Shown: positions 1 to 61,340 of the stretch, in pieces
Layout: each line of letters begins with the position of its first letter
How positions within the stretch are numbered: the first letter of the stretch is position 1
DNA from: Oscillospiraceae bacterium
Lineage (GTDB): Bacteria; Bacillota; Clostridia; UMGS1810
Assembly (NCBI GenBank): GCA_015068825.1
Contig: SVJU01000012.1
Coordinates: forward strand, 1-61,340
DNA length: 61,340 nt
Reading direction: 5' to 3'
Notes under the pieces: generated by a model
What the model saw: only the letters and a program-made list of their open reading frames with translations
Told to the model about the DNA's origin: nothing
The model's database searches: none
Made by a program: the position numbers and the translations under genes

Positions 1-163
1 TTGTTGTTTCAGCCGAGAATGCCAATTCAATTCTTTCATTAATAGAATTCCTTTTTTGGTCCCAACTCGACATGAAGACTCATTAAAAAAGACTGGCATC
101 TAGATTATACAGTCTTTATATAAGGAATATCGAAAAAATATAAAGTTGAAAGGGAATATCAAT

Positions 164-922
164 GTGGATATTATACAGACTTTTTATGATAATTTAGCAT
201 CTGAATATGATAAGCTTTTTTCGGATTGGAATAATGATTCAAAAGAACAAGCTTTAATTTTGGATAAATTGTTTAAAGATAACGGATATGATGATAATAT
301 AAAAATTCTTGATTGTGCCTGTGGTATTGGAACACAGGCGATAGGTCTTGCTAATTTAGGATATGACATAACAGCTTCTGACATAAGTGAAAAAGAACTT
401 AAAGAAGCGCAAAAAAGAGCTATAAAAAACAATGTGGATATTAAATTTCAAAATGCAGATTTTCGCACATTATCCAAAACATTTTCGCAAAAGTTCAATA
501 TTATTATTGCTATGGATAATGCTTTGCCACATATGCTTACAAAAAGCGATCTTCAAATGGCGATTAAAAGTATAATAAATCAATTAAATACAGGTGGTAT
601 GTTTGTTGCAAGTATCAGAGATTACAATAGTTTGATTGTTAATAAGCCGCCATACTCTCCGCCGTATATATATAAAACCGAAAATGGACAAAGAGTAGCT
701 TTTCAGACATGGGACTGGAATAACGATCACTACAAGCTCATTCAATATATTATTGAAGATGAAGAACATTTAAAAATTAGTAAATTTGAATGTGAATACA
801 GGGCAGTTTTAAGAGAAGAAATTACAGATATACTAATTTCAAATGGTTGTAAAAGCGTAGTATGGAAATTTTATGAAGAAACTGGTTTTTATCAGCCGAT
901 TGTAATTGCAAAAAAGCATTGA
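164..922 (+). CDS. Class I SAM-dependent methyltransferase
   Basis: About 252 residues. A Rossmann-type motif I (LDCACGIGTQAIGLA) lies near residue 50, followed by an acidic motif II region (ITASDISEKEL) and a motif IV-like stretch (AMDNALPHML). The second half carries a GQRVAFQTWDW segment that is common in small-molecule or glycine-N-methyltransferase-like enzymes. The substrate cannot be told. GTG at 164 is preferred because AAAGGGA lies eight bases upstream. A TTG at 146 in the same frame has no ribosome binding site. The gene stands alone, ahead of a LOG-family gene with an 84-base gap. A second, unrelated-looking methyltransferase starts at the far end of the window. Confidence 0.8.
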   Translation: MDIIQTFYDNLASEYDKLFSDWNNDSKEQALILDKLFKDNGYDDNIKILDCACGIGTQAIGLANLGYDITASDISEKELKEAQKRAIKNNVDIKFQNADFRTLSKTFSQKFNIIIAMDNALPHMLTKSDLQMAIKSIINQLNTGGMFVASIRDYNSLIVNKPPYSPPYIYKTENGQRVAFQTWDWNNDHYKLIQYIIEDEEHLKISKFECEYRAVLREEITDILISNGCKSVVWKFYEETGFYQPIVIAKKH

Positions 923-1006
923 TTTTATTGTTGGTAACTTGAAATTTCAGAATAAATTTACTAAATAAGAATATAATAGAAAGAATAAAATAAGGAAGGT
1001 GTTAAT

Positions 1007-1588
1007 ATGAGAATTTGTGTATTTGGTGCAGCATCGCCAACAATTGATAAAGACTATATAAATAAAGTCGAAGAACTTGGAAGATTGATGGCAAAAAGGG
1101 GACATTCACTTGTTTTTGGTGGTGGCGGAAATGGACTTATGGGTGCCGCAGCCCGTGGAATAAAAGAAAATGGCGGGTATATTTTAGGGGTTATTCCAAA
1201 ATTTTTCAGAGAGCAGGATGTTGAGGTTATTTATAAAGAGTGTGACAAGCTTATAGAACCCGATACAATGCGTGAAAGAAAACAGATTATGGAAGATAAT
1301 GCCGATGCTTTTATTGTAACACCAGGTGGAATAGGAACCTTTGAAGAGTTTTTTGAAATTCTTACTTCAAAGCAGCTTTGTCAACACAACAAACCAATTG
1401 CAATATACAATATAAACGGATATTACAACGATATAGAAAGTGCATTAAAAACTGCGATTGATAAAAATTTCATCAAAGAAACATGTCTTGACTTATATAA
1501 AATTACTGATGATGTTGATGCTCTGTTTGAATATATTGAAAACCCGGTTGAAAACATAAGAATAATCAAAGAATTAAAAGACGGTTAA
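1007..1588 (+). CDS. LOG-family (TIGR00730) nucleoside 5'-monophosphate phosphoribohydrolase-like protein
   Basis: 193 residues, the normal length for this Rossmann-like family. The two signature motifs are present: a Gly-rich loop (FGGGGNGLMG) near residue 38 and PGGIGTFEEFFE near residue 105, which carries the catalytic and phosphate-binding residues of lysine-decarboxylase-like or LOG proteins. Characterised members cleave cytokinin riboside or purine nucleoside monophosphates to base plus ribose 5-phosphate. The true substrate here is unknown. A good AAGGAAGG site precedes the ATG. It is followed after 28 bases by a YitT gene, so the two may be co-transcribed. Confidence 0.85.
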   Translation: MRICVFGAASPTIDKDYINKVEELGRLMAKRGHSLVFGGGGNGLMGAAARGIKENGGYILGVIPKFFREQDVEVIYKECDKLIEPDTMRERKQIMEDNADAFIVTPGGIGTFEEFFEILTSKQLCQHNKPIAIYNINGYYNDIESALKTAIDKNFIKETCLDLYKITDDVDALFEYIENPVENIRIIKELKDG

Positions 1589-1616
1589 TACTTTAAATAA
1601 ACAATGGAGAAGAAAA

Positions 1617-2459
1617 ATGCGAAATCGTATAAAAAACTTTTTTTCTATGACTTTTGGATGTATATTGCTTTCTGTTGGAATATACTTTTTTAAAATACCA
1701 AATGGTTTTGCAACGGGCGGTGTAACAGGTATTGGTACAGTTCTTGCGCAAATTACACCAATTTCGCCTGGTGTATGGATTTGGTTACTTAATATTGTGC
1801 TTTTATTTCTTGGATTTGTTTTTTTGGGAAAACAAAATGGAATTAAAACAGTATACTGCAGTATGATTTATTCTGCTATTACTTATTTTCTTGAAATTTT
1901 TGTGCCGATTAGCGAGCCGTTAACAAATCAGCCGTTGTTAGAGCTTATTTATGCTATGCTCCTTACATCAATAGGTTCAGCAATTATTTTTAACTCTGAT
2001 GCATCGTCAGGAGGAACAGATATTGCTGCTTTAATACTAAAAAAATACACAAGTATTGATGTTGGAAAGGCACTTTTAGCAGTTGATTTTATTGTTGCAG
2101 CAAGTGCATTTTTTGTATTTGATATAAGCACAGGTTTATTCTCGCTTTTGGGTTTATTTGCAAAAGCATTTATTGTTGATAGCGTAATTGAAAGTTTTCA
2201 TACCTGTAAATATTTTATTGTTATCACTGATAAAAGAGAGGAAATATCAAATTATATTATTGCAACCCTGCATCATGGTGTTACAGTTAATCAGGTTGTA
2301 GGTGAATACACAAAAGAAGAAAAAACAATGATACATACTGTTTGCAAAAGAATTGAGGCAATAAAGCTCAGAAACAAAATAAAACAAATTGATCCTCACG
2401 CATTTATTATTATTACCACGAGTAGTGAAATTATAGGAAGAGGCTTCAGAGGGGTATAG
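1617..2459 (+). CDS. YitT family membrane protein (DUF161/DUF2179)
   Basis: 280 residues. The N-terminal two thirds is a five- to six-helix membrane region with the family's Gly-rich FATGGVTGIGTV and SDASSGGTDI segments. The last about 80 residues form a soluble DUF2179-type domain (from FIVITDKREEISNYI) with the GVTVNQVVGEY and HAFIIIT motifs. The family is widespread in Firmicutes. Its molecular role is not established; transport is often guessed. The ATG follows GGAGAAG. No terminator-like hairpin is evident directly downstream. Confidence 0.88.
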   Translation: MRNRIKNFFSMTFGCILLSVGIYFFKIPNGFATGGVTGIGTVLAQITPISPGVWIWLLNIVLLFLGFVFLGKQNGIKTVYCSMIYSAITYFLEIFVPISEPLTNQPLLELIYAMLLTSIGSAIIFNSDASSGGTDIAALILKKYTSIDVGKALLAVDFIVAASAFFVFDISTGLFSLLGLFAKAFIVDSVIESFHTCKYFIVITDKREEISNYIIATLHHGVTVNQVVGEYTKEEKTMIHTVCKRIEAIKLRNKIKQIDPHAFIIITTSSEIIGRGFRGV

Positions 2460-2589
2460 TTTTTTCATTTATACTTTTTTTAAAATACACATTTAAATCA
2501 CAAAAATATCACAAATAAGGTTTATTATAAAATCACAGAGAGGATGATCCTTTCTGATAATATTCTTTATTATTTAAAGGAGGTACAAA

Positions 2590-3051
2590 ATGAAAAAGAA
2601 AATTATTATTACCTGTGTTATTACAGCTTTGGTTGTTGCAACAGGAAGTGCAGTAGCAACATCTATGATGAAAAAAGGTCATATAACCTGTCCTGAATGC
2701 GGATATGAAATTACTGTCGAAAAGCCACCGCTGGGTGAAAGAATGGGTGAAAGAAAAGGTAAAATGCCCAATTTTGAAGAAGAACTTGCCAAAAAAGTAG
2801 AAAATGGTGAAATGACACAGGAAGAAGCAGATGCTAACTTGGCTGAGTTTAAAGAGAATATGGAAAACCGCCCTCAAAGACCAAATTTTGAAGAGGAACT
2901 TGCTAAAAAAGTAGAAAGCGGCGAAATAACTCAAGAAGAGGCAGATGAAAAATTAGCCGAGCTTGAAGAAAATATGAAAAACCGTCCTCATAGAAGAGGT
3001 GGTTTTGAAAGAAGAAAGCCCGACGAAAAAATAAAAGATACTCAGGAATAA
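2590..3051 (+). CDS. Small exported or membrane-anchored protein with tandem 38-residue repeats and a Cys knuckle
   Basis: 153 residues, not recognised as a named family. It begins with an N-terminal hydrophobic segment (residues 3-25). A CPEC knuckle at 34-37 could be half of a zinc ribbon, but no second Cys pair follows. Two nearly identical charged helical repeats come next (about residues 60-97 and 98-135). Each has an FEEELAKKV core, a G-E-[MI]-T-Q-E-E-A-D turn and an NRP end. The tail is Arg/Lys-rich. The repeats resemble the charged helix-turn-helix segments of DUF2680-like proteins. A very strong AAAGGAGG site precedes the ATG. Function unknown; it probably acts at the outer face of the membrane or in the cell wall. 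Confidence 0.75.
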   Translation: MKKKIIITCVITALVVATGSAVATSMMKKGHITCPECGYEITVEKPPLGERMGERKGKMPNFEEELAKKVENGEMTQEEADANLAEFKENMENRPQRPNFEEELAKKVESGEITQEEADEKLAELEENMKNRPHRRGGFERRKPDEKIKDTQE

Positions 3052-3088
3052 AAATACATATTTAAAATGATAAATTACATCCTATCTT

Positions 3089-3409
3089 AAAAAAACTGCC
3101 TGCATATTTAGGTCGAGGGTAACAAGGAAGTATTGTCCTAAAAATCATCTTTTTGACGAATTTCTGCGTTAAAAAATGCCCATATCCGACAGGATTACGA
3201 ACATTTTTTAGCCTTGAACTTCATTCAAAAATTTTGATTTTAGGATGCATAGCAGTTTTGAAGATTAGATTTTTATATTTAGGCAAAGAACAAAAATCCC
3301 GTAATGCTGACGCATTTCGGGATTTTTTTATGCAGTATAAATTAAAAATATAGTTTCAAAACCAATGCTACCTTATTACCCTCGACCTTATGTGCGGGCA
3401 GTTTTTTAA
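3089..3409. repeat. MITE-like element with about 47-bp terminal inverted repeats
   Basis: The left arm at 3089-3135 and the right arm at 3363-3409 are imperfect inverted copies. They share A-rich ends, ACTGCC, GCA, GGTCGAGGGTAA, AAGG and ATTG blocks in the same order. The about 227-bp centre has no credible gene; a 66-codon ORF at 3153-3353 lacks a ribosome binding site. The centre holds a hairpin (3292-3301 pairing with 3317-3326, AAAAATCCCG stem) followed by T residues, which could end transcription. This is the arrangement of a non-autonomous miniature inverted-repeat element. It fills most of the 434-bp gene-free stretch between 3051 and 3486. No target-site duplication is obvious. Confidence 0.7.
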
Positions 3410-3417
3410 AATTGATA

Positions 3418-3446
3418 TTGAAAATTTAAATTATAAATGGTATAAT
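3418..3446 (+). promoter_or_regulatory. Sigma-A promoter for the copper-chaperone-like gene
   Basis: TTGAAA at 3418-3423, a 17-base spacer and TATAAT at 3441-3446. It begins nine bases after the right inverted repeat of the MITE-like element. Confidence 0.7.
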
Positions 3447-3485
3447 TTATTAATAATGGATAATAATGAAAGAAGGTATATATTT

Positions 3486-3695
3486 ATGGAAAAAATATTA
3501 AATATTGAAGGTATGGCTTGTAATCATTGCACATCGGCAGTAAAAGAATGTCTTGAAAAAATTGACGGTGTTAAGACAGCAAATGTTTCTCTCGAAGAAA
3601 AAAATGCAGTTGTCGTATTGAATAAAGAAATTGCTGATAAAATTTTAAAAAATGCTGTTGAAAATCAGGGCTTTACTGTAACAGGCATAAAATAA
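3486..3695 (+). CDS. copZ: HMA-domain metal chaperone, CopZ-like
   Basis: 69 residues: a single heavy-metal-associated ferredoxin-like domain with the metal-binding loop GMACNHCTSAVKE near residue 9. The two Cys of the MxCxxC motif bind Cu(I) or a similar soft metal in CopZ and Atx1 proteins. The start is the ATG at 3486, nine bases after AGAAGG, although the frame is open further upstream. No copper P-type ATPase lies in the window, so the partner is elsewhere. It precedes a flavodiiron gene by 21 bases. The metal specificity is inferred from the family. Confidence 0.85.
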   Translation: MEKILNIEGMACNHCTSAVKECLEKIDGVKTANVSLEEKNAVVVLNKEIADKILKNAVENQGFTVTGIK

Positions 3696-3716
3696 TAAAA
3701 AGGAGTTTTGATAGAT

Positions 3717-5507
3717 ATGTTTATAACAAATGATATCAAATATGTAGGTGTAAACGACCACGAGGTTGATTTGTTTGAAGGTCAGTATCCGGTAGAAAAT
3801 GGTATGGCATACAATTCATACATTATTATGGATGAAAAAATTGCAGTCATGGATACTGTTGATGCCCGCTTTACTCATCAATGGCTTGATAATGTTGAAA
3901 ATGAACTTGGCGGCAGTAAACCCGATTACATTATCATTCAGCATATGGAGCCGGACCACTCTGCAAATATTTTAAACTTTATGAACACATATCCTGATAC
4001 CAAAATAGTTGCAAGCGAAAAAACATTTGGTATGATAATGCAGTTTTTTGGAAAAGACTTTGCAGATCAGAGAATTATTGTTGGCGAAGGTGATACATTA
4101 AACCTTGGAAAACATACCCTTACATTTGTTACTGCTCCAATGGTGCATTGGCCGGAGGTTATTGTTACTTATGACAGCTTTGATAAAGTTCTTTTCTCGG
4201 CAGACGGCTTTGGAAAATTCGGTGCACTTGATGTAGAAGAAGAATGGGCGTGTGAAGCAAGAAGATATTATTTTGGTATTGTTGGAAAATACGGCGTACA
4301 GGTACAAAACCTATTAAAAAAGGCAGCAGGGCTTGATATTAAAATTATATGTCCTCTTCACGGACCTGTTTTAAATGAAAATTTAGAATATTACTTAAAC
4401 CTTTATAATATATGGTCATCTTATCAGTCAGAGGATGAAGGTGTTGTAATTGCATATACTTCTGTTTATGGCGGCACAAAAGCAGCAGTTGAAATGCTCA
4501 CACAAAAATTGCTTTCAAAAGGGGCACCGAGCGTTAAAGTTTTTGATCTTGCAAGATGCGATATGACAGAGGCTGTGGAAGATGCTTTCAGATACAATAA
4601 ATTAGTTTTGGCAACAACAACCTACAATGCAGAAATCTTTCCGTTTATGAGAACATTTATAAATCATCTTACCGAAAGAAACTATCAGTCAAGACAGGTT
4701 GCATTTATCGAAAATGGTTCGTGGGCACTTCTTGCTGAAAAAGTTATGAAGGGTATGCTTGAAAAGAGTAAAAACCTTACATTCTGTGAAAATACCGTTC
4801 ACATTAAATCACGATTAAACGATGAGAGCAAAAAACAGGTTGAATGTCTTGCGGAAGAACTTTGCAAGGAATACATTGCTCAAAAAGGTGACAATGTTGA
4901 TAAAAATGATTTTTCAGCGCTTTTTAAAATTGGTTACGGACTTTATGTTGTTACATCAAATGATGGCAAAAAGGATAACGGACTTATAGTAAATACTGTT
5001 GCACAGGTTACAGATACACCAAACAGAATTGCCGTTACAATAAATAAACAGAATTATTCGCATCATGTTATAAAGCAAACAGGTATAATGAATGTTAACT
5101 GCTTATCTAACGATGCACCATTTTCAATATTTGAAGACTTTGGATTTAAAAGCGGTCGTAATGCGAATAAATTTGAAAATATTACTCCTCTTTATTCAGA
5201 AAATGGTCTTGCATTTTTACCAAGATATATAAATGCTTTTATGTCGCTTAAGGTTGAAAGTTATGTTGACCTTGATACACATGGTATGTTTATCTGCTCT
5301 GTAACAGAATCAAGAGTTATTACTGATGGTGAAACAATGACATATACCTATTATCAGAATAATGTTAAGCCCAAACCAAATACCGAAGGTAAAAAGGGAT
5401 ATGTATGCAAAATCTGTGGATATGTTTACGAGGGAGATACGCTTCCTGATGATTTTGTGTGTCCTTTGTGTAAACACGGACCTATAGATTTTGAAGAAAT
5501 CAAATAA
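3717..5507 (+). CDS. Flavodiiron protein with flavin-reductase-like and rubredoxin domains
   Basis: 596 residues in four modules. First is a metallo-beta-lactamase-like diiron domain (about 1-245) with the HMEPDH ligand motif at 76-81. Second is a flavodoxin-type FMN domain (about 245-390, YTSVYGGTKAAVE). Third is a flavin-reductase-like domain (about 400-545, VNTVAQVTDTPNRIAVTINK). Last is a C-terminal rubredoxin (YVCKICGYVYEG and CPLCKHG Cys pairs). Family members reduce O2 to water or NO to N2O with electrons passed through rubredoxin and FMN, protecting anaerobes. Fusing the reductase and rubredoxin gives a largely self-contained electron path. Start at the ATG 3717, eleven bases after AAAGGAG; a TTG at 3708 is too close to that site. 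The next promoter begins three bases after the stop. Confidence 0.93.
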   Translation: MFITNDIKYVGVNDHEVDLFEGQYPVENGMAYNSYIIMDEKIAVMDTVDARFTHQWLDNVENELGGSKPDYIIIQHMEPDHSANILNFMNTYPDTKIVASEKTFGMIMQFFGKDFADQRIIVGEGDTLNLGKHTLTFVTAPMVHWPEVIVTYDSFDKVLFSADGFGKFGALDVEEEWACEARRYYFGIVGKYGVQVQNLLKKAAGLDIKIICPLHGPVLNENLEYYLNLYNIWSSYQSEDEGVVIAYTSVYGGTKAAVEMLTQKLLSKGAPSVKVFDLARCDMTEAVEDAFRYNKLVLATTTYNAEIFPFMRTFINHLTERNYQSRQVAFIENGSWALLAEKVMKGMLEKSKNLTFCENTVHIKSRLNDESKKQVECLAEELCKEYIAQKGDNVDKNDFSALFKIGYGLYVVTSNDGKKDNGLIVNTVAQVTDTPNRIAVTINKQNYSHHVIKQTGIMNVNCLSNDAPFSIFEDFGFKSGRNANKFENITPLYSENGLAFLPRYINAFMSLKVESYVDLDTHGMFICSVTESRVITDGETMTYTYYQNNVKPKPNTEGKKGYVCKICGYVYEGDTLPDDFVCPLCKHGPIDFEEIK

Positions 5508-5510
5508 GTG

Positions 5511-5539
5511 TTGACATTTTGAAAAATATGTTATAAAAT
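5511..5539 (+). promoter_or_regulatory. Promoter of the glycerol-3-phosphate operon
   Basis: TTGACA at 5511-5516, 17-base spacer, TAAAAT at 5534-5539. Predicted transcription start is near 5546, giving a leader of about 100 bases before the HAD gene. That leader contains the terminator at 5562-5608. Confidence 0.7.
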
Positions 5540-5561
5540 AAATTTGATACAGAGATTTGGA

Positions 5562-5608
5562 GACGTATCAAAACTAAGATTTAACTTAGTTTTGGTGCGT
5601 CTTTTTTT
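5562..5608 (+). terminator. Leader attenuator, probable GlpP target
   Basis: A 17-bp stem (5562-5578 with 5585-5601, all positions paired including two G-U pairs), a six-base loop (ATTTAA) and seven T residues. It lies between a consensus promoter and the first gene of an operon that encodes the antiterminator GlpP. An upstream GATAC at 5546-5550 could pair with GTATC at 5565-5569 and compete with the stem base. In Bacillus subtilis, GlpP with glycerol-3-phosphate acts on exactly such leader terminators (glpD, glpFK). It may also terminate read-through from the flavodiiron gene. Confidence 0.75.
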
Positions 5609-5647
5609 GTTTTTTATGTAAAAAACAATGAAAGAAGGGGTGTTATT

Positions 5648-6442
5648 ATGAATAAATTAAAAAATAAAAAGCTTTTTTTACTTGATATGGATGGAACAAT
5701 TTATCTTGGAGATAAGCTCTTTGATGGAACATACGATTTTCTTAATCATATTAAAGAGATAGGTGGAAGATATATGTTTCTTACAAACAATTCTTCCAAA
5801 AGTGTAGATGCTTACATACAAAAACTGGATAAAATGGGAATTAAGTCTACAAAAGACGACTTTTTAACATCAACTGATGCAACAATTTATTTTTTGAAAA
5901 AGAAAAATCACAAAAAAATATACGCTTTGGGAACAAATTCTTTTAAAGAGCAGTTAAAAAGTGATAATTTACCAATAACAGATAAATTAGAAGATGATAT
6001 TGATTGTCTTTGCATGGGATTTGATACCGAGCTTACTTTCAAAAAACTTGAGGATGCGTGCATACTTTTAAATAAAGATATTGACTATATTGCAACAAAT
6101 CCTGACTGGGTTTGCCCAACATCATTTGGCTCTGTTCCTGATTGCGGGTCAATAAGCTCAATACTTAAAAACGCAACAGGTAAAATGCCGTATTTTATTG
6201 GAAAACCTCAGCCTCTTATGGTAGAACTTGCTGTTGAAAAATCAGATTTTACAAAGGAAGAAACCGTTCTTATGGGCGACAGACTCTATACCGATATTGC
6301 CTGTGGAATAAATGCTGATATAAGCACAATTTTTGTGTTAAGCGGTGAGGGTACAATGGAAGATGTAGAAAAAAATAGCGAAAAACCTGAATATATCTTT
6401 GAAAATATAAGAGCGCTTTATAATTTTTTAAAGGAGAAATAA
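5648..6442 (+). CDS. HAD-IIA family phosphatase (NagD/AraL/PGP-like)
   Basis: 264 residues. The nucleophile motif DMDGT is at 13-17, motif II is FLTNNSSKS, the motif III lysine lies in GKPQPLM, and motif IV is MGDRLYTDI. The large C2-type cap between residues 75 and 185 places it in subfamily IIA (NagD, AraL, p-nitrophenyl and glycerol-3-phosphate or phosphoglycolate phosphatases). It is the first gene of an operon for glycerol-3-phosphate oxidation and ends two bases before the next ATG. A glycerol-3-phosphate phosphatase role is therefore an attractive inference, but the sequence alone does not fix the substrate. GAAGGGG precedes the ATG. Confidence 0.88.
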   Translation: MNKLKNKKLFLLDMDGTIYLGDKLFDGTYDFLNHIKEIGGRYMFLTNNSSKSVDAYIQKLDKMGIKSTKDDFLTSTDATIYFLKKKNHKKIYALGTNSFKEQLKSDNLPITDKLEDDIDCLCMGFDTELTFKKLEDACILLNKDIDYIATNPDWVCPTSFGSVPDCGSISSILKNATGKMPYFIGKPQPLMVELAVEKSDFTKEETVLMGDRLYTDIACGINADISTIFVLSGEGTMEDVEKNSEKPEYIFENIRALYNFLKEK

Positions 6443-6444
6443 AA

Positions 6445-7887
6445 ATGAGCAACAATATATATGATATTGCAATAATCGGCGCAGGTGTTATCGGCGGTAT
6501 GATTGCAAGAAATCTTTCCAAATATGATTTAAATATTGCAATAATTGAAAAAGAAAATGATGTTGCAATGGGTGCAACAAAAGCAAATTCTGCAATAGTT
6601 CACGCAGGTTTTGATGCAAAAGAAGGCACACTTAAGGCAAAGCTTAATGTAGAAGGCTCAAAAATGATGGAGCAAATTGCAAAAGAACTTGGTGTAAAAT
6701 ATGAAAAAAACGGCTCAATGGTTATAGGTTTTGATAATGATGATAAAAAAACACTTGAAACACTGCTTGAAAGAGGTATGAAAAATGGTGTTGCGGGTCT
6801 TAAGCTTATAGAAAAAGGCGAAATTAAAGCCCTTGAACCAAATTTATCTGGTGAAGTTAAATATGCACTTTTTGCCCCTTCGGGTGCAATAATATGCCCT
6901 TACGAGCTTACAATTGCTGCAATAGGGAATGCAATGGATAATGGTGTAGAGCTGAAAAGAAATTTTTTGGTTAAAAACATTGAAAAAAAAGATTTTGGTT
7001 TTGAAGTTTTTTCATCAAACGAAAGTATAAAAACAAAATATATCATTAATGCTGCGGGTGTTTTTGCAGATGAAATTTCAAAAATGGCAGGAGATTCATC
7101 TTTTAAAATTACACCAAGAAGAGGCGAATATATCTTACTTGATAATGAGTGTAAAAATCTTGTAAGCCATACAATATTTAAAACTCCTGATAAAATGGGA
7201 AAGGGAATACTTGTATCACCAACTGTTGACAAAAATATCATTCTTGGACCTACTGCTGAGGATATAATTGATAAAGATGATAAATCCACAACCACCAAAG
7301 GTTTTGAAAAAATTATTTCACTTGCAAAAAAATATACCGATAAGGTTGAGATAAATAAATCTATAACTTCATTTTGCGGGTTAAGAGCAGTAGCAGACAC
7401 AGATGATTTTATTATAAATTCGCCAATTGATGGTTTTATAAATGTTGCAGGAATTGATTCGCCAGGATTATCCTCATCACCTGCAATTGCACTTTATGTT
7501 GAAAACATATTAAAAGATGTTGGATTTAAATTTAAAGAAAAAGAAAATTATAATCCTACACGAAAAAGTATGACGTATTTTAAAGATGCAAGCATAGAAG
7601 AAAAAAATGAAATAATAAAAAAAGATAAATCGTTTGGAAAAATTGTATGCCGTTGTGAAATTGTTACCGAAGGTGAAATAAAAGAAGCAATCAGATTAAA
7701 TCCTCAGCCTTATGATTTAGATGGTGTAAAAAGAAGAACAAGAGCACAAATGGGAAGATGTCAGGGAGGATTTTGCACTCCCTATATTGTAAAGCTTTTG
7801 TCCGAAGAATTAAAAATTCCATATGAGGATGTTACAAAGTCTGGAAAAGGCTCAAAAATCAATGTTGGCAAAACAAAGGAGGCTTAA
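6445..7887 (+). CDS. FAD-dependent glycerol-3-phosphate dehydrogenase-like protein with BFD-type [2Fe-2S] domain
   Basis: 480 residues. The N-terminal FAD Rossmann motif is IIGAGVIGGMIARNL, followed by a DAO-type fold, matching the GlpA/GlpO and L-2-hydroxyglutarate oxidase superfamily. The last about 90 residues hold a BFD-like [2Fe-2S] domain with Cys at about 402, 404, 439 and 444 (CRC and CQGGFC). In clostridia this gene with the next two forms an anaerobic three-subunit dehydrogenase, and here GlpP follows, so glycerol-3-phosphate is the likely substrate. AAAGGAG precedes the ATG. Translationally tight with the HAD gene (2-base gap) and the next gene (6-base gap). Confidence 0.88.
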   Translation: MSNNIYDIAIIGAGVIGGMIARNLSKYDLNIAIIEKENDVAMGATKANSAIVHAGFDAKEGTLKAKLNVEGSKMMEQIAKELGVKYEKNGSMVIGFDNDDKKTLETLLERGMKNGVAGLKLIEKGEIKALEPNLSGEVKYALFAPSGAIICPYELTIAAIGNAMDNGVELKRNFLVKNIEKKDFGFEVFSSNESIKTKYIINAAGVFADEISKMAGDSSFKITPRRGEYILLDNECKNLVSHTIFKTPDKMGKGILVSPTVDKNIILGPTAEDIIDKDDKSTTTKGFEKIISLAKKYTDKVEINKSITSFCGLRAVADTDDFIINSPIDGFINVAGIDSPGLSSSPAIALYVENILKDVGFKFKEKENYNPTRKSMTYFKDASIEEKNEIIKKDKSFGKIVCRCEIVTEGEIKEAIRLNPQPYDLDGVKRRTRAQMGRCQGGFCTPYIVKLLSEELKIPYEDVTKSGKGSKINVGKTKEA

Positions 7888-7893
7888 GTTGAT

Positions 7894-9135
7894 ATGGAAA
7901 AAGAACTTGTCATAATAGGTGGCGGTCCTGCGGGAATGAGTGCTGCAATAAAGGCTTATGAATGTGGAATAAAAGATATTCTCATCATTGAAAGAGATGC
8001 CTGTTTGGGCGGAATACTTAATCAATGTATCCACAATGGTTTTGGACTTCATAAATTTAAAGAAGAACTAACAGGCCCCGAATATGCCTACCGATACGAA
8101 AAAAGAGTTAAAGAACTGAATATAGAAGTTAAACTTAATACAATGGTTATTGATATATCCGAAGATAAAACAATATGTGCAACAAATGAGGAGGATGGCA
8201 TATTTTTTATAAATGCAAAGGCTATAATTCTCGCAATGGGATGCAGAGAAAGACCAAAAGGCGCACTTAATATTCCAGGTGACAGACCATCAGGAATTTT
8301 CAGTGCCGGATGCGCTCAGAAATTTGTTAATATCGAAGGTTATATGCCAGGTAAAAATGTTGTGATTTTAGGCTCAGGTGATATTGGCCTTATTATGGCA
8401 CGAAGAATGACATTAGAGGGTGCAAAGGTTCATGCAGTATGCGAACTTATGCCATATTCGGGCGGTCTTGCAAGAAATATTGAGCAGTGCTTGAATGATT
8501 TTAATATTCCATTAAAGCTTAGCCATACTGTTGTAAAAATTCATGGTAAGGAAAGGCTTGAAGGTGTTACAATAGCAAAGGTTGATAAGAATAGAAAACC
8601 AATTATGGAAACAAAAGAATATATTCCATGCGATACACTTCTTTTGTCAGTTGGACTAATTCCTGAAAATGAACTTACCAAAAAAGCAAATATTTTGTTA
8701 AACAGAATAACAAACGGAGCAAATGTAGACCAGAACCGACAAACTGAAAAAGAAGGGATTTTTGCTTGCGGTAATGTACTACATGTTCACGACCTTGTGG
8801 ATTTTGTTTCAGAGGAGGCAGAAATTGCCGGAGAAGGTGCGGCAAACTATATTAATAATAATATTTTAAAGGATACCGAAATAAATCTTGAAACAGACGG
8901 TAAAATTAGATATACCGTTCCACAGAAAATCACTTTAAAAAAAGATGTAAAAGTATACTTCAGGGTATTGGATATTTATAAAAATGTGAAAATCAATGTT
9001 TATAATAATAAAAATGAACTTGTTTTTTCAAAACCGAAGGCAAAATGTGCTCCTGGTGAAATGGAGTGTGTAATACTTAAAAAAGAGATGCTTTCTGATA
9101 CTGATGCTCTTAAATTTTCTATTGTTGAGGGGTAG
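7894..9135 (+). CDS. NAD(P)/FAD-dependent oxidoreductase, GlpB-like partner
   Basis: 413 residues. A FAD-binding IIGGGPAGMSAAIKA is at the N-terminus and a second nucleotide-binding Gly motif (VVILGSGDIGLIMARRM) near residue 152. This is a two-dinucleotide-fold flavoprotein with a CGN-type closing motif (GIFACGNVLHVHDL). It partners the preceding dehydrogenase in clostridial glp operons, passing electrons from glycerol-3-phosphate to NAD(P)+ or another carrier. AAAGGAGG just before the previous stop serves as its ribosome binding site. The last about 90 residues (from YTVPQKITLKKDV) form a small beta domain typical of this subgroup. Confidence 0.88.
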   Translation: MEKELVIIGGGPAGMSAAIKAYECGIKDILIIERDACLGGILNQCIHNGFGLHKFKEELTGPEYAYRYEKRVKELNIEVKLNTMVIDISEDKTICATNEEDGIFFINAKAIILAMGCRERPKGALNIPGDRPSGIFSAGCAQKFVNIEGYMPGKNVVILGSGDIGLIMARRMTLEGAKVHAVCELMPYSGGLARNIEQCLNDFNIPLKLSHTVVKIHGKERLEGVTIAKVDKNRKPIMETKEYIPCDTLLLSVGLIPENELTKKANILLNRITNGANVDQNRQTEKEGIFACGNVLHVHDLVDFVSEEAEIAGEGAANYINNNILKDTEINLETDGKIRYTVPQKITLKKDVKVYFRVLDIYKNVKINVYNNKNELVFSKPKAKCAPGEMECVILKKEMLSDTDALKFSIVEG

Positions 9136-9198
9136 AAAAAAATCCCCTTGTAAAAAGAATTTGTGTTTGATATAATTAACTTTAAGGAAGTGTAATGA

Positions 9199-9543
9199 AT
9201 GAAAAAGCTTACCTGCATAGTGTGTCCGTTAGGATGTGAAATATCTGTTTATGGTGAAAAAGATAATTTTAATGTAACAGGCAACGGATGCATTAGAGGC
9301 AAAGAATATGCAATTGGTGAAATGACAAATCCTGTGCGATGTGTTACAACAAGTGCCAAATGTGATAACGGAAAGATAGTTTCTGTTAAAACTCAGAATC
9401 CAATTCCAAAACAAAACTGCAAAGAATGTGTTGAATTTATAAATAAGGTAACTGTTAAAACACCTGTAAAAATCGGTGATATCATTCTGGAAAATGTTTT
9501 TGGTACAAATATTATTGCCACAAAAAATATTCAAGGAGAATAA
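9199..9543 (+). CDS. DUF1667 domain protein, Cys-rich electron-transfer subunit
   Basis: 114 residues with Cys at 6, 9 and 13 (CIVCPLGC), a further Cys near 31 (GNGCIRGKEY), and later Cys at KCD and NCKEC. The CxxCxxxC head looks like the iron-sulfur binding start of molybdopterin oxidoreductases. DUF1667 proteins almost always follow the two FAD enzymes encoded just upstream and are thought to be a third, small redox subunit. The start at 9199 follows AAGGAAG. A 4-base gap separates it from glpP. Confidence 0.87.
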   Translation: MKKLTCIVCPLGCEISVYGEKDNFNVTGNGCIRGKEYAIGEMTNPVRCVTTSAKCDNGKIVSVKTQNPIPKQNCKECVEFINKVTVKTPVKIGDIILENVFGTNIIATKNIQGE

Positions 9544-9547
9544 TAAA

Positions 9548-10102
9548 ATGGATAAATTTGCGCCTAATAGTGTTATTGCGTCAGTAACATCTTATGAAGA
9601 TTTAGAATATGCAATTATGTCGGAAATTGAGTATGTATTTTCTTTATCGACTAACATTTTAACTTTGTATGATACAATAAAAAGGGTACATAGTAAAAAT
9701 AAAAAAATATATATCCATACCGATTTTACAGAGGGAATAGGAAAGGATAAATATGCCCTTATGTTTATGAAAAAGCTTGGCGTTGACGGAATTGTAAGTA
9801 CCCGTTCAAATATTATAAAAATGGCACGTGAATTAGGGCTTTCTACTGTGCAAAGATTTTTTATAGTAGATTCTCATTCGGTTAATACAACTATTGAAAG
9901 TATTAAAGCATCAAAACCCGATATGGTCGAAATAATGCCTGGAATTATTCCAAAGGTTATAACTGCCATAAAAAAAGAAATTGATAAACCACTTATTGCA
10001 GGCGGACTTATAACAAGCAGAAAAGAGATTGACGAAGCTTTTAAGGCAGGGGCAGATGGTGTATCTATGAGTAATAAAAATTTCTGGAATAAATTTAATT
10101 AA
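9548..10102 (+). CDS. glpP: Glycerol-3-phosphate responsive antiterminator GlpP
   Basis: 184 residues with a TIM-barrel-like GlpP fold. Recognisable segments are VIASVTSYEDLEYA, KKIYIHTDFTEGIG, GVDGIVSTRSNIIK and IAGGLITSRKEI. In Bacillus subtilis, GlpP binds glycerol-3-phosphate and leader mRNA and prevents termination ahead of glp genes. Here it is the last gene of the operon, whose own leader holds a strong terminator at 5562-5608, so it probably controls its own transcription. The frame is open upstream, but the ATG at 9548 follows AAGGAGAA and matches the family start. An intrinsic terminator follows directly. Confidence 0.92.
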   Translation: MDKFAPNSVIASVTSYEDLEYAIMSEIEYVFSLSTNILTLYDTIKRVHSKNKKIYIHTDFTEGIGKDKYALMFMKKLGVDGIVSTRSNIIKMARELGLSTVQRFFIVDSHSVNTTIESIKASKPDMVEIMPGIIPKVITAIKKEIDKPLIAGGLITSRKEIDEAFKAGADGVSMSNKNFWNKFN

Positions 10103-10106
10103 AAAG

Positions 10107-10134
10107 GCGTTTTCTTTGTGAAAACGCTTTTTTT
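10107..10134 (+). terminator. Intrinsic terminator of the glp operon
   Basis: Stem GCGTTTTC (10107-10114) with GAAAACGC (10120-10127), five-base loop, then seven T residues. Confidence 0.85.
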
Positions 10135-10139
10135 GATTA

Positions 10140-10168
10140 TTGACAAGTATCTTTGCTGATAATATAAT
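10140..10168 (+). promoter_or_regulatory. Consensus promoter for the GTPase-NYN fusion gene
   Basis: TTGACA at 10140-10145, 17-base spacer, TATAAT at 10163-10168: a perfect sigma-A consensus, ending 34 bases before the ATG. The short leader leaves little room for an attenuator of the tet(M) type. Confidence 0.8.
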
Positions 10169-10202
10169 TTAAAGTAAGTAATTTTTAACGGAGATACAAA
10201 AA

Positions 10203-12740
10203 ATGAAGAAATTGGTTGTTGGAATACTTGCACATGTTGACTCGGGCAAAACAACGCTTTGTGAGGCTCTTTTGTATAAATCGGGTGAGATTTCAAATCT
10301 TGGCAGAGTAGACCATAAAAACGCATATTTAGATACAAATTCAATAGAAAAAGACAGAGGAATTACTATTTTTTCAAAACAGGCAATAATAAATCTGGAA
10401 AATACAAAAATTTCTCTTTTAGATACTCCCGGGCATGTTGATTTTTCGGCAGAAACCGAAAGGGTTCTTTCTTGTTTGGATTATGCCATACTTGTTATAA
10501 GTGGGTCAGAAGGAGTGCAAAGCCACACGCAAACACTGTGGCGTCTTTTGGAAAGTTATGGTGTTCCTGCATTTGTTTTTGTTAATAAAATGGATTTAAT
10601 ATCAGCTGATAAACAAAAGATTTTAACTGATTTAAAGCAGAAGTTAAGCGATGGATGTATAGATTTTGAAAATAAAAATGACTTGTTTTTTGAAAGCATT
10701 GCGATGCAGGAAAACGACCTTTTGGACGAATATTTGGAAAATGGTTTTGTTTGCGATGAAAATATAAAAAGTGCAATTTTGTCAAGAAATATTTTTCCGT
10801 GCTTTTTTGGCTCGGCTTTAAAAGTAGAAAAAATATCAGAATTTTTAAATGCGCTGGATAATTATACTATTCAAAAAAAGTATCCTGATGAGTTTGGGGC
10901 AAAGGTATATAAAATTTCTGATGACGAAAAAGGCAAACGCCTTACTCATCTTAAAATAACAGGCGGAAGTCTTAAAGTAAAAGATATTTTGCCTGATGGT
11001 GAAAATGAGAGCAAAATCAATGAAATAAGAGTTTATTCTGGTGCAAAATATCAGAATGTGCAAGAGGGTTGTGCAGGTGAAGTTTGTGCAGTTTTGGGGC
11101 TTTCAGATTCTTTTTGCGGAATGGGACTTGGATTTGAAGAAAACTCTTCGTCACTTATACTTGAGCCTGTTTTTACTTACAGTGTGAAAATTCTTGATAA
11201 TACCGACCTTACAACTGCCTTATCCATATTTAAAAAGTTAGAGCAGGAAGAAACCCAGATGAATGTTGTTTTTAATGAACGCCTTCAAAAAATTGATGTG
11301 CAGATTATGGGTGATATTCAGCTTGAAGTGTTAAAAAGAATTTTATGTGACAGGTTTAATATCAGCGTGGAATTTGAAGACGGAAGCATTATTTATAAAG
11401 AAACAATAAAAAACACAGTTGAGGGAGTAGGCCATTACGAGCCACTAAGGCATTATGCAGAGGTTCATCTTTTGCTTGAACCCAACAAAAGAGGAAAAGG
11501 AATTGAAATAAAGGCTGATTGCTCTTTTGATACACTTGACAAAAACTGGCAAAGACTTATACTTACGCATATCGGTGAAAAAACACATCTTGGAGTTTTA
11601 ACAGGCTCGCCCATTACCGATATTAAAATAACTCTTATAAACGGAAGGGCACATCAAAAGCACACCGAAGGCGGTGATTTCAGGCAGGCAACATATCGTG
11701 CTATCCGTCAGGGATTAATGCAGGCTCATAGTGTTCTTCTTGAGCCATACTATGATTTTGTGCTCGAAGTTCCAATCGAAAATTCCGGAAAGGCACTTAC
11801 AGATTTAGACTTTATGGGAGCTTCTTTTTTACCTTCTGAGCAAAGAGGTGATGCTACAGTTATTAAAGGTTATGCACCTGTATCAAAATTAAGAGATTAT
11901 CACAAAAGTGTTATTCAGTATACTCACGGAAATGGAAGGTTAAGTCTTTCTTTTAAAGGCTATGATGAATGTAAAAATGCGGACGAAATCGTAGAAAAAA
12001 TTGGTTATGATGCTGAAGCTGATGTTGAAAATACACCTGATTCTGTTTTTTGCACGCATGGTGCAGGATATCTTGTAAAGTGGAACGAAGTTTTCGAAAA
12101 AATGCATATACCTGCATTTAATCCTAATAAAGATGATAAAGAACTTATTGTTGCGCCAAAAAGATATCAGAAATTGATTGCAGATGAAGAAGAGCTTTTG
12201 AAAATCTTTGAGCAAACATACGGAAAAATTAAAAGAAAAGTGCATAATCCCTTAAAAACAGAAAAACACAATCAAAGCTATAAGGGTAAAAAAGTAATAT
12301 CAGGGCCTGAATATCTTTTGATTGACGGATACAATATAATTTTCGGCTGGGAAAAGCTTAAAGAAATCGCACTTGATAATCTTGAAATAGCAAGAATTTA
12401 TTTAATAGACAGAATTTGTAATTATCAGGCAATGAAAAAGAATAATGTTATTCTTGTTTTTGATGCATATAAGGTTAAAGGTGCAGTAAGAGAAATAGAA
12501 AAACATCACGGCATTACAGTTGTTTATACAAAAGAAGCCGAAACTGCCGATGTGTATATAGAAAAAACTTCTACCGAGCTTGCCAGAAATTATCGTGTAA
12601 GAGTTGCAACAAGCGATAATCTGGAGCAGATAATCGTTTTTGGACACGGTGCTCACAGAATTTCTGCCCGTGAATTTTTGGAAGAAGTTGAAATGTTTGA
12701 AGATAAAATGAGAAAATTTATCGAAGAAAACAGAGAATAG
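10203..12740 (+). CDS. Tet(M)/EF-G-like translational GTPase fused to a YacP/Rae1-type NYN ribonuclease domain
   Basis: 845 residues. Residues 1 to about 650 match ribosomal-protection proteins and EF-G: G1 AHVDSGKT at 10-17, G3 DTPGH, G4 NKMD, then domains II-V (for example GGDFRQATYRAIRQG). A linker leads to an NYN/PIN-like domain at about 700-845. It has LIDGYNIIFGW (D708), VFDAYKVKG (D754), EAETADVYIEK (D783) and VATSDNLEQ (D805). The order and spacing of these acidic residues match YacP/Rae1, a ribosome-bound A-site mRNA endonuclease of Bacillus. The GTPase half would bind the ribosome at the factor site and the nuclease half could cut mRNA there. Tetracycline resistance is possible but unproven. 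It stands alone under a consensus promoter and shares a terminator with ruvB. Confidence 0.9.
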   Translation: MKKLVVGILAHVDSGKTTLCEALLYKSGEISNLGRVDHKNAYLDTNSIEKDRGITIFSKQAIINLENTKISLLDTPGHVDFSAETERVLSCLDYAILVISGSEGVQSHTQTLWRLLESYGVPAFVFVNKMDLISADKQKILTDLKQKLSDGCIDFENKNDLFFESIAMQENDLLDEYLENGFVCDENIKSAILSRNIFPCFFGSALKVEKISEFLNALDNYTIQKKYPDEFGAKVYKISDDEKGKRLTHLKITGGSLKVKDILPDGENESKINEIRVYSGAKYQNVQEGCAGEVCAVLGLSDSFCGMGLGFEENSSSLILEPVFTYSVKILDNTDLTTALSIFKKLEQEETQMNVVFNERLQKIDVQIMGDIQLEVLKRILCDRFNISVEFEDGSIIYKETIKNTVEGVGHYEPLRHYAEVHLLLEPNKRGKGIEIKADCSFDTLDKNWQRLILTHIGEKTHLGVLTGSPITDIKITLINGRAHQKHTEGGDFRQATYRAIRQGLMQAHSVLLEPYYDFVLEVPIENSGKALTDLDFMGASFLPSEQRGDATVIKGYAPVSKLRDYHKSVIQYTHGNGRLSLSFKGYDECKNADEIVEKIGYDAEADVENTPDSVFCTHGAGYLVKWNEVFEKMHIPAFNPNKDDKELIVAPKRYQKLIADEEELLKIFEQTYGKIKRKVHNPLKTEKHNQSYKGKKVISGPEYLLIDGYNIIFGWEKLKEIALDNLEIARIYLIDRICNYQAMKKNNVILVFDAYKVKGAVREIEKHHGITVVYTKEAETADVYIEKTSTELARNYRVRVATSDNLEQIIVFGHGAHRISAREFLEEVEMFEDKMRKFIEENRE

Positions 12741-12759
12741 AAAATTAGTGTTTTATAAA

Positions 12760-12786
12760 AACCTGCAACAAATTCAGTTGCAGGTT
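12760..12786. terminator. Bidirectional terminator between the fusion gene and ruvB
   Basis: Stem AACCTGCAAC (12760-12769) with GTTGCAGGTT (12777-12786), flanked by A-runs on the left and T-runs on the right. It serves both convergent genes. Confidence 0.85.
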
Positions 12787-12794
12787 TTTTGTTA

Positions 12795-13799
12795 TTATTC
12801 TTTATCAAATGGAATATTAAAATGTTCGTAAGCAGATTTTGTAACAACTCTGCCTCTTGGAGTTCGGTTTATAAAACCAAGCTGCAAAAGATATGGCTCA
12901 TACACATCTTCAATGGTATTTGCATCTTCGCCGATTGTTGCCGCCAAAGTATCAAGACCAACAGGACCTCCGCCAAAATTTTTAATCATTGATTTAATCA
13001 TATTGGCATCGGTAATATCAAGGCCGATTTTGTCAACTTCAATTTTTTCAAGAGCAATTTCGGCAATTTTTTTGGTAACAACTCCGTCGCCTATAACCTG
13101 ACCAAAATCTCTTACCCTTTTTAAAAGACGGTTTGCAATTCTTGGTGTTCCTCTTGAACGGGATGCAATTTCCATTGCACCTTTGTCGTCAATTTTTACA
13201 TCAAGTATTTTTGCACTTCTTAAAACAATTTGTTTAAGTTGCTCTGGAGTGTATAACTCCAAACGCGCAAGAACACCAAATCTGTCACGAAGTGGACTTG
13301 TAATTCTGCCCGCTTTTGTTGTTGCACCTATAAGAGTAAATTTTGGTAAGTCAAGTCTTATAGAACGCGCACTCGGACCTTTTCCTATTATGATATCGAG
13401 TGAAAAATCTTCCATTGCAGGATAAAGTATTTCTTCAACACTTGCACTAAGTCGGTGTATTTCATCAATAAAAAGTACATCATGTTCAGCAAGATTGGTA
13501 AGTATACCTGCTAAATCACCCGGTTTTTCAATTGCAGGTCCGCTCGTTATTCTTATGTTTACACCCATCTCGTTAGCAATAATATTTGAAAGAGTTGTTT
13601 TTCCAAGTCCCGGAGGGCCATATAAAAGAACATGGTCAAGCGCTTCATTTCTGTTTTTTGCAGCCTTGATATAAACAGAAAGATTATCTTTTATTTTATC
13701 CTGACCTACATATTCATCAAGGGTTTTAGGTCTTAAGCTTGTTTCTATGTCAATATCCTCTTCAATAAAATCAGAGGTGACTATTCTTTCGTAATCCAT
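12795..13799 (-). CDS. ruvB: Holliday junction branch-migration ATPase RuvB
   Basis: 334 residues, usual length. AAA+ motifs: Walker [11 protein letters not shown], Walker B FIDEIHRL, and the sensor region [12 protein letters not shown]. The C-terminal winged helix ends with [14 protein letters not shown]. RuvB hexamers pump DNA through the RuvA-bound four-way junction. It is the last gene of ruvC-ruvA-ruvB, 15 bases after ruvA. The ATG follows AAAGGAAAAG. Confidence 0.98.
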
Positions 13800-13814
13800 A
13801 TACTTTTCCTTTCG

Positions 13815-14420
13815 TTATATAAGTGCTTTCAGAGCGGCTTTTATAATATCTTCAACATTTGTAATTGATGAATCAACCTTTGAAACGGCTTTTTCTGCCT
13901 CAAATTTTGTGTATCCCAAAACTATAAGCGCACTCACGGCCTCGTTTTTGCCGCCAGAAAGATTTATTATTTCTTCGGTTTCTATGCTGCCCTCCTGATT
14001 TGCCAAATCTTCACTTTTAACCTTATCTTTGAGCTCTAAAATAACTCTTTGTGCAGTTTTAGGTCCAATTCCCGATGCTTTCTTTATTGCGGCAACATCG
14101 TTTGTTACAACGCTTACTGCAAGCTTTTGCGGTGTTGCAGTAGAAAGAATGGCAACGGCGCCTTTTGCACCAACTCCCGAAACAGATATAAGAAGCTCAA
14201 ACATTGTAAGTTCTTCTTTTGTTGAAAATCCGTATAAATCCATTATACCTTCTTTTATGTATAAATAAGTGTAAAAAGTAACTCTGTCGTTTTCGGTTTT
14301 TGTCATAACATCATTAAGAGAGGTTAAAGAAGTATAAACTTTAAAACCAACTCCGGAAACATCTATTACAACAAAGGTCTGTGATTTTTCCTTTAAATAG
14401 CCTGTTAAATAACTGAACAT
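13815..14420 (-). CDS. ruvA: Holliday junction DNA-binding protein RuvA
   Basis: 201 residues. An N-terminal OB fold (GYLKEKSQTFVVIDVSGVGF), two helix-hairpin-helix motifs (LISVSGVGAKGAVAIL and KASGIGPKTAQRVI) and a flexible linker lead to the RuvB-binding C-terminal three-helix domain (NEAVSALIVLGY). The tetramer holds the four-way junction flat for RuvB. TAGGAG precedes the ATG; the gap to ruvC is 12 bases. Confidence 0.98.
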   Translation of the reverse strand: MFSYLTGYLKEKSQTFVVIDVSGVGFKVYTSLTSLNDVMTKTENDRVTFYTYLYIKEGIMDLYGFSTKEELTMFELLISVSGVGAKGAVAILSTATPQKLAVSVVTNDVAAIKKASGIGPKTAQRVILELKDKVKSEDLANQEGSIETEEIINLSGGKNEAVSALIVLGYTKFEAEKAVSKVDSSITNVEDIIKAALKALI

Positions 14421-14432
14421 AATAAAAATCTC

Positions 14433-14930
14433 CTAAATCAATTTATCGTTCATTCTGAAAGAATGTGCGTGGCATATTGCGATAGCAAGAGCATCGGCTG
14501 TATCGTCTGGTTTTGGAATTTTTTCTAAATTTAAAAGCATTTTTGTCATTTGCTGAACCTGCTTTTTTTCGGCCCTGCCATAGCCTACAACTGCTTGTTT
14601 AACCTGAAGAGGTGTGTATTCGTAAATTTCAAGAGCACAGTTTGCTGCAGCTAAATAGGGCATAGCCCTTCCTTGAGCAACATTTATAATGGTTTTTGCA
14701 TTATTATTATAAAAAAGCTCTTCAATTGCAATACAGTCAGGTTTAAATTCTCTTATAATATCAATAAGGCTGTCATATATGGTTTTGAGTCTGTCTTTAA
14801 CTTTAGTGCCCGCCTTGGTTGTGATTGCACCATAGTTTAAAACCTTAAACTTATTTCCACTATATTCTATCACACCATAGCCTACAATTGCAATACCCGG
14901 GTCAATTCCAAGAATAATCATGTTTTGCAT
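14433..14930 (-). CDS. ruvC: Holliday junction resolvase RuvC
   Basis: 165 residues. RNase H-like fold with the catalytic acidic residues in GIDPG, IEELFYN and the final DDTADALAIA. It cuts the junction moved by RuvAB. First gene of the operon. No clear ribosome binding site precedes the ATG at 14930; a second ATG three codons later, directly before IILGIDPG, fits the family just as well. The upstream region is shared with divergent argG. Confidence 0.96.
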   Translation of the reverse strand: MQNMIILGIDPGIAIVGYGVIEYSGNKFKVLNYGAITTKAGTKVKDRLKTIYDSLIDIIREFKPDCIAIEELFYNNNAKTIINVAQGRAMPYLAAANCALEIYEYTPLQVKQAVVGYGRAEKKQVQQMTKMLLNLEKIPKPDDTADALAIAICHAHSFRMNDKLI

Positions 14931-14942
14931 ATATGCATAAAA

Positions 14943-14981
14943 TTATGTATAAATACACAAAAATGTGAATAATTATACAAC
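14943..14981. promoter_or_regulatory. Candidate paired ARG boxes (ArgR/AhrC operators)
   Basis: Two near-palindromes, TGTATAAATACA (14946-14957) and GAATAATTATAC (14967-14978), have centres exactly 21 bp apart. That is the spacing of paired 18-bp ARG boxes. The second, read as TGTGAATAATTATACAAC, fits the TnTGAATwwwwATTCAnA consensus with few mismatches. They lie between ruvC and argG, but about 100 bp upstream of the likely argG start site. A/T-rich chance matches are possible. Confidence 0.4.
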
Positions 14982-15039
14982 TATGCACATCTCCTTAAAT
15001 AAAAAATTGTAAATTATATACGATTTTAAAAAATAACTA

Positions 15040-15068
15040 TTGCATATTATTAAAATCAGGAATATAAT
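15040..15068 (+). promoter_or_regulatory. Promoter of argG
   Basis: TTGCAT at 15040-15045, 17-base spacer, TATAAT at 15063-15068; predicted start near 15075, about 30 bases before the ATG. Confidence 0.75.
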
Positions 15069-15105
15069 ATATTTATATTTTAACACAAATTGGAGGAAAA
15101 TCAAG

Positions 15106-16326
15106 ATGGCAAAAGAAAAAGTTGTTTTAGCATATTCAGGAGGCCTTGATACATCAATTATTATTCACTGGCTTATAGAAAATTACGACTGTGAAGTTAT
15201 TGCTGTATGTGGTGATGTTGGTCAGGGTAAAGAAACAGAGGGCCTTGAAGAAAGAGCTAAAAAATCAGGAGCATCTAAATTATATATTGCAGATTTAAAA
15301 GACGATTATGTAAAAAATTATATTTTCCCAACTTTAAAAGCAGGCGCTGTTTACGAGGGTAAATATCTTTTGGGTACATCTCATGCCCGTCCTATTATTG
15401 CAGAAAAACTTGTTGAAATTGCTCTTAAAGAGGGTGCAACTGCAATTTGTCACGGTGCAACAGGTAAAGGTAATGACCAGGTTCGTTTCGAACTTACAAT
15501 AAAAGCACTTGCTCCACAGCTTAAAATTATAGCTCCATGGAGAATATGGGATATTAAATCAAGAGAAGATGCAGTTGATTATGCACAGAAAAACGGAATT
15601 GAAATTCCTGTTACTAAAAAAGATTTGTATTCACGTGACAGAAACGTTTGGCATATCAGCCACGAAGGTATGGATTTGGAAGATCCATGGAATGAACCAC
15701 AGCTTGATAACCTTTTAAAACTTACAACACCACCCGAAAAAACACCTGATACACCAAAATATGTTACAATCGGTTTTGAAAAAGGGGAACCTGTATCAAT
15801 CGACGGTGTAAACTACAAACCGCTTGCTCTTGTTGAAAAACTTAATGAAATCGGTGGCGAGTATGGAATTGGTATTGCAGATATCACAGAAGACAGACTT
15901 GTTGGCATGAAATCAAGAGGTGTTTATGAAACACCGGGCGGAACAATTCTTTATGCTGCTCACGAAGAGCTTGAATATCTTTGCCTTGACAGAGATACAC
16001 AAAGTTTTAAACGTCAGGCTGCAATTAAATTTAGTGAGCTTGTATATGACGGAAAATGGTTCACACCACTTAGAGAAGCTATTTCTGCTTTTGTTGATTC
16101 AACACAGGAAACTGTTACAGGTGAAGTAAGATTAAAACTTTATAAAGGTCATATTTCTCCTGCAGGTGCAAAATCAAAATATTCTCTATATAACGAAGAT
16201 ATTGCTTCATTTGGCGATAGTCAGGAGCTTTACAGTCATAAAGATGCTGAAGGATTTATAAATCTTTTTGGATTACCATTAAAGGTAAGAGCACTTATGG
16301 AAAACAAAAATAAAGAAGAAAAATAA
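15106..16326 (+). CDS. argG: Argininosuccinate synthase
   Basis: 406 residues, usual length. The N-type ATP pyrophosphatase loop YSGGLDTS follows the start. Family signatures [26 protein letters not shown] and [13 protein letters not shown] are present. It joins citrulline and aspartate with ATP to give argininosuccinate, the penultimate step of arginine synthesis. The ATG at 15106 follows TGGAGG. No argH or other arg gene is near, so argG is a single-gene unit here; possible ARG boxes lie upstream. Confidence 0.98.
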
Positions 16327-16337
16327 TTACATAAATT

Positions 16338-16368
16338 AAACCGCAAAGATTAACTTTCTTTGCGGTTT
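16338..16368. terminator. Bidirectional terminator between argG and the PAP2 gene
   Basis: Stem AAACCGCAAAG (16338-16348) with CTTTGCGGTTT (16358-16368), T-rich on both strands. The left arm and loop overlap the stop codon of the convergent PAP2 gene. Confidence 0.8.
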
Positions 16369-16949
16369 TCTGTTTTTGAATAGATGTAATTAAAAATTTT
16401 TGGCGAAACAGATCCAAATAATATTCCAAGCAAAAGTGCAGCAAAAACATCTGACGGAAAATGAACATAAAGATAAAGTCTTGATAATGCTATTAAAGTT
16501 GCTAAAAATAACAAAGCAAAAACCCATTTTTTGTTTGAAAGATATTTTTTGCCGTTATAAGTGTTTATGTTTCCCATCAAAAAGGCAGTTGCAGCTGCAA
16601 ATGATGATGAAGTATGACCTGAAGGAAAAGAAAAGTCGGAAGGTGTTTTTATTAAGAGAAGAATATCCTTATGAATTTCAAAAGGTCTTGGACGGGCTAT
16701 AACAGGTTTTAGTGTTAAGTTACATACAATAAGCGAAAGCAGAAGAGATATGACCATATAGCATCCGGTTTTTCTTGTTTTTTTAACAGACAATAAGACA
16801 ATTGTCAGTAAAATCCATATAAAACCGCCATTTCCAAGCGATGTTACAAAAGGAACTATTATATCAAGAAAATCATTTTTTATATTAAATCTGAAAAAAT
16901 CAAGAATTGTATATTCAAAATTTAAAAACTCAGATGTAAAAAAAGACAA
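16350..16949 (-). CDS. PAP2 family membrane phosphatase
   Basis: 199 residues with about five membrane helices. All three PAP2 motifs are present: the K-x6-RP motif (LKPVIARPRPFE), PSGHTSS and SRLYLYVHFPSDV with the catalytic His. Relatives dephosphorylate undecaprenyl pyrophosphate or phosphatidylglycerophosphate at the outer face of the membrane. The exact lipid substrate is not visible. It is divergent from a penicillin-binding carboxypeptidase, consistent with envelope work. Confidence 0.9.
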   Translation of the reverse strand: MSFFTSEFLNFEYTILDFFRFNIKNDFLDIIVPFVTSLGNGGFIWILLTIVLLSVKKTRKTGCYMVISLLLSLIVCNLTLKPVIARPRPFEIHKDILLLIKTPSDFSFPSGHTSSSFAAATAFLMGNINTYNGKKYLSNKKWVFALLFLATLIALSRLYLYVHFPSDVFAALLLGILFGSVSPKIFNYIYSKTENRKES

Positions 16950-17033
16950 AATATCACCGCCTTATTTGTTCTTTTGATAAGTATAACATTAATCTTCTTA
17001 CGTTTCAAGATAAATATTTTAAGACAATATTAC

Positions 17034-17078
17034 AAAATGTGTCAAAATGTTGTAATGGCACATTTTATATGTTATTAT
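17034..17078 (+). promoter_or_regulatory. Promoter and overlapping dyad upstream of the D,D-carboxypeptidase gene
   Basis: TTGTAA (17050-17055), 17-base spacer, TATTAT (17073-17078). An inverted repeat, AAAATGTGTCA (17034-17044) and TGGCACATTTT (17056-17066), brackets the -35 box. It has one mismatch in 11 positions. This is the placement of a repressor operator. Confidence 0.55.
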
Positions 17079-17112
17079 AAACAAAAAAGTATTTTTTTGC
17101 GGAGGAAAACAA

Positions 17113-18366
17113 ATGAAAAAAAGAGTTGTAGCTCTTTTGGTGATTCTTGTAATATTTGCCTTAATATGTCCGGTAAATAATATTTTTGCAGCAAATGTAA
17201 GCGTCGAATCGGAATCGGCAATTTTATTTGATGTAGACCAAAACAGTGTGTTGATTGAAAAAGAAATAAATAAAAAAATGCACCCTGCAAGCATCACAAA
17301 AGTAATGACGATTTTACTTGCGTGTGAAAAGTGTAATCTTGATGATACTATTACTGTTGATAATAATATTCTTTTAACACTTCCAAAGGATGCGGTAATT
17401 GCAGATTATCGTGGTGGCGAAAAAATAACAGTAAGGGATGCAATTTTAACTGCATATTTAAGATCGGCAAATGATGCAGCAACACTTCTTGCTTGTCATA
17501 TTTCAGGTTCGGTTGAAAAATTTGCCGTATTAATGAACGAAAAAGCAAAATCATTGGGAGCAGAAAATACAAATTTTACAAATCCTACAGGACTTACAGA
17601 TGACAATCATTACACAACTGCATATGATATGGCACTTATTACAAAAGCCGCAGTTCAGAACCAAAAACTTATGGAGGTTTGCTCGCAACTTAAGTATACC
17701 CTTTTAAAAGGTGATTTAAGGCCTGAAGATCTCGAAATAACGGTTGGTCATCGTATGCTTGATAAAGATACCAATCAGTTCTATCAGGGAGTTGTTTTTG
17801 GTAAAACCGGTTTTACAGATGCAGCAAAATCAACACTTGTTACGGCAGCTAAAAAAGATGGCAGAACTTTAATAGCAGTAACACTTAGCCATGAAGACAG
17901 ATTTAAACAATATAAAGAAACAAAAGCTCTTTTGGATTATGGATATGGCAGTTTTTACCGCTTTGTTTTAAGTAAAGATGATTTAAAGAGTATGGTAACG
18001 GTAAAAAGAAGTGAACTTGCAAATATTGAAAGCGATTTTTCGGTAATACTTCCTGTTGAAGTAAAAAGGGAACTTCTTACACAAAGCGTTGATGTTATTG
18101 AAAACGAAATTTTTGTAACACTTAAAGGTGCCAATGAAGATATAACACAAAAAATCGGTGTTGTAACAAAAAATAAAAGCGGAGCCTGGTACATAATATC
18201 TAAAATATTTAAAATAATATTTACAATAATAGGAATTTTACTTTTACTGTTTATATTGTTTTTCATTTACCTTATCTATTATGTCAATAAACGAAATAAA
18301 AAACGTATTGCAGAAAGAAAGAAAAAAGCTCAGATTGAAGCTAACTACAAATATTATAATATGTAA
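17113..18366 (+). CDS. D-alanyl-D-alanine carboxypeptidase (penicillin-binding protein, peptidase S11)
   Basis: 417 residues. A signal peptide is cut near IFAAN (about 27). The catalytic motifs are SITK at 60-63, SAN at 118-120 and KTG at 231-233. A C-terminal PBP5-associated beta domain is followed by a strong membrane helix (about 365-390) and a Lys/Arg-rich tail. It removes the terminal D-Ala from peptidoglycan pentapeptides. It belongs to the DacB/DacF type; sporulation use is possible but not shown. GCGGAGG precedes the ATG, and a terminator follows. Confidence 0.95.
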   Translation: MKKRVVALLVILVIFALICPVNNIFAANVSVESESAILFDVDQNSVLIEKEINKKMHPASITKVMTILLACEKCNLDDTITVDNNILLTLPKDAVIADYRGGEKITVRDAILTAYLRSANDAATLLACHISGSVEKFAVLMNEKAKSLGAENTNFTNPTGLTDDNHYTTAYDMALITKAAVQNQKLMEVCSQLKYTLLKGDLRPEDLEITVGHRMLDKDTNQFYQGVVFGKTGFTDAAKSTLVTAAKKDGRTLIAVTLSHEDRFKQYKETKALLDYGYGSFYRFVLSKDDLKSMVTVKRSELANIESDFSVILPVEVKRELLTQSVDVIENEIFVTLKGANEDITQKIGVVTKNKSGAWYIISKIFKIIFTIIGILLLLFILFFIYLIYYVNKRNKKRIAERKKKAQIEANYKYYNM

Positions 18367-18375
18367 AATATTTAA

Positions 18376-18409
18376 GAATCCTTTCGGCCAAAGCGAAAGG
18401 ATTCTGATT
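18376..18409 (+). terminator. Terminator between the carboxypeptidase gene and hydF
   Basis: Stem GAATCCTTTCG (18376-18386) with CGAAAGGATTC (18394-18404), then a T-rich tract. It lies only 20 bases before the hydF start, so hydF depends on read-through or on a promoter inside the upstream gene. Confidence 0.75.
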
Positions 18410-18428
18410 TTTAAAAAGGATGATAAAA

Positions 18429-19634
18429 ATGTCTAATTTAAATTCAACACCAAGTGCTAACAGAGTTCATATTGCATTTTTCGGAAAACGAAACAGTGGT
18501 AAATCATCGCTTGTAAATGTTTTGGCAAATCAAGAGGTTTCGATTGTAAGTGATGTTTTGGGCACTACAACAGACCCCGTTTCAAAATCGGTTGAAATTT
18601 TTCCTATAGGGCCATGTACTCTTATAGATACCGCAGGCTTTGATGATGAAGGTGAGCTTGGAAAATTAAGAATAGAAAAAACTTTAAATGTAATTAATAA
18701 AACAGATATTGCACTTGTGGTAATACCCTCTGATGAAAAAGATTTTGGGTTATACAATGAATGGATTGAAAAAATAGCAGAGCGAAAAATACCGATTTTG
18801 TGCGTAATAAATAAAATAGATTTAAATTCAGATACTAAACAAATTGAAGATATTGTAAAACGAAACAATATAGAGTTTGTAAAGGTAAGTTCGATTGAAA
18901 AAATCAATATTGATAAATTTTTACAAAAGATAATTGAGATTTCGCCGACAGGAAAAGACGAAGTAACAATTACAGGAAAGCTTGCATGTGAAGGGGATAG
19001 CGTTCTTCTTGTTGCACCGCAGGATAGTGAGGCACCAAAGGGAAGGCTTATACTTCCGCAGGTTCAGACAATAAGAGAGCTTCTTGATAAAAATTGTGTT
19101 GTAACAATTGTTACTGATGAAAAAATAAAAGAAGCTCTTGAAAAATTACAAGAAGCTCCAAAGCTTATAATTTGCGATTCAAAGGTATTTAAAAAGGTTT
19201 ATGAGCTTGCTCCCAAAGAGAGCATTTTAACTTCATTTTCTATTCTTTTTGCAAATTATAAAGGGGACATAAAAGAATATGAAAAAGGTGCAGATGCAAT
19301 TGATAATTTAAATGAAAATTCAACTGTTCTTATTGCAGAATCCTGCTCGCATACTACACTTGATGGCGATATTGCAACAGTTAAAATTCCCAATATGCTA
19401 CGAAAAAAAGCAGGAGAGAATATCAAAATAGAATACTGCAAAGGAAATGATTTTAAGCTTGATAAAAAGTACGACCTTGTAATACATTGCGGTGGTTGTA
19501 TGGTTACAAGAGGGCAAATTCTTTCAAGAATAAAAATGTGTAAGGATAGGGGAATTCCTATTACAAATTATGGAATTGCAATAGCTAAAATGACAGGAAT
19601 TTTAAAAATGGTAAGACTTCATAATGATAAGTAG
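18429..19634 (+). CDS. hydF: [FeFe]-hydrogenase H-cluster maturation GTPase HydF
   Basis: 401 residues. The N-terminal TrmE-like GTPase domain has GKRNSGKSSLVN, DTAGF and NKID; a dimerisation domain follows. The C-terminal cluster domain shows the CSH and HCGGC cysteine motif (ESCSHTTLDGD and VIHCGGCMVTR). HydF is the scaffold on which HydE and HydG build the diiron subcluster before transfer to the hydrogenase. hydE, hydG and the hydrogenase are not in the window. ATG at 18429 is chosen because AAAAGGA ends eight bases earlier; the ATG at 18420 overlaps that site. Confidence 0.96.
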   Translation: MSNLNSTPSANRVHIAFFGKRNSGKSSLVNVLANQEVSIVSDVLGTTTDPVSKSVEIFPIGPCTLIDTAGFDDEGELGKLRIEKTLNVINKTDIALVVIPSDEKDFGLYNEWIEKIAERKIPILCVINKIDLNSDTKQIEDIVKRNNIEFVKVSSIEKINIDKFLQKIIEISPTGKDEVTITGKLACEGDSVLLVAPQDSEAPKGRLILPQVQTIRELLDKNCVVTIVTDEKIKEALEKLQEAPKLIICDSKVFKKVYELAPKESILTSFSILFANYKGDIKEYEKGADAIDNLNENSTVLIAESCSHTTLDGDIATVKIPNMLRKKAGENIKIEYCKGNDFKLDKKYDLVIHCGGCMVTRGQILSRIKMCKDRGIPITNYGIAIAKMTGILKMVRLHNDK

Positions 19635-19637
19635 CAG

Positions 19638-19675
19638 ATTGCACAAATTGAATTTAAAAAATTGTGTAATTTTTA
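19638..19675 (+). terminator. Probable hydF terminator
   Basis: Imperfect stem ATTGCACAAATT (19638-19649) with AATTGTGTAAT (19660-19670), then T residues. The stem is A/T-rich and weak. Confidence 0.5.
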
Positions 19676-19728
19676 CTAAATTTAAAATTGTTGTAGATTT
19701 TTAATCCTTGTTGTGCTAATATATATAT

Positions 19729-19822
19729 GTATATTTATATACATGGAAATTTGTTTATCATAATCAAATTCCACTCCATCTTTTTTAGGCCTCCTGCCCG
19801 GCTTGCAGGAGGCTATTTTTTT
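19729..19822 (+). ncRNA. Candidate small RNA upstream of fba
   Basis: An extended -10 (TGCTAATAT, 19714-19722) predicts a start near 19729. The transcript would fold as hairpin TGGAAATTTG/CAAATTCCA (19744-19753 with 19765-19773). It would end at a very strong terminator: GCCTCCTGC (19789-19797) with GCAGGAGGC (19805-19813), plus a T tract. No ORF with a ribosome binding site fits. The terminator arm carries CCTCC, complementary to Shine-Dalgarno sequences. fba has its own promoter downstream, so this is a separate unit. It may instead be the tail of an unseen longer transcript. Confidence 0.5.
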
Positions 19823-19871
19823 ATCCTTTTGCATAAATTGTTAAAAAATGGACAATCATATTAAAAAAGTA

Positions 19872-19900
19872 TTGATTTTATATGGCTTTTATGGTAAAAT
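19872..19900 (+). promoter_or_regulatory. Promoter of fba
   Basis: TTGATT at 19872-19877, 17-base spacer, TAAAAT at 19895-19900; 35 bases before the ATG. Confidence 0.7.
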
Positions 19901-19935
19901 ATTTACAATTGATATTTTAAAAGGAGTTGACTTTA

Positions 19936-20871
19936 ATGCCATTAGTTACAACAAAAGAAATGTTCCAGAAAGCATACGAAGGCGGTTATGCTGTTGGTGC
20001 ATTTAATGTAAATAATATGGAAATTATTCAAGGTATTACAGAAGCAGGTAAAGAGGTTAATGCACCTTTGATTCTTCAGGTTTCTTCTGGTGCAAGAAAA
20101 TATGCTAATCACACATATCTTGTAAAATTGGTTGAAGCTGCTGTTCAGGAAACAAATCTTCCTATCGCACTTCACTTGGACCATGGTGATAGCTTTGAAC
20201 TTTGTAAATCTTGTATAGATGGCGGATTTACATCTGTTATGATTGACGGTTCAAAATATTCTTATGAAGAAAATATTGCTCTTACAAAAAAAGTTGTTGA
20301 ATATGCTCACGCTCACGGTGTAGTTGTTGAAGGAGAATTAGGACAGCTTGCAGGTATTGAAGACGATGTTCAGGTTTCAGAAGAAGATGCTTCTTATACA
20401 AAACCGGAACAGGTTTATGATTTTGCTACACGTACAGGTGTTGACTCACTTGCTATTGCAATTGGTACAAGCCATGGTGCATACAAATTCAAACCAGGTC
20501 AGAAACCACAGCTCAGATTTGATATCCTTGAAGAAATCAAGAAAAACCTTCCTAACTTCCCAATCGTTTTACACGGTGCAAGCTCTGTTATGCAGGATCA
20601 TGTTAAAATGATTAACGAAAACGGTGGAAAAATGCCTGATGCTATTGGTATTCCGGAAGATATGCTTCGTCAGGCTGCAAGAAGTGCAGTATGTAAAATC
20701 AATATTGACTCTGATATCCGTCTTGCAGTAACAGGTACAATCAGAAAATATTTCAACGAAAACCCATCACACTTTGACCCAAGACAGTACCTTGCTCCTG
20801 CAAGAGAAGCTGTTAAAGAAATGGTTAAACACAAAATCCTAAATGTTTTAGGTTGCGATAATAAAGCGTAA
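19936..20871 (+). CDS. fba: Class II fructose-1,6-bisphosphate aldolase
   Basis: 311 residues. Zinc-dependent aldolase signatures are FNVNNMEIIQGI near the N-terminus, the metal-binding LHLDHGDSFE (His pair), and VEGELGQLAGIED. The GTSHGAYKF and VLHGASSV motifs complete the set. It splits fructose 1,6-bisphosphate in glycolysis and runs in reverse for gluconeogenesis. Start at the ATG 19936, nine bases after AAGGAG; the TTG at 19927 overlaps the site. Single-gene unit ended by a terminator. Its codon use is more biased than that of its neighbours, as expected of a highly expressed gene. Confidence 0.97.
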   Translation: MPLVTTKEMFQKAYEGGYAVGAFNVNNMEIIQGITEAGKEVNAPLILQVSSGARKYANHTYLVKLVEAAVQETNLPIALHLDHGDSFELCKSCIDGGFTSVMIDGSKYSYEENIALTKKVVEYAHAHGVVVEGELGQLAGIEDDVQVSEEDASYTKPEQVYDFATRTGVDSLAIAIGTSHGAYKFKPGQKPQLRFDILEEIKKNLPNFPIVLHGASSVMQDHVKMINENGGKMPDAIGIPEDMLRQAARSAVCKINIDSDIRLAVTGTIRKYFNENPSHFDPRQYLAPAREAVKEMVKHKILNVLGCDNKA

Positions 20872-20890
20872 GATTTAATTTAAGTTTAAA

Positions 20891-20919
20891 AGGCTATCCA
20901 ATCGGATAGCCTTTTTTTG
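20891..20919 (+). terminator. Terminator of fba
   Basis: Stem AGGCTATCC (20891-20899) with GGATAGCCT (20904-20912), four-base loop, seven T residues. It also lies at the 3' end of the convergent Cys-rich gene. Confidence 0.88.
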
Positions 20920-21735
20920 TTATTTGCAACCTCTTGTATCGTTTGAGTTAAAAGAACATTTTTCAGGTGGGAAGAATTCGTCAACAGGAAAACTTATTCT
21001 TTCAAACAAATCGCAGGGTGAATTATCATTATCCGGTGTGCAATCACATTCGGGTATACAGAAACTATCAACAGGAATAACAAGCTGAACTTCTCTTTCA
21101 AGTCTTACAATAGAGAAAAGACCGAGTGTTATTAAAACTTTTCTGTTATCATCGTCATCAACAAAGGTTTCATCAAACAAACCGCATATTGATGGTGGAA
21201 TTGATGAAACATCACAACAACATATACAACAGCATTTTTCTCTTGGTTCAACAACTTTTAAGTCGAGTATAATCGGGTCAACAACCTCAACCTGTGCAAC
21301 AGGAAGATTGTTTTTCTGCCAGAGGGCAATGTCAAAATCGTTTTCTCTGTATTTAGAAGAGAAGATTTTTGCATTACCTTCAGAACCGAATAATACAACT
21401 TTTTTATCATATACTGCAATACCTTCTATTGGTGTTGGCTTGCAAACACCGCAGTATACATCAAGAGAAACTTTAAAATAAAATCTTAAATCCACTGTGT
21501 AATATCCTCTGTTGAATGCAACCGGTTCTACATCAGTTGAAATCCAGATTACTTCAACCTTTCTGGCTTTTACACTTGAAGCGTTATTCACGAGATTCTG
21601 TCCGCAGGCTGTTAAATAAACCCTTAAATTTTCAAGACATTCTTTATCCTTGCACGAACCGTAGACTTTGTTTGTCTGTACACATGCGTTATCAGAATTA
21701 AAACCGCATTCTCTTGAGCAATTATTTTCACTCAT
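20920..21735 (-). CDS. Conserved Cys-rich hypothetical protein
   Basis: 271 residues with about 25 Cys, many paired. There are Cys-rich clusters near the N-terminus (NNCSRECGFNSDNAC, SCKDKEC), a central run (EKCCCICCCDV) and C-terminal CIPECDC. Between them lies a beta-rich stretch with no signal peptide or membrane helix. The pattern suggests a disulfide-linked structural protein, for example a spore coat or exosporium component, but I do not recognise a named family. Start at 21735 because AGGAGG lies ten bases before it; twelve further in-frame codons upstream are probably not used. It is a single gene facing fba. Confidence 0.7.
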   Translation of the reverse strand: MSENNCSRECGFNSDNACVQTNKVYGSCKDKECLENLRVYLTACGQNLVNNASSVKARKVEVIWISTDVEPVAFNRGYYTVDLRFYFKVSLDVYCGVCKPTPIEGIAVYDKKVVLFGSEGNAKIFSSKYRENDFDIALWQKNNLPVAQVEVVDPIILDLKVVEPREKCCCICCCDVSSIPPSICGLFDETFVDDDDNRKVLITLGLFSIVRLEREVQLVIPVDSFCIPECDCTPDNDNSPCDLFERISFPVDEFFPPEKCSFNSNDTRGCK

Positions 21736-21842
21736 TATATATAACCTCCTAAATAAAATTACTTTGTTCAATTACATAATATGCAACTAAAAAAAATGTG
21801 TGATTTTAAAGTGGAATTTTTAAATTTTAGTTATTAATTTTC

Positions 21843-21871
21843 TTGACTTTAAACTATAAAAGTTATATAAT
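21843..21871 (+). promoter_or_regulatory. Promoter of the SLH surface-protein operon
   Basis: TTGACT at 21843-21848, 17-base spacer, TATAAT at 21866-21871. Confidence 0.75.
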
Positions 21872-21902
21872 AATTATACATATATTTAAAATGAGGTATA
21901 TA

Positions 21903-22589
21903 ATGAAAAAAACATTAAAAATTGTTTTGATTGTTTTTGTAATATTAGCTGTTTTAGTAAGTGTTGTAGCTATATGGCAGTGGGATAATATCAAATCTGT
22001 GTATATTGCATTAAATTCTACACCTGAAAAAATAGACAATCTGATTAAGCAAAATGAAACAAAAACAGATGAGATTTTAGAAAAAATCACAGATGTGAAA
22101 ATGCGACCGCTTACTGATGATGAAAGAAAAATGCTTGAAAGCGGTGAACTTTCAAAGGAAGATGCTATTAAACTTATTAATGGTGAAAGAAACGAAGAAG
22201 AACAATCTGAGAAGATATCTGAAGCAGATAAAAAAGCTTCAAAGAAAAGAATTGATGATATAATAGCAAGAATATATTTGTTAAGAGCAGAATATCTTAA
22301 TGCTTTATCTTCACTTGAAGCTGAGGCCAAAGCTACAGCTTCATCAATTCCAAAGAAAGACCGTACAACTTCAAAAAAACTTGAGTTAATCGAAAAGTTT
22401 ACCGGTAGGGGCGTTGCACTTGAAGGGCAATGTGATTCTAAAATGGAGAGGCTTCTTGCAGAGCTTAAATCCGAGCTTGAAAGGTCGGGATTAGATATGA
22501 CGGTTATTTCCGAAATTAAAAGTGTATATGCTTCTGAAAAGCAGCTAAAAAAATCAGAATTATTCAGTAAATATAATCGTTACAGATAA
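21903..22589 (+). CDS. Membrane-anchored coiled-coil protein upstream of the SLH gene
   Basis: 228 residues, family not recognised. A single N-terminal membrane helix (about residues 5-25) is followed by a highly charged, mostly helical extracellular part. This has a TDDERKMLESGELS segment and two long Lys/Glu-rich helices able to form a coiled coil. There are almost no Cys or Trp. It is the first gene of a two-gene unit with the SLH protein, 33 bases apart, so the two may work together at the cell surface. Start at the ATG after GAGGTATATA. Confidence 0.7.
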   Translation: MKKTLKIVLIVFVILAVLVSVVAIWQWDNIKSVYIALNSTPEKIDNLIKQNETKTDEILEKITDVKMRPLTDDERKMLESGELSKEDAIKLINGERNEEEQSEKISEADKKASKKRIDDIIARIYLLRAEYLNALSSLEAEAKATASSIPKKDRTTSKKLELIEKFTGRGVALEGQCDSKMERLLAELKSELERSGLDMTVISEIKSVYASEKQLKKSELFSKYNRYR

Positions 22590-22622
22590 AACAGAAAATG
22601 AATTTAGGAGATGGTGGAAGTT

Positions 22623-25304
22623 ATGAAAAAAATGTTGTGCATTGTTATTGCAATACTTATAGTGATGCAGAGTATGCCTATGGTATTTGCTAAAAATGTT
22701 ACAGAAAAGCTGGATGTAGGCATGGATCTTGCAATAAGACAAAGTGAAACTAATGCAAACTATGTTAATGGTCCGTTAGATATAACCAGCAGGGAAGCGT
22801 CTGTTGATGTAAGGGCTACACTTCAGATGGGCAGTGTATATAACAAGTTTTTAGACTGGTATAATTATGCTGTTAAAATCATTGATAATATGGTTTCTCT
22901 TGATAAAAAGCTGGTAAGAGCTAATTTAATCAATGAGCTTAATAGTTTAAAAGTAGAAGGCGAATTTGAAATTAAAGCTTATTTTCCTAAAAATGTTATA
23001 GTTCCTGTGATTTATACAGATTCAACTCTTCTTAGCATGAATGGTTTTAATGAAGATGCTAAAGAAATATTTTACGAAAAGAGCAGAACATTAGATACAA
23101 CAAATGCCGAGTATAATGTTATTACTGTTAAAGTTGGCGTTAACGACAAAAACAATCCCGAAAAAGGATTGCTTGTTGGAAAACTATACGAAAACAGAAG
23201 TAAGTATTTAAAAGATATTACATTTACTGCATATAATATTCATACAACTGATGCAGGATTGTTTACATTCTGGGGAACACTCGAAGGCAATACTTCAACA
23301 AGTGGTACAGTTGGCGGAAAAGAGACAGTTTTAAGTATTGATTATAAGGCTGTTCAGGTAAGAAACGGACAGAATCCTGCTGCACCTGATATCAGCGCAA
23401 CATTTTCTTTAAACAAACCTACATATTCAATTAAAGGTAATGTTGTATCTATAGATGATGAAGGTAATACAGCACCTGTTGCAAATGCAAAAGTAACACT
23501 TAAAGAAGGTATACATATTATTCATGAAATGTATACTGATTTAGATGGTCACTATGGTTTTGAGGGTGTTCCTATTGGTATATATAATGTTGTTGTTGAA
23601 TATGATGGTACAACAAAAACACAGCTTGTATATATTGTAGACCATAGTGAAGATCATGTTGATTTGGAATTTAAAGAAAAAGTTAACAGTATTCTTGATT
23701 TTGGTGCAAAAGATGAAAATACAGCGACAGTTGAGCCTCCTAAGGTTGTAGTTGATAATATTCACAAAGAAGCTGAAAAAGAAGCTGAAAAAGAAAAAGA
23801 AGAATCAACTAAACCTGTTGAAAGCGTTGAAGTTAAAATGACAGTCAGCGAAAAGGAAGAGGTTCAGGAAGAAACACCTACAACTACCGAAAGACAAGAA
23901 GTAAAAGAAATTCAGGATCGTATTAAAGAGGAAGTATTTAAAGATATAATACAACCAGAAGAACCAGAAGAGCCTGATCAACCAGACCAACCAGACCAAC
24001 CAGATCAGCCTGAACAACCCGAACAGCCTGAACCACCAAAAACAATTATAGATAAATTCTTTGAAATCGTAGTTGAAAAAACAATTAAAAAACAGGATGA
24101 ACCTGAAGTAAAAGAAGATATTAAAGAAACTGCAGTAGTACTTCATATTGTTGTTCCATATAATATGAAAAACAAAAAAGATATAAAAGTATATCGTGAC
24201 CATGAAGGTATAGTTGAATTACTTACAGAAATCGCAACAAGACCTGATAAAATTGAAGATTATGTTGATGGTACCGTATATTTAGATAAAAAAGACGGAT
24301 ATATTCATATCTATGCTAAAAAATTCTCAATGTATGCAATTACTTATGTTGAGGTTGAACCTGAAGAACCTGTTATAAATAATGATGACGGAAGAAGACC
24401 TTCTTCTTCAGGTAGCGGTTCATCGGTTAATGTATACTATATCGTGTTCAATGTCGACGGTAATACATCTTATGTTACTCCTATAAGTAATACTGGTGTA
24501 TTAAAATTAGAAAAATTGGAAATTCCGAAAAAAACAGGTTATACTTTTGATGGCTGGTATTTAGATTCTGAATTTAAAAATAAAGTTGATAAGGATTTAA
24601 AAATTACTGCTGATACTACTCTTTACGGTCATTTTATAAGTGATGTTTTACATACTGAAGAGCATTTTGCGTATATTATAGGATATCCTGACGGAACAAT
24701 AAGACCACAGGAAAACATAACAAGAGAAGAAGTTGCTACTATTTTCTACAGACTTTTAAAAGATGAAAAGCGCAATGAAATATATTCCGAAATAAATCCA
24801 TATATCGATGTTGCATCTCAAAGATGGTCTAATGTATATGTATCAACTCTTTCGAATGGCGGTTATATAAAAGGCTATGAAGATGGAACTTTTGGACCTG
24901 AAAAATATATCACAAGAGCTGAATTTGCAACAATGGCTTCAAGATTTTTACATCTTGCAGATATAAGTAATGTAGCAACATTTGATGATGTTGAAGGTCA
25001 TTGGGCAGTTGATTATATTTTAAAAGCTGCAAATGAAGGCTGGATTCAAGGCTATGAAGATGGCACATTCGCTCCTGAAAAATATATCACAAGAGCAGAA
25101 GCTATGGCAATTATAAACCGTATGCTTGTAAGAAATGTTGACAAAAACGGATTACATACTGATGCAAAAATATGGAGCGATATCAGTGAATCTGACTGGT
25201 ATTATTATGTTGTAGAAGAAGCAACAAATTCTCATACATATACAAGACAGACAGACGGAAAGACTGAAAACTGGTCTGAAATTGTTGTAAACAAAGAATG
25301 GTAA
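22623..25304 (+). CDS. S-layer homology (SLH) domain surface protein
   Basis: 893 residues. A signal peptide ends near MVFAK (about 23). Next is an unassigned N-terminal region, then a carboxypeptidase-regulatory or Cna-B-like beta domain (about 268-352, VANAKVTLK, GHYGFEGVPIGIYNV). A Glu-rich stretch leads to a Pro/Asp/Gln tandem linker (about 443-472). An InlB-type repeat follows (about 608-670, GYTFDGWYLDSEFKNKV). Last are three SLH domains (about 673-714, 726-776, 786-835) with GYPDGTIRP, GYEDGTFGP and GYEDGTFAP motifs. SLH repeats bind pyruvylated wall polymers and hold the protein on the cell surface. Start at 22623 gives the best signal peptide. A terminator follows. Confidence 0.92.
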   Translation: MKKMLCIVIAILIVMQSMPMVFAKNVTEKLDVGMDLAIRQSETNANYVNGPLDITSREASVDVRATLQMGSVYNKFLDWYNYAVKIIDNMVSLDKKLVRANLINELNSLKVEGEFEIKAYFPKNVIVPVIYTDSTLLSMNGFNEDAKEIFYEKSRTLDTTNAEYNVITVKVGVNDKNNPEKGLLVGKLYENRSKYLKDITFTAYNIHTTDAGLFTFWGTLEGNTSTSGTVGGKETVLSIDYKAVQVRNGQNPAAPDISATFSLNKPTYSIKGNVVSIDDEGNTAPVANAKVTLKEGIHIIHEMYTDLDGHYGFEGVPIGIYNVVVEYDGTTKTQLVYIVDHSEDHVDLEFKEKVNSILDFGAKDENTATVEPPKVVVDNIHKEAEKEAEKEKEESTKPVESVEVKMTVSEKEEVQEETPTTTERQEVKEIQDRIKEEVFKDIIQPEEPEEPDQPDQPDQPDQPEQPEQPEPPKTIIDKFFEIVVEKTIKKQDEPEVKEDIKETAVVLHIVVPYNMKNKKDIKVYRDHEGIVELLTEIATRPDKIEDYVDGTVYLDKKDGYIHIYAKKFSMYAITYVEVEPEEPVINNDDGRRPSSSGSGSSVNVYYIVFNVDGNTSYVTPISNTGVLKLEKLEIPKKTGYTFDGWYLDSEFKNKVDKDLKITADTTLYGHFISDVLHTEEHFAYIIGYPDGTIRPQENITREEVATIFYRLLKDEKRNEIYSEINPYIDVASQRWSNVYVSTLSNGGYIKGYEDGTFGPEKYITRAEFATMASRFLHLADISNVATFDDVEGHWAVDYILKAANEGWIQGYEDGTFAPEKYITRAEAMAIINRMLVRNVDKNGLHTDAKIWSDISESDWYYYVVEEATNSHTYTRQTDGKTENWSEIVVNKEW

Positions 25305-25314
25305 AAAAATTAAA

Positions 25315-25347
25315 AGCTATCTTGCAGAATGCAGGATAGCTTTTTTA
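25315..25347 (+). terminator. Terminator of the SLH operon
   Basis: Twelve-base stem AGCTATCTTGCA (25315-25326) with TGCAGGATAGCT (25330-25341), three-base loop, T tract. Confidence 0.85.
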
Positions 25348-25369
25348 TAGGAATTAAAAATAGCAACAA

Positions 25370-25396
25370 AAAAGGAACCTTATTAAGGTTCCTTTT
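25370..25396 (-). terminator. Terminator of rpsF-ssb-rpsR
   Basis: Perfect 12-bp stem AAAAGGAACCTT (25370-25381) with its complement at 25385-25396. On the minus strand it is followed by T residues, just past the rpsR stop. Confidence 0.8.
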
Positions 25397-25403
25397 AATT
25401 ATC

Positions 25404-25640
25404 TTATTCAGATGTGTAAGGAATAAGTGCAATGTGTCTTGCTCTTTTGATAGCCTGTGTAAGCTGTCTCTGATGTTTTGCACAGTTTCCGTTAATTCTT
25501 CTGGGAAGAATTTTTGCTCTTTCAGAAATATATTTTCTTAATTTAGCAACATCTTTGTAATCGATTTCTTCAACCTTATCTGCACAGAAAGCACAAACTT
25601 TCTTTTTAGGTTTTTTACGATAAGCTCTTTCTTCAGACAT
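25404..25640 (-). CDS. rpsR: Small ribosomal subunit protein bS18
   Basis: 78 residues. Contains the S18 signatures [34 protein letters not shown] and [19 protein letters not shown]. It keeps the zinc-type CxxC pair at the N-terminus. It binds the 16S rRNA platform as a dimer with S6. Last gene of rpsF-ssb-rpsR, the standard bacterial order. Confidence 0.98.
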
Positions 25641-25681
25641 TTTTTAAACCTCCTTCATTATTAAACACAAAAAATTTAAAA

Positions 25682-26107
25682 TTAGAACGGTAAATCATCA
25701 TCAGCAGGGGTTGGCATAAAATCATCATTCATACCGAAAGATGCGCTGTTGTTATCGCTTGTAAACGATGGAGCGCTTCCACCTTCGCCGCCTGAGTTTT
25801 TACTATCTGCAAAATACGCTTCATCAACAGTAACATCTGTTGTGTAATGAGTTTGTCCGTCTTTTTCATATCTTCCTGTAGTAAGTGAACCGACAATGCC
25901 GATCATTCTTCCTTTAGAAAAATATTTTGAGATAAACTCTGCAGTATTACGCCATGCAACACAGTTAATAAAATCTGCATCTCTCTGACCGTCTTTTGCA
26001 AATCTTCTGTTTACCGCTACCGAGAATGAACAAACACTAACACCTGATGGAGTAGTTCTAAGTTCAACATCTCTTGTAAGTCTGCCAAGTAAAATTACTT
26101 TATTCAT
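25682..26107 (-). CDS. ssb: Single-stranded DNA-binding protein
   Basis: 141 residues. OB fold with NKVILLGRLTRDVELRTTPSG, FINCVAWRNTAEFISKYFSKG and VVGSLTTG-like strands. A disordered Gly/Ser/Asn tail ends in DDDLPF, the acidic tip that docks partner proteins. It coats single-stranded DNA in replication, repair and recombination. It sits between the genes of S6 and S18, so translation and replication proteins are co-expressed. Confidence 0.98.
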   Translation of the reverse strand: MNKVILLGRLTRDVELRTTPSGVSVCSFSVAVNRRFAKDGQRDADFINCVAWRNTAEFISKYFSKGRMIGIVGSLTTGRYEKDGQTHYTTDVTVDEAYFADSKNSGGEGGSAPSFTSDNNSASFGMNDDFMPTPADDDLPF

Positions 26108-26127
26108 TACTAAGTCACCAACTTTAC

Positions 26128-26418
26128 TTATTTTTTAATGGTAATTGTTCTTAAAATACCGTCAGTGATGTTATAAACTCTGTCTAGCTCTTTAATAAAA
26201 TCAGGCTCTGCAACAAAGTTTATTAATGTGTAGTAACCTTCTGTTCTGTCTTCGATAGGATATGCAAGTCTTCTTTTACCCCAGTCTTCAACAGATTCAA
26301 CAGTACAAGATTTTTCAATCATAGTTTTGAATTTTTCAACTACGCTTGCAACATTCTCGTCGCCGATTGTTGTGTCAACAACAAAGATAGTTTCATACTT
26401 GTTTGTAATTTTATCCAT
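26128..26418 (-). CDS. rpsF: Small ribosomal subunit protein bS6
   Basis: 96 residues from the ATG at 26418, which follows GAAGGAGGTG; the open frame extends further but the extra residues do not belong to the family. S6 signatures are YETIFVVDTT, VEDWGKRRLAYPI and EGYYTLINFVA. It pairs with S18 on the ribosome. A leader of about 90 bases separates the promoter from the start. Such leaders often carry an S6:S18 autoregulatory element, but I could not draw one with confidence. Confidence 0.97.
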   Translation of the reverse strand: MDKITNKYETIFVVDTTIGDENVASVVEKFKTMIEKSCTVESVEDWGKRRLAYPIEDRTEGYYTLINFVAEPDFIKELDRVYNITDGILRTITIKK

Positions 26419-26516
26419 TTTTACACCTCCTTCTGGTCTTTGGCCCCAAACTTTTTGGAGCAAGGATACAAAAATCACTTTGCAATTTTTGGCTGATTTC
26501 ATAAATCAACTGTTGT

Positions 26517-26545
26517 ATTATACACCATATTTTAAAAAAAGTCAA
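26517..26545 (-). promoter_or_regulatory. Promoter of rpsF-ssb-rpsR
   Basis: Minus strand: TTGACT (26545-26540), 17-base spacer, TATAAT (26522-26517). Confidence 0.8.
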
Positions 26546-26595
26546 CTATTTTTTGCCAAAGTTTTTTGTTTTATAACTTTATTTTTACAAAGTTA

Positions 26596-26624
26596 TTGCC
26601 ATTTTAAAAAAAATGCGGTATAGT
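26596..26624 (+). promoter_or_regulatory. Promoter of the dus-coaX operon
   Basis: TTGCCA at 26596-26601, 17-base spacer, TATAGT at 26619-26624; 23 bases before the ATG and divergent from the rpsF promoter. Confidence 0.65.
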
Positions 26625-26647
26625 ATATAATAAGGAGTAATGTGTTT

Positions 26648-27601
26648 ATGAAAATTGGCAATTTAGAATTTAAAAATAATGTTTTTTTGGCTCCTATGGC
26701 AGGTGTAACTGATTTAGCATTCAGAACTGTTTCAAGAAAATATGGTGCAGCTTTGGCATATAGCGAAATGATAAGCTCAAAAGCACTTTTTTATAAGGAT
26801 AAAAAAACATTTGATATTATAAAAAGTAACAAATCCGATACACCTCTTGCGGTGCAGATTTTTGGCAGCGATGAAAAAATTATGGCTTCTACTGCAAAAG
26901 AAGCACTTTCTACAGGCGCAAAAATTCTTGACATTAACATGGGCTGTCCGGCACCAAAGGTTGTTAAATGCGGCGATGGAAGTGCTCTTTTGAAGGATAT
27001 TGATAAAATAAAAAGAATTGTATATGCAGTTAAAAATAAAGTTGATGTTCCTGTTACATGCAAAATAAGAAGCGGTTTTGACGTGGTTTGTGCTATTGAA
27101 TGCGCAAAGGCGATAGAAGATAGCGGAGCTGATGCAATCACAGTGCATCCAAGAACAAGAGAAATGTATTATTCGGGAAAAGCCGATATTGATATTATAA
27201 AAAAGGTTAAAGAAACTGTTAAAATTCCCGTTATAGGAAATGGAGATATTTTCGCCCCAGAGGATGCCAAAAATATGCTTGATAAAACAGGTTGTGATTT
27301 TATTATGGTTGCAAGGGGTGCACAGGGAAACCCATTTTTGTTTAAAGAGATTCTTGATTATTTAAAAAATGGCACATACTCACAACCTTCGAATAAAGAA
27401 AAACTTGATACAATGCTCTGGCATCTTGAGCTTCTTATAGATGATAAAGGTGAATACGTAGGTACAAGAGAGGCAAGAAAACATATTGCCTGGTACACAA
27501 AAGGGCTTAAAGGCTCGGCAGAAATACGCCAGAAGGTAAATACAACAAAAAATTACAAAGAACTAACCAAAGTTGTTGCAGACTATTTTGATACATTATA
27601 A
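26648..27601 (+). CDS. dusB: tRNA-dihydrouridine synthase (DusB type)
   Basis: 317 residues. TIM-barrel flavoenzyme with the family opening FLAPMAGVTDLAFR, the substrate-binding INMGCPAPKV (catalytic Cys), HPRTREMYYSG and GNGDIFAPEDA. It uses FMN and NADPH to reduce uridines of tRNA to dihydrouridine. Start at the ATG 26648, ten bases after AAGGAG. First gene of an operon running to birA with short gaps or overlaps. Confidence 0.95.
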   Translation: MKIGNLEFKNNVFLAPMAGVTDLAFRTVSRKYGAALAYSEMISSKALFYKDKKTFDIIKSNKSDTPLAVQIFGSDEKIMASTAKEALSTGAKILDINMGCPAPKVVKCGDGSALLKDIDKIKRIVYAVKNKVDVPVTCKIRSGFDVVCAIECAKAIEDSGADAITVHPRTREMYYSGKADIDIIKKVKETVKIPVIGNGDIFAPEDAKNMLDKTGCDFIMVARGAQGNPFLFKEILDYLKNGTYSQPSNKEKLDTMLWHLELLIDDKGEYVGTREARKHIAWYTKGLKGSAEIRQKVNTTKNYKELTKVVADYFDTL

Positions 27602-27617
27602 ATTGGAGGAAAAAACT

Positions 27618-28397
27618 ATGCTTCTTGTTATTGACGTTGGAAATACAAATATTACAATGGGTGTGTATGATAAGGAAAATCTTAAAGCTAACTGGAGAAT
27701 TGCAACAAATAAAGATAAATCAAGTGATGAAATAGGCATAATGCTTTTAAGCTTTTTTGATTTTGATAATATAGACCATAAAAAAATATCAAATGTAATT
27801 ATTTCATCAGTTGTACCGCCCATTATGTATTCTTTAAAAAATGCAATAAAAAAATATCTTAAAATAGAACCTGTAATTGTTGACAGTAATATAAAGAGCA
27901 ATCTTGTTTTAAAAAGTGAAAACAAGCATGAACTTGGCGCAGATAGAATTGTAAATGCAATAGGTGCAATTTCAATTTATAAAGCACCTATGATTATAGT
28001 AGACTTTGGTACTGCAACAACGTTTTGTGCTATAAGTAAAGATAATGAATATCTTGGTGGTGCAATAATGCCCGGTATTAAAATATCTATGTCGGCACTT
28101 GTTGAAAAAACAGCAAAGCTTCCGAGAATTGAAATATCAAAACCAGAAAATGTAATTGGAAAAAACACCGTTGAGGGAATGAAGTCGGGTGTTTATTATG
28201 GTTATGTAGGCAGTGTTGATTATATAGTTTCTAAAATGAAAGAGGAACTTGGTGAGATGGATGTTACTGTAATTGCAACGGGAGGACTTGCAAGAATGAT
28301 ATCCCAGGATTCAAAAACTATTACAAATATTGACTCTCTTTTAACATTAAAGGGATTAAGAGAGATTTTTGTGCAGGGAGATTATAAAAATGTATAA
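27618..28397 (+). CDS. coaX: Type III pantothenate kinase
   Basis: 259 residues from the ATG after TTGGAGG. ASKHA-fold motifs are IDVGNTNITMGVY (phosphate 1), HELGADRIVNAIGA and DFGTATTFCAI (phosphate 2), with GGLARMI near the end. It phosphorylates pantothenate at the first step of coenzyme A synthesis and, unlike type I, is not inhibited by CoA. The stop overlaps the next ATG. Confidence 0.96.
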   Translation: MLLVIDVGNTNITMGVYDKENLKANWRIATNKDKSSDEIGIMLLSFFDFDNIDHKKISNVIISSVVPPIMYSLKNAIKKYLKIEPVIVDSNIKSNLVLKSENKHELGADRIVNAIGAISIYKAPMIIVDFGTATTFCAISKDNEYLGGAIMPGIKISMSALVEKTAKLPRIEISKPENVIGKNTVEGMKSGVYYGYVGSVDYIVSKMKEELGEMDVTVIATGGLARMISQDSKTITNIDSLLTLKGLREIFVQGDYKNV

Positions 28398-28854
28398 AGA
28401 AGTATCCAAATCAAATGTAAATAAGCTTTTGGTACTTTTGGGATTTATAATTTCAATGGTTGTTGTAATGCTTGTTACAAATAATATTATTTATCCTGTA
28501 AATAAAATGCTTGCCGACGTTATAAATATTTTATATTTTGGCTTTGGTGTGTATTTTTATATGCGATATTTTATGACATCATATGAATATAAAGTGGAAG
28601 ATAATACATTTGTTATTACAAAGCTTCTCAATAAAAATAATCCACAAATTGTTCTTTCAATAAGCATTGATGATATTGAAAAAATAGAAGAATATCCTGA
28701 TGATTTTATCCAAGATGCAGAAAAACTTGATTTTTCGTCTTTTAATAATCAAAAAAAATACTACTTTTACGCTTATTTTGATAATAAAAAATATGTGGTT
28801 TTATTTAACCCCACCGACAAATTACTCGAATTTATTAATGAGGTGAAATCTTGA
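28390..28854 (+). CDS. Hypothetical membrane protein with a PH-like cytoplasmic part
   Basis: 154 residues, no family recognised. Two membrane helices (about residues 13-31 and 38-62) are followed by a beta-rich soluble part (YEYKVEDNTFVITK, IDDIEKIEEYP, YYFYAYFDNKKYVVLFNP). This resembles the PH-like or YdbT-type domains of bacterial small membrane proteins. It overlaps coaX by eight bases and the decarboxylase gene by four, so it is translationally coupled to both. Confidence 0.7.
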   Translation: MYKEVSKSNVNKLLVLLGFIISMVVVMLVTNNIIYPVNKMLADVINILYFGFGVYFYMRYFMTSYEYKVEDNTFVITKLLNKNNPQIVLSISIDDIEKIEEYPDDFIQDAEKLDFSSFNNQKKYYFYAYFDNKKYVVLFNPTDKLLEFINEVKS

Positions 28855-30269
28855 AATTTAATGAATATATAAACGACGGTCTTAAAAAATTTGCATACTC
28901 AAATAAAACAAGCTTTCAGACACCTGCTCATAAGGGTAAAATAGATATGATGAGTGAGGAATTTTTTAATATGGATTCAGGTTCACTCGATACTGTAAAA
29001 GGTATTGCCGACCCGTCTGCATATATAAAAATGAGTCAGACTCAGCTGGCAAAAATATATGATGCTCAAAGAAGTTTTTATCTTGCAAATGGAGCAAGTT
29101 GCGGAATATATGCTTCACTTACACTTTGCCTTAAAAGAAATGATATGATAATAGTTGATAGAAATTGTCATAAATCTGTTATAAACGCAATTATACTTTT
29201 AGGTCTTCTTCCAATTTTTATTGAACCTACATATATGCACCGTTTTGGATTTTCGTCAGGATTCAATTATGAAGGCTTGGAACGTACTGTTGCAACTTTT
29301 CCAAATGCAAAGGCAATACTTGTAACTTCGCCAAACTATTATGGAATTGTATCTGATATAGAAAAAATAACAACACTTGCACATACAAATAATATGTTTA
29401 TGATAGTTGATGAGGCACACGGGGCACATTTTAATTTTTGTGATTCGCTTCCAAAGTCGAGTGTTGAGTTTGGAGCAGATTTTGTTGTGCAAAGTGCATC
29501 AAAAACACTTGGTGGACTTAATGGCTCGGCACTTCTTCATGTTAACTGTAATAACTTTTTAAATAAAGAAATTTTGGATGCAGTTTCAATGTATCAGTCA
29601 CAAAGTACTTCGTATGCTGTTTTGGCAGTGCTTGAAAAAAGTATTCTTAACGCAACCGAGTTAAAAGAAAAATATGAAAAGATGCTTGATGCTGTAAAAG
29701 AAGCTGCAGAATTTGTTAATTCAAATTCAAATGCCTACTGGCTTGATGATGAAATTCTAAAAAACGAGAATGTATTCGATTATGACAAAACAAGAATTGT
29801 TGTAAATTTTGCGTTTTCTGCAGTAAGCGGTTATGATGTTGCACGTGTTTTGAATTCCCGCTTTGATATAAAGGTTGAATTTTGCGATGATTTAAATATA
29901 GTTTGCATTTTTTCGCCGTATAATAAAATTTCGGATGTTAAAAAGCTTGCAAAGGCAATTGTTACAATAGCAGGAAAAACTGTTGGTATTAAAAATTTAT
30001 CAGACAGACCTTCAAAAGGAGTTACTCATGCAATGAAACTTACTCCGTCAGATGCCTTTTTTGCAAATAGCGAGGCTGTTGAGCTTAAAGATGCATTAGG
30101 AAGGGTTTCAAAAAATATTGTATGCAAATATCCACCCGGAATTCCAATTCTTGTTCCTGGAGATGTAATATCAAGTGAGCATATTAAATCTATACTTGAA
30201 ATTATGGATTCTGGTGCAGAAATTTACGGTATAAGAGAAGATAAAACAATAGAAGTTGTAAAAATGTAA
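28851..30269 (+). CDS. PLP-dependent Orn/Lys/Arg decarboxylase family protein
   Basis: 472 residues, fold-type I aminotransferase-like. Visible features are the family opening FQTPAHKGK, GASCGIYASLTL, the aspartate-bearing IVDEAHGAHF, and the PLP lysine in SASKTLGGLNGSALL. The C-terminal decarboxylase domain ends in the substrate-binding PPGIPILVPGD. It is like the short SpeA/YaaO arginine or lysine decarboxylases of Firmicutes (no N-terminal wing domain). Polyamine synthesis is the likely role; the exact amino acid is not decidable. The TTG start is coupled to the upstream stop; GAGGTG precedes it. Confidence 0.9.
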   Translation: MKFNEYINDGLKKFAYSNKTSFQTPAHKGKIDMMSEEFFNMDSGSLDTVKGIADPSAYIKMSQTQLAKIYDAQRSFYLANGASCGIYASLTLCLKRNDMIIVDRNCHKSVINAIILLGLLPIFIEPTYMHRFGFSSGFNYEGLERTVATFPNAKAILVTSPNYYGIVSDIEKITTLAHTNNMFMIVDEAHGAHFNFCDSLPKSSVEFGADFVVQSASKTLGGLNGSALLHVNCNNFLNKEILDAVSMYQSQSTSYAVLAVLEKSILNATELKEKYEKMLDAVKEAAEFVNSNSNAYWLDDEILKNENVFDYDKTRIVVNFAFSAVSGYDVARVLNSRFDIKVEFCDDLNIVCIFSPYNKISDVKKLAKAIVTIAGKTVGIKNLSDRPSKGVTHAMKLTPSDAFFANSEAVELKDALGRVSKNIVCKYPPGIPILVPGDVISSEHIKSILEIMDSGAEIYGIREDKTIEVVKM

Positions 30270-30277
30270 GGTGTAAT

Positions 30278-31069
30278 ATGAATATCGACAAACTTACAAA
30301 AGAAACCATTTTGCAAAAATTAAATGATAAGGCATCTTTCTTTGATGTGAATATATTTGATACCGTTACCTCCACAAATACTCTTGCAAAAGAAGAGGCA
30401 ATAAATGGTGCAAGGGAAGGTTATGTAGTTTTAGCAACAAGTCAGACACAAGGAAGAGGAAGAATAGGAAGAAAGTTTTTTTCACCATCTGATACAGGTA
30501 TTTATTTAAGTGTTGTTTTAAAGCCTGATGAAGAATGTGAAAATATGATTTTTATTACTACACTTGCTGCTGTTTCGGTATGTGAGGCAATAGAGAGTGT
30601 TTCGCAAAAGAAAACTGACATAAAATGGGTAAATGACATTTTTATTGATGGCAAAAAGGTGTGCGGAATTTTAAGTGAGGCAAAGCTTAAAAACAATAAT
30701 AAACCTGAATTTGTAATTTTAGGAATAGGTATAAATGTTTATAAGCCAGAAGATGATTTTCCGGATGATATCGCAAAAACGGCAGGGTATATTTTTGAAC
30801 AAGAAGAAAAAGATGTAAAAAACAATCTGTGTGCAAAAATTCTTGAAAGAATTTTGTTCTATTATAATAATTTAAAAGAAAAAGCTTTTTTGGACGAATA
30901 CAAAAAAAGAAGTATTGCAACAGGAAAAAATATAACTGTTATAAAATCAAATAAAAAATACAGTGCATATTGTATGGGACTTGATGATGATTTGCGTTTA
31001 AGAGTAAGGTATGAAAATGGAAATGAGGATTATATTTCTTCAGGCGAAATAAGTATACGATTAAATTAA
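30278..31069 (+). CDS. birA: Biotin--[acetyl-CoA-carboxylase] ligase without DNA-binding domain
   Basis: 263 residues. The ligase core has TSTNTLAKE, the biotinyl-AMP loop GRGRIGRKFFSP, and KWVNDIFIDGKKVCGIL. A short C-terminal SH3-like domain follows. It attaches biotin to carrier lysines of carboxylases. The usual bifunctional BirA has an N-terminal winged helix that represses biotin genes; there is no room for it here, so this is a class I, enzyme-only ligase. Last gene of the dusB operon, eight bases after the decarboxylase gene. Confidence 0.93.
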   Translation: MNIDKLTKETILQKLNDKASFFDVNIFDTVTSTNTLAKEEAINGAREGYVVLATSQTQGRGRIGRKFFSPSDTGIYLSVVLKPDEECENMIFITTLAAVSVCEAIESVSQKKTDIKWVNDIFIDGKKVCGILSEAKLKNNNKPEFVILGIGINVYKPEDDFPDDIAKTAGYIFEQEEKDVKNNLCAKILERILFYYNNLKEKAFLDEYKKRSIATGKNITVIKSNKKYSAYCMGLDDDLRLRVRYENGNEDYISSGEISIRLN

Positions 31070-31101
31070 AAATCAGCCCTCTTAATTTGAAGGGCTGATT
31101 T
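31070..31101. terminator. Bidirectional terminator between birA and the amidase gene
   Basis: Stem AAATCAGCCCT (31070-31080) with AGGGCTGATTT (31091-31101). The right arm encodes the last residues of the convergent amidase, so the hairpin is partly coding. Confidence 0.85.
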
Positions 31102-32686
31102 TTTTGTCTGCAGAATTGGTTGTTTTACTTGAAGAATTTATTTTTGATTTACCTAAAGTTTTTACAGTTTCTTTTGCTTCAGTGATATTCTTTTTCATTG
31201 TTTCAAGCGATTTTTCAATTCCTTGGGCAATTCCTAAAGCAAAATCGTTAAGAGATTTTTTGCTTGATAATAAAGTTCTGTCATATTCATTCGTAATAAA
31301 AGCACATTCAACAAGTATTGCAGGCATTGCGGTTTTTCTTAATACCCACAGACCAGGGCGTGAAACAATTCCTTTATCTGTTATATCAACAATATCAGCA
31401 ATTTCTTTGTCGACATAGGTTGCTGCGGTTTTTGAATCTATACCGTAGCTTCCACTTGTTGCATCACCATTGTATAATACCATCATTCCAGATACATCAG
31501 GGTTGTTTTCTATGGCATTAACATGTACACTTACAAAAAGGTCAGCATCATGCTTGTTGGCAATATCAGTAATTTCTGAAAGCTCCAAAAATTTATCGGT
31601 ATTTCTTGTCTGTTTAACATTAATACCTTTTTGTTTCAAAATAGAATAGACCTTATTTGCAATATAAAGATTAATATCTTTTTCCTGAAGCTCAATTTCG
31701 CCTTCTTCATTGGTATAAATTGTCCCCGGATCTTTTCCGCCGTGTCCGGCATCGAGTATCACAAGAAGGTTATTTTCATCTCTTGTTGCCATAAATTCTA
31801 TAGCAGACAATTTATCTTCCTCTTCGCTTTTTTCATCACTGTCGGTTTCATCTTTGTCATCTTTACTGTTATTTTCATCTTTTACACTATCTTTGTCTGT
31901 GTTATCATTGTCGGTGTTTTCGTCTTCATCAAAGTCGATTTCATCATCAGGTATTTCGCCAACTTTTATAGTTAAAATTTTATTCTTAAGTGAAATAGAA
32001 TATTCGTATTTATCGTTACATTCCACAACAATTCTTGCAAAGCCAGGATGCTGTGCATATCGGATTTCTTTTAAAATTTTATTGTCAACGGGTGAATTGC
32101 CATCGTTAAAATCAAGCTTTGCAGCATAAAAATCCATAACAATACAATTAGAATATTCAAGGAAAAATATGTTTGGCTCTTTTTTGCCATTATATTTTAT
32201 TTGTATTTCAGAATAATCATCATCGTTTTTGGTAAGCTTCATATTGCTGATTGAAGCTTGTTTTTGTTTTATACGGACACTTTTATCTTTTTGTTGCCAT
32301 TCAACATCACATCCTAAAGTTTCGCTTATAAATCTTATAGGAACAAGACATCTTCCTGAAACTATAACAGGTGGCGAATCAAGTGTAACTTTTTTTGAGT
32401 TTACAATAGCAATTTTTTTGTCAACGGTAAGAGTAATATCTGTGTCGTCGGTTTTTATATTAACCTGTTTATTTTTGTCATCCCATAAAACCGATGCACC
32501 GAATGATGTAAATATTGCTCTTGTAGGACAGAGTGTGCGGTCATTTACAATGATGGGCGGAACATCGCAGGGAAGGGGAATATCGTTTATGTATAGTGAA
32601 ATTTCATTTTCTGCAGTTGCAACATAGGATGAAAGTAAAAAAATCAGAGAAAAAATAATTAAAAATATTTTTTTCATATTTGCCAA
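31082..32686 (-). CDS. Secreted N-acetylmuramoyl-L-alanine amidase (Amidase_3) with AMIN and copper-amine-oxidase-like domains
   Basis: 534 residues. A signal peptide ends near VATAE (about 25). A copper-amine-oxidase N-terminal-like wall domain follows (about 28-135, IIVNDRTLCPTRAI and IVSGRCLVPIRFI). Then come an AMIN domain (about 145-235) and an Asp/Glu/Lys-rich linker (about 235-295). The zinc amidase domain (about 305-495) has LLVILDAGHGGKDPG, SVHVNAIE and VECAFITNEYD with its catalytic Glu. The tail is Lys/Ser-rich. It cuts the bond between N-acetylmuramic acid and L-Ala in cell separation or lysis. AAGGAG lies six bases before TTG 32686, which favours that start over the ATG at 32677. 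It occupies the place next to rpmH where dnaA is often found. Confidence 0.92.
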   Translation of the reverse strand: MANMKKIFLIIFSLIFLLSSYVATAENEISLYINDIPLPCDVPPIIVNDRTLCPTRAIFTSFGASVLWDDKNKQVNIKTDDTDITLTVDKKIAIVNSKKVTLDSPPVIVSGRCLVPIRFISETLGCDVEWQQKDKSVRIKQKQASISNMKLTKNDDDYSEIQIKYNGKKEPNIFFLEYSNCIVMDFYAAKLDFNDGNSPVDNKILKEIRYAQHPGFARIVVECNDKYEYSISLKNKILTIKVGEIPDDEIDFDEDENTDNDNTDKDSVKDENNSKDDKDETDSDEKSEEEDKLSAIEFMATRDENNLLVILDAGHGGKDPGTIYTNEEGEIELQEKDINLYIANKVYSILKQKGINVKQTRNTDKFLELSEITDIANKHDADLFVSVHVNAIENNPDVSGMMVLYNGDATSGSYGIDSKTAATYVDKEIADIVDITDKGIVSRPGLWVLRKTAMPAILVECAFITNEYDRTLLSSKKSLNDFALGIAQGIEKSLETMKKNITEAKETVKTLGKSKINSSSKTTNSADKKISPSN

Positions 32687-32819
32687 TATGTACTCCTTTC
32701 ATTGTGATAAGGTATTTTAATACTAACACAAAATTTTATTTTTTTCGACAAAAAATTTAATATGCAATAAAAATGTAATATTTTATTTGAAAAATAAAAA
32801 AAATAACACAAATTTATTG

Positions 32820-32848
32820 TTGACAAATTTAAATTTGTATTGTATAAT
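32820..32848 (+). promoter_or_regulatory. Consensus promoter of the rpmH operon
   Basis: TTGACA at 32820-32825, 17-base spacer, TATAAT at 32843-32848: perfect consensus. The leader holds a small perfect hairpin, ACAAGC/GCTTGT, at 32871-32885. Confidence 0.85.
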
Positions 32849-32918
32849 AATTTACGATTTGTAAAATATGACAAGCTATGCTTGTTTGTATACAGTTAAC
32901 TTAGGGAGGTGCTTTTTT

Positions 32919-33053
32919 ATGAAAAGAACATATCAGCCGAATGTAAGACATAGAAGCAAAGTTCACGGCTTTAGAAAGAGAATGGCAACCAGCAATGGTA
33001 GAAAAGTTTTAGCTCGCAGAAGATTAAAAGGAAGAAAAGTATTATCTGCGTAA
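32919..33053 (+). CDS. rpmH: Large ribosomal subunit protein bL34
   Basis: 44 residues, very basic. Full family sequence pattern: [18 protein letters not shown], then [28 protein letters not shown] precedes the ATG. First gene of the rpmH-rnpA-yidD-yidC-jag-mnmE-mnmG-rsmG block. Confidence 0.98.
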
Positions 33054-33065
33054 TAGAAGAACTCC

Positions 33066-33092
33066 AAAAGGCCACAGATATGTGGTCTTTTT
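33066..33092 (+). terminator. Hairpin between rpmH and rnpA
   Basis: Eleven-bp stem (33066-33076 with 33081-33091, one G-U pair), GATA loop, ending in a short T run. Partial termination or an RNA-processing site here would let bL34 be made in excess over RnpA. Confidence 0.6.
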
Positions 33093-33111
33093 AAGCATAG
33101 GAGGCTTTTTT

Positions 33112-33450
33112 TTGAAGGGTACTATTAAGCTTAATAAAGAATTTCGATATGCTTATAACAGAGGCAAAAAGGTTGTGACAGACAGAATTGTTATGCATTA
33201 TAACAAAAACCGTACACCTGTAACAAAATATGGTATTACTGTATCTACTGTGATTGGTAAGGCTCATATGAGAAACCGAATTAAACGCCTTATAAGAGAA
33301 GCATACAAAGATGAAAAAAAGCTTATTAAGCCCGGATACAATATAATTTTTGTTGCCCGCTCAAAATGTGCATTTTCATCTTTAAAAGATATAAAGTCTT
33401 CTATGAATGAGTGTCTTTTGAAAGCGGAGCTTAAAGAAAGTATGCTATGA
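33112..33450 (+). CDS. rnpA: Ribonuclease P protein component
   Basis: 112 residues from the TTG at 33112, seven bases after GGAGG. The RNR motif [15 protein letters not shown] is present, with the [15 protein letters not shown] opening. It binds the RNase P RNA that matures tRNA 5' ends. It overlaps yidD by four bases. Confidence 0.97.
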
Positions 33451-33659
33451 TTAAAAAAATTATTATATTTTTAATTAACCTGTACCGAAAGTATATATCA
33501 CCATTAAAAAAACCATGTTGCAGATTTTATCCTACCTGTTCTGAGTATGCACTCAAAGCGGTAGAAAAATACGGGGCTATAAAAGGGGTATATCTTTCTG
33601 TAAAAAGAATACTTAAGTGTCATCCGTTTCATAGTGGCGGATATGACCCCTTAGAATAA
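33447..33659 (+). CDS. yidD: Membrane protein insertion efficiency factor YidD
   Basis: 70 residues. The conserved core [19 protein letters not shown] and [12 protein letters not shown] are complete. It is a small, amphipathic membrane-associated protein that helps YidC insert proteins. It is coupled to rnpA (ATGA overlap) and followed by yidC. Confidence 0.97.
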
Positions 33660-33700
33660 CATCTGTCTTTTGAATAAAAGGCGTTACGGAGGCGATTGCT

Positions 33701-34645
33701 ATCAATATTTTTAAACTAATTGCGCATGCACTTGGCTTTATATTGAATTTCATATATGGTTTTGTAAACAACTACGGTATAGCGCTTATATTGTTTACAA
33801 TTTTTGTTAAGCTTATTTTGTTGCCACTAAGTGCCAAGCAACAAAAATCAATGGTAAAAATGCAGCAAATACAGCCAAAGCTTACTGAACTTCAGACTAA
33901 GTATAAGAATGATCCACAAAAGCAGCAACAGGAAATGGCAAAGCTTTATAAAGAGCATAATGTGAATCCTGCAGGCGGATGCTTGCCAATGCTTATTCAG
34001 CTTCCTATTTTGCTTTGCTTGTATCAGGTTATTTCATACCCGTTAACATTTATGCGTAATATGAATGATGCTGAAAGCTGGATATGCGCAACAAAATATG
34101 CATCAGAATTTTTGGCTAATAAAGGTACTCATTCTATGGCGCAGATTGTTGCAGCAAAAGAAGCTGGCCTTATAAACTTTAACTTGTTTAATGGCATGGA
34201 TTTATCTTTGGTTCCATGGCAGGGACTTAATAATATCAATCTTTTATGGCTTATTCCGATTTTTGCGGGTGTAACGACATTTTTAAGCAGCAAACTTACA
34301 TCGGCATCAGGTTCTAAAAAGGATAAAAATTCTGATGAGCCGGAAAAAGTAAAGAGGATATTAAATCCCGAAGATACAAAACAAGGCACATCAGGTACCG
34401 ATCAGGCACAGTCAATGACAAAAACAATGACATATTTTATGCCACTGTTCACTGTGTGGATTGCATTTACTTATCCTGCAGCTCTTGGCTTTTATTGGGG
34501 ATTAAGCAACGTTCTTGCAATTTTGCAGCAGATTTATTTAAACAGAAAATACGGCGATAAATATAAAGAAGAAGTTGCTGCTATTGAAGAAGTTAAAGAA
34601 AAAGAAAGAAAAGAAAGAAAAAAATTAAAGCAAAAAAGAAAATAA
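33701..34645 (+). CDS. yidC: Membrane protein insertase YidC, probable ATC start
   Basis: About 314 residues. YidC/Oxa1 fold with NYGIALILFTIFVKLILLP, QPKLTELQTKYKND, and a cytoplasmic loop. The hydrophobic segments of later helices include CLPMLIQLPILLCLYQ and LWLIPIFAGVTTF. The basic C-terminal tail is typical. No ATG, GTG or TTG lies between the upstream in-frame stop (33671) and TTG 33743. That TTG would leave only nine residues before NYG and has no ribosome binding site. A strong GGAGG at 33688-33692 is eight bases from ATC 33701, which gives the expected 23-residue lead. The ATC start is my inference; a sequencing error is an alternative. Confidence 0.9.
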   Translation: MNIFKLIAHALGFILNFIYGFVNNYGIALILFTIFVKLILLPLSAKQQKSMVKMQQIQPKLTELQTKYKNDPQKQQQEMAKLYKEHNVNPAGGCLPMLIQLPILLCLYQVISYPLTFMRNMNDAESWICATKYASEFLANKGTHSMAQIVAAKEAGLINFNLFNGMDLSLVPWQGLNNINLLWLIPIFAGVTTFLSSKLTSASGSKKDKNSDEPEKVKRILNPEDTKQGTSGTDQAQSMTKTMTYFMPLFTVWIAFTYPAALGFYWGLSNVLAILQQIYLNRKYGDKYKEEVAAIEEVKEKERKERKKLKQKRK

Positions 34646-34674
34646 TTTTCAATAAATTTTTAGGAGTGCTTTTA

Positions 34675-35310
34675 ATGAATACAGTAGAAAAAATTGGTAA
34701 AACAGTAGAAGAAGCAATCAGTGCGGCGCTTATTGAGCTTAATGCAGATATAGATAATGTCACTGTTGAAGTTTTGGAAGAAGGCGCAAAAGGCTTTTTG
34801 GGAATTGGTAACAAAGATGCAAAGGTAAGAGTTACTTTAAACGAAGCAACTGTAACACCTGAGAAGAAAGCTGAAAATTTTTTAAGTGAGCTTTTTAAAA
34901 ACTGGGGTATTGAAGTTGGCGTAACTGCATATATTGATGATGAGTTTTTAAAGGTTGATTTGGTAGGTGACGATATGGGTATCGTTATTGGTAAAAGAGG
35001 CGAAACTCTTGATGCTTTGCAGCACCTTACAAGCCTTTATGTAAACTCTGATAAAGATTCTTTTATAAAGGTAAGCATTGATACAGAAGGATATAGAGAA
35101 AAAAGAATTAAAACTTTGCAGGATTTAGCTAAAAAATATGCTATAAAAGTTGCAAAAACCAAAAGAAACTATACATTTGAACCTATGAATTCTTATGAAA
35201 GAAGAATTATTCACGCATCACTTCAGGACGATAAATATGTAACTACTTACAGTATAGGTCAATCTCCCAACAGAAAAGTTGTAATTGCGTATGACAGAGA
35301 ACAAAAATAG
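34675..35310 (+). CDS. jag: RNA-binding protein Jag/KhpB
   Basis: 211 residues. Jag_N domain (1-50, KGFLGIGNKDAKVRV), KH domain (GIVIGKRGETLDALQHL), and R3H domain (MNSYERRIIHASL). It binds RNA together with KhpA and affects cell elongation and sporulation in Firmicutes. It follows yidC as usual. The ATG follows TAGGAG. Confidence 0.95.
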   Translation: MNTVEKIGKTVEEAISAALIELNADIDNVTVEVLEEGAKGFLGIGNKDAKVRVTLNEATVTPEKKAENFLSELFKNWGIEVGVTAYIDDEFLKVDLVGDDMGIVIGKRGETLDALQHLTSLYVNSDKDSFIKVSIDTEGYREKRIKTLQDLAKKYAIKVAKTKRNYTFEPMNSYERRIIHASLQDDKYVTTYSIGQSPNRKVVIAYDREQK

Positions 35311-35386
35311 TAATTTTGAAAGGTTGCCTTAAAATATATGGCAGCCTTTTGTTGTTTATGATATTAAAAGAGGAGCTTTTGATTTT

Positions 35387-36754
35387 ATGGATAAAACAAT
35401 TGCGGCAATATCTACACCATCGGGCAAAGGCGGCATTGGAATAATAAGAATGAGCGGTATAAAAGCAATTAACATTGCTGACAAAATATTTAAAGGTTTT
35501 AAAGGTAAAAGTCTTTTAAATGTTAAAAGCCATACTGTGCATTATGGATATATATTAGATGGCGGAAAAAAGCTTGATGAAGTTTTAGTAACTGTTATGA
35601 GAGCGCCAAATACTTATACAAAAGAAGATATTGTTGAAATAAACTGTCATGCAAGTACATTTGGTGTAAAAAAAATATTAGAGCTTGTTTTAAAAAATGG
35701 TGCTGATTTAGCTGCTCCGGGTGAATTTACAAAAAGAGCATTTTTAAACGGCAGAATTGACCTTGCAAGTGCAGAAGCAGTTATAGATGTTATAAATTCA
35801 AAAACAAGCACCCAACATAATATTTCGGTTAATCAGCTTGGCGGAAGCTTATCGCAAAAAATCAACGAAATCAGAAATAATCTTTTGGACCTTACTGCAA
35901 ATCTTAATGCGGTTATGGATTTTCCTGAAGAGGGCTTAGAGCCTCTTGGTGATAATGAATATTATGACGGTCTTGTTGCTATAAAAGAAAAAATAGAAAA
36001 GCTTCTTGCTACAAGTGTAAAGGGAAGAATTATAAAAGAAGGTATAAATACAGTTATTGCAGGTAAGCCAAATGTTGGAAAGTCATCTTTTTTAAATTAC
36101 CTTTCTGGTTCCGATAGGGCAATTGTTACCGATGTTGAGGGCACAACAAGAGATGCCATTGAAGAAAATATAGATTTGGGAAATGTGCGTCTTAATGTGT
36201 TTGATACAGCAGGGATAAGAAATACCGATGATACTGTTGAAAAAATCGGTGTTGAAAAATCAAAAATGCTTTTGGAAAAAGCAGAGCTTGTTATATATAT
36301 GCTCGACTCAAAAAAAGAAATAGATGATAATGATTTGGAAATTTATAATCTTGTCAATGATAAAAAGCTTATAATTCTTGCTAATAAAAGCGAGGATGGT
36401 ATCGAAAAAAGCGTAAAGGATTTTTGTGCTGATAAAGAGAATGTTATTTATTGTTCGGTGAAAAAAGAGCAGGGTCTTGATGAAGTTAAAAATACAATTT
36501 TAAATATGTTTGATATGGGTGATCTTGAAGAAGATATGAGCGAAACTATTACAAATATTAGACACAAAGATTCACTTACCAAAGCACTTGCATCTGTAAA
36601 AAGCGCAATAGATGCGTTAAATCTTTCAATGCCTTTAGATATGACTTTTGTTGATATAGAAAACGCAATTTCGTCACTTGGAGAAATAACTGGTATGAGT
36701 GTGGGCGAGGAAATTGTTGACAGAATATTCCATTCATTTTGCGTTGGAAAATAA
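35387..36754 (+). CDS. mnmE: tRNA uridine-5-carboxymethylaminomethyl modification GTPase MnmE
   Basis: 455 residues. An N-terminal folate-binding domain (IAAISTPSGKGGIGIIRMSG) and helical region surround a G domain (GKPNVGKSSFLN, DTAGIR, NKSE). The C-terminal CxGK motif (FCVGK) is intact. With MnmG it modifies U34 of several tRNAs. GAGG precedes the ATG; a small hairpin lies in the jag-mnmE gap. Operon position is canonical. Confidence 0.98.
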   Translation: MDKTIAAISTPSGKGGIGIIRMSGIKAINIADKIFKGFKGKSLLNVKSHTVHYGYILDGGKKLDEVLVTVMRAPNTYTKEDIVEINCHASTFGVKKILELVLKNGADLAAPGEFTKRAFLNGRIDLASAEAVIDVINSKTSTQHNISVNQLGGSLSQKINEIRNNLLDLTANLNAVMDFPEEGLEPLGDNEYYDGLVAIKEKIEKLLATSVKGRIIKEGINTVIAGKPNVGKSSFLNYLSGSDRAIVTDVEGTTRDAIEENIDLGNVRLNVFDTAGIRNTDDTVEKIGVEKSKMLLEKAELVIYMLDSKKEIDDNDLEIYNLVNDKKLIILANKSEDGIEKSVKDFCADKENVIYCSVKKEQGLDEVKNTILNMFDMGDLEEDMSETITNIRHKDSLTKALASVKSAIDALNLSMPLDMTFVDIENAISSLGEITGMSVGEEIVDRIFHSFCVGK

Positions 36755-36786
36755 TATTTTTACTTATTTGGAAGGAATGATATTTT

Positions 36787-38658
36787 ATGGATTTATATAC
36801 TGCCGGTGAATATGATGTTGCAGTTATAGGTGCAGGGCACGCAGGCTGTGAGGCCGCACTTGCATCAGCAAGGCTTGGTATGAAAACCATAATTTTTGCA
36901 ATAAATTTAGATTCAATAGCAAATATGCCGTGTAATCCTTGTATAGGCGGAACTGCAAAGGGACACTTAGTTCGTGAAATAGATGCTCTTGGCGGTGAAA
37001 TGGGAAAAAACACCGACAAAACCTTTATTCAGTCACGAATTTTAAATAAAGGAAAAGGCCCTGCTGTATATTCTCTTCGTGCACAGGCAGACAGAAGAAA
37101 ATATCAGGAGGAAATGAAAAAAGTTTTGGAAAATCAACCAAACCTTGATATCAAGCAGGCAGAAATTATTGATATTGAGTTTGACGAGGATAATAATGTC
37201 AAATCGGTTGTAACACACCTTGGTGCAAAGTTTTTAACCAAAGCCGCAATTATTGCAACAGGTACATTTTTAAAAGGTAAAGTAATCGTAGGGGATGTAA
37301 GTTACTCAAGCGGTCCTGACGGAATATTTCCTGCAAACAGACTGTCTGATTCTTTAAGAAACAATAAAATAGACCTTATGCGCTTTAAAACAGGAACTCC
37401 TGCAAGAATTAACGCAAACAGTGTTGATTTTACTAAAATGGAAGTTCAATCGGGCGATGAAGATATAACTCCGTTTTCTTTTGAAACCGAAAATGTAGGT
37501 GAAAATAAGGTTGATTGTTATTTAACATATACAAATAAAGAAACTCATAAAATTATTATGGATAATCTTCACCGTTCACCGTTATATTCAGGACAGATTG
37601 AAGGTGTAGGGCCAAGGTATTGTCCTTCAATAGAAGATAAAATTGTGCGTTTTAAAGATAAAGAAAGACACCAGATATTTGTTGAGCCAATGGGTATTGA
37701 TACTGCCGAAATGTATGTTCAGGGCTTTTCTTCAAGCCTTCCTGAAGATGTGCAGATGCAAATGATAAGAACACTTCCGGGACTTGAAAATGTAAAGGTA
37801 ATGCGCACGGCTTATGCAATAGAATATGACTGCGTTGATGCAACAAATCTTTATGCAACGCTTGAATTTAAAGATTTTCCGGGGCTTTACGGTGCAGGTC
37901 AGTTTAACGGAAGCTCAGGCTATGAAGAAGCAGCAGCACAAGGTTTAATTGCCGGCATAAATGCTGCACTTAAAATAAAAGGAAAAGAGCCATTTATTTT
38001 AGACAGATCACAGGCTTATATTGGTACACTTATAGATGATTTAACTGTTAAAGGCACAAACGAGCCTTACCGAATGCTTACATCACGAAGTGAATACCGT
38101 CTTTTGCTAAGACAGGATAATGCTGACCTTCGTCTTACTCCTTTAGGATATGAAATTGGTCTTATAAGTGAAGAACGATATCAGAAATTCTTAGCTAAAA
38201 AGAAGGCAATTGAAGACGAAATAGAAAGAGCTAAAAAAACTGTTATTGCGCCTAAAGAAGAAGTAAATGACCTTTTGGAAAAGTATAACAGTACAAAAAT
38301 AAAATCAGGCGTAAAACTTTCGGAGCTTGTAAAAAGACCCGAACTTGATTATAAAATTTTAAAACCAATCGACAAAACAAGACCGGAGCTTGACAAATAT
38401 GTAGAAGAACAAGCATATATTCAGCTAAAATATGAAGGTTATATTAAAAAGCAGGTAGAACAGGTAGAGCAGTTTAAAAAGCTTGAGAAAAAGAAAATCC
38501 CCGATAATATTGAATATGCCACAATTCACGGGTTAAGGCTTGAAGCAAGACAAAAGCTTGATAAAATAAGGCCTCATTCAATTGGACAGGCATCAAGAAT
38601 TTCGGGAGTTTCTCCATCAGATATAAATGTTCTTTTGATATATATTCAGACCCTGTAA
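36787..38658 (+). CDS. mnmG: tRNA uridine-5-carboxymethylaminomethyl modification enzyme MnmG (GidA)
   Basis: 623 residues. FAD motif [19 protein letters not shown], the family sequence [30 protein letters not shown], and the C-terminal helical domain for MnmE binding ([14 protein letters not shown]). It partners MnmE in tRNA U34 modification. AAGGAATG precedes the ATG. Confidence 0.98.
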
Positions 38659-38670
38659 GGAGGGATATTT

Positions 38671-39357
38671 ATTAATACTATAAAAGATTTAATAAAAGAA
38701 AATCAGGATGAATTTTATAGTTTCTATTCGCTTTTGTGTGAATGGAATGAAAAAATTAATCTTACTGCTATAACAGAGGAATATGATGTTGCTACAAAGC
38801 ATTTTTTAGATTGTCTTGCAATTTTTGATTATGTCAATTTTAAAGATGATGATAAAATAATTGACATCGGTTGCGGTGCAGGTTTTCCTTCTGTTGTTAT
38901 GGGAATAAAAAACAAAAATATTAATATCACTCTTTTGGATTCTCTCAATAAAAGAATAACATTTTTAAATGAAGTAATAGAAAAGTTAAACCTTAAAAAG
39001 CTTTGTGCAATACATTCAAGGGCAGAAGATCTTGCAAGAGATAAAGAGCATAGAGAAAAATACAATTATGCTGTTTCAAGAGCCGTTGCAAATCTTACAT
39101 CATTAACAGAGCTTTGTCTTCCGTTTGTTAAGGTAGGAGGATATTTTATTGCCCTTAAAGGTCCAAATGTTTCCGAGGAAATAAATGATGCTAAAAAGGC
39201 TATAAAACTTCTTGGTGGAGAACTTGAAAAGGTTGTAAATTACGAAATACCTACAACTGATTTAAAACATAATTTAGTATTCATAAAAAAAATATCGCCA
39301 ACTTCGACTTATTATCCCAGAAAGAGTCCCAAACCGATAAAAGAACCGCTGAAATAA
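38671..39357 (+). CDS. rsmG: 16S rRNA (guanine-527-N7)-methyltransferase RsmG, probable ATT start
   Basis: About 228 residues. RsmG signatures: YSLLCEWNEKINLTAI, motif I IIDIGCGAGFPSVVMG, SRAVANLTSLTELCLP and ALKGPNVSEE. It methylates G527 of 16S rRNA; loss gives low-level streptomycin resistance in other species. The family N-terminus (a helix of about 20 residues before CEWNEK) is encoded upstream of TTG 38734. No ATG, GTG or TTG is available there. AAGGAGG at 38657-38663 is seven bases before ATT 38671, which fits the expected N-terminus. Ends in a terminator. Confidence 0.92.
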   Translation: MNTIKDLIKENQDEFYSFYSLLCEWNEKINLTAITEEYDVATKHFLDCLAIFDYVNFKDDDKIIDIGCGAGFPSVVMGIKNKNINITLLDSLNKRITFLNEVIEKLNLKKLCAIHSRAEDLARDKEHREKYNYAVSRAVANLTSLTELCLPFVKVGGYFIALKGPNVSEEINDAKKAIKLLGGELEKVVNYEIPTTDLKHNLVFIKKISPTSTYYPRKSPKPIKEPLK

Positions 39358-39370
39358 AGCGGTTTTTTTG
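39344..39370 (+). terminator. Terminator after rsmG
   Basis: Stem AACCGCT (39344-39350) with AGCGGTT (39358-39364), then T residues. The left arm overlaps the end of rsmG. Confidence 0.75.
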
Positions 39371-39469
39371 TTTTTGTGTAAGAATTTTACGAACGATTTT
39401 ATTTCCAATTTTTGTAAATTTGTGGTATGATAAGTATATAAAATATTACAAATGAGGTGTTTTATTAAG

Positions 39470-40300
39470 ATGGAAATGATGTTTATGCCGTTAAAAAAGA
39501 ATGATATTAAAAATAATGTCATAGAAGTTGAGTTAGATAAGATAAAACCGAATCCTTATCAGCCAAGAAAAATTTTTGATAATTCCTCAATAAAAGAACT
39601 TGCCGATTCAATAAAGGAATTTGGTATTATTCAGCCTGTATGTGTAAGAAGGGCAAAATGGGGTACATACGAACTTATTGCAGGCGAAAGAAGATTAAGG
39701 GCATGTCAGAGCCTTAATATGGAAAAGGTGCCTTGCATTATATCAGAAATGAACGATAACGACAGTGCATTAGTTGCACTTGTAGAAAACCTTCAGCGTA
39801 AAGACCTTACTTTTTTTGAAGAAGCAGAAGCTTATTTTCATCTTATTACCGAACATAGTTTAACACAGGAGGAGGTTGCTAAAAGAGTAGGCAAAAATCA
39901 GTCTACAATTGCAAATAAATTAAGACTTTTAAAACTTTCTAAAGAGGTCAAAAAAATTATAAAAGAAAATAATCTTACCGAGCGTCATGCAAGGGCACTT
40001 TTAAAAATTCCTGATGAAAAAATGCAGCTTTCTGTGGTAAAAAGAATTGTAAAGCATAATTACAATGTTTCGCAAACGGATGAAATAGTAGAAAATATTC
40101 TTGCAAAAATTACCGGAAAACTAAAAAAAGAAAAAATTATAAAAACGGCACTTTTAAAAGATGTGCGTATTTTTGCAAACACAATAAAAAAAGCAGTAAG
40201 CGTTATGCAAAAATCAGGCATCAATGCAGTAAGTGTGCAAAATGAGTGTGATACATATTATGAATATGTTATTAAAATACCAAAAAAATGCAAAAATTAA
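39470..40300 (+). CDS. noc: ParB/Noc family chromosome-binding protein
   Basis: 276 residues. An N-terminal ParB/Srx domain has the CTP-binding GERRLRACQ and ENLQRKDLTFFEEAEAY motifs. The central helix-turn-helix is LTQEEVAKRVGKNQSTIANKL, followed by a C-terminal dimerisation region. Its place right after rsmG matches noc of Bacillus; it could equally be spo0J/parB, and no parA lies next to it. No parS (TGTTTCACGTGAAACA) or Noc site is visible in the window. Start at ATG 39470, ten bases after GAGGTG. Confidence 0.88.
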   Translation: MEMMFMPLKKNDIKNNVIEVELDKIKPNPYQPRKIFDNSSIKELADSIKEFGIIQPVCVRRAKWGTYELIAGERRLRACQSLNMEKVPCIISEMNDNDSALVALVENLQRKDLTFFEEAEAYFHLITEHSLTQEEVAKRVGKNQSTIANKLRLLKLSKEVKKIIKENNLTERHARALLKIPDEKMQLSVVKRIVKHNYNVSQTDEIVENILAKITGKLKKEKIIKTALLKDVRIFANTIKKAVSVMQKSGINAVSVQNECDTYYEYVIKIPKKCKN

Positions 40301-40329
40301 TTGACATACATATTATATGATGATAAAAT
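40301..40329 (+). promoter_or_regulatory. Promoter of the folT transcript
   Basis: TTGACA at 40301-40306, 17-base spacer, TAAAAT at 40324-40329. The riboswitch starts directly after it. Confidence 0.8.
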
Positions 40330-40332
40330 TAT

Positions 40333-40444
40333 ATACATTCAGAGCAGATATTGAGCGTTAAGTGTTAGAGAATGGGAGTAGAGTCTCTAAACGAAAAGAT
40401 AAATAGATTATCTTGCGGTTTAATATTCCATCCACTGTATGTAT
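40333..40444 (+). promoter_or_regulatory. Tetrahydrofolate (THF-I, folT) riboswitch
   Basis: Matches the THF aptamer: P1 40333-40342 with 40435-40444, the conserved GAGCGTTAAGTG segment, GAATGGGA, a hairpin ACGAAAAGATAA-type region, and the closing CGGTTTAATATTCCATCCACTG. It lies between a consensus promoter and a folate ECF transporter gene, the classical location. Binding of tetrahydrofolate should turn down expression. Confidence 0.9.
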
Positions 40445-40465
40445 TAATTTTATATGTACTTTGTG

Positions 40466-40497
40466 ACTCCTGCTCAAAAAGAAAGGGAGTTTTTTTA
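40466..40497 (+). promoter_or_regulatory. Expression platform: Shine-Dalgarno-sequestering hairpin ahead of folT
   Basis: ACTCC (40466-40470) can pair with GGAGT (40486-40490), which contains the folT ribosome binding site. Seven T residues follow directly before the ATG at 40497. The same hairpin could act as a weak terminator or as a translation block. Confidence 0.55.
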
Positions 40498-41267
40498 TGC
40501 GACAAAATGAGGTTACAAAAAAGGTTGTTTATACTGCGCTTTTGATTGCACTTACAGTAGCAATGCGTTATGCGCTAAGTATTATGCTTCCGTTTGCGGG
40601 AGTTAGCGGTATGAGAATTTCGCCGTCGGTGTTTTTTACCAAAATGCCCGCAGTGCTTTTTGGCCCTTTGTACGGTGCAATTTCGTCAGGCATTATTGAT
40701 ATAGTGTGCCTTATTGTAAAGCCTGAAGGAAGCTTTATTCCGTATCTTACATTAACTGCAATTCTTGGCGGTTTTATTTGTGGCTTTTTGTGGAAAAATA
40801 TTGAAAATATCAATAAAAGAAGCTTCAAAATTGTATTTGGTGCAGTATTTTCGATTATAGGTGTTTTAGGAGTTGTAAACACTATAGCTGCAAGCTTTTT
40901 TAAAGACAGTGCCTATACTTTAATGCTTCTTTCAATAGGCGAAAAACGCTATTGGTTTTTAAGTATAGGACTTATATGTGCGTCTGTATTTGGAATAATC
41001 CTTCTTTTGACAGATTACTTTGTTTCAAAAAAAGATAGTGATTCTTTATTTATAAAGCTTTTGTGTGTGCTTTTAATTGCAAATATAATTGTAACAACTC
41101 TAAATACTTTTGTATTAAGAATATATTTTCCTGCATTAAATTCACTTTCGTTTATGGTGTTTTACATTCCGCGTCTTGTAGAAGAGGTAATTGTTACTGT
41201 TTTGCAAGCATACATTATGGCATATCTTTTAAAATTACTTAATAAGACAAAGCTTATAAAACTTTAA
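40497..41267 (+). CDS. folT: Folate-family ECF transporter S component (FolT-like)
   Basis: 256 residues, hydrophobic. The first half follows the ECF S-component pattern: several helices with RISPSVFFTKMPAVLFGPLYG and AISSGIIDI. The protein is longer than a standard FolT (about 170-200 residues) because of an added soluble stretch and extra helices in the middle. It would bind folate and work with the shared EcfA/A'/T module, which is not in the window. The THF riboswitch directly upstream supports folate as substrate. Confidence 0.9.
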   Translation: MRQNEVTKKVVYTALLIALTVAMRYALSIMLPFAGVSGMRISPSVFFTKMPAVLFGPLYGAISSGIIDIVCLIVKPEGSFIPYLTLTAILGGFICGFLWKNIENINKRSFKIVFGAVFSIIGVLGVVNTIAASFFKDSAYTLMLLSIGEKRYWFLSIGLICASVFGIILLLTDYFVSKKDSDSLFIKLLCVLLIANIIVTTLNTFVLRIYFPALNSLSFMVFYIPRLVEEVIVTVLQAYIMAYLLKLLNKTKLIKL

Positions 41268-41294
41268 TTTTTTTGTTTTTTGGAGAATACACTT

Positions 41295-42680
41295 ATGTCA
41301 AACAGATTTAATAATTCATTTGATTTATATAAAAGAACACTTCGTATTGCTATACCTGTTATGGTGCAAAATCTTATAACAAACTTTGTTGCACTTATAG
41401 ATAATATTATGGTTGGCAGGGTAGGAACAGAACAGATGTCGGGCGTTGCTATTGTAAACCAGATTCTTTTTGTTTTTAACCTTGCGGTGTTTGGAGCAGC
41501 ATCAGGGGCTGGGATTTTTTGTGCTCAGTTTTTTGGTAAAAAAGATTACGAAGGTGTTAGAAATACTTTCCGTTTTAAAATACTTACTGTTTCTTTAATT
41601 TCTGTTATAGGGATTCTTATATTTTTTCTTTTTGGAGATAATTTGATAGTAAAATTTTTGCATGATGCCGACAAGGGAATTGACCTTGAAAAAACTTTTA
41701 TGTATGCAAAAGATTATCTTTTGGTTATGCTGATAGGTCTTTTGCCGTTTGCGCTTGAACAGGCATATTCCGGAACTTTAAAAGAAGGTTCAGTTGCCAT
41801 TTTGCCAATGATTGCGGGAATATGTGCAGTTGCTGTAAATACGGTTTTAAACTATTTTCTTATTTTTGGTATAGGACCTTTTCCAAAACTTGGCGTTGAA
41901 GGTGCGGCACTTGCAACAATAATATCAAGATTTATTCAGTTTTTTATTGTATTTTTCTGGACGCATTTAAATTCAAAAAGGCTTATGTTTGTTAAAGGAC
42001 TTTATAAAACATTTAAAATACCAAAAGACCTTGCAAAAAGAATAATTAAAAAAGGATTAATTCCGCTTGTTGCAAACGAGTGCCTGTGGGGTGCAGGCGT
42101 TGCAACACTTACATGGTGCTATTCAATGCGCGGAATTGATGTTGTAGCATCACTTAATATATCAAATACAGTTGTAAACCTTTTTAATGTAATGTATATT
42201 GCGTTTGGTGCAGGTGTTTCGGTTGTTGTTGGACAAATGCTTGGTGCAAACGATATTGACGCAGCTAAAAAAGGTGCACCTAAATTAATTGGATTTGCAG
42301 GGTTTATGTGTGTTTTAATTGCACTTGTTATGGCGCTCTTTTCAAAGGCTTTTCCTGCAATATATAATACCACAGATTCTGTTCGCTTTTTGGCAACAGT
42401 ATTTATTATTGAAAGTGCAATTTTTATGCCGGTACATTCAATGCTTCATTCAACATACTTTATTCTGCGTTCAGGTGGTAAAACCTTAATAACATTTATT
42501 TTTGACAGTGGTTTTTCGTGGGTAATAGTTGTACCTGTTGCGTTTTGTCTTGTTAATTTTACAAAACTTAATGTTGTTTATGTTTATTTTAGTTGTCAGA
42601 TGGCTGAAACTCTTAAGTTTATTCTTGGAATTTTTCTTATTAAAAAAGGTGTCTGGCTCTCTAATATTGTGTCGGAATAA
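41295..42680 (+). CDS. MATE family multidrug or metabolite exporter
   Basis: 461 residues with about 12 membrane helices in two similar halves. Family marks are AIPVMVQNLITNFVALIDNIMVG, GAASGAGIFCAQFFGK and the second-half GAGVSVVVGQMLGAND. It exports substrates in exchange for Na+ or H+. It lies 27 bases after folT with no terminator between, so it is probably under the same riboswitch. A role in folate or antifolate efflux is conceivable but unproven. Start at ATG 41295, nine bases after GGAG. Confidence 0.93.
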   Translation: MSNRFNNSFDLYKRTLRIAIPVMVQNLITNFVALIDNIMVGRVGTEQMSGVAIVNQILFVFNLAVFGAASGAGIFCAQFFGKKDYEGVRNTFRFKILTVSLISVIGILIFFLFGDNLIVKFLHDADKGIDLEKTFMYAKDYLLVMLIGLLPFALEQAYSGTLKEGSVAILPMIAGICAVAVNTVLNYFLIFGIGPFPKLGVEGAALATIISRFIQFFIVFFWTHLNSKRLMFVKGLYKTFKIPKDLAKRIIKKGLIPLVANECLWGAGVATLTWCYSMRGIDVVASLNISNTVVNLFNVMYIAFGAGVSVVVGQMLGANDIDAAKKGAPKLIGFAGFMCVLIALVMALFSKAFPAIYNTTDSVRFLATVFIIESAIFMPVHSMLHSTYFILRSGGKTLITFIFDSGFSWVIVVPVAFCLVNFTKLNVVYVYFSCQMAETLKFILGIFLIKKGVWLSNIVSE

Positions 42681-42707
42681 AATTATAAAAAATGTTAAAG
42701 AATACTA

Positions 42708-42736
42708 TTGAAAATGTTTTATTGGTGTGATATAAT
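42708..42736 (+). promoter_or_regulatory. Promoter of the 6S RNA gene
   Basis: TTGAAA at 42708-42713, 17-base spacer, extended -10 TGATATAAT ending at 42736. Confidence 0.8.
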
Positions 42737-42742
42737 TTTAAA

Positions 42743-42965
42743 TGTAAAGTATCCCTGCTTAGTTCGTAAAATGAGGATTATATTTTAACCAACACATTCA
42801 AAAAGGAATTCTGACTCTTCTTGCGGCTGTAGACCATGCATTATTATTATTTCTTAGCAAGGGAACAAAAACAAGAAGGCAGTTGTCCACCTGTTTATAA
42901 ACAGGTTAGAAATGTATCCCAAGTTCTTTTAGAACTTTTACGGCTCGGTGGGGCAAATATAAAAC
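42743..42965 (+). ncRNA. ssrS: 6S RNA
   Basis: About 215 bases between a strong promoter and a terminator, without any ORF. The ends form the expected closing stem: GTATCCCTGC...GTTCGT near the start with ACGGCTCGGTGGGGC near the end. The middle has typical clostridial 6S segments (ACCAACACATTCAAAAAGGAA, CTTGCGGCTGTAGACCATGC) and a large open bubble. 6S RNA mimics an open promoter and binds sigma-A RNA polymerase. Boundaries are approximate. Confidence 0.7.
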
Positions 42966-42986
42966 AGAGGCGAAAGCCATATTTTT

Positions 42987-43020
42987 AATAGCCAAACTTT
43001 TTGTAAGTTTGGCTATTTTG
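42987..43020 (+). terminator. Terminator after the 6S RNA
   Basis: Perfect 12-bp stem AATAGCCAAACT (42987-42998) with its complement at 43006-43017. It is followed by TTTG only, so read-through into the TauE genes is possible. Confidence 0.7.
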
Positions 43021-43071
43021 ATTTGAATATTTTGCCCAAAAACTCCAAATATTATTTTGGGGTGAATAAAT

Positions 43072-43428
43072 TTGAAAAAATATTTTAAATTTGCTATAAT
43101 AGGAATAATTGTAGGTATATGTAATGGTCTTTTTGGTTCGGGTGGAGGTACTGTTGCAGTGCCATGTATGGAAAAATTTTTAGGTGTTGAAAAAAAGAAG
43201 GCGCACGCAACCGCAATAGCACTTATTTTACCACTTACAATTGTAAGTATATTTTTTTATACCCAAAAAGGCTATTTTGATTTTAAACTTGTGTGGCAAA
43301 CATCAATTGGCGGTGTTTTTGGCGGAGTTTTAGGTGCATATATTTTAAAAAAGTTAAAGCCTGATACTATTGCAAAAATTTTTGGCATATTTTTAATAAT
43401 AGCAGCAATAAGGATGGTGTTTAAATGA
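43072..43428 (+). CDS. TauE/SafE half-permease, N-terminal-type subunit
   Basis: 118 residues, four helices, with the repeat signature GICNGLFGSGGGTVAVPCM and KKAHATAIALILPLT. A full TauE/SafE (DUF81) permease has two such repeats in about 250 residues; this gene encodes one. It starts at TTG after GGGGTG. It overlaps the next half gene by four bases (ATGA), so the two halves are made together and probably form one transporter. The family moves sulfite, sulfonates or other anions. Confidence 0.88.
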   Translation: MKKYFKFAIIGIIVGICNGLFGSGGGTVAVPCMEKFLGVEKKKAHATAIALILPLTIVSIFFYTQKGYFDFKLVWQTSIGGVFGGVLGAYILKKLKPDTIAKIFGIFLIIAAIRMVFK

Positions 43429-43781
43429 TAATAACCATTATTGCAGGCTTTTTATCAGGTATTATAAGTGGAATGGGAGTTGGCGGAGGTGCTGTTCTTA
43501 TTCCGGCACTTACATTCTTTTTAGGCGTAAATCAGCATGTTGCGCAATGCACAAATCTTTATTATTTTATTCCTACGGCAATTGTGGCACTTTTAGTGCA
43601 TATAAAAAATAAAAATATAATGTTTAAAACCGCAGTACCTCTTATTATATTTGGCATATTGGGAAGTGTTATAGGATCATTTGTTGCGGTAAACATATCA
43701 ACAAAAGTTTTAAGAAAAATATTTGCAGTTTTTTTATTTTCAATGGGAATAAACCAGTTATTTACAAAAAACAAGACATAA
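43425..43781 (+). CDS. TauE/SafE half-permease, C-terminal-type subunit
   Basis: 118 residues, four helices, signature GIISGMGVGGGAVLIPALTFFLG and NQHVAQCTNLYYFIP. Same length as its upstream partner and translationally coupled to it. Frame and ribosome binding support a genuine separate gene rather than a frameshifted single one. MurD follows after 13 bases. Confidence 0.88.
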   Translation: MIITIIAGFLSGIISGMGVGGGAVLIPALTFFLGVNQHVAQCTNLYYFIPTAIVALLVHIKNKNIMFKTAVPLIIFGILGSVIGSFVAVNISTKVLRKIFAVFLFSMGINQLFTKNKT

Positions 43782-43794
43782 GGGGAGATTTATT

Positions 43795-45207
43795 TTGTTG
43801 TCAAGACCTGTTTATAATCCAAAATTTGAGCTTTTCAAAAAAGCGATTATAGGAAAAAAAGTAGGCGTTTTAGGAGTTGGAGTAAGCAATTTGCCGGTTA
43901 TTGAGCTTCTTAATAATCTTGGTGCAATTGTTTATGCATTTGACAAAAAAGAAGAAAAAGATTTTGATGAAAAGGCGCTTGAAATTTTGCACAGTAATAC
44001 AAAAGGCGGATGCGTTTTAGGTAAAGGATACCTTGATAATCTTAATGATGTGGATATAATTATTAAAACACCCGGAATTCGTCCTGATATCCCGGAACTT
44101 GTTAAAGCAGAAGAGAATGATGTTGTTGTTACAAGCGAAATGGAAATATTTTTAAGCATTTGTCCCTGTAAAATAATTGGTGTAACAGGCAGTGACGGAA
44201 AAACAACTACTACAACGCTTATTTACGAAATTTTAAAAGCAAACGGATATAACTGCCATGTTGGCGGAAATATTGGAAAACCACTTTTGCCGGTAATAGA
44301 ATTCATCGACCCTAATGATATTGCAGTTTTGGAGCTTAGCAGTTTTCAGCTTCAGACAATGCAAACAAGCCCTGAAATATCGGTTGTGACAAATGTTGCA
44401 CCAAATCATCTCGATTATCACAAGGATATGGATGAATATACAAATGCAAAGAAAAACATTTTCTTAAATCAAAATCATACAGGAAAACTTATTATAAATA
44501 GTGAAAATGCCATAACTAATTCTTTTGAAGATGATGCTGTGGGAGAAGTTGCAAAATTTTCGCTTCATAACAGGGTTTCACATGGAACACACATTTACAG
44601 GGGAAAAATTTATTATGATGACGAAATGGTTTTAAATGTAAAAGATATTATTCTTCCGGGTGAGCACAATGTTGATAACTATCTTGCTGCAATTTGCGCA
44701 ACATATCCTCTTGTAGATACTTCATCAATTGTAAAGGTAGCAAAAACCTTCGGTGGAGTAGCTCACAGACTTGAGTTTGTAAGAGAGTACAAAGGTGTTA
44801 AATTTTATAACGATTCTATTGCAAGTTCACCTACAAGAACAACAGCAGGATTAAAATCTTTTGATGATAAGGTTATTTTGATTGCAGGTGGCTATGACAA
44901 AAAAATTCCGTTTGATGGTTTTGGAAAAATAATTCTTGAAAAAACAAAAGGTGTTATGCTTATTGGTGACACCTCAAATAAAATAAGATGTGAGATTGAA
45001 CAAGAGAGCGAAAAACAGGGTAAAACAATTCCGCTTGTTGGATGCAATACACTTGAAGAGGCGGTAAAAAGCGCATTTGCTCTTGCAAAAGATAACGATG
45101 TTGTACTTCTTTCGCCTGCATGTGCAAGCTTTGATATGTTCAAAAATTTTGAAGAAAGAGGCAATGCTTTTAAACAGATTGTCGCTTTGTTAGGTCAAGA
45201 GGAATAA
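43795..45207 (+). CDS. murD: UDP-N-acetylmuramoyl-L-alanine--D-glutamate ligase
   Basis: 470 residues. Mur ligase with an N-terminal Rossmann domain (VGVLGVGVSNLPVIELL), ATP-binding GVTGSDGKTTTT, central ELSSFQLQTM and NVAPNHLDYHKDM, and C-terminal FYNDSIASSPTRT and SPACASFDMFKNFEERG. It adds D-Glu to UDP-MurNAc-L-Ala in peptidoglycan precursor synthesis. TTG start after GGGGAG. It is not in a dcw cluster here but sits with TauE halves and aminopeptidases. Confidence 0.97.
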   Translation: MLSRPVYNPKFELFKKAIIGKKVGVLGVGVSNLPVIELLNNLGAIVYAFDKKEEKDFDEKALEILHSNTKGGCVLGKGYLDNLNDVDIIIKTPGIRPDIPELVKAEENDVVVTSEMEIFLSICPCKIIGVTGSDGKTTTTTLIYEILKANGYNCHVGGNIGKPLLPVIEFIDPNDIAVLELSSFQLQTMQTSPEISVVTNVAPNHLDYHKDMDEYTNAKKNIFLNQNHTGKLIINSENAITNSFEDDAVGEVAKFSLHNRVSHGTHIYRGKIYYDDEMVLNVKDIILPGEHNVDNYLAAICATYPLVDTSSIVKVAKTFGGVAHRLEFVREYKGVKFYNDSIASSPTRTTAGLKSFDDKVILIAGGYDKKIPFDGFGKIILEKTKGVMLIGDTSNKIRCEIEQESEKQGKTIPLVGCNTLEEAVKSAFALAKDNDVVLLSPACASFDMFKNFEERGNAFKQIVALLGQEE

Positions 45208-45212
45208 TAGAT

Positions 45213-46247
45213 ATGATAATAGAAAACATTAAAAAACTGTCAGAAATATGTGCAGTTTCCGGTAATGAAAAAAAAGCTTCGCAAGAAGTTTTTAAAATGT
45301 TTGAAAAATACTGTGACAATGTATATACCGATGCTTTAGGAAGTGTTATCGGTGTAAAAAAAGGATTGAACTCCAATAGTAAGGTTATGATTGAAGCTCA
45401 TATTGATGAAATTGGTATGATGGTTACAAAGATAACTGATGAAGGCTTTATAAAGTTTACAAATATTGGCGGAATAGACACAAGAATTCTTCCGGGAAAT
45501 GAAGTGATAGTTCACTCAAAAGAAGAACTTTTTGGAGTTGTGGGAGCAATTGCACCGCATCTTTTGAGTGTAGATGATTTAAATAAACCTGTTCCAAAAG
45601 ACAAGCTTTTTATTGATGTCGGTTTAGATGCCGATGAAGCAAAAGAAAAAGTTTCGGTAGGGGATTTAATTACTTTTAAATCAGAAACAACCGTGCTTAA
45701 TAAAAAATATATTGCTGCAAAAAGTCAGGATGACAGAGCAAGTATCTGTGCTATTTTAGAGGTTCTTGAAAATCTTAAAGATAAAAAGCTTCCGTTTGAT
45801 TTGTATGTTGTAGGCGCAGTTCAGGAAGAAGTTGGATTAAGAGGAAGTGCAACTGTTACTTATGCAATAGACCCCGATATTGCAATTGCAATAGATGTTT
45901 GTCATGGCGATACTCCTGATGCATCAGATTCTACCTTTAAGCTTGGTTCTGGATGTGTTCTGGAGGTTGGCCCAAATATTTCTAAAAAGCTTTCAAATCA
46001 TATTATAAAAGTTATGGATGAAAATAAAATAAAATATTCTGTTGAAGCTTGTGGCGGAAATACAGGAACAGATGCGTGGGCAATGCAGATTGCAAAAAAC
46101 GGAGTTCCTACTGCACTTTTTTCAATACCATTAAGATATATGCATACACAGTATGAGGTATCAAGCGTTGAAGATATAAATTCAACCTCAAATGCAATAT
46201 GTGCATTTTTAACTTCATTTGAAAGTGTAGGTGATATATTTTGCTAA
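45213..46247 (+). CDS. M42 family metallo-aminopeptidase, paralogue 1
   Basis: 344 residues. M42 metal ligands and catalytic residues: EAHIDEIGMM (His), SQDDRAS (bridging Asp), QEEVGLRGS (general base Glu), AIDVCHGD (Asp), and RYMHTQYE (His). M42 enzymes assemble into dodecameric TET particles that trim peptides. ATG follows AGGAATAAT, five bases after murD. The first of three tandem relatives. Confidence 0.93.
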   Translation: MIIENIKKLSEICAVSGNEKKASQEVFKMFEKYCDNVYTDALGSVIGVKKGLNSNSKVMIEAHIDEIGMMVTKITDEGFIKFTNIGGIDTRILPGNEVIVHSKEELFGVVGAIAPHLLSVDDLNKPVPKDKLFIDVGLDADEAKEKVSVGDLITFKSETTVLNKKYIAAKSQDDRASICAILEVLENLKDKKLPFDLYVVGAVQEEVGLRGSATVTYAIDPDIAIAIDVCHGDTPDASDSTFKLGSGCVLEVGPNISKKLSNHIIKVMDENKIKYSVEACGGNTGTDAWAMQIAKNGVPTALFSIPLRYMHTQYEVSSVEDINSTSNAICAFLTSFESVGDIFC

Positions 46248-47281
46248 AAACTTTAACTGAATTTAATGCTGTGTCGGGCGATGAAGATAATTTAAGAAAT
46301 TTTTTAGTAAATGAGATAAAACCGTATGCAGATGATATAAAAGTTGATATAACAGGCAATATTATTGCATTTAAAAAAGGAAAAAAATCTGATGGAAGTG
46401 TTAATGTTGTAGCAGCGCATATGGACGAAGTTGGTTTTATTATAACCAAAATCGAAGAAAACGGATTTTTGCGCTTTGAAGAAGTGGGGGGTATAAGCGA
46501 TGCAATACTTCTTACGCAAAAGGTTGAAATAGGTGATAAAAGAGTAAGCGGAATTTTAGGCGTAAAAGCTGTTCACCTTCAGTCTAAAGACGAAAGACAA
46601 AATCTTATCAAAATGAAAAATATGTATATCGACATTGGCGCAAACTCAAAAGAAGAAGCTGAAAAAAAGGTTAAAATAGGCGACTATGTTGCATTTGCAT
46701 CACGATATACAGAGTTTGGAAATGATAAAATAAAAGCAAAAGCACTTGATGACAGAGTTGGTGTGTATGCAATTTTAAACTTAATAAAAGAAGAATATGA
46801 ATCAGATATTTATTTTTGTTTTACAACGCAGGAGGAAACAGGTCTTAGAGGCGCAAAAATACTATCTCACCGAATAAATGCCGATACCTGTCTTATATTG
46901 GAGGGTACAAATGCAGCCGATGTAGAAGGCGTTAAAGAGCACGAAAGAGTTACTTGTCTTGGTGATGGCCCTGCATTATCTGTTATGGACAGAGCATCAA
47001 TTTCAAACATAAAGTACAATGATTTTATCAAAAAACAAGCCGATGAAAACAAATTAAAATATCAGCTTAAAAAGACACTTAATGGCGGAAATGATGCAGG
47101 CAGTATGGCGTATGGTGCAAATGGGTGTATGACTGCAGTTTTGTCACTTCCTACACGATATCTTCATTCACCAATAAGTGTTGCGCAAAAAAGTGATATC
47201 GACGATTTAATAAAACTTTCAGAGTGTGTGCTTAAAAACATTCACAAATTATGCCCTGTAAGAAAAGAGGTTATAAAATAA
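46241..47281 (+). CDS. M42 family metallo-aminopeptidase, paralogue 2
   Basis: 346 residues. AAHMDEVGFIIT, ALDDRVGVYAIL, QEETGLRGAK, ILEGTNAADVEGV and RYLHSP. The fourth metal-site segment has Glu (ILEGT) where paralogues 1 and 3 have Asp. That is known in part of the M42 family, so it is a distinct subgroup, not a dead copy. The TTG start overlaps the stop of paralogue 1 by seven bases. Confidence 0.92.
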   Translation: MLKTLTEFNAVSGDEDNLRNFLVNEIKPYADDIKVDITGNIIAFKKGKKSDGSVNVVAAHMDEVGFIITKIEENGFLRFEEVGGISDAILLTQKVEIGDKRVSGILGVKAVHLQSKDERQNLIKMKNMYIDIGANSKEEAEKKVKIGDYVAFASRYTEFGNDKIKAKALDDRVGVYAILNLIKEEYESDIYFCFTTQEETGLRGAKILSHRINADTCLILEGTNAADVEGVKEHERVTCLGDGPALSVMDRASISNIKYNDFIKKQADENKLKYQLKKTLNGGNDAGSMAYGANGCMTAVLSLPTRYLHSPISVAQKSDIDDLIKLSECVLKNIHKLCPVRKEVIK

Positions 47282-48255
47282 TGCTTGATTTACAAAAACT
47301 TATAAATACTTATGGCATATCGGGTGATGAGGGCGAAATATCCGATTTAATCGCATCACTTACAAAGGATTATGCTACTGAAGTTTATAAAGATATTTTA
47401 GGAAACCTTGTTGTCCATAAAAAAGGAAACGGCAAAAAGCTTATGTTTGCCGCACATATGGACGAGATTGGTATAATGGTAACATATATAGACGATAATG
47501 GATTTATCCGTTTTGGTATGGTAGGCGGTGTTGATAAATACAACTGCCTTTATCAGCGTGTAAAATTTAAAAACGGCACAGTTGGAGTAGTTGGATACGA
47601 AGAAAAGATAAGCGATATTAAAAATATAAAGGTTTCAAATTTGTATATTGATATTGGCGCAAAAAACAGAGAGGAAGCCGAAAAAATGGTGAGTGTAGGG
47701 GATACTGCCGTTTTTCTTGGCGAATGTATTGTTCAAAACAATCGTGTAATAAGCCATGCACTTGATAACCGTATTGGCGTTTATGTTCTTATAGAAGCAA
47801 TAAAGAGAATAAAAAACAACAAAAACGATTTGTATTTTGTGTTTACCGTTCAGGAAGAGGTGGGTTTAAGAGGTGCAAAAACCTCTGCGTTTTCTATTGA
47901 ACCGGATTATGCAATTGCTGTGGATGTTACCGACACAGGTGATACCCCCGAGTGCAATGTTATGGCAGTTTCTCTTGGAAACGGTGCTGCAATAAAAATA
48001 AAAGACAGCTCTGTTTTGTGTAATAGAGAAGTTGTGGATGCGCTTAAAGAATGTGCAAATAAAAACAAAATAAAATATCAGCTTGAGGTACTTGAGGCGG
48101 GCGGTACAGATGCAGGTGCAATCCACCTTACAAAAGGCGGTATAAAAACAGGTGCAGTTTCGATTCCTGTAAGATATATCCATACCCCTTGCGAAACGGC
48201 TGATTTGTGTGATGTTGAAAACGCAATAAGCTTAATAGAAAAAATAGAGTTTTAA
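47281..48255 (+). CDS. M42 family metallo-aminopeptidase, paralogue 3
   Basis: 324 residues. AAHMDEIGIMVT, ALDNRIGVYVLI (Asn after the metal Asp), QEEVGLRGAK, AVDVTDTGDTPE, GGTDAGAIHLTKGG and RYIHTPCE. All catalytic positions are kept. ATG overlaps the TAA of paralogue 2 by one base; AGAGG lies upstream. A strong terminator follows, so murD and the three peptidases form one transcription unit. Confidence 0.93.
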   Translation: MLDLQKLINTYGISGDEGEISDLIASLTKDYATEVYKDILGNLVVHKKGNGKKLMFAAHMDEIGIMVTYIDDNGFIRFGMVGGVDKYNCLYQRVKFKNGTVGVVGYEEKISDIKNIKVSNLYIDIGAKNREEAEKMVSVGDTAVFLGECIVQNNRVISHALDNRIGVYVLIEAIKRIKNNKNDLYFVFTVQEEVGLRGAKTSAFSIEPDYAIAVDVTDTGDTPECNVMAVSLGNGAAIKIKDSSVLCNREVVDALKECANKNKIKYQLEVLEAGGTDAGAIHLTKGGIKTGAVSIPVRYIHTPCETADLCDVENAISLIEKIEF

Positions 48256-48262
48256 ATAACGA

Positions 48263-48303
48263 GATAACCCCTTCAAATTTCACTTTGAAGGGGTTATCCT
48301 TTG
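48263..48303 (+). terminator. Terminator after the M42 genes
   Basis: Perfect 15-bp stem (48263-48277 with 48284-48298, core AACCCCTTCAAA), six-base loop, then CTTT. Confidence 0.85.
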
Positions 48304-48311
48304 TTATGTAA

Positions 48312-48483
48312 GATTTGTTTGGCGACAATAGAGCCATGTAAAAAACTATGTATAAATCAAAAAATGCGCAGCATAAGCTACGCATGAAAAATACATAGCT
48401 CTTTGTCGCGAAACAAATTCAAAACACCATTACGAAAGCGTGTGAAAATAGAGCCTGTATTTTTACCAAAAAGTAAAAATACA
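48312..48483. repeat. Palindromic intergenic repeat element
   Basis: The 311-bp gene-free stretch 48256-48566 holds the terminator above and this element. Arms 48312-48340 and 48392-48420 are inverted copies (ATTTGTTT, GCGACA, AGAGC, ATGTA blocks) with few mismatches. They enclose a smaller hairpin ATGCG/CGCAT at 48364-48385. A second hairpin, TGTATTTTTAC (48456-48466) with GTAAAAATACA (48473-48483), follows. Its AATAGAGCC-TGTA start repeats the left arm. No ORF. It borders the toxin island. The rest of the gap shows nothing recognisable. Confidence 0.65.
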
Positions 48484-48566
48484 CCCTTCCGCAATGTTTA
48501 TATGAATTTATTTCGCAATTTAATTATATCATATATTAAGCTTCAGGTCAAGAAAATAATATCATT

Positions 48567-49007
48567 TTAAATAAATATCTGATACAGAATTTGTGATTTG
48601 TTAAATTCAGGATATGCATCTTTTACATCAGAAAACAACATGTTTTCCATGGCAGAAATATATTGCTTAACAGCTTTTATACAAAAGTCGGTATCATCTT
48701 TTGAAACTATTATTTGAGGTTTTACAAATTTTAAAACTTCTTCAGGTAAAAGATTTTTTGTGTTATGTTCAACAAAATGAGAAGACTCGTTTTTGACTGT
48801 TACATCAAACTCATAATTGTATAGTTCGTATATACCGCCATTATCACTTAATAAATAAGGTGTAATAAGAAAACTTTCGTTTGATGATTTTGTTGACAAT
48901 AGGTGTATAAAATGTTTAATGTTAGTTTGCGAAATGTATGTTCCGTTTCCTCGTTTTATATTCCCTATTTGTGCCTCAGTTTGTTTTATTATACTTTTAA
49001 TATTCAT
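48567..49007 (-). CDS. Small protein of the toxin island, possible immunity or accessory protein
   Basis: 146 residues, family not recognised. Mixed alpha/beta, soluble, acidic, no signal. Contains HFIHLLSTKSSNESFLITPYL and a C-terminal helix pair. It is the last of four small genes that run after the toxin in the same direction, with only four bases to the next gene upstream. Position suggests an immunity or orphan-immunity protein. No clear terminator follows; the hairpin at 48456-48483 lacks a T tract. Confidence 0.6.
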   Translation of the reverse strand: MNIKSIIKQTEAQIGNIKRGNGTYISQTNIKHFIHLLSTKSSNESFLITPYLLSDNGGIYELYNYEFDVTVKNESSHFVEHNTKNLLPEEVLKFVKPQIIVSKDDTDFCIKAVKQYISAMENMLFSDVKDAYPEFNKSQILYQIFI

Positions 49008-49011
49008 GTTT

Positions 49012-49311
49012 TTATTCTCCGAGAGTTTTATATTTTTCGTTTAATTCTGTAAGCATAATAAACAATTTTGTAGGATTTTGTATGTTCCAGCCCCATACAG
49101 TAAATGCATTTGCAAACGAAACGAGAAATCTTTCTTCTTTTGGTGGGAAGCCTTTTTTATCGGTCATAGTCAGCAAATTATTTAACTCTGGAATAATAAA
49201 ATCTTCTAATTGTTCTTGCGTGCTTTCACCAAGTATGTTGTTTTTTCTTTTAAATAATTCATTTTCACAAAGTATAATTACTTTTTCTAAATCTTTTTTG
49301 AAATTGTTCAT
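49012..49311 (-). CDS. Small helical protein of the toxin island
   Basis: 99 residues, mostly helical, acidic. The KKGFPPKEERFLVSFANAFTVWGW segment recalls small immunity-type proteins that carry a conserved aromatic WGW turn. Not assigned to a family. Third-from-toxin position, four bases before the next gene. No ribosome binding site stronger than AGGTAATAAA is seen before its ATG. Confidence 0.6.
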   Translation of the reverse strand: MNNFKKDLEKVIILCENELFKRKNNILGESTQEQLEDFIIPELNNLLTMTDKKGFPPKEERFLVSFANAFTVWGWNIQNPTKLFIMLTELNEKYKTLGE

Positions 49312-49355
49312 ATTTTATTACCTCACTTTTTTAGTAATTTGGAAGGATATAAAAT

Positions 49356-49892
49356 TTATAATGAATATTTGCGTCTTTTAACTTCGACTTCATATTCCCC
49401 AAAATTAGAAAAAGTTTCTTTAACTTCAGATATTGGAAAGACAGCATCGTAATTATCGTTATCAGATATTGTTATTACTTCTGAAAACCATACATCCCTT
49501 GAAAACATAATTGTTTTATTTACTGTTTTTATAATTATTGCTTGGTCGTACGAAAATTTATATTTGCCATTGTTTACACTTATAAAATCATTTATGATTT
49601 CTATAGTAACAATATTTTCTTCAATATCAAAATTTTTTAAAGGAGTATCGCAATAAGGCTTAAAATTTGAATTAGATTTTTTACATTCAAAAACTGCGAA
49701 TTCTTCATTTTCATCAAAAAACAAATCTTCTTTTAAAAAATTTGTAATTTCTAAAGAAATTTTATCTGTATTTATTTTTAAATTACCTCCTACTAAGTTG
49801 AAGACTTCACCACATTCGTAAGAAATGAATTTTGTGTTTTTTAAATTTTTCAATAATTCTATCATATTTTTATCTAATGTTGCGTTTGTCAT
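49356..49892 (-). CDS. Putative immunity protein, paralogue B
   Basis: 178 residues, beta-rich, acidic. It is a diverged copy of the adjacent gene at 49913-50458. Both share an SYE-x-G start, F-x-x-FKPYC, I-x-V/I-N-x-G-x-Y, AIIIxT and FSRDxWFSE-type motifs in the same order. Tandem copies of an immunity gene after a toxin are typical of polymorphic toxin loci. GAGG lies just upstream of its ATG, 20 bases after the paralogue. Confidence 0.65.
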   Translation of the reverse strand: MTNATLDKNMIELLKNLKNTKFISYECGEVFNLVGGNLKINTDKISLEITNFLKEDLFFDENEEFAVFECKKSNSNFKPYCDTPLKNFDIEENIVTIEIINDFISVNNGKYKFSYDQAIIIKTVNKTIMFSRDVWFSEVITISDNDNYDAVFPISEVKETFSNFGEYEVEVKRRKYSL

Positions 49893-49912
49893 TGTTATAT
49901 CCTCTTTTAATA

Positions 49913-50458
49913 TTACAATTTTTTAGTGGTTCTAATTACACTTACTTTGTTTTCACCTTCATCAGACCAATCTTCAATAACATTGTTAATCGTATAAATA
50001 TTATCAAATTCTTTATCTAAAGATATATTTATAGTTTCACTAAAAAACCAATCTCTGGAGAAAATATACTTGTGATTACATGTTTCAATAATTATTGCCA
50101 TATCAAAATCAATATCGTATTCTCCGTCATTTATAGAAATACGATCTTCTACAATATAAACTGATAATATTTTTTCGTTTATCAAATGTTTTTTGCAAGG
50201 TTCTTCGCAATATGGCTTGAAAGGTTCGTTTAAAGATTTTTTTTCACATGCAAAATATGAAATATCTTCTGTTGAATCAAAAAAAGGCAATTCTTTAACT
50301 TCATTCAAAAATTCTATTGCAAAACTGTCTAAATTTATTTGAAAATTACCATAAGCTTCGTTTTGAACCATATTTCCGTATTCATAAGAGCAAAAAACAT
50401 GCCCAACCATACTTTTTATATATTCCAACATATCATTTGAAAATTTTGCTTTAACCAT
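49913..50458 (-). CDS. Putative cognate immunity protein, paralogue A
   Basis: 181 residues, beta-rich, acidic, cytoplasmic. The conserved centre is FKPYCEEPCKKHL and IFSRDWFFSETINIS. It lies directly after the toxin gene (16-base gap, AGGAGGATATAATTA before the ATG), the place of the cognate antidote. The pairing of toxin and immunity protein is inferred from order only. Confidence 0.68.
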   Translation of the reverse strand: MVKAKFSNDMLEYIKSMVGHVFCSYEYGNMVQNEAYGNFQINLDSFAIEFLNEVKELPFFDSTEDISYFACEKKSLNEPFKPYCEEPCKKHLINEKILSVYIVEDRISINDGEYDIDFDMAIIIETCNHKYIFSRDWFFSETINISLDKEFDNIYTINNVIEDWSDEGENKVSVIRTTKKL

Positions 50459-50474
50459 ATTAATTATATCCTCC

Positions 50475-51857
50475 TTATTTAACGAAATGAATTTTTTGTT
50501 TTTTTACTCCCGAATATATTGTGATTTTTATTTCAATAGCCGGACTGTTCGGTGTAGATGTTTTTACACGATATATCACTCGGGAACCATCATCAAAAAT
50601 TGTTTGTACTCCCTTACCATTCGGTAAAGGTTTCTCAATACCACCTTGACTCAAATTTTTATAAAAATCAGCAGATGTTTTTATTGGGTCATCACTTTCA
50701 ATTACACTACAGTTTTTACCTTTTTTTCCAAAATATCCGTTTGCATTTATTGGATATTCTTTTTCCATTTTTCTAACATTATCGCTAATAGTAGAAATTT
50801 TGTTTGTATATTTAATGCTATCCGCTAAATTATCAGTTTTCTTTGCTGCATCAATTACTTCGTCAGAATATTTTAAACTGCCAATTACAGGTAGCAATGA
50901 AGCTGCATCTAAAATGGTTTGCAGAGCATGTGAAGGCGTAAGCTTAAAGTTTGTTATATCATATATTAAGTCTCTTATATCAGCAGGTAAATCAAATCCC
51001 AAAAAACCTAATGCAATTTGACCTATTGTTCCAAGTAGTGTAGCATCGTTTGAATAGTTACCTAAAACTATTTGTTTTATAGATGTCTGCAAATAATTTA
51101 GTTCTGATAATGTGTCGTTTTCTTTTTCTTCATTTGTAACATTAAATACAACATTTCCGTTATTATCTATAATTTGTATTATACAGTCACAATTGGGGTG
51201 AAACGGCGGAAGATTTATGCCGATTTCGCCTTCAGAAATGAGAAGCTTTTTGCCATCTAAATTATTGCATTCTTCACAATTGTCGCCATTTGTTTTTATT
51301 TGATAATATTTAAAGCCTTTATCCTGATAATCCCATAGTAGCATATACTGTTTCATCTGTCCAGCACTTTCGGTTAAAAAACTGTTCAATGAAGTTATCC
51401 TTTTTGTCAATATGTTTTGCATACGGGATATAACATTTTTTGTATCATTGCTTTGCAATATTTGTAAGTTTAGTTCTTTGAGTATAATATTTTTTGTGTT
51501 ATCCATAGATTTCTTTAAGTTTTCATTAAATTGTTTTACAAATATTTCGGATCTTTCTCCATATTTTGAAAGTTGTGTACGGGTAGTTAAGCTTAAATCA
51601 AATTCTTTGTAGAATTCTTCTATGAAGTTATTGATTTTTGGAACCAGTACATCATACGGAAAAATTAAATCGGTTTTTATTTTTCTTTGCAAAGATGTGT
51701 CAAGAAATTTTCTGTCTGGTATAATGATGTTGCTTTTCATTTTAGATAATATGTTTTCTGTGTTATCTAACGCAAAAACGCTGTATGTATATGCAATTTC
51801 ATCTAAAATGGATTTTTTGAAGTTTTCTGAAATTTTTTCAAATACAATATCGTTCAT
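50475..51857 (-). CDS. Polymorphic toxin with phage-head (Mu gpF/SPP1 gp7-like) N-terminal domain
   Basis: 460 residues. Residues 1-170 are helical. At about 185-228 lies the phage minor-head signature: NGDNCEECNNLDGK (C194, C197) and PPFHPNCDC (H220, C223, C225), as in Mu gpF and SPP1 gp7. Residues about 275-340 form a hydrophobic pre-toxin segment (LTPSHALQTILDAASLLPVIGSL). The last about 75 residues (from SVIESDDPIKT) have a small toxin-domain look with GKGVQTIFDDGSRVIYR and end QKIHFVK. I do not assign the activity; a small RNase-type fold is my guess. No signal peptide, LXG or other secretion tag. AAAGGATG precedes the ATG. Confidence 0.75.
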   Translation of the reverse strand: MNDIVFEKISENFKKSILDEIAYTYSVFALDNTENILSKMKSNIIIPDRKFLDTSLQRKIKTDLIFPYDVLVPKINNFIEEFYKEFDLSLTTRTQLSKYGERSEIFVKQFNENLKKSMDNTKNIILKELNLQILQSNDTKNVISRMQNILTKRITSLNSFLTESAGQMKQYMLLWDYQDKGFKYYQIKTNGDNCEECNNLDGKKLLISEGEIGINLPPFHPNCDCIIQIIDNNGNVVFNVTNEEKENDTLSELNYLQTSIKQIVLGNYSNDATLLGTIGQIALGFLGFDLPADIRDLIYDITNFKLTPSHALQTILDAASLLPVIGSLKYSDEVIDAAKKTDNLADSIKYTNKISTISDNVRKMEKEYPINANGYFGKKGKNCSVIESDDPIKTSADFYKNLSQGGIEKPLPNGKGVQTIFDDGSRVIYRVKTSTPNSPAIEIKITIYSGVKKQKIHFVK

Positions 51858-51924
51858 TTAATCATCCTTTCTTTGGTGGTTGATTGTATTGTAAGTATGT
51901 GAAAACGGAATTTTAGGAAAAACA

Positions 51925-51948
51925 AAAAACTCCCATAAGGGAGTTTTT
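51925..51948 (-). terminator. Terminator of sleB-ypeB
   Basis: Stem AAAAACTCCC (51925-51934) with GGGAGTTTTT (51939-51948), four-base loop. On the minus strand it is followed by T residues. It insulates the toxin unit from ypeB. Confidence 0.8.
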
Positions 51949-53308
51949 ATATCGTCAGCGTTCCTTCCTGACTTTCTACAAGAATTAAAATTTTCTCTTC
52001 ATTTCCTGTTTCGGCATTTACATAAATAAGATAGGTTTTATCGTTAAATTTTCCTTTAAACTCATAGCAAAGAACTTCTGTTTTATCATCTTTTGGAATA
52101 TACGCCATACCTTGTGAAACAATTTCAATATTACCGCTTATCTTTGCCTTTGCTTCGTCAATTGTAAGATTTATATTGCCAATTAGTCTTTCGTCTTGGT
52201 GCGCCATAATATATCCCTGACACTCAAAACCAAGTATTTCTCCGTTATCAAGTGCAACTTTAACTTTTACAAGGTCAGGATACATTACAATGTTATCCTG
52301 AACATAAGCATAGTTTATGGTTGCAATGTTGTTTCCAATTTCCCAGTACGATTCTTTCATTGAATAAAACTTGTGCTTTTTTAAAGTTTCTGCTCCCTTT
52401 TTTATTGCATCGTTAATGCTTATCTCACGCTTTACTACATTGCGGTTTTTAAGCATATACAAAACTCTTCCGCCCTGTTTGGTAATTTCAATATAAGCAT
52501 CGTCATTTGAAGAGGCGGTGGCAGAAAAAATATAGGTTTTAATGTTGGCATTTCCTTCGCCCCGGAATGTAATTTTTTCTGGATTACCCAAAAACTCACT
52601 TGCAATACTTTGTGCATGCGCTCTTGTTACATTGTTTGAATTTTTCAATAGCTTTGATGACATTTTATTTATGTGGTCAGAAAAAGGACCGTCATAAATA
52701 AGTGCAGGATATTCTTCAAAATCTTTTTCTATATCTTCCATAGATGATCCAATATCGAGTGTTTTGTTTTCTTTTGCAATGGCTTCGTTTGCCGATTTCG
52801 AGATGTTAAAGCTTAAGTTCCCAGAATAAAGCTCATTTTGAAGAGAGTAGAGTGTATCGGTTAATGTAGACGCATATTTCGAAAGATTTTCCATCTGGTC
52901 TTTTTCTTTGGTGCTGATTGTTTCGCCTCTTAAACTTTTTTGCGCAAGCGAGTATGTGTAATCTCCAACCTGTGACAAAAATTTTGCTGTGTTGTCTATT
53001 TCTATGTGCGAAATTGGAAGCTCACCTAAGTTTGCCTGAGCAAAGGTAGCTTTTCGGTAAATTTCGTTTGAAAGGTCGTTTAAAACAGTAGGTGAATTCG
53101 ACACAATTCCTTTTGAAAGTGATGTGTCAATGTCATTTACGCAGTCCACAAGTTGCAAAAATGAGCGTGTGTATACATCATTTAACTGTCTTTCAAGATT
53201 TTCGCCTGTTCTGTATTTAGCAATTGCAACACCGCCGGTTATTAAAAGAAGAAGTGTTACAAGAAGTAAAAAATATTTTATAGAACTATTTTTGTTTGGA
53301 ATGTCCAT
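51947..53308 (-). CDS. ypeB: Germination protein YpeB
   Basis: 453 residues. An N-terminal membrane helix (about 10-27) acts as signal anchor, followed by a helical domain and C-terminal PepSY-like repeats (KGAETLKKHKFYSMKESYW, ITIDEAKAKI-type). YpeB is needed for SleB to be stable and localised in the spore. It follows sleB by 26 bases, the standard order. This shows the organism makes endospores. Confidence 0.93.
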   Translation of the reverse strand: MDIPNKNSSIKYFLLLVTLLLLITGGVAIAKYRTGENLERQLNDVYTRSFLQLVDCVNDIDTSLSKGIVSNSPTVLNDLSNEIYRKATFAQANLGELPISHIEIDNTAKFLSQVGDYTYSLAQKSLRGETISTKEKDQMENLSKYASTLTDTLYSLQNELYSGNLSFNISKSANEAIAKENKTLDIGSSMEDIEKDFEEYPALIYDGPFSDHINKMSSKLLKNSNNVTRAHAQSIASEFLGNPEKITFRGEGNANIKTYIFSATASSNDDAYIEITKQGGRVLYMLKNRNVVKREISINDAIKKGAETLKKHKFYSMKESYWEIGNNIATINYAYVQDNIVMYPDLVKVKVALDNGEILGFECQGYIMAHQDERLIGNINLTIDEAKAKISGNIEIVSQGMAYIPKDDKTEVLCYEFKGKFNDKTYLIYVNAETGNEEKILILVESQEGTLTI

Positions 53309-53334
53309 TTATAAAATTCTTCCTTTCAGGTTAA

Positions 53335-53802
53335 TTATTTTGCAAATGTGTGGTTTCCCAAAACCTTAACAACAGGTCGTGAGTATATCCACTTGTTTGT
53401 GGTTTTTGCAGGATTATAGTAGTATATTGCCCCACCTGAAGGGTCCCAGCCGTTAAGTGCATCCTGACACGCCTTATATACCGTAGATGAACGGTCAAGA
53501 TATGCGTGTATCTGCCCGTCTGTTACTGCGGTAAATGCCCCAGGCTGATAAATCACCCCTGCAATTGTATTTGGAAATGATGGATGCTTAACCCTGTTTA
53601 GAATAACTGCGGCAACGGCAACCTGTCCTTCATATATTTCGCCTCTTGCTTCGCCGTTTACAGCTCTTGCAAGAAGGTCTAAATTTTGTTGATATGTGCT
53701 TGCAAAAGCTAAATCGTTACTCTTTTTTGGTAAAAATGGGATTGATATAATACACGAAAACAAAAGAATAAATAAAGTTGTTATAAATATCTTTTTTTTC
53801 AT
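53335..53802 (-). CDS. sleB: Spore cortex-lytic enzyme SleB, short form
   Basis: 155 residues. Signal peptide (1 to about 25) and a Hydrolase_2 catalytic domain: LLARAVNGEARGE (catalytic Glu about 51), GQVAVAAVILNRVKHPSFP, QPGAFTAV and the C-terminal HTFAK. SleB is a lytic transglycosylase that opens cortex peptidoglycan at germination. Bacillus SleB carries an extra N-terminal peptidoglycan-binding domain, missing here. It is cotranscribed with ypeB and divergent from yabP. Confidence 0.92.
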   Translation of the reverse strand: MKKKIFITTLFILLFSCIISIPFLPKKSNDLAFASTYQQNLDLLARAVNGEARGEIYEGQVAVAAVILNRVKHPSFPNTIAGVIYQPGAFTAVTDGQIHAYLDRSSTVYKACQDALNGWDPSGGAIYYYNPAKTTNKWIYSRPVVKVLGNHTFAK

Positions 53803-53934
53803 ATTTCTTTCTCCTTTTTATTTTTGTATTAGATATTTTTGATAAAAACCAAAAAAATATACATATATTCCGCATATTTGAATTTTTAAAATAATATAGA
53901 TTTAAAAACAAACAAAATGAAAGAGGAGAAACCT

Positions 53935-54222
53935 ATGGAAAAGAATTTAAAAGGCGTAAAAACAGAAATACTTCATAATCTTATTATGGAAAACAGAGCA
54001 AAACTTTCGGTGTCAGGAGTAGAAGATGTAGAAAGCTATAATGAGGAAGAAATTATTCTTCATACCCAAATGGATACACTTGTTATAATGGGGTGCGACT
54101 TAAAAATAAACAAGCTTAGTGTTGATACAGGTGAAGTTGCAATAGAAGGAAATGTTGATAGTTTAAGATATATAACTTCAAGTAAAAACAGAGGCTCTTT
54201 ATTTAGCCGTATATTTAAATAA
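53935..54222 (+). CDS. yabP: Sporulation protein YabP
   Basis: 95 residues from the ATG after AGAGGAG. YabP/YqfC-type beta domain with LSVSGVEDVESYNEEEIILHTQM and LVIMGCDLKINKL. Needed for spore cortex assembly in Bacillus. It heads yabP-yabQ-divIC-yabR, as in Bacillus. Start codon choice gives the family N-terminus; six more in-frame codons exist upstream. Confidence 0.93.
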   Translation: MEKNLKGVKTEILHNLIMENRAKLSVSGVEDVESYNEEEIILHTQMDTLVIMGCDLKINKLSVDTGEVAIEGNVDSLRYITSSKNRGSLFSRIFK

Positions 54223-54239
54223 CTGAAAGGATTATTTTA

Positions 54240-54725
54240 ATGGAGCTGTATTTTACCACAGAGGCACTAAGCTTTTTATTGACTCTTATTGGCGGAGCTA
54301 TTATGGGACTAATTTCCGATATATTTCGTATTATAAAAAAGACATCACAAAAAAGTGTAATATTTTATACAGTAAACGATATAGTAATGTGGATTGTTTT
54401 ATCCTTTGTTGCTTTTGAAACCATATTTGTTGTAAATAGTGGTATGGTAAGATGGTATGAAATAGTTGCACTTATTTTTGGATTTATTATATATACCATG
54501 ACACTTAGCAAATATTTTGTTTTATTAGCGGAATTTCTAATAAAAATTTTAAAAAGAATAATAAGCATCATTGTCAAAATGTTTTCAATAATATTTTTAA
54601 TTGTAAAAAAGCCCTTCGTAATAGTTTATATTTGGTTAAAATCACAAAAAAACAAATTTAAAATTATGAAAAATAAACAAAAATTAAATTTTGAACAAAT
54701 AAATCGCATTTTTCGCAAAAATTAG
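54240..54725 (+). CDS. yabQ: Spore cortex biosynthesis protein YabQ
   Basis: 161 residues. Four to five membrane helices with FLLTLIGGAIMGLISDIFRI and DIVMWIVLSFVAFETIF, matching YabQ. A Lys-rich cytoplasmic tail follows. It works with YabP in cortex formation in the mother cell. Gap of 17 bases after yabP. Confidence 0.9.
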   Translation: MELYFTTEALSFLLTLIGGAIMGLISDIFRIIKKTSQKSVIFYTVNDIVMWIVLSFVAFETIFVVNSGMVRWYEIVALIFGFIIYTMTLSKYFVLLAEFLIKILKRIISIIVKMFSIIFLIVKKPFVIVYIWLKSQKNKFKIMKNKQKLNFEQINRIFRKN

Positions 54726-54726
54726 C

Positions 54727-54755
54727 TTTACAAGTTGGAAAATATGATATATAAT
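54727..54755 (+). promoter_or_regulatory. Promoter of divIC
   Basis: TTTACA at 54727-54732, 17-base spacer, TATAAT at 54750-54755. It separates the vegetative divIC gene from the sporulation pair. Confidence 0.65.
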
Positions 54756-54820
54756 ATAAATGGTTTAATTATGGGTATTTGTTTATTTTTACAGTTTTGA
54801 ATGTTTATGGAGGACACACA

Positions 54821-55111
54821 ATGCTAAAACGCAGAATCAGAAAAAAATTGACTGTTAACAAAGTAATAGCCTTGATTTTTTTATGTGCGGTTGCCGTTAT
54901 TCTTATAAAACAACAAAGCAATATAAATTATTATAATAATAAAATTTCTAATCTTAAATCGCAGATAGCAGCAGAAGAAGAATTGTCAGAAGATCTTAAA
55001 AAGAAAAGTGCAATTTATTCTTCCGATTATTATATAGAAAAAGTTGCAAGAGATGAGCTCGGGCTTGTTATGCCTGACGAAAAAGTGTTTATTGATGCAA
55101 GTGCAAATTAG
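54821..55111 (+). CDS. divIC: Septum formation initiator (DivIC/FtsL-type)
   Basis: 96 residues from the ATG after TGGAGG. Basic N-terminus, one membrane helix (about 15-31), an extracellular coiled coil (NKISNLKSQIAAEEELSEDL) and the DivIC C-terminal KVARDELGLVMPDEKVF. It joins the divisome with FtsL and DivIB (FtsQ). Canonical position before yabR. Confidence 0.93.
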   Translation: MLKRRIRKKLTVNKVIALIFLCAVAVILIKQQSNINYYNNKISNLKSQIAAEEELSEDLKKKSAIYSSDYYIEKVARDELGLVMPDEKVFIDASAN

Positions 55112-55158
55112 GCCCTTGTTAAATAGCATTTCGAGCTTTAAGGAGGAAATTTTTACTA

Positions 55159-55566
55159 ATGCAGGTTGAAGTCGGCAAAATCTATGATGGCAAAATTACA
55201 GGTATTACAAATTTCGGTGCTTTTGTTGATATCGACAAAGAAACAACGGGACTTGTACATATTTCAGAAGTGGCTTTAGAGTATGTTAAAGACATTAAAG
55301 AGCATTTAAAAGTTGGGCAAGATGTTAAAGTTAAAGTGGTTTCTGTTGATGAAAAGGGCAAAATTGGTCTTTCTATAAAACAAGCACTTAAAGAGATAGA
55401 AGCCTCTAAGCCAAAACGCCCTGCAGAATTTAGCTGGGATACTCAGGTAGAAGATATTTCGTTTGAGGAAAAGCTTAACAAATTCAAACAGGCCAGCGAA
55501 GAGAAAATGCACGATTTAAAGCGTAGTATGGAACCTAAAAGAGGTTCTAATAGAAAAAATTATTAA
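55159..55566 (+). CDS. yabR: S1 RNA-binding domain protein YabR (GSP13 type)
   Basis: 135 residues. One S1 domain (GKIYDGKITGITNFGAFVDI, TGLVHISEVA, KVKVVSVDEKGKIGLSIK) at 5-75 and a basic, probably disordered tail. Related proteins bind ribosomes or RNA under stress. AAGGAGG lies twelve bases before the ATG, a slightly long spacing. Terminator follows. Confidence 0.92.
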   Translation: MQVEVGKIYDGKITGITNFGAFVDIDKETTGLVHISEVALEYVKDIKEHLKVGQDVKVKVVSVDEKGKIGLSIKQALKEIEASKPKRPAEFSWDTQVEDISFEEKLNKFKQASEEKMHDLKRSMEPKRGSNRKNY

Positions 55567-55577
55567 TAGTTTTTTAT

Positions 55578-55605
55578 GAACGCCTTAAAAGGCGTTCTTT
55601 TTATT
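55578..55605 (+). terminator. Terminator after yabR
   Basis: Stem GAACGCCTT with AAGGCGTTC (55578-55597) and a T-rich tail. Confidence 0.8.
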
Positions 55606-55626
55606 TGCAAAAACTAAAATTTGCTC

Positions 55627-55655
55627 TTGATAAACTTATTAAAAAAAGGTATAAT
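55627..55655 (+). promoter_or_regulatory. Promoter of lon
   Basis: TTGATA at 55627-55632, 17-base spacer, TATAAT at 55650-55655. No CIRCE or other heat-shock operator is seen nearby. Confidence 0.75.
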
Positions 55656-55705
55656 GTATAATAGTGTATTATCGAATAAAACAAGATTCAGGCAGGTGAC
55701 TTAAA

Positions 55706-58111
55706 ATGTCAGTAAATGATAAAAAAATAATTGATATAGAGTTAAAAGATAAAGAAATCATTGAAGAAAAAAAGCAAACAGACTTTAAGAAATCTAAACG
55801 AAAAGTATTGCCAGTTTTGCCTTTAAGAGGACTTCCTGTTTTTCCGTATATGATACTTCATTTTGATGTAAAAAGAACATTTTCGGTAAAAGCATTGGAA
55901 GAAGCTGTTGTGGAAAATCAGATTATTTTTCTTGTTGCACAAAAAGACCCTCTTGTTGAAAAAGTGGAAAAAGAGGATTTATTTACCGTTGGAACTGTTG
56001 CTCGTATAAAACAGGTTTTAAAGCTTCCTCAAAATGATGTGAGAGTGCTTATTGAAGGTATAAGTCGTGCAAGAATACTCAATTTTGTTTCGCAGGATCC
56101 GTATTTTGAGTGTGAAATAGAAGAATTTGAATCTTTACAGGATGAATCTGAAGAGAAAAAAATAGAAAATGAGGCAATGATCCGCAAAATTAAAAATATG
56201 CTTGCGGTATATTATGATGCAAATCCAAAATTTTCGGTTGAATCGGTAAAATCAATGATAAACATAACCGAGCCGGCTGAATTTTCAGATCTTGTAAGTG
56301 CAAATGTGAATTTTGATATTGATGATAAACAGGCATTGCTTGAAGAATTTGATGTAAACAAACGTCTTGAAAAGCTAATAGTTCTTCTTGATAAAGAAAT
56401 AAAAATATTGTCGGTTGAACGTGATATAAATCGCAAGGTAAAGGGCAATATTGATAAAAACCAAAAAGAATTTTATTTAAGAGAACAACTTAAGGTTATT
56501 CAAAGTGAGCTTGGTGATAAGGATGGAATGGAGCAGGAGGCAAGTGAGCTTGAAGATAAGCTTATAAGTAATAACGTTCCAGATTTTGTTCTTGAAAAAG
56601 CTAAGAAAGAGCTTTCAAGGATGGTTAAAATGCAGTCTGGTAATCCCGAAGCATCGGTTATAAGGAATTATGTTGAATGGCTTTGTGATATTCCATGGAG
56701 CATAAGGACCGAAGAAAACGACGATATAGAAAATGCCAAGAAAGTTCTTGATGAGGACCATTTCGGTCTTTTAAAAGTAAAAGAGAGAATTTTAGAGTAT
56801 CTTGCAGTAAGAAAACTTTCGGGAAATTTAAAATCACCAATCATATGTCTTGTAGGACCTCCGGGAGTAGGTAAGACCTCAATTGCTTCATCTGTAGCAA
56901 GGGCATTAAACAGAAATTATGCAAGAATTTCTCTTGGTGGTGTAAAAGACGAATCCGAAATAAGAGGTCACAGAAAAACATATATAGGATCTATGCCCGG
57001 AAGAATTATTTCTGCTTTGAAACAGGCAAAATCAAATAACCCTCTTATACTTTTGGACGAAGTTGACAAAATGAGCCGTGATTTTAAAGGTGATCCGTCG
57101 TCGGCACTTTTAGAGGTGCTTGATGCAGAACAGAATTTTTCATTCCGTGACCATTATATTGAGCTTCCGTTTGATTTGTCAAATGTGCTGTTTATTACGA
57201 CTGCAAATTCACTTGAAACGATTGACAGACCTCTTCTTGACAGAATGGAGGTTATAAATATTTCAGGTTACACCGACGAAGAAAAACTTAATATTGCCAA
57301 AAATTATCTTATTCCAAAACAGATAAAATTAAACGGGCTAAAAAAATCAAATGTAAAATTCTCAGACTCTGCAATAATTTCAATAATAAACAACTACACA
57401 CGTGAGTCAGGTGTTCGTTCTTTGGAAAGAAAAATTGCTGCTGTTTTAAGAAAAGTTGCAAAAATTATTGTAAGTGGCGAGAAAAAAAGTGTGTCTGTAA
57501 GTGAAAAGAATATAGAAAGTTTTCTTGAGAGAAAAATATATCTTAATAATGAAAAAAATGACGAAAGCGAAGTTGGTATTGCAACGGGGCTTGCGTGGAC
57601 TCAATATGGCGGTGATACACTTTCGATTGAGGTGAATGTATCTAAAGGAACAGGTAAAATTGAGCTTACAGGTTCGCTTGGTGATGTTATGAAAGAATCT
57701 GCGATGGCTGCAATAAGTTATACTCGTTCTTGTGCTAAAGAATATAATATCAATGAGAATTTTTACAAAGAAAACGACATTCATATTCATGTTCCTGAGG
57801 GAGCTACCCCAAAGGATGGCCCTTCAGCAGGTATTACAATGGCAACTGCGCTTATTTCAGCACTTTCGGGTAAAAGAGTTAAAAAAGATGTTGCTATGAC
57901 AGGCGAAATAACTCTTCGTGGCAGGGTTTTACCTATTGGCGGATTAAAAGAAAAGGTTCTTGCTGCGTTCAGAATTGGAATAAAAACAATAATAATTCCT
58001 TGTGAGAATGAACGCGACTTAATCGATATTCCCGAAAACATAAGAGAAAAAATCAATTTTGTCATTGCAAAAAATATGCAAACAGTTCTGACTTTTGCAC
58101 TGGAGGAATAA
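55706..58111 (+). CDS. lon: ATP-dependent protease Lon (LonA)
   Basis: 801 residues. N-terminal substrate domain (VLPVLPLRGLPVFPYM), AAA+ domain (Walker A GPPGVGKTS, Walker B LILLDEVDKM) and serine-lysine peptidase domain (PKDGPSAG with catalytic Ser; Lys in the later GGLKEKVLAA). Degrades damaged and regulatory proteins. First gene of lon-engB-pcrA; two bases separate it from engB. Confidence 0.98.
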   Translation: MSVNDKKIIDIELKDKEIIEEKKQTDFKKSKRKVLPVLPLRGLPVFPYMILHFDVKRTFSVKALEEAVVENQIIFLVAQKDPLVEKVEKEDLFTVGTVARIKQVLKLPQNDVRVLIEGISRARILNFVSQDPYFECEIEEFESLQDESEEKKIENEAMIRKIKNMLAVYYDANPKFSVESVKSMINITEPAEFSDLVSANVNFDIDDKQALLEEFDVNKRLEKLIVLLDKEIKILSVERDINRKVKGNIDKNQKEFYLREQLKVIQSELGDKDGMEQEASELEDKLISNNVPDFVLEKAKKELSRMVKMQSGNPEASVIRNYVEWLCDIPWSIRTEENDDIENAKKVLDEDHFGLLKVKERILEYLAVRKLSGNLKSPIICLVGPPGVGKTSIASSVARALNRNYARISLGGVKDESEIRGHRKTYIGSMPGRIISALKQAKSNNPLILLDEVDKMSRDFKGDPSSALLEVLDAEQNFSFRDHYIELPFDLSNVLFITTANSLETIDRPLLDRMEVINISGYTDEEKLNIAKNYLIPKQIKLNGLKKSNVKFSDSAIISIINNYTRESGVRSLERKIAAVLRKVAKIIVSGEKKSVSVSEKNIESFLERKIYLNNEKNDESEVGIATGLAWTQYGGDTLSIEVNVSKGTGKIELTGSLGDVMKESAMAAISYTRSCAKEYNINENFYKENDIHIHVPEGATPKDGPSAGITMATALISALSGKRVKKDVAMTGEITLRGRVLPIGGLKEKVLAAFRIGIKTIIIPCENERDLIDIPENIREKINFVIAKNMQTVLTFALEE

Positions 58112-58113
58112 AA

Positions 58114-58707
58114 ATGAATCTTAATAACGCAGCCCTTACTATTTCGGCGGTTACTCCAAAGCAGTATCCAAAAGAAAAATTAATGGAAATTGCTTTTGCA
58201 GGAAGGTCGAATGTAGGTAAATCATCACTTATAAATAAGCTTTTAAACCGAAAAAGTCTTGCAAGAGTAAGTTCAAAACCTGGCAAAACTGCAACAATAA
58301 ATTTTTATAATATAGATAATACAATGTATTTTGTAGACCTTCCGGGTTATGGTTATGCAAAGGTTTCAAAAGAAGAAAAGAAAAAATGGGGCACAATGAT
58401 AGAAACCTATCTTAGCACCCGAGAAAATTTAAGTCAGGTAATTCTTCTTGTTGACAGCCGTCATAAGCCTACCGAAAACGATATTATGATGTTAGGATAT
58501 ATAAGAGCATGCTGCGAAAGGGCAGTTGTTATTGCAACAAAATGTGACAAGCTTTCTAAAACAGAACTTAACAAAAATTTAGGCGAAATAATAAAAACAC
58601 TCAAGCTTAGCGGGGATGATATTATTATTCCGTTTTCAACGGTAAAAAATATAGGTATAGAAGAATTTTATTCTTACGTTGAGGAAGTTCTGGGAATAGA
58701 AGTATAA
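58114..58707 (+). CDS. engB: Ribosome biogenesis GTPase EngB (YsxC/YihA)
   Basis: 197 residues. G1 GRSNVGKSSLIN, G3 DLPGYGYAKVSKEEK (family-specific), G4 TKCDKLSK. It assists late assembly of the large ribosomal subunit. It follows lon, as in Bacillus (lonA-ysxC). TGGAGG precedes the ATG. Confidence 0.97.
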   Translation: MNLNNAALTISAVTPKQYPKEKLMEIAFAGRSNVGKSSLINKLLNRKSLARVSSKPGKTATINFYNIDNTMYFVDLPGYGYAKVSKEEKKKWGTMIETYLSTRENLSQVILLVDSRHKPTENDIMMLGYIRACCERAVVIATKCDKLSKTELNKNLGEIIKTLKLSGDDIIIPFSTVKNIGIEEFYSYVEEVLGIEV

Positions 58708-58735
58708 AAATTAGTTAATAAAGAGGTTAAAATAA

Positions 58736-60961
58736 ATGATAGATTTGCTAAATGGCCTAAATGACAGACAAAAAGAAGCAGTTACCACAACCGAAGGTCC
58801 GCTTTTGGTGCTTGCCGGTGCAGGTAGTGGAAAAACAAAGGTTTTAACTCACAGAGTTGCATATATAATCGAAAATAATCTTGCCCGTCCGTGGCAGATT
58901 CTTGCAATTACATTCACAAATAAGGCAGCTAAGGAAATGTGCGACAGGATAGAAAATATTGTGGGCGAAGAAAGTAATGATATATGGATTAAAACCTTCC
59001 ATTCTGCCTGTCTTAGAATACTTAGAAAAGATATAGAAAAAATAGGATATACCACAAATTTTAATATATACGATACAAATGACCAGAAAAAACTTATTAA
59101 AGACTGTCTTAAAGACTTAAATCTTAATGAGGATAATTATCCTGTGAAAAGTATAATGTCAAAAATAAGTAATGCAAAAGATGAAATGATATCGTGCGAG
59201 GAATTTGCAAAGCGCAACGATGATTTCAGAGGTGAAAAATACGCAAGAATTTATACACTTTACCAAAAAAAGCTAAAAGAAAACAATGCAATGGATTTTG
59301 ATGATTTGATTGCAAAAACTGTCGAGCTTTTTGATAAAAACCCTGATGTTCTTGAGTATTATCAGGATAAGTTCAAATATATAATGGTAGACGAGTACCA
59401 GGATACAAATAATCTTCAGTACATATTTGTTTCTATGCTTGCAAAAAAACACCGTAATTTATGCGTTGTTGGTGACGATGACCAAAGTATTTATAAATTC
59501 AGGGGTGCAAACATAAGAAACATTCTTGATTTTGAAAAACAGTTTAGTGAAGCCAAAAATATAAAGCTTGAGCAAAACTACCGTTCAACACAGACAATTT
59601 TGGATGCCGCAAACTCTGTTATTTCAAATAACTTTGAAAGAAAAGAGAAAAAGCTTTGGACAGATAAAAATGAAGGCGAAAAAATTATAGTAAGAACCTG
59701 TCAGGATCAGGTAGATGAAGCGATGTATATTTCGGGCGAGATAGAAAAAATTGTTGCCTCGGGAAAATATACATACAAAGACATTGCAATTTTATATCGT
59801 ACAAATGCACAAACCCGTGCTCTTGAAGATAACTTATCTTGTCCGTACAGAGTTTTAGCAGGCTTAAGATTCTATGATGCAAAAGAAATCAAAGATATGT
59901 TATCGTATTTAAGGGTTATTTATAATCCGCACGATGATGTGAATTTAACAAGAATTATAAATGTGCCAAAAAGAGGAATAGGTGATACCACAATCGGCAA
60001 AATACAGGGCTTTGCCGACAGTATGGGCATTAGTATGTTTGATATTATAACCGATGAAAAATATCTTGAAACTTTTGGCAAAACGGCAGTAAAATTAAGA
60101 GAATTTGCTGATATTATAATAGATTTACAGCAAAAGGTTGATAATATTTCGCTTGTTGACTTAATGGATACGGTATTTGAAAAAACAGGTTATGTAGAAA
60201 GTCTTATTAAAGAAAACACATCTGAAGCAAGGGGAAGAATTGAAAATTTACAGGAATTAAAATCAAAGGCACTCGAATACGAAAAAAGCGTTGAAAATCC
60301 ATCTTTTGGCGGATTTTTGGATAATATGTCGCTTGTGTCGGATGTTGATAATTACGATGCTGAGCAGGATGCAATTGTTCTTATGACGCTTCATAGTGCA
60401 AAAGGACTTGAATTTCCTGTTGTGTTTATGTGCGGTCTTGAAAAAGGACTTTTCCCAAGCTATCAGTCAGAAGGCGATCTTGAAAAGCTTGAAGAAGAAA
60501 GACGACTTTGTTATGTTGGTATAACAAGAGCAAGAGAACAGCTTTATATAACCTATGCACTTCAGCGTGCAATGTTTGGAAAAACCGAAAGCAAGGTTGT
60601 TTCTGAATTTGTGGGCGAAATACCCGAAAAGCTTTTAAAGAGAATTGATACTATTGTAAGAAGACCATTTGCATCAAGCTATTCAAACTATAATGTAAGC
60701 GGAAATGATTTGTTTAATTCTGGCATAAGCGAAAAAAGCTTTGATTATAGTTCGATTTTATCTAAGAGCGTTAAAAAAGGCTCTGATATGATAAATACTG
60801 TTGACTATAAAAAAGGCGAGAGAGTATCGCACAAAAAATTTGGTGAGGGTATTATTACAAATATCACCCAAAGCGGTGATGATATGATGCTTGAAATTTT
60901 ATTTGACAATGTCGGAACAAGAAATCTTATGGCATCATTTGCAAAACTTACAAAGCTTTAA
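58736..60961 (+). CDS. pcrA: ATP-dependent DNA helicase PcrA/UvrD
   Basis: 741 residues. SF1A helicase: Q motif LNDRQKEAVTTTEGP, Walker A AGAGSGKTKVL, AITFTNKAAKEM, Walker B VDEYQDTN, GDDDQSIYKFRGA, LEQNYRST, LMTLHSAKGLEFPVVF and YVGITRAREQLY. The C-terminal basic region with a GERVSHKKFGEG Tudor-like fold binds RNA polymerase in PcrA. It works in repair and in clearing replication roadblocks. Ligase ligA does not follow; a methyltransferase does. Confidence 0.96.
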   Translation: MIDLLNGLNDRQKEAVTTTEGPLLVLAGAGSGKTKVLTHRVAYIIENNLARPWQILAITFTNKAAKEMCDRIENIVGEESNDIWIKTFHSACLRILRKDIEKIGYTTNFNIYDTNDQKKLIKDCLKDLNLNEDNYPVKSIMSKISNAKDEMISCEEFAKRNDDFRGEKYARIYTLYQKKLKENNAMDFDDLIAKTVELFDKNPDVLEYYQDKFKYIMVDEYQDTNNLQYIFVSMLAKKHRNLCVVGDDDQSIYKFRGANIRNILDFEKQFSEAKNIKLEQNYRSTQTILDAANSVISNNFERKEKKLWTDKNEGEKIIVRTCQDQVDEAMYISGEIEKIVASGKYTYKDIAILYRTNAQTRALEDNLSCPYRVLAGLRFYDAKEIKDMLSYLRVIYNPHDDVNLTRIINVPKRGIGDTTIGKIQGFADSMGISMFDIITDEKYLETFGKTAVKLREFADIIIDLQQKVDNISLVDLMDTVFEKTGYVESLIKENTSEARGRIENLQELKSKALEYEKSVENPSFGGFLDNMSLVSDVDNYDAEQDAIVLMTLHSAKGLEFPVVFMCGLEKGLFPSYQSEGDLEKLEEERRLCYVGITRAREQLYITYALQRAMFGKTESKVVSEFVGEIPEKLLKRIDTIVRRPFASSYSNYNVSGNDLFNSGISEKSFDYSSILSKSVKKGSDMINTVDYKKGERVSHKKFGEGIITNITQSGDDMMLEILFDNVGTRNLMASFAKLTKL

Positions 60962-60979
60962 TATGAAGGTGTGATATTT

Positions 60980-61340
60980 TTGGAACAAAAATATATGGAT
61001 TTTGCTTATATTTATGATAAGCTTACCTTTGATGTTGAATACAGAAAGATGGCAGATTTTATAGACAAAGTAATTAAAAAATATGGAATAAAAAATACAA
61101 GCCTTGTTTTAGATCTTGCCTGCGGAACAGGTACAATGTGCAACCTTTTGTCTGACAAAGGGTATGATTTAACAGGAATTGATTTTTCTGAAAATATGCT
61201 TGGCGTTGCTACCGAAAAAAGCGTTGGTAAAAATATTTTGTATCTTAATCAGGATATATGCCAGTTTGAACTTTATGGTACTATGGATGCAATTTGCTGT
61301 CTTTTAGACAGTATTAATCACATAACCGATATAAAAAAAT
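60980..61340 (+). CDS. Class I SAM-dependent methyltransferase, cut by the window end
   Basis: 120 residues visible; the 3' part is missing. TTG start nine bases after AAGGTG. Motif I is LVLDLACGTGTMCNLLSDKG near residue 41, then TGIDFSENMLGVA (motif II). The opening YMDFAYIYDKLTFDVEYRKM is typical of clostridial methyltransferases next to pcrA. It lies 18 bases after pcrA and is probably in its operon. Substrate unknown. Confidence 0.85.
   Translation, partial: MEQKYMDFAYIYDKLTFDVEYRKMADFIDKVIKKYGIKNTSLVLDLACGTGTMCNLLSDKGYDLTGIDFSENMLGVATEKSVGKNILYLNQDICQFELYGTMDAICCLLDSINHITDIKK

Follow-up and report, generated by a model that had tools for sequence, protein, structure and literature searches.

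The window, which is the whole stretch of 61,340 nucleotides of DNA that was analysed, carries an open reading frame with an ATG start (10203..12740, +; open reading frame and Pfam) whose 845 amino acids comprise an EF-G/Tet-type GTPase (residues 1-640), a disordered linker and a Rae1-type NYN nuclease (703-845). The upstream neighbour is a glycerol-3-phosphate antiterminator gene (G3P_antiterm), whose terminator-like hairpin (10101..10133, +) has 14 pairs and a T tail and is followed directly by a consensus promoter, TTGACA-17-TATAAT (10140..10168, +), matching at 12/12 positions. A GGAG, read directly from the letters, is a probable ribosome-binding site (10190..10193, +) nine bases 5' of the ATG. 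Since the promoter ends 34 bases 5' of the ATG, a leader or attenuator of the tet(M) type has no room, in keeping with the original prediction of a separate consensus promoter and no such leader. Downstream lie ruvB-ruvA-ruvC in convergent orientation and, judged from the window context and the genome's own sigH locus, the gene is not situated between rlmB and sigH. Neighbour clustering across 48 fused loci found no conserved neighbours common to them, bar two families of generic transporter look that recur at 8 and 6 of the 48.

Just 5' of the fusion gene, the window also contains a compact glycerol-3-phosphate cluster (5648-10102, +) encoding a HAD phosphatase, a FAD oxidoreductase with a BFD domain, a pyridine nucleotide oxidoreductase, DUF1667 and, last, the G3P antiterminator. 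A further gene (3708-5507, +) encodes a 599-residue protein in which a flavodiiron-type ODP lactamase domain is combined with a flavin reductase domain and whose C terminus appears rubredoxin-like by eye.

Within the fusion protein, the G domain (5-222; 10215..10868, +) was matched by Pfam GTP_EFTU at 175.5 bits, EF-G domain IV (395-508; 11385..11726, +) by EFG_IV at 68.5 bits and domain V (511-592; 11733..11978, +) by EFG_C at 58.2 bits; domains II (232-303; 10896..11111, +; EF-G_D2, 25.6 bits) and III (321-392; 11163..11378, +; EFG_III, 22.6 bits) scored below the cut-off of 27 and lie inside the structural match at 1-606. With the G-domain motifs and domains II-V present, this part is a translational GTPase of the EF-G type. 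The domain IV tip loop, GRAHQKHTEGGDFR (481-494; 11643..11684, +), places K486/H487 at TetM P509/V510 in the alignment. Domain V is succeeded by a clade-specific extension (593-640; 11979..12122, +) with the motif SVFC..G..V.W......H and pLDDT mostly above 90, and then by the linker (641-702; 12123..12308, +), in which pLDDT falls below 50 at 644-661 and 676-696 and which includes a short conserved helix (662-674, EELLKIFEQTYGK region; 12186..12224, +; helix 662-673 in the predicted model). The nuclease domain (703-845; 12309..12737, +) is of the Rae1/YacP NYN type by Pfam, structure and sequence match, without the tail of free Rae1; the NYN_YacP match at 705-844 reached 163.2 bits against a cut-off of 24.6. 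Its residues D708 (12324..12326, +), D754 (12462..12464, +), D783 (12549..12551, +) and D805 (12615..12617, +) are invariant in fusions.

An AlphaFold2 model of the fusion, built from an alignment of 79 rows, had a mean pLDDT of 89.5 and a pTM of 0.72, and its GTPase part superposed on about 600 residues of EF-G chains with Z up to 42. Folded alone, the NYN part had a pLDDT of 90.2 and superposed on B. subtilis Rae1 (5mq9) with a TM of 0.84 and an rmsd of 1.7-1.9; 5mq8 and 5mq9 were the only structure entries with E < 0.001 for this model and also matched by sequence (E 1.3e-29). The structure prediction thus returned an EF-G fold joined to a Rae1 fold, and the original description of an EF-G-like GTPase fused to a Rae1-type nuclease with four acidic residues holds by Pfam, sequence and fold match.

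Conservation and distribution in Clostridia

Conservation was assessed in two sets, namely 31 full-length class-sample fusions (the window and 30 others from a sample of Clostridia class genomes, these being 46-61% identical to the window protein) and 79 named rows (the window and the 78 alignable rows from the 80 named loci that were the best of 589 in a genome_contigs scan). D708, D754, D783 and D805 are all D in 31/31 of the former and in 79/79 of the latter (best 80 of 589 loci), so that the active-site residues on whose retention the original prediction depended are kept in homologues. In the same named rows from the best 80 of 589 loci, G-domain D13, K16, D74, K129 and D131 are present in 79/79, H78 in 78/79 and N128 in 73/79, tip residues H487, T488, G491, D492 and R494 in 79/79, and linker-helix residues E664, I668 and G674 in 75/79, 77/79 and 69/79, respectively. 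The linker is otherwise poorly conserved and disordered, and the stretch between residues 592 and 701 varies from 107 to 158 amino acids among the 31 full-length fusions.

Two further observations concern individual residues and lineages. C590 and C617 (79/79) and H619 and H635 (78/79, again in named rows from the best 80 of 589 loci; window 11970-12107) lie in and after domain V and form a possible candidate metal site; H619 is kept in only 4/15 unfused GTPase rows. Two divergent fusions from family f2, L163 (5010-7532, G209) and L164 (4685-7387, G001), show changes around the P-loop and in the tip loop and retain all four NYN Asp residues despite these altered GTPase motifs. The two parts are therefore not evolving in lockstep, and these lineages may be retaining the nuclease as their GTPase decays.

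The NYN_YacP and GTPase searches were combined across 292 genomes sampled from the class Clostridia, and NYN_YacP was present in 193/292. The sample divided into 103 genomes with the fusion (including four, G234, G045, G196 and G164, that are contig-end fragments or frame breaks), 90 with another NYN only and 99 with neither, where another NYN denotes an NYN match to which no GTPase is fused at E 1e-100 and about 40 open-frame lengths fall outside the listed matches. The fusion and other NYN proteins excluded one another (Fisher p 1e-17 with three apparent second copies counted, a value that is too small because the genomes are related). These three copies in fused genomes scored 21.3-21.5 bits against the cut-off of 24.6 and covered 47 positions, and in two of the three the frames, by eye, presumably resemble Lrp/AsnC regulators. 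As the copies are below the cut-off and in unrelated frames, a second NYN over the cut-off occurs in 0/103 fused genomes, and the window's own assembly (96% complete) contains no NYN_YacP besides the fusion. Both a search for further EF-G/NYN fusions, which recovered the 103, and the expectation of no separate yacP accordingly favour the original prediction, and an architecture recurring in 103/292 genomes of the class is not a chance one. Viral contigs provided 0/49 loci with a match extending into the NYN domain, plasmid records had both parts side by side only on two large Clostridia records, and PADLOC models matched the fusion protein with 0 families at E 0.01, giving no known anti-phage defence match. 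As far as the sampled sequences go, the fusion is a chromosomal gene that is widespread in Clostridia and excludes free Rae1 from the genomes carrying it.

The presence of an NYN protein is not universal among close relatives. G118, the only other genome of the window's genus (93% complete), has neither an NYN nor the GTPase and G096, of the same family, has no NYN, which indicates either that the function is dispensable or that the assemblies are incomplete. The window's own assembly has a separate EF-G above the cut-off and a tmRNA; among its EF-G profile matches there is no EF-Tu-length frame, and the str operon may therefore be missing from the assembly. The GTPase occurs unfused in 17/292 genomes, of which 11 have a free NYN and 6 are without any NYN, implying independent uses for the GTPase, which is not necessarily a partner of Rae1. 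Co-occurrence of the Rosetta-stone kind was unsupported, with a free NYN in 11/17 unfused-GTPase genomes against 79/172 of the other non-fused genomes (Fisher p 0.20).

Relationship of the GTPase to Tet proteins and EF-G

The original prediction also assigned the GTPase to the ribosomal-protection class, with a link to drug-stalled ribosomes, and this part was not supported. Against the NCBIfam model for tetracycline ribosomal protection, NF012153, the window protein scored 400.9 bits versus a cut-off of 775 and eight unfused relatives scored 393-457, compared with 883 and 1001 for two genuine Tet proteins in the same sample. The EF-G equivalog TIGR00484 gave 280.4 bits against a cut-off of 659.4, although the fold is shared with EF-G. 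By sequence, TetO (E 4e-68) and TetM (E 9e-66) are the nearest solved structures; these proteins (4v6v, 3j9y) have the same five-domain EF-G-like fold, aligned over residues 1-588, but differ from the fusion in tip loop, curated score, C-terminal extension and gene context.

The difference at the tip concerns residues that contact the drug in TetM. Q485-K486-H487 are aligned on TetM Ser508-Pro509-Val510, the part of domain IV that clashes with bound tetracyclines and in which a role is ascribed to Pro509 (PMC7456112). Position 486 is K in 31/34 fused, 15/15 unfused and 78/79 named rows (best 80 of 589 loci), and no Pro stands at the TetM P509 position in any of the 34 fused, 15 unfused or 79 named rows, so the TetM tetracycline-contact residues are replaced by differently conserved ones. 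The SVFC..G..V.W extension is common to fused and unfused relatives and absent from two Tet(M)-type rows, and in the GTPase tree the fused and unfused rows together split from these two rows with a support of 99, this being a quick tree in which many forks, including the order of the fused and unfused lines, are unsettled. Five fused genomes (G042, G139, G223, G255 and G270) have an additional Tet-class match of 383-400 bits among the matches listed, and the G042 protein, the sole one of the five scored, is above the Tet(M) cut-off. On these sequence comparisons, with half the curated score and a domain IV tip conserved in another form, the GTPase is not to be regarded as a Tet protein.

The unfused GTPase clade, which includes members in family f35, Paenibacillus cellulosilyticus and Ligilactobacillus salivarius, lacks an NYN domain, and its rows in the class sample have the HTxGGDFR tip and SVFC-like extension, as in the fusions. 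TetB(P) of a named plasmid, which is similar in length, was considered as an identity for this clade and rejected, being 32% identical to an unfused relative in an alignment that stops at residue 594. One unfused member of 644 amino acids (L234, 2986-4920) lies near rpsN on the Ligilactobacillus salivarius megaplasmid pMP118 and is annotated TetM/TetW/TetO/TetS, and 33 Ligilactobacillus records match an unfused relative at E<=1e-100.

The rlmB-sigH slot and the C-terminal tail of Rae1

The gene order in B. subtilis is mrnC-rlmB-rae1-sigH, and Clostridia with a free NYN have rae1 beside rlmB and sigH. B. subtilis Rae1/YacP (5mq8, 5mq9) has the NYN fold and four acidic residues in common with the fusion, but it is a free protein of about 170 amino acids with a C-terminal tail, encoded in that operon, whereas the fusion has neither tail nor operon. 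The location of sigH was searched in 20 hand-picked genomes, 17 fused and 3 free, with a match in 14 and 3, respectively. The gene rae1 lies beside sigH in 3/3 free-NYN genomes, with rlmB alongside in two and the contig ending first in the third. In 10/14 fused genomes with a sigH match rlmB adjoins sigH, and an intact rae1 lies between them in 0/10. A search of the ten gaps with a profile built from 26 free NYN proteins, compared with 100 dinucleotide shuffles for each gap, revealed a decayed, stop-broken rae1 on the sense strand in 4/10 slots (G023, 8.5e-13; G100, 3.2e-5; G141, 5.1e-4; G144, 5.5e-3), each better than all shuffles (0/100 as good); in the other 6/10 the profile match was no better than shuffles. 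Within genus g29, G053 lacks a GTPase of the fusion clade and its slot holds an intact rae1; its congeners G123, G184, G219, G023 and G266 have the fusion. We infer from this pattern the loss of a redundant gene, with either form having been lost in different lineages.

An NYN tree, built after six partial or lone-half rows had been excluded and the surplus columns of the over-long L165 filtered, placed 33/34 fused rows in one clade together with one free NYN (97/100). L163 stood apart on a long branch, which may represent a second origin of the fusion. The free NYN inside the fused clade (L021, 1483-2004, G220) lies outside the rlmB-sigH slot, has the near-complete tail LEKIRL and may be either a relative of the donor or a product of fission.

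The tail itself provides a further difference between the two forms. The motif L[EDQ][KREN][IWLMFV]R[RK], defined on the class sample, is found in 24/26 free NYN proteins and is absent from fusions, at 0/31 in the class sample and 0/79 in the named rows (best 80 of 589 loci), the latter being a fresh test set of fusions only. Variants of the LEKxRR-like consensus include FEKWRR in B. subtilis and the LEKIRL of G220. R166P, a missense change within the B. subtilis Rae1 tail, is one of the rae1 suppressor mutations classed by the authors as loss of function (PMC6613710). The distribution of the motif suggests that free Rae1 docks by its tail, which became unnecessary once the fused GTPase took over docking. 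Given the absence of this conserved tail, the fusion is a variant and not a free-type Rae1.

Proposed function and alternative explanations

The gene is probably this organism's form of Rae1, in which the EF-G-like GTPase would serve as a docking module for a nuclease that cuts mRNA on paused ribosomes; its reading as a replacement of Rae1 draws on the mutual exclusion, the empty or decayed slots and the loss of the tail. Rae1 is described as attacking mRNA within the A site (PMC12320835), and Tet-type factors overlap EF-G and tetracycline there, with GTP hydrolysis apparently needed for release (PMC8161019). The original view has both halves acting in the A site, but simultaneous occupancy is impossible and, since domain IV and the NYN domain cannot share one A site at the same time, the mechanism requires either a hand-off or cleavage elsewhere. 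In the proposed sequence of events, the GTP-bound factor would bind paused or stalled ribosomes with an empty A site and the domain IV tip, with its invariant HT-GGDFR loop, would check the decoding centre. Hydrolysis of GTP would then lead domain IV to withdraw, and the NYN domain, on its linker of about 60 residues, would replace it and cut A-site mRNA, which is the action proposed for B. subtilis Rae1. Degradation of the truncated mRNA would follow, and tmRNA would free the ribosome. In the main variant, cleavage by the NYN domain would take place on the side where mRNA enters, or else on a neighbouring ribosome.

A fuller model is offered tentatively, in which the action of Rae1 would be GTP-gated, an EF-G-like factor sampling vacant A sites and hydrolysis swapping domain IV for the tethered nuclease, so as to act as a timer distinguishing paused ribosomes from translating ones. 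Under this model free Rae1 and the fusion would have coexisted before reciprocal loss, the GTPase replacing the docking tail, and the unfused GTPase and free Rae1 may act in trans. A rather unlikely alternative is that the two activities are uncoupled, the GTPase having a separate ribosomal task such as rescue, translocation help or recycling and the NYN domain being an ordinary Rae1 on a flexible tether. The GTPase clade without NYN in 17/292 genomes, 6 of them lacking NYN anywhere, the unfused 644-residue protein of Ligilactobacillus salivarius and the disordered, poorly conserved linker are all consistent with such independence, but the loss of the tail in fusions and the conserved linker helix suggest mutual adaptation.

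Tetracycline protection with an added RNase, the possibility raised by Atkinson 2015, appears improbable. That published suggestion (PMC4342817), the ranking of TetO and TetM as closest solved structures by sequence and the NCBI annotation of relatives as TetM/TetW/TetO/TetS family are countered by a score of 401 bits where the cut-off is 775, with unfused relatives at 393-457 and genuine Tet proteins at 883 and 1001, and by the lack of a Pro in register with TetM P509 among the 34 fused and 15 unfused rows. TetB(P) is only 32% identical to an unfused relative and aligned to residue 594 only, five fused genomes have a separate Tet-class match among the matches listed, and the gene has neither conserved neighbours in 48 loci nor attenuator space on its 5' side. 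A nuclease for stable-RNA maturation or ribosome assembly is the least probable reading, and a most doubtful one. Such a role was reportedly first predicted for NYN domains by Anantharaman and Aravind in 2006, as cited in PMC4342817, and free rae1 does share its operon with the RNA enzymes mrnC and rlmB; however, B. subtilis Rae1 destabilises mRNA in a translation-dependent manner (PMC10100781), and it is to this protein that the window NYN is closest among solved structures.

The original statement that no characterised example is known needs qualifying, given that the fusion was already in print. Atkinson 2015 (PMC4342817) reports, from ten Clostridiales, Tet proteins that carry a YacP-like NYN domain, with possible resistance, and these have the same architecture and taxonomic group as the fusion; they were placed in the Tet subfamily, whereas here the clade stands apart from two Tet(M)-type rows (99) and there is evidence for Rae1 replacement. 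The literature search, whose coverage of the closest Rae1 papers was incomplete, found no study characterising the fusion beyond that mention. Within the literature covered, there appears to be no precedent for the replacement of Rae1, its decayed slots, the loss of the tail or the non-Tet tip.

If the proposed function is true, the fusion would show how a translational GTPase can control an A-site nuclease and would provide a natural construct for studying how Rae1 finds paused ribosomes. A common gene of gut Clostridia and its unfused Ligilactobacillus salivarius relatives are often labelled as tetracycline resistance, for which the sequences give no support, and this matters for resistome counts. 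Many gut Clostridia carry Rae1 joined to an EF-G-like GTPase, and this joined form has apparently taken the place of free Rae1.

What the first reader, a model, noticed from the sequence alone, without database searches (positions are those of the whole stretch)
50475..51857. Polymorphic toxin carried on a phage minor-head domain
Seen: a Cys/His signature of Mu gpF/SPP1 gp7 head proteins (C194, C197, H220, C223, C225), then a hydrophobic pre-toxin segment, then a short C-terminal domain, all in one gene followed by immunity-like genes. No phage capsid, portal or terminase gene is near, and no signal peptide, LXG or Rhs part exists. Inference: a domesticated virion-delivery domain now carries a toxin, or the protein is packaged into particles of a helper phage or capsid-like device made elsewhere in the genome. 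The toxin fold itself is unassigned.
Basis: partly seen in the sequence, partly recalled or inferred. Interest (0 to 1): 0.72.

Follow-up and report, generated by a model that had tools for sequence, protein, structure and literature searches.

The report
Stray phage-head toxin, possible particle cargo
A gut-type clostridial chromosome carries a likely toxin gene built on a phage head-docking domain but far from any prophage, and the same genome keeps a domesticated phage-particle gene cluster that lacks exactly that head protein, so the toxin may be cargo that such particles deliver to rival bacteria.

Summary
ORF 50475-51857(-) is a MuF (SPP1 gp7/Mu gpF) protein (TIGR01641, above cut-off) with a pre-toxin segment, a variable tip and cytosolic-type immunity genes, in a 61-kb housekeeping stretch. 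MuF polymorphic toxins are known, but were described as exclusive to prophages. Here they are not: an Oscillospiraceae MAG has the same residues 1-334 (46-65% identical by segment) with an unrelated tip, also in plain chromosome. The same genome has a second solitary MuF plus an orphan tip cassette. The solitary MuFs form one clade (99/98) with no phage member; one relative carries an Ntox50 tip.

All six genomes with such genes carry an SPP1-type portal elsewhere (base rate 27%). In the window's genome it lies in a 16-gene head-tail cluster without integrase, with a short tape measure and nothing between portal and scaffold, where the nearest phages encode MuF. The cluster sits at the same site in two related genomes and is under purifying selection (tested against one). 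In two other genomes a mini-MuF-barnase/barstar pair lies directly behind holin/amidase genes.

Best reading: a trans-encoded polymorphic toxin delivered by a domesticated, GTA-like particle. Toxicity, packaging and delivery are untested.

The parts
50475..51857 (-). solitary MuF polymorphic-toxin gene, 460 aa
   Evidence: TIGR01641, PHROG_115, PF04233; homologue L006
51537..51857 (-). N-terminal helical domain, residues 1-107 (46% identical in L006)
51138..51536 (-). MuF/gp7 domain, residues 108-240 (52% identical in L006)
   Evidence: tree
51183..51278 (-). Cys/His signature C194-x2-C197 ... H220-x2-C223-x-C225
50856..51137 (-). pre-toxin segment, residues 241-334 (65% identical in L006; homologous segments in other toxin-type ORFs)
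50478..50792 (-). variable C-terminal tip, residues 356-460; homologues occur as separate ORFs behind DUF4417 genes
49913..50458 (-). predicted cognate immunity protein (181 aa, no signal peptide seen), 16 bp behind the toxin gene
   Evidence: homologues beside tip homologues in L003 and L008 and L127 (by eye); spacing
49356..49892 (-). second immunity paralogue (178 aa, 42% identical to the first)
49012..49311 (-). small ORF in the same run, possibly a further orphan immunity gene
   Evidence: no family match
48567..49007 (-). small ORF in the same run, possibly a further orphan immunity gene
   Evidence: no significant family match

Best explanation
The gene is a polymorphic toxin whose delivery part is a phage minor-head (MuF/gp7) protein. 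It is not part of a prophage. It belongs to a lineage of solitary chromosomal MuF toxins that exchange C-terminal tips by recombination in the pre-toxin segment, each tip followed by its immunity gene. The MuF part most likely docks the toxin at the portal inside the procapsid of a domesticated, GTA-like siphovirus particle, encoded in this genome by the separate cluster on contig C14, which has lost its own MuF gene. Particles released by lysing donor cells would carry the toxin with or instead of DNA into recipients. Kin with the cytosolic immunity proteins (49913-50458, 49356-49892) survive and non-kin are poisoned. Shown by sequence: the architecture, tip exchange, immunity pairing, absence of a prophage, presence and conservation of the MuF-less particle cluster, and MuF toxin genes beside holin/amidase genes in relatives. 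Inferred: toxicity, portal docking, packaging, delivery, and that the cluster makes particles (with DNA) at all.
For: (1) Tip exchange: window versus L006 46/52/65% identity in N, MuF and pre-toxin segments, then 21% in the tip; relative L054 bears an Ntox50 tip, and L057, a solitary MuF outside this clade, a TNT tip. (2) Own contig C26: a second solitary MuF plus an orphan cassette starting inside a near-copy of the pre-toxin segment. (3) Solitary MuFs form one clade, 99/98, against 23 others; no relative in IMG/VR. (4) SPP1_portal PF05133 in 6/6 genomes with solitary MuF toxins versus 106/391 in the class (five of the six lie in the 391, Fisher p 0.0014). (5) The G000 C14 cluster: TerL, portal, scaffold, capsid, connectors, tail, 391-aa tape measure; 112 bp between portal and scaffold. 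(6) The nearest phages looked at have a MuF/minor capsid gene in exactly that slot. (7) 0 of 44 portals of the cluster's family have a detected MuF gene within 5 kb, versus 54% of other SPP1-type portals. (8) Cluster at the same site in G001 and beside the same yigZ-type gene in G005; G000-G001 dN/dS 0.06-0.3 where computable. (9) Mini-MuF-barnase plus barstar directly behind holin-amidase in G046 and G231, and about 2.5 kb beyond the putative endolysin of a podovirus-like cluster in G024. (10) No EssC above cut-off and no contractile sheath in the six genomes.
Against: No direct evidence of toxicity or packaging. The tip fold is unassigned (model pLDDT 42; no credible PDB hit). Co-occurrence rests on six genomes, is not corrected for kinship, and the narrower portal profile (A2) was built from five of them. 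MuF-barnase genomes are not enriched for the A2 portal family (2/13, p 0.37). G001 and G005 have the cluster but no solitary MuF was found. The solitary clade was retrieved by similarity to the window. At least one A2 hit (L107) is an ordinary prophage that keeps a minor-capsid gene after the portal. The C26 and G022 copies look truncated or broken. No holin or endolysin was seen in the G000 C14 cluster.
Confidence: 0.5

Rival explanations
1. Orphan reservoir. The locus is a relic of a MuF toxin carried by a former prophage and kept mainly for its immunity genes, which protect against MuF toxins brought by phages; the MuF part no longer works.
For: Truncated or broken copies (C26 N-terminus missing; G022); orphan cassettes and doubled immunity genes; no phage genes left.
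Against: Full-length N-domain and MuF conserved from residue 1 at 46-52% identity between window and L006, in a clade with no phage member; intact full-length genes in four genomes (G000, L006, G183, G379). A relic would not be expected to keep the head-docking part.
Confidence: 0.22
2. Helper-phage hitchhiker. The toxin is packaged in trans by infecting or resident active phages with SPP1-type portals, a satellite-like strategy, rather than by a domesticated particle.
For: SPP1 gp7 binds the portal (as summarised in PMC5576092); SPP1-type portals are common in the class (106/391).
Against: Such phages already encode their own MuF next to the portal and it would compete; the portal in G000 is in a cluster without integrase or MuF.
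Confidence: 0.13
3. Intracellular role. The protein acts inside its own cell as a toxin-antitoxin or abortive-infection device, the MuF part sensing an incoming phage's portal or procapsid and freeing the toxin.
For: No secretion signal seen; immunity proteins look cytosolic; a MuF part could recognise portals (inference); solitary chromosomal placement resembles defence genes.
Against: Tip exchange with orphan cassettes is typical of exported polymorphic toxins; MuF-barnase genes sit behind lysis genes of phage-like clusters.
Confidence: 0.12

Closest known systems
MuF polymorphic toxins of temperate phages (Jamet et al. 2017, PMC5576092)
   Same: MuF domain, C-terminal variable toxin region, small downstream immunity ORF, Firmicutes host
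   Different: Described as exclusively phage/prophage-encoded, next to portal or terminase genes; here solitary in housekeeping DNA, in a clade in which no phage member was found, with orphan cassettes
Faecalibacterium gene transfer agent FpGTA (PMC12946183)
   Same: Domesticated head/tail genes without replication functions in gut Clostridia; particles shown there
   Different: FpGTA is podovirus-like; the G000 cluster is of a short-tailed siphovirus type; neither MuF nor toxin is mentioned in that paper
PBSX of Bacillus subtilis
   Same: Domesticated siphovirus-like particle that kills non-kin (own knowledge; also cited in PMC12946183)
   Different: Killing is by a tailocin-like action; no trans-encoded MuF toxin is known to me
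Orphan-cassette polymorphic toxins (CdiA-CT, Rhs, LXG)
   Same: Constant N-terminus, pre-toxin junction, exchangeable tip plus immunity, orphan cassettes (own knowledge)
   Different: Different delivery parts; no LXG or Rhs part and no EssC above cut-off

Membership tests
MuF polymorphic toxins (Jamet 2017) | MuF domain | tested here: met
   TIGR01641 above cut-off, PHROG_115
MuF polymorphic toxins (Jamet 2017) | C-terminal toxin domain | tested here: inconclusive
   This tip matches no named toxin family; same-lineage L054 has Ntox50 and the MuF protein L057 has TNT; exchangeable tip plus paired immunity is indirect support
MuF polymorphic toxins (Jamet 2017) | small immunity ORF directly downstream | tested here: met
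   49913-50458, 16 bp away; homologues paired with tip homologues elsewhere
MuF polymorphic toxins (Jamet 2017) | encoded in a prophage, in the packaging module beside the portal | tested here: not met
   Housekeeping neighbours in the window; the only SPP1-type portal found in G000 is on another contig. Hence filed as a variant, not as a prophage MuF toxin
Gene transfer agent (the C14 cluster, not the window) | phage head/tail genes without integrase or replication genes | tested here: met
   (by ORF inspection plus PHROGs)
Gene transfer agent (the C14 cluster, not the window) | vertical inheritance and purifying selection | tested here: met
   same neighbourhood in G000, G001, G005; dN/dS 0.06-0.3 G000 versus G001, dS near saturation
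Gene transfer agent (the C14 cluster, not the window) | packages random host DNA and transfers it | not testable with these tools
   needs purified particles; therefore called GTA-like only
LXG / type VII secreted toxins | LXG or WXG N-terminus and an EssC ATPase in the genome | tested here: not met
   no LXG/WXG match; the EssC profile gives only hits far below its cut-off, of the FtsK/SpoIIIE kind by size and score
Contractile injection system effectors | sheath protein in the genome | tested here: not met
   PF04984 0/6 genomes

The most novel reading that the evidence does not exclude
Domesticated phage particles (GTA-like elements) of gut Clostridia are toxin-delivery vehicles: they lost their cis MuF gene and load one of several trans-encoded MuF polymorphic toxins, so that particle release combines gene transfer with killing of non-kin, a capsid-based counterpart of secretion-system effectors.
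Probability: 0.4. Interest if true: 0.88.

Novelty: new variant of a known kind. Interest (0 to 1): 0.72.

Why it matters
If right, it gives the MuF toxin family a host-owned form, explains how a domesticated phage could benefit its carrier (killing non-kin while spreading genes), and makes a concrete prediction testable in cultured gut Clostridia: a toxin encoded far from the capsid genes is found inside the particles. No paper in the searched library holds both 'MuF' and 'gene transfer agent'.

Tried and rejected
T7SS delivery: no EssC above cut-off. Contractile injection: no sheath. Tip family: no match in Pfam, NCBIfam or PHROGs, PDB by profile or viral contigs; one weak, probably chance plasmid hit. 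Single-sequence fold of the tip is unusable (pLDDT 42). TerL (phrog_2) as a co-occurrence marker was uninformative because its base rate is high (11/14 controls). The HK97-type portal PF04860 occurs in one of the six genomes only. A first tree used wrong domain windows for some rows and was redone.

Full report
What is there. ORF 50475-51857(-) encodes 460 residues with C194, C197, H220, C223 and C225 as reported. NCBIfam TIGR01641 (SPP1 gp7) matches residues 132-226 above its cut-off and PHROG minor-head families match within residues 108-262. An AlphaFold model from a two-row alignment is fair only in much of the N-terminal 240 residues; its best viral matches are mainly minor capsid proteins. 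The tip, residues 356-460, matches no named family. The rest of the 61-kb window is ordinary chromosome (for example ruvC-ruvA-ruvB, three M42-type peptidases, ypeB/sleB-like genes, lon), with no phage gene seen (named by eye).

Polymorphic-toxin logic. An Oscillospiraceae MAG (L006; genome G391) has a full-length relative: 46% identity in residues 1-107, 52% in MuF, 65% in the pre-toxin segment, then 21% in the tip. It lies between homoserine dehydrogenase and dus genes, again without phage genes nearby. In the window's own genome, contig C26 has a second solitary MuF gene (N-terminally truncated) with another tip, and behind it an orphan cassette that begins inside a near-copy of the pre-toxin segment and ends in a third tip with its own small ORF. 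A relative of the same lineage, L054, carries an Ntox50 tip; L057, a solitary MuF that falls outside the lineage, carries a TNT tip. The window's tip occurs elsewhere as a free-standing ORF behind a DUF4417 gene, followed by a small gene in the immunity position (L003, L008, L125); in L003 and L008 that gene was aligned with 49913-50458 (48% and 20% identity). The second gene, 49356-49892, is a paralogue of the first (42%). None of the immunity proteins shows a signal peptide by eye, so the target is probably cytosolic (inference).

Not a prophage gene. Jamet et al. 2017 (PMC5576092) described MuF toxins as exclusively phage- and prophage-encoded, 96% of bacterial MuF genes being tied to prophages or remnants. 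The window copy and its closest kin are not. A tree of MuF domains puts the window, C26, L006, G183, G022 and both G379 copies on one side of a branch (99/98) against 23 other MuFs, most of them portal-linked. Caveat: the kin were found by similarity to the window. Two scans of IMG/VR found no relative, and the phage collection gave only weak MuF hits besides the tip homologue.

A particle encoded elsewhere. All six genomes with solitary MuF toxins hold an SPP1-type portal on another contig, against 106 of 391 genomes of the class (Fisher p 0.0014 for the five genomes inside that set; not corrected for kinship). In G000 the portal lies in C14:13653-24865: RinA-like gene, small and large terminase, portal, scaffold, capsid, connectors, tail genes, a 391-residue tape measure, Dit and baseplate genes (some names by position). 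No integrase or replication gene was seen, and 112 bp separate portal and scaffold. Three of the nearest phages (Lugh, Hain-Saunders-2022a, Fontainebleau) carry a minor capsid/minor head gene of 407-632 residues in that very slot. A profile of such portals hits 38 of 391 genomes; none of 44 portals has a detected MuF gene within 5 kb, versus 54% of other SPP1-type portals. One of them (L107) is an ordinary prophage with a different minor-capsid type that this test misses. The cluster sits beside the same yigZ-type gene in G000, G001 (same genus) and G005 (other genus); 16 of 16 genes are orthologous between G000 and G001, with dN/dS 0.06-0.3 where computable. A second MuF-less type sits beside a sigma-factor gene in three species of another genus. 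These look like domesticated, GTA-like elements; GTA-like packaging has been shown experimentally in related gut families (PMC12946183).

A physical link. A shorter solitary form, half a MuF domain plus a barnase-type RNase (PF00545) followed by barstar (PF01337), occurs in about a dozen class genomes. In G046 and G231 it directly follows holin and amidase genes of a phage-like cluster, and in G024 it lies about 2.5 kb beyond the putative endolysin of a podovirus-like cluster. These genomes are not enriched for the C14 type of portal (2/13, p 0.37).

Reading. The simplest account is that these MuF proteins are trans-encoded, exchangeable toxin cargo of domesticated phage particles. Shown: architecture, tip exchange, immunity pairing, non-prophage placement, the conserved MuF-less cluster, and MuF toxins beside lysis genes in relatives. 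Inferred: toxicity, portal docking, packaging and delivery. The main rivals are an orphan immunity reservoir, a helper-phage hitchhiker, and an intracellular phage sensor.

Limits. Most genomes are incomplete drafts, the statistics rest on six genomes, the portal profile was seeded from five of them, and two sister genomes hold the cluster without a detected solitary MuF.

Noticed in passing
L003:10274-11893, L008:933-2521, L060:7052-8639, L061:1144-2644, L125:5827-7539: A conserved three-gene order: DUF4417 gene, then an overlapping short ORF carrying a toxin-type tip (Ntox50 in L061, the window's tip family in three), then a likely immunity gene. DUF4417 looks like another toxin partner; the three library papers naming it were not read.
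   Followed up: partly
L085-L097 (e.g. L088:4596-5833, L087:6721-7553): Mini-MuF-barnase plus barstar pairs across Clostridia, some behind holin/amidase genes.
   Followed up: yes
L004:8804-11640 (G000:C26): Second solitary MuF with an orphan toxin cassette array near spoIIIA-type genes.
   Followed up: yes
L071, L073-L076, L098-L106, L108-L111, L115-L118: Widespread MuF-less head-tail clusters with short tape measures, several at conserved chromosomal sites: candidate gene transfer agents of Clostridia.
   Followed up: partly
L057:3759-5828: Solitary MuF with a TNT tip followed by duplicated small genes, in plain chromosome.
   Followed up: no
L059:7746-8896: Pre-toxin segment with a weak EndoU-like tip and no MuF part, followed by a possible immunity gene.
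   Followed up: no
L084:5518-6507: Solitary MuF-like half followed by an unrelated region resembling a copper-amine-oxidase N-terminal domain (by eye); function unclear.
   Followed up: no
window 45213-48255: Three tandem M42-type aminopeptidase paralogues (named by eye).
   Followed up: no
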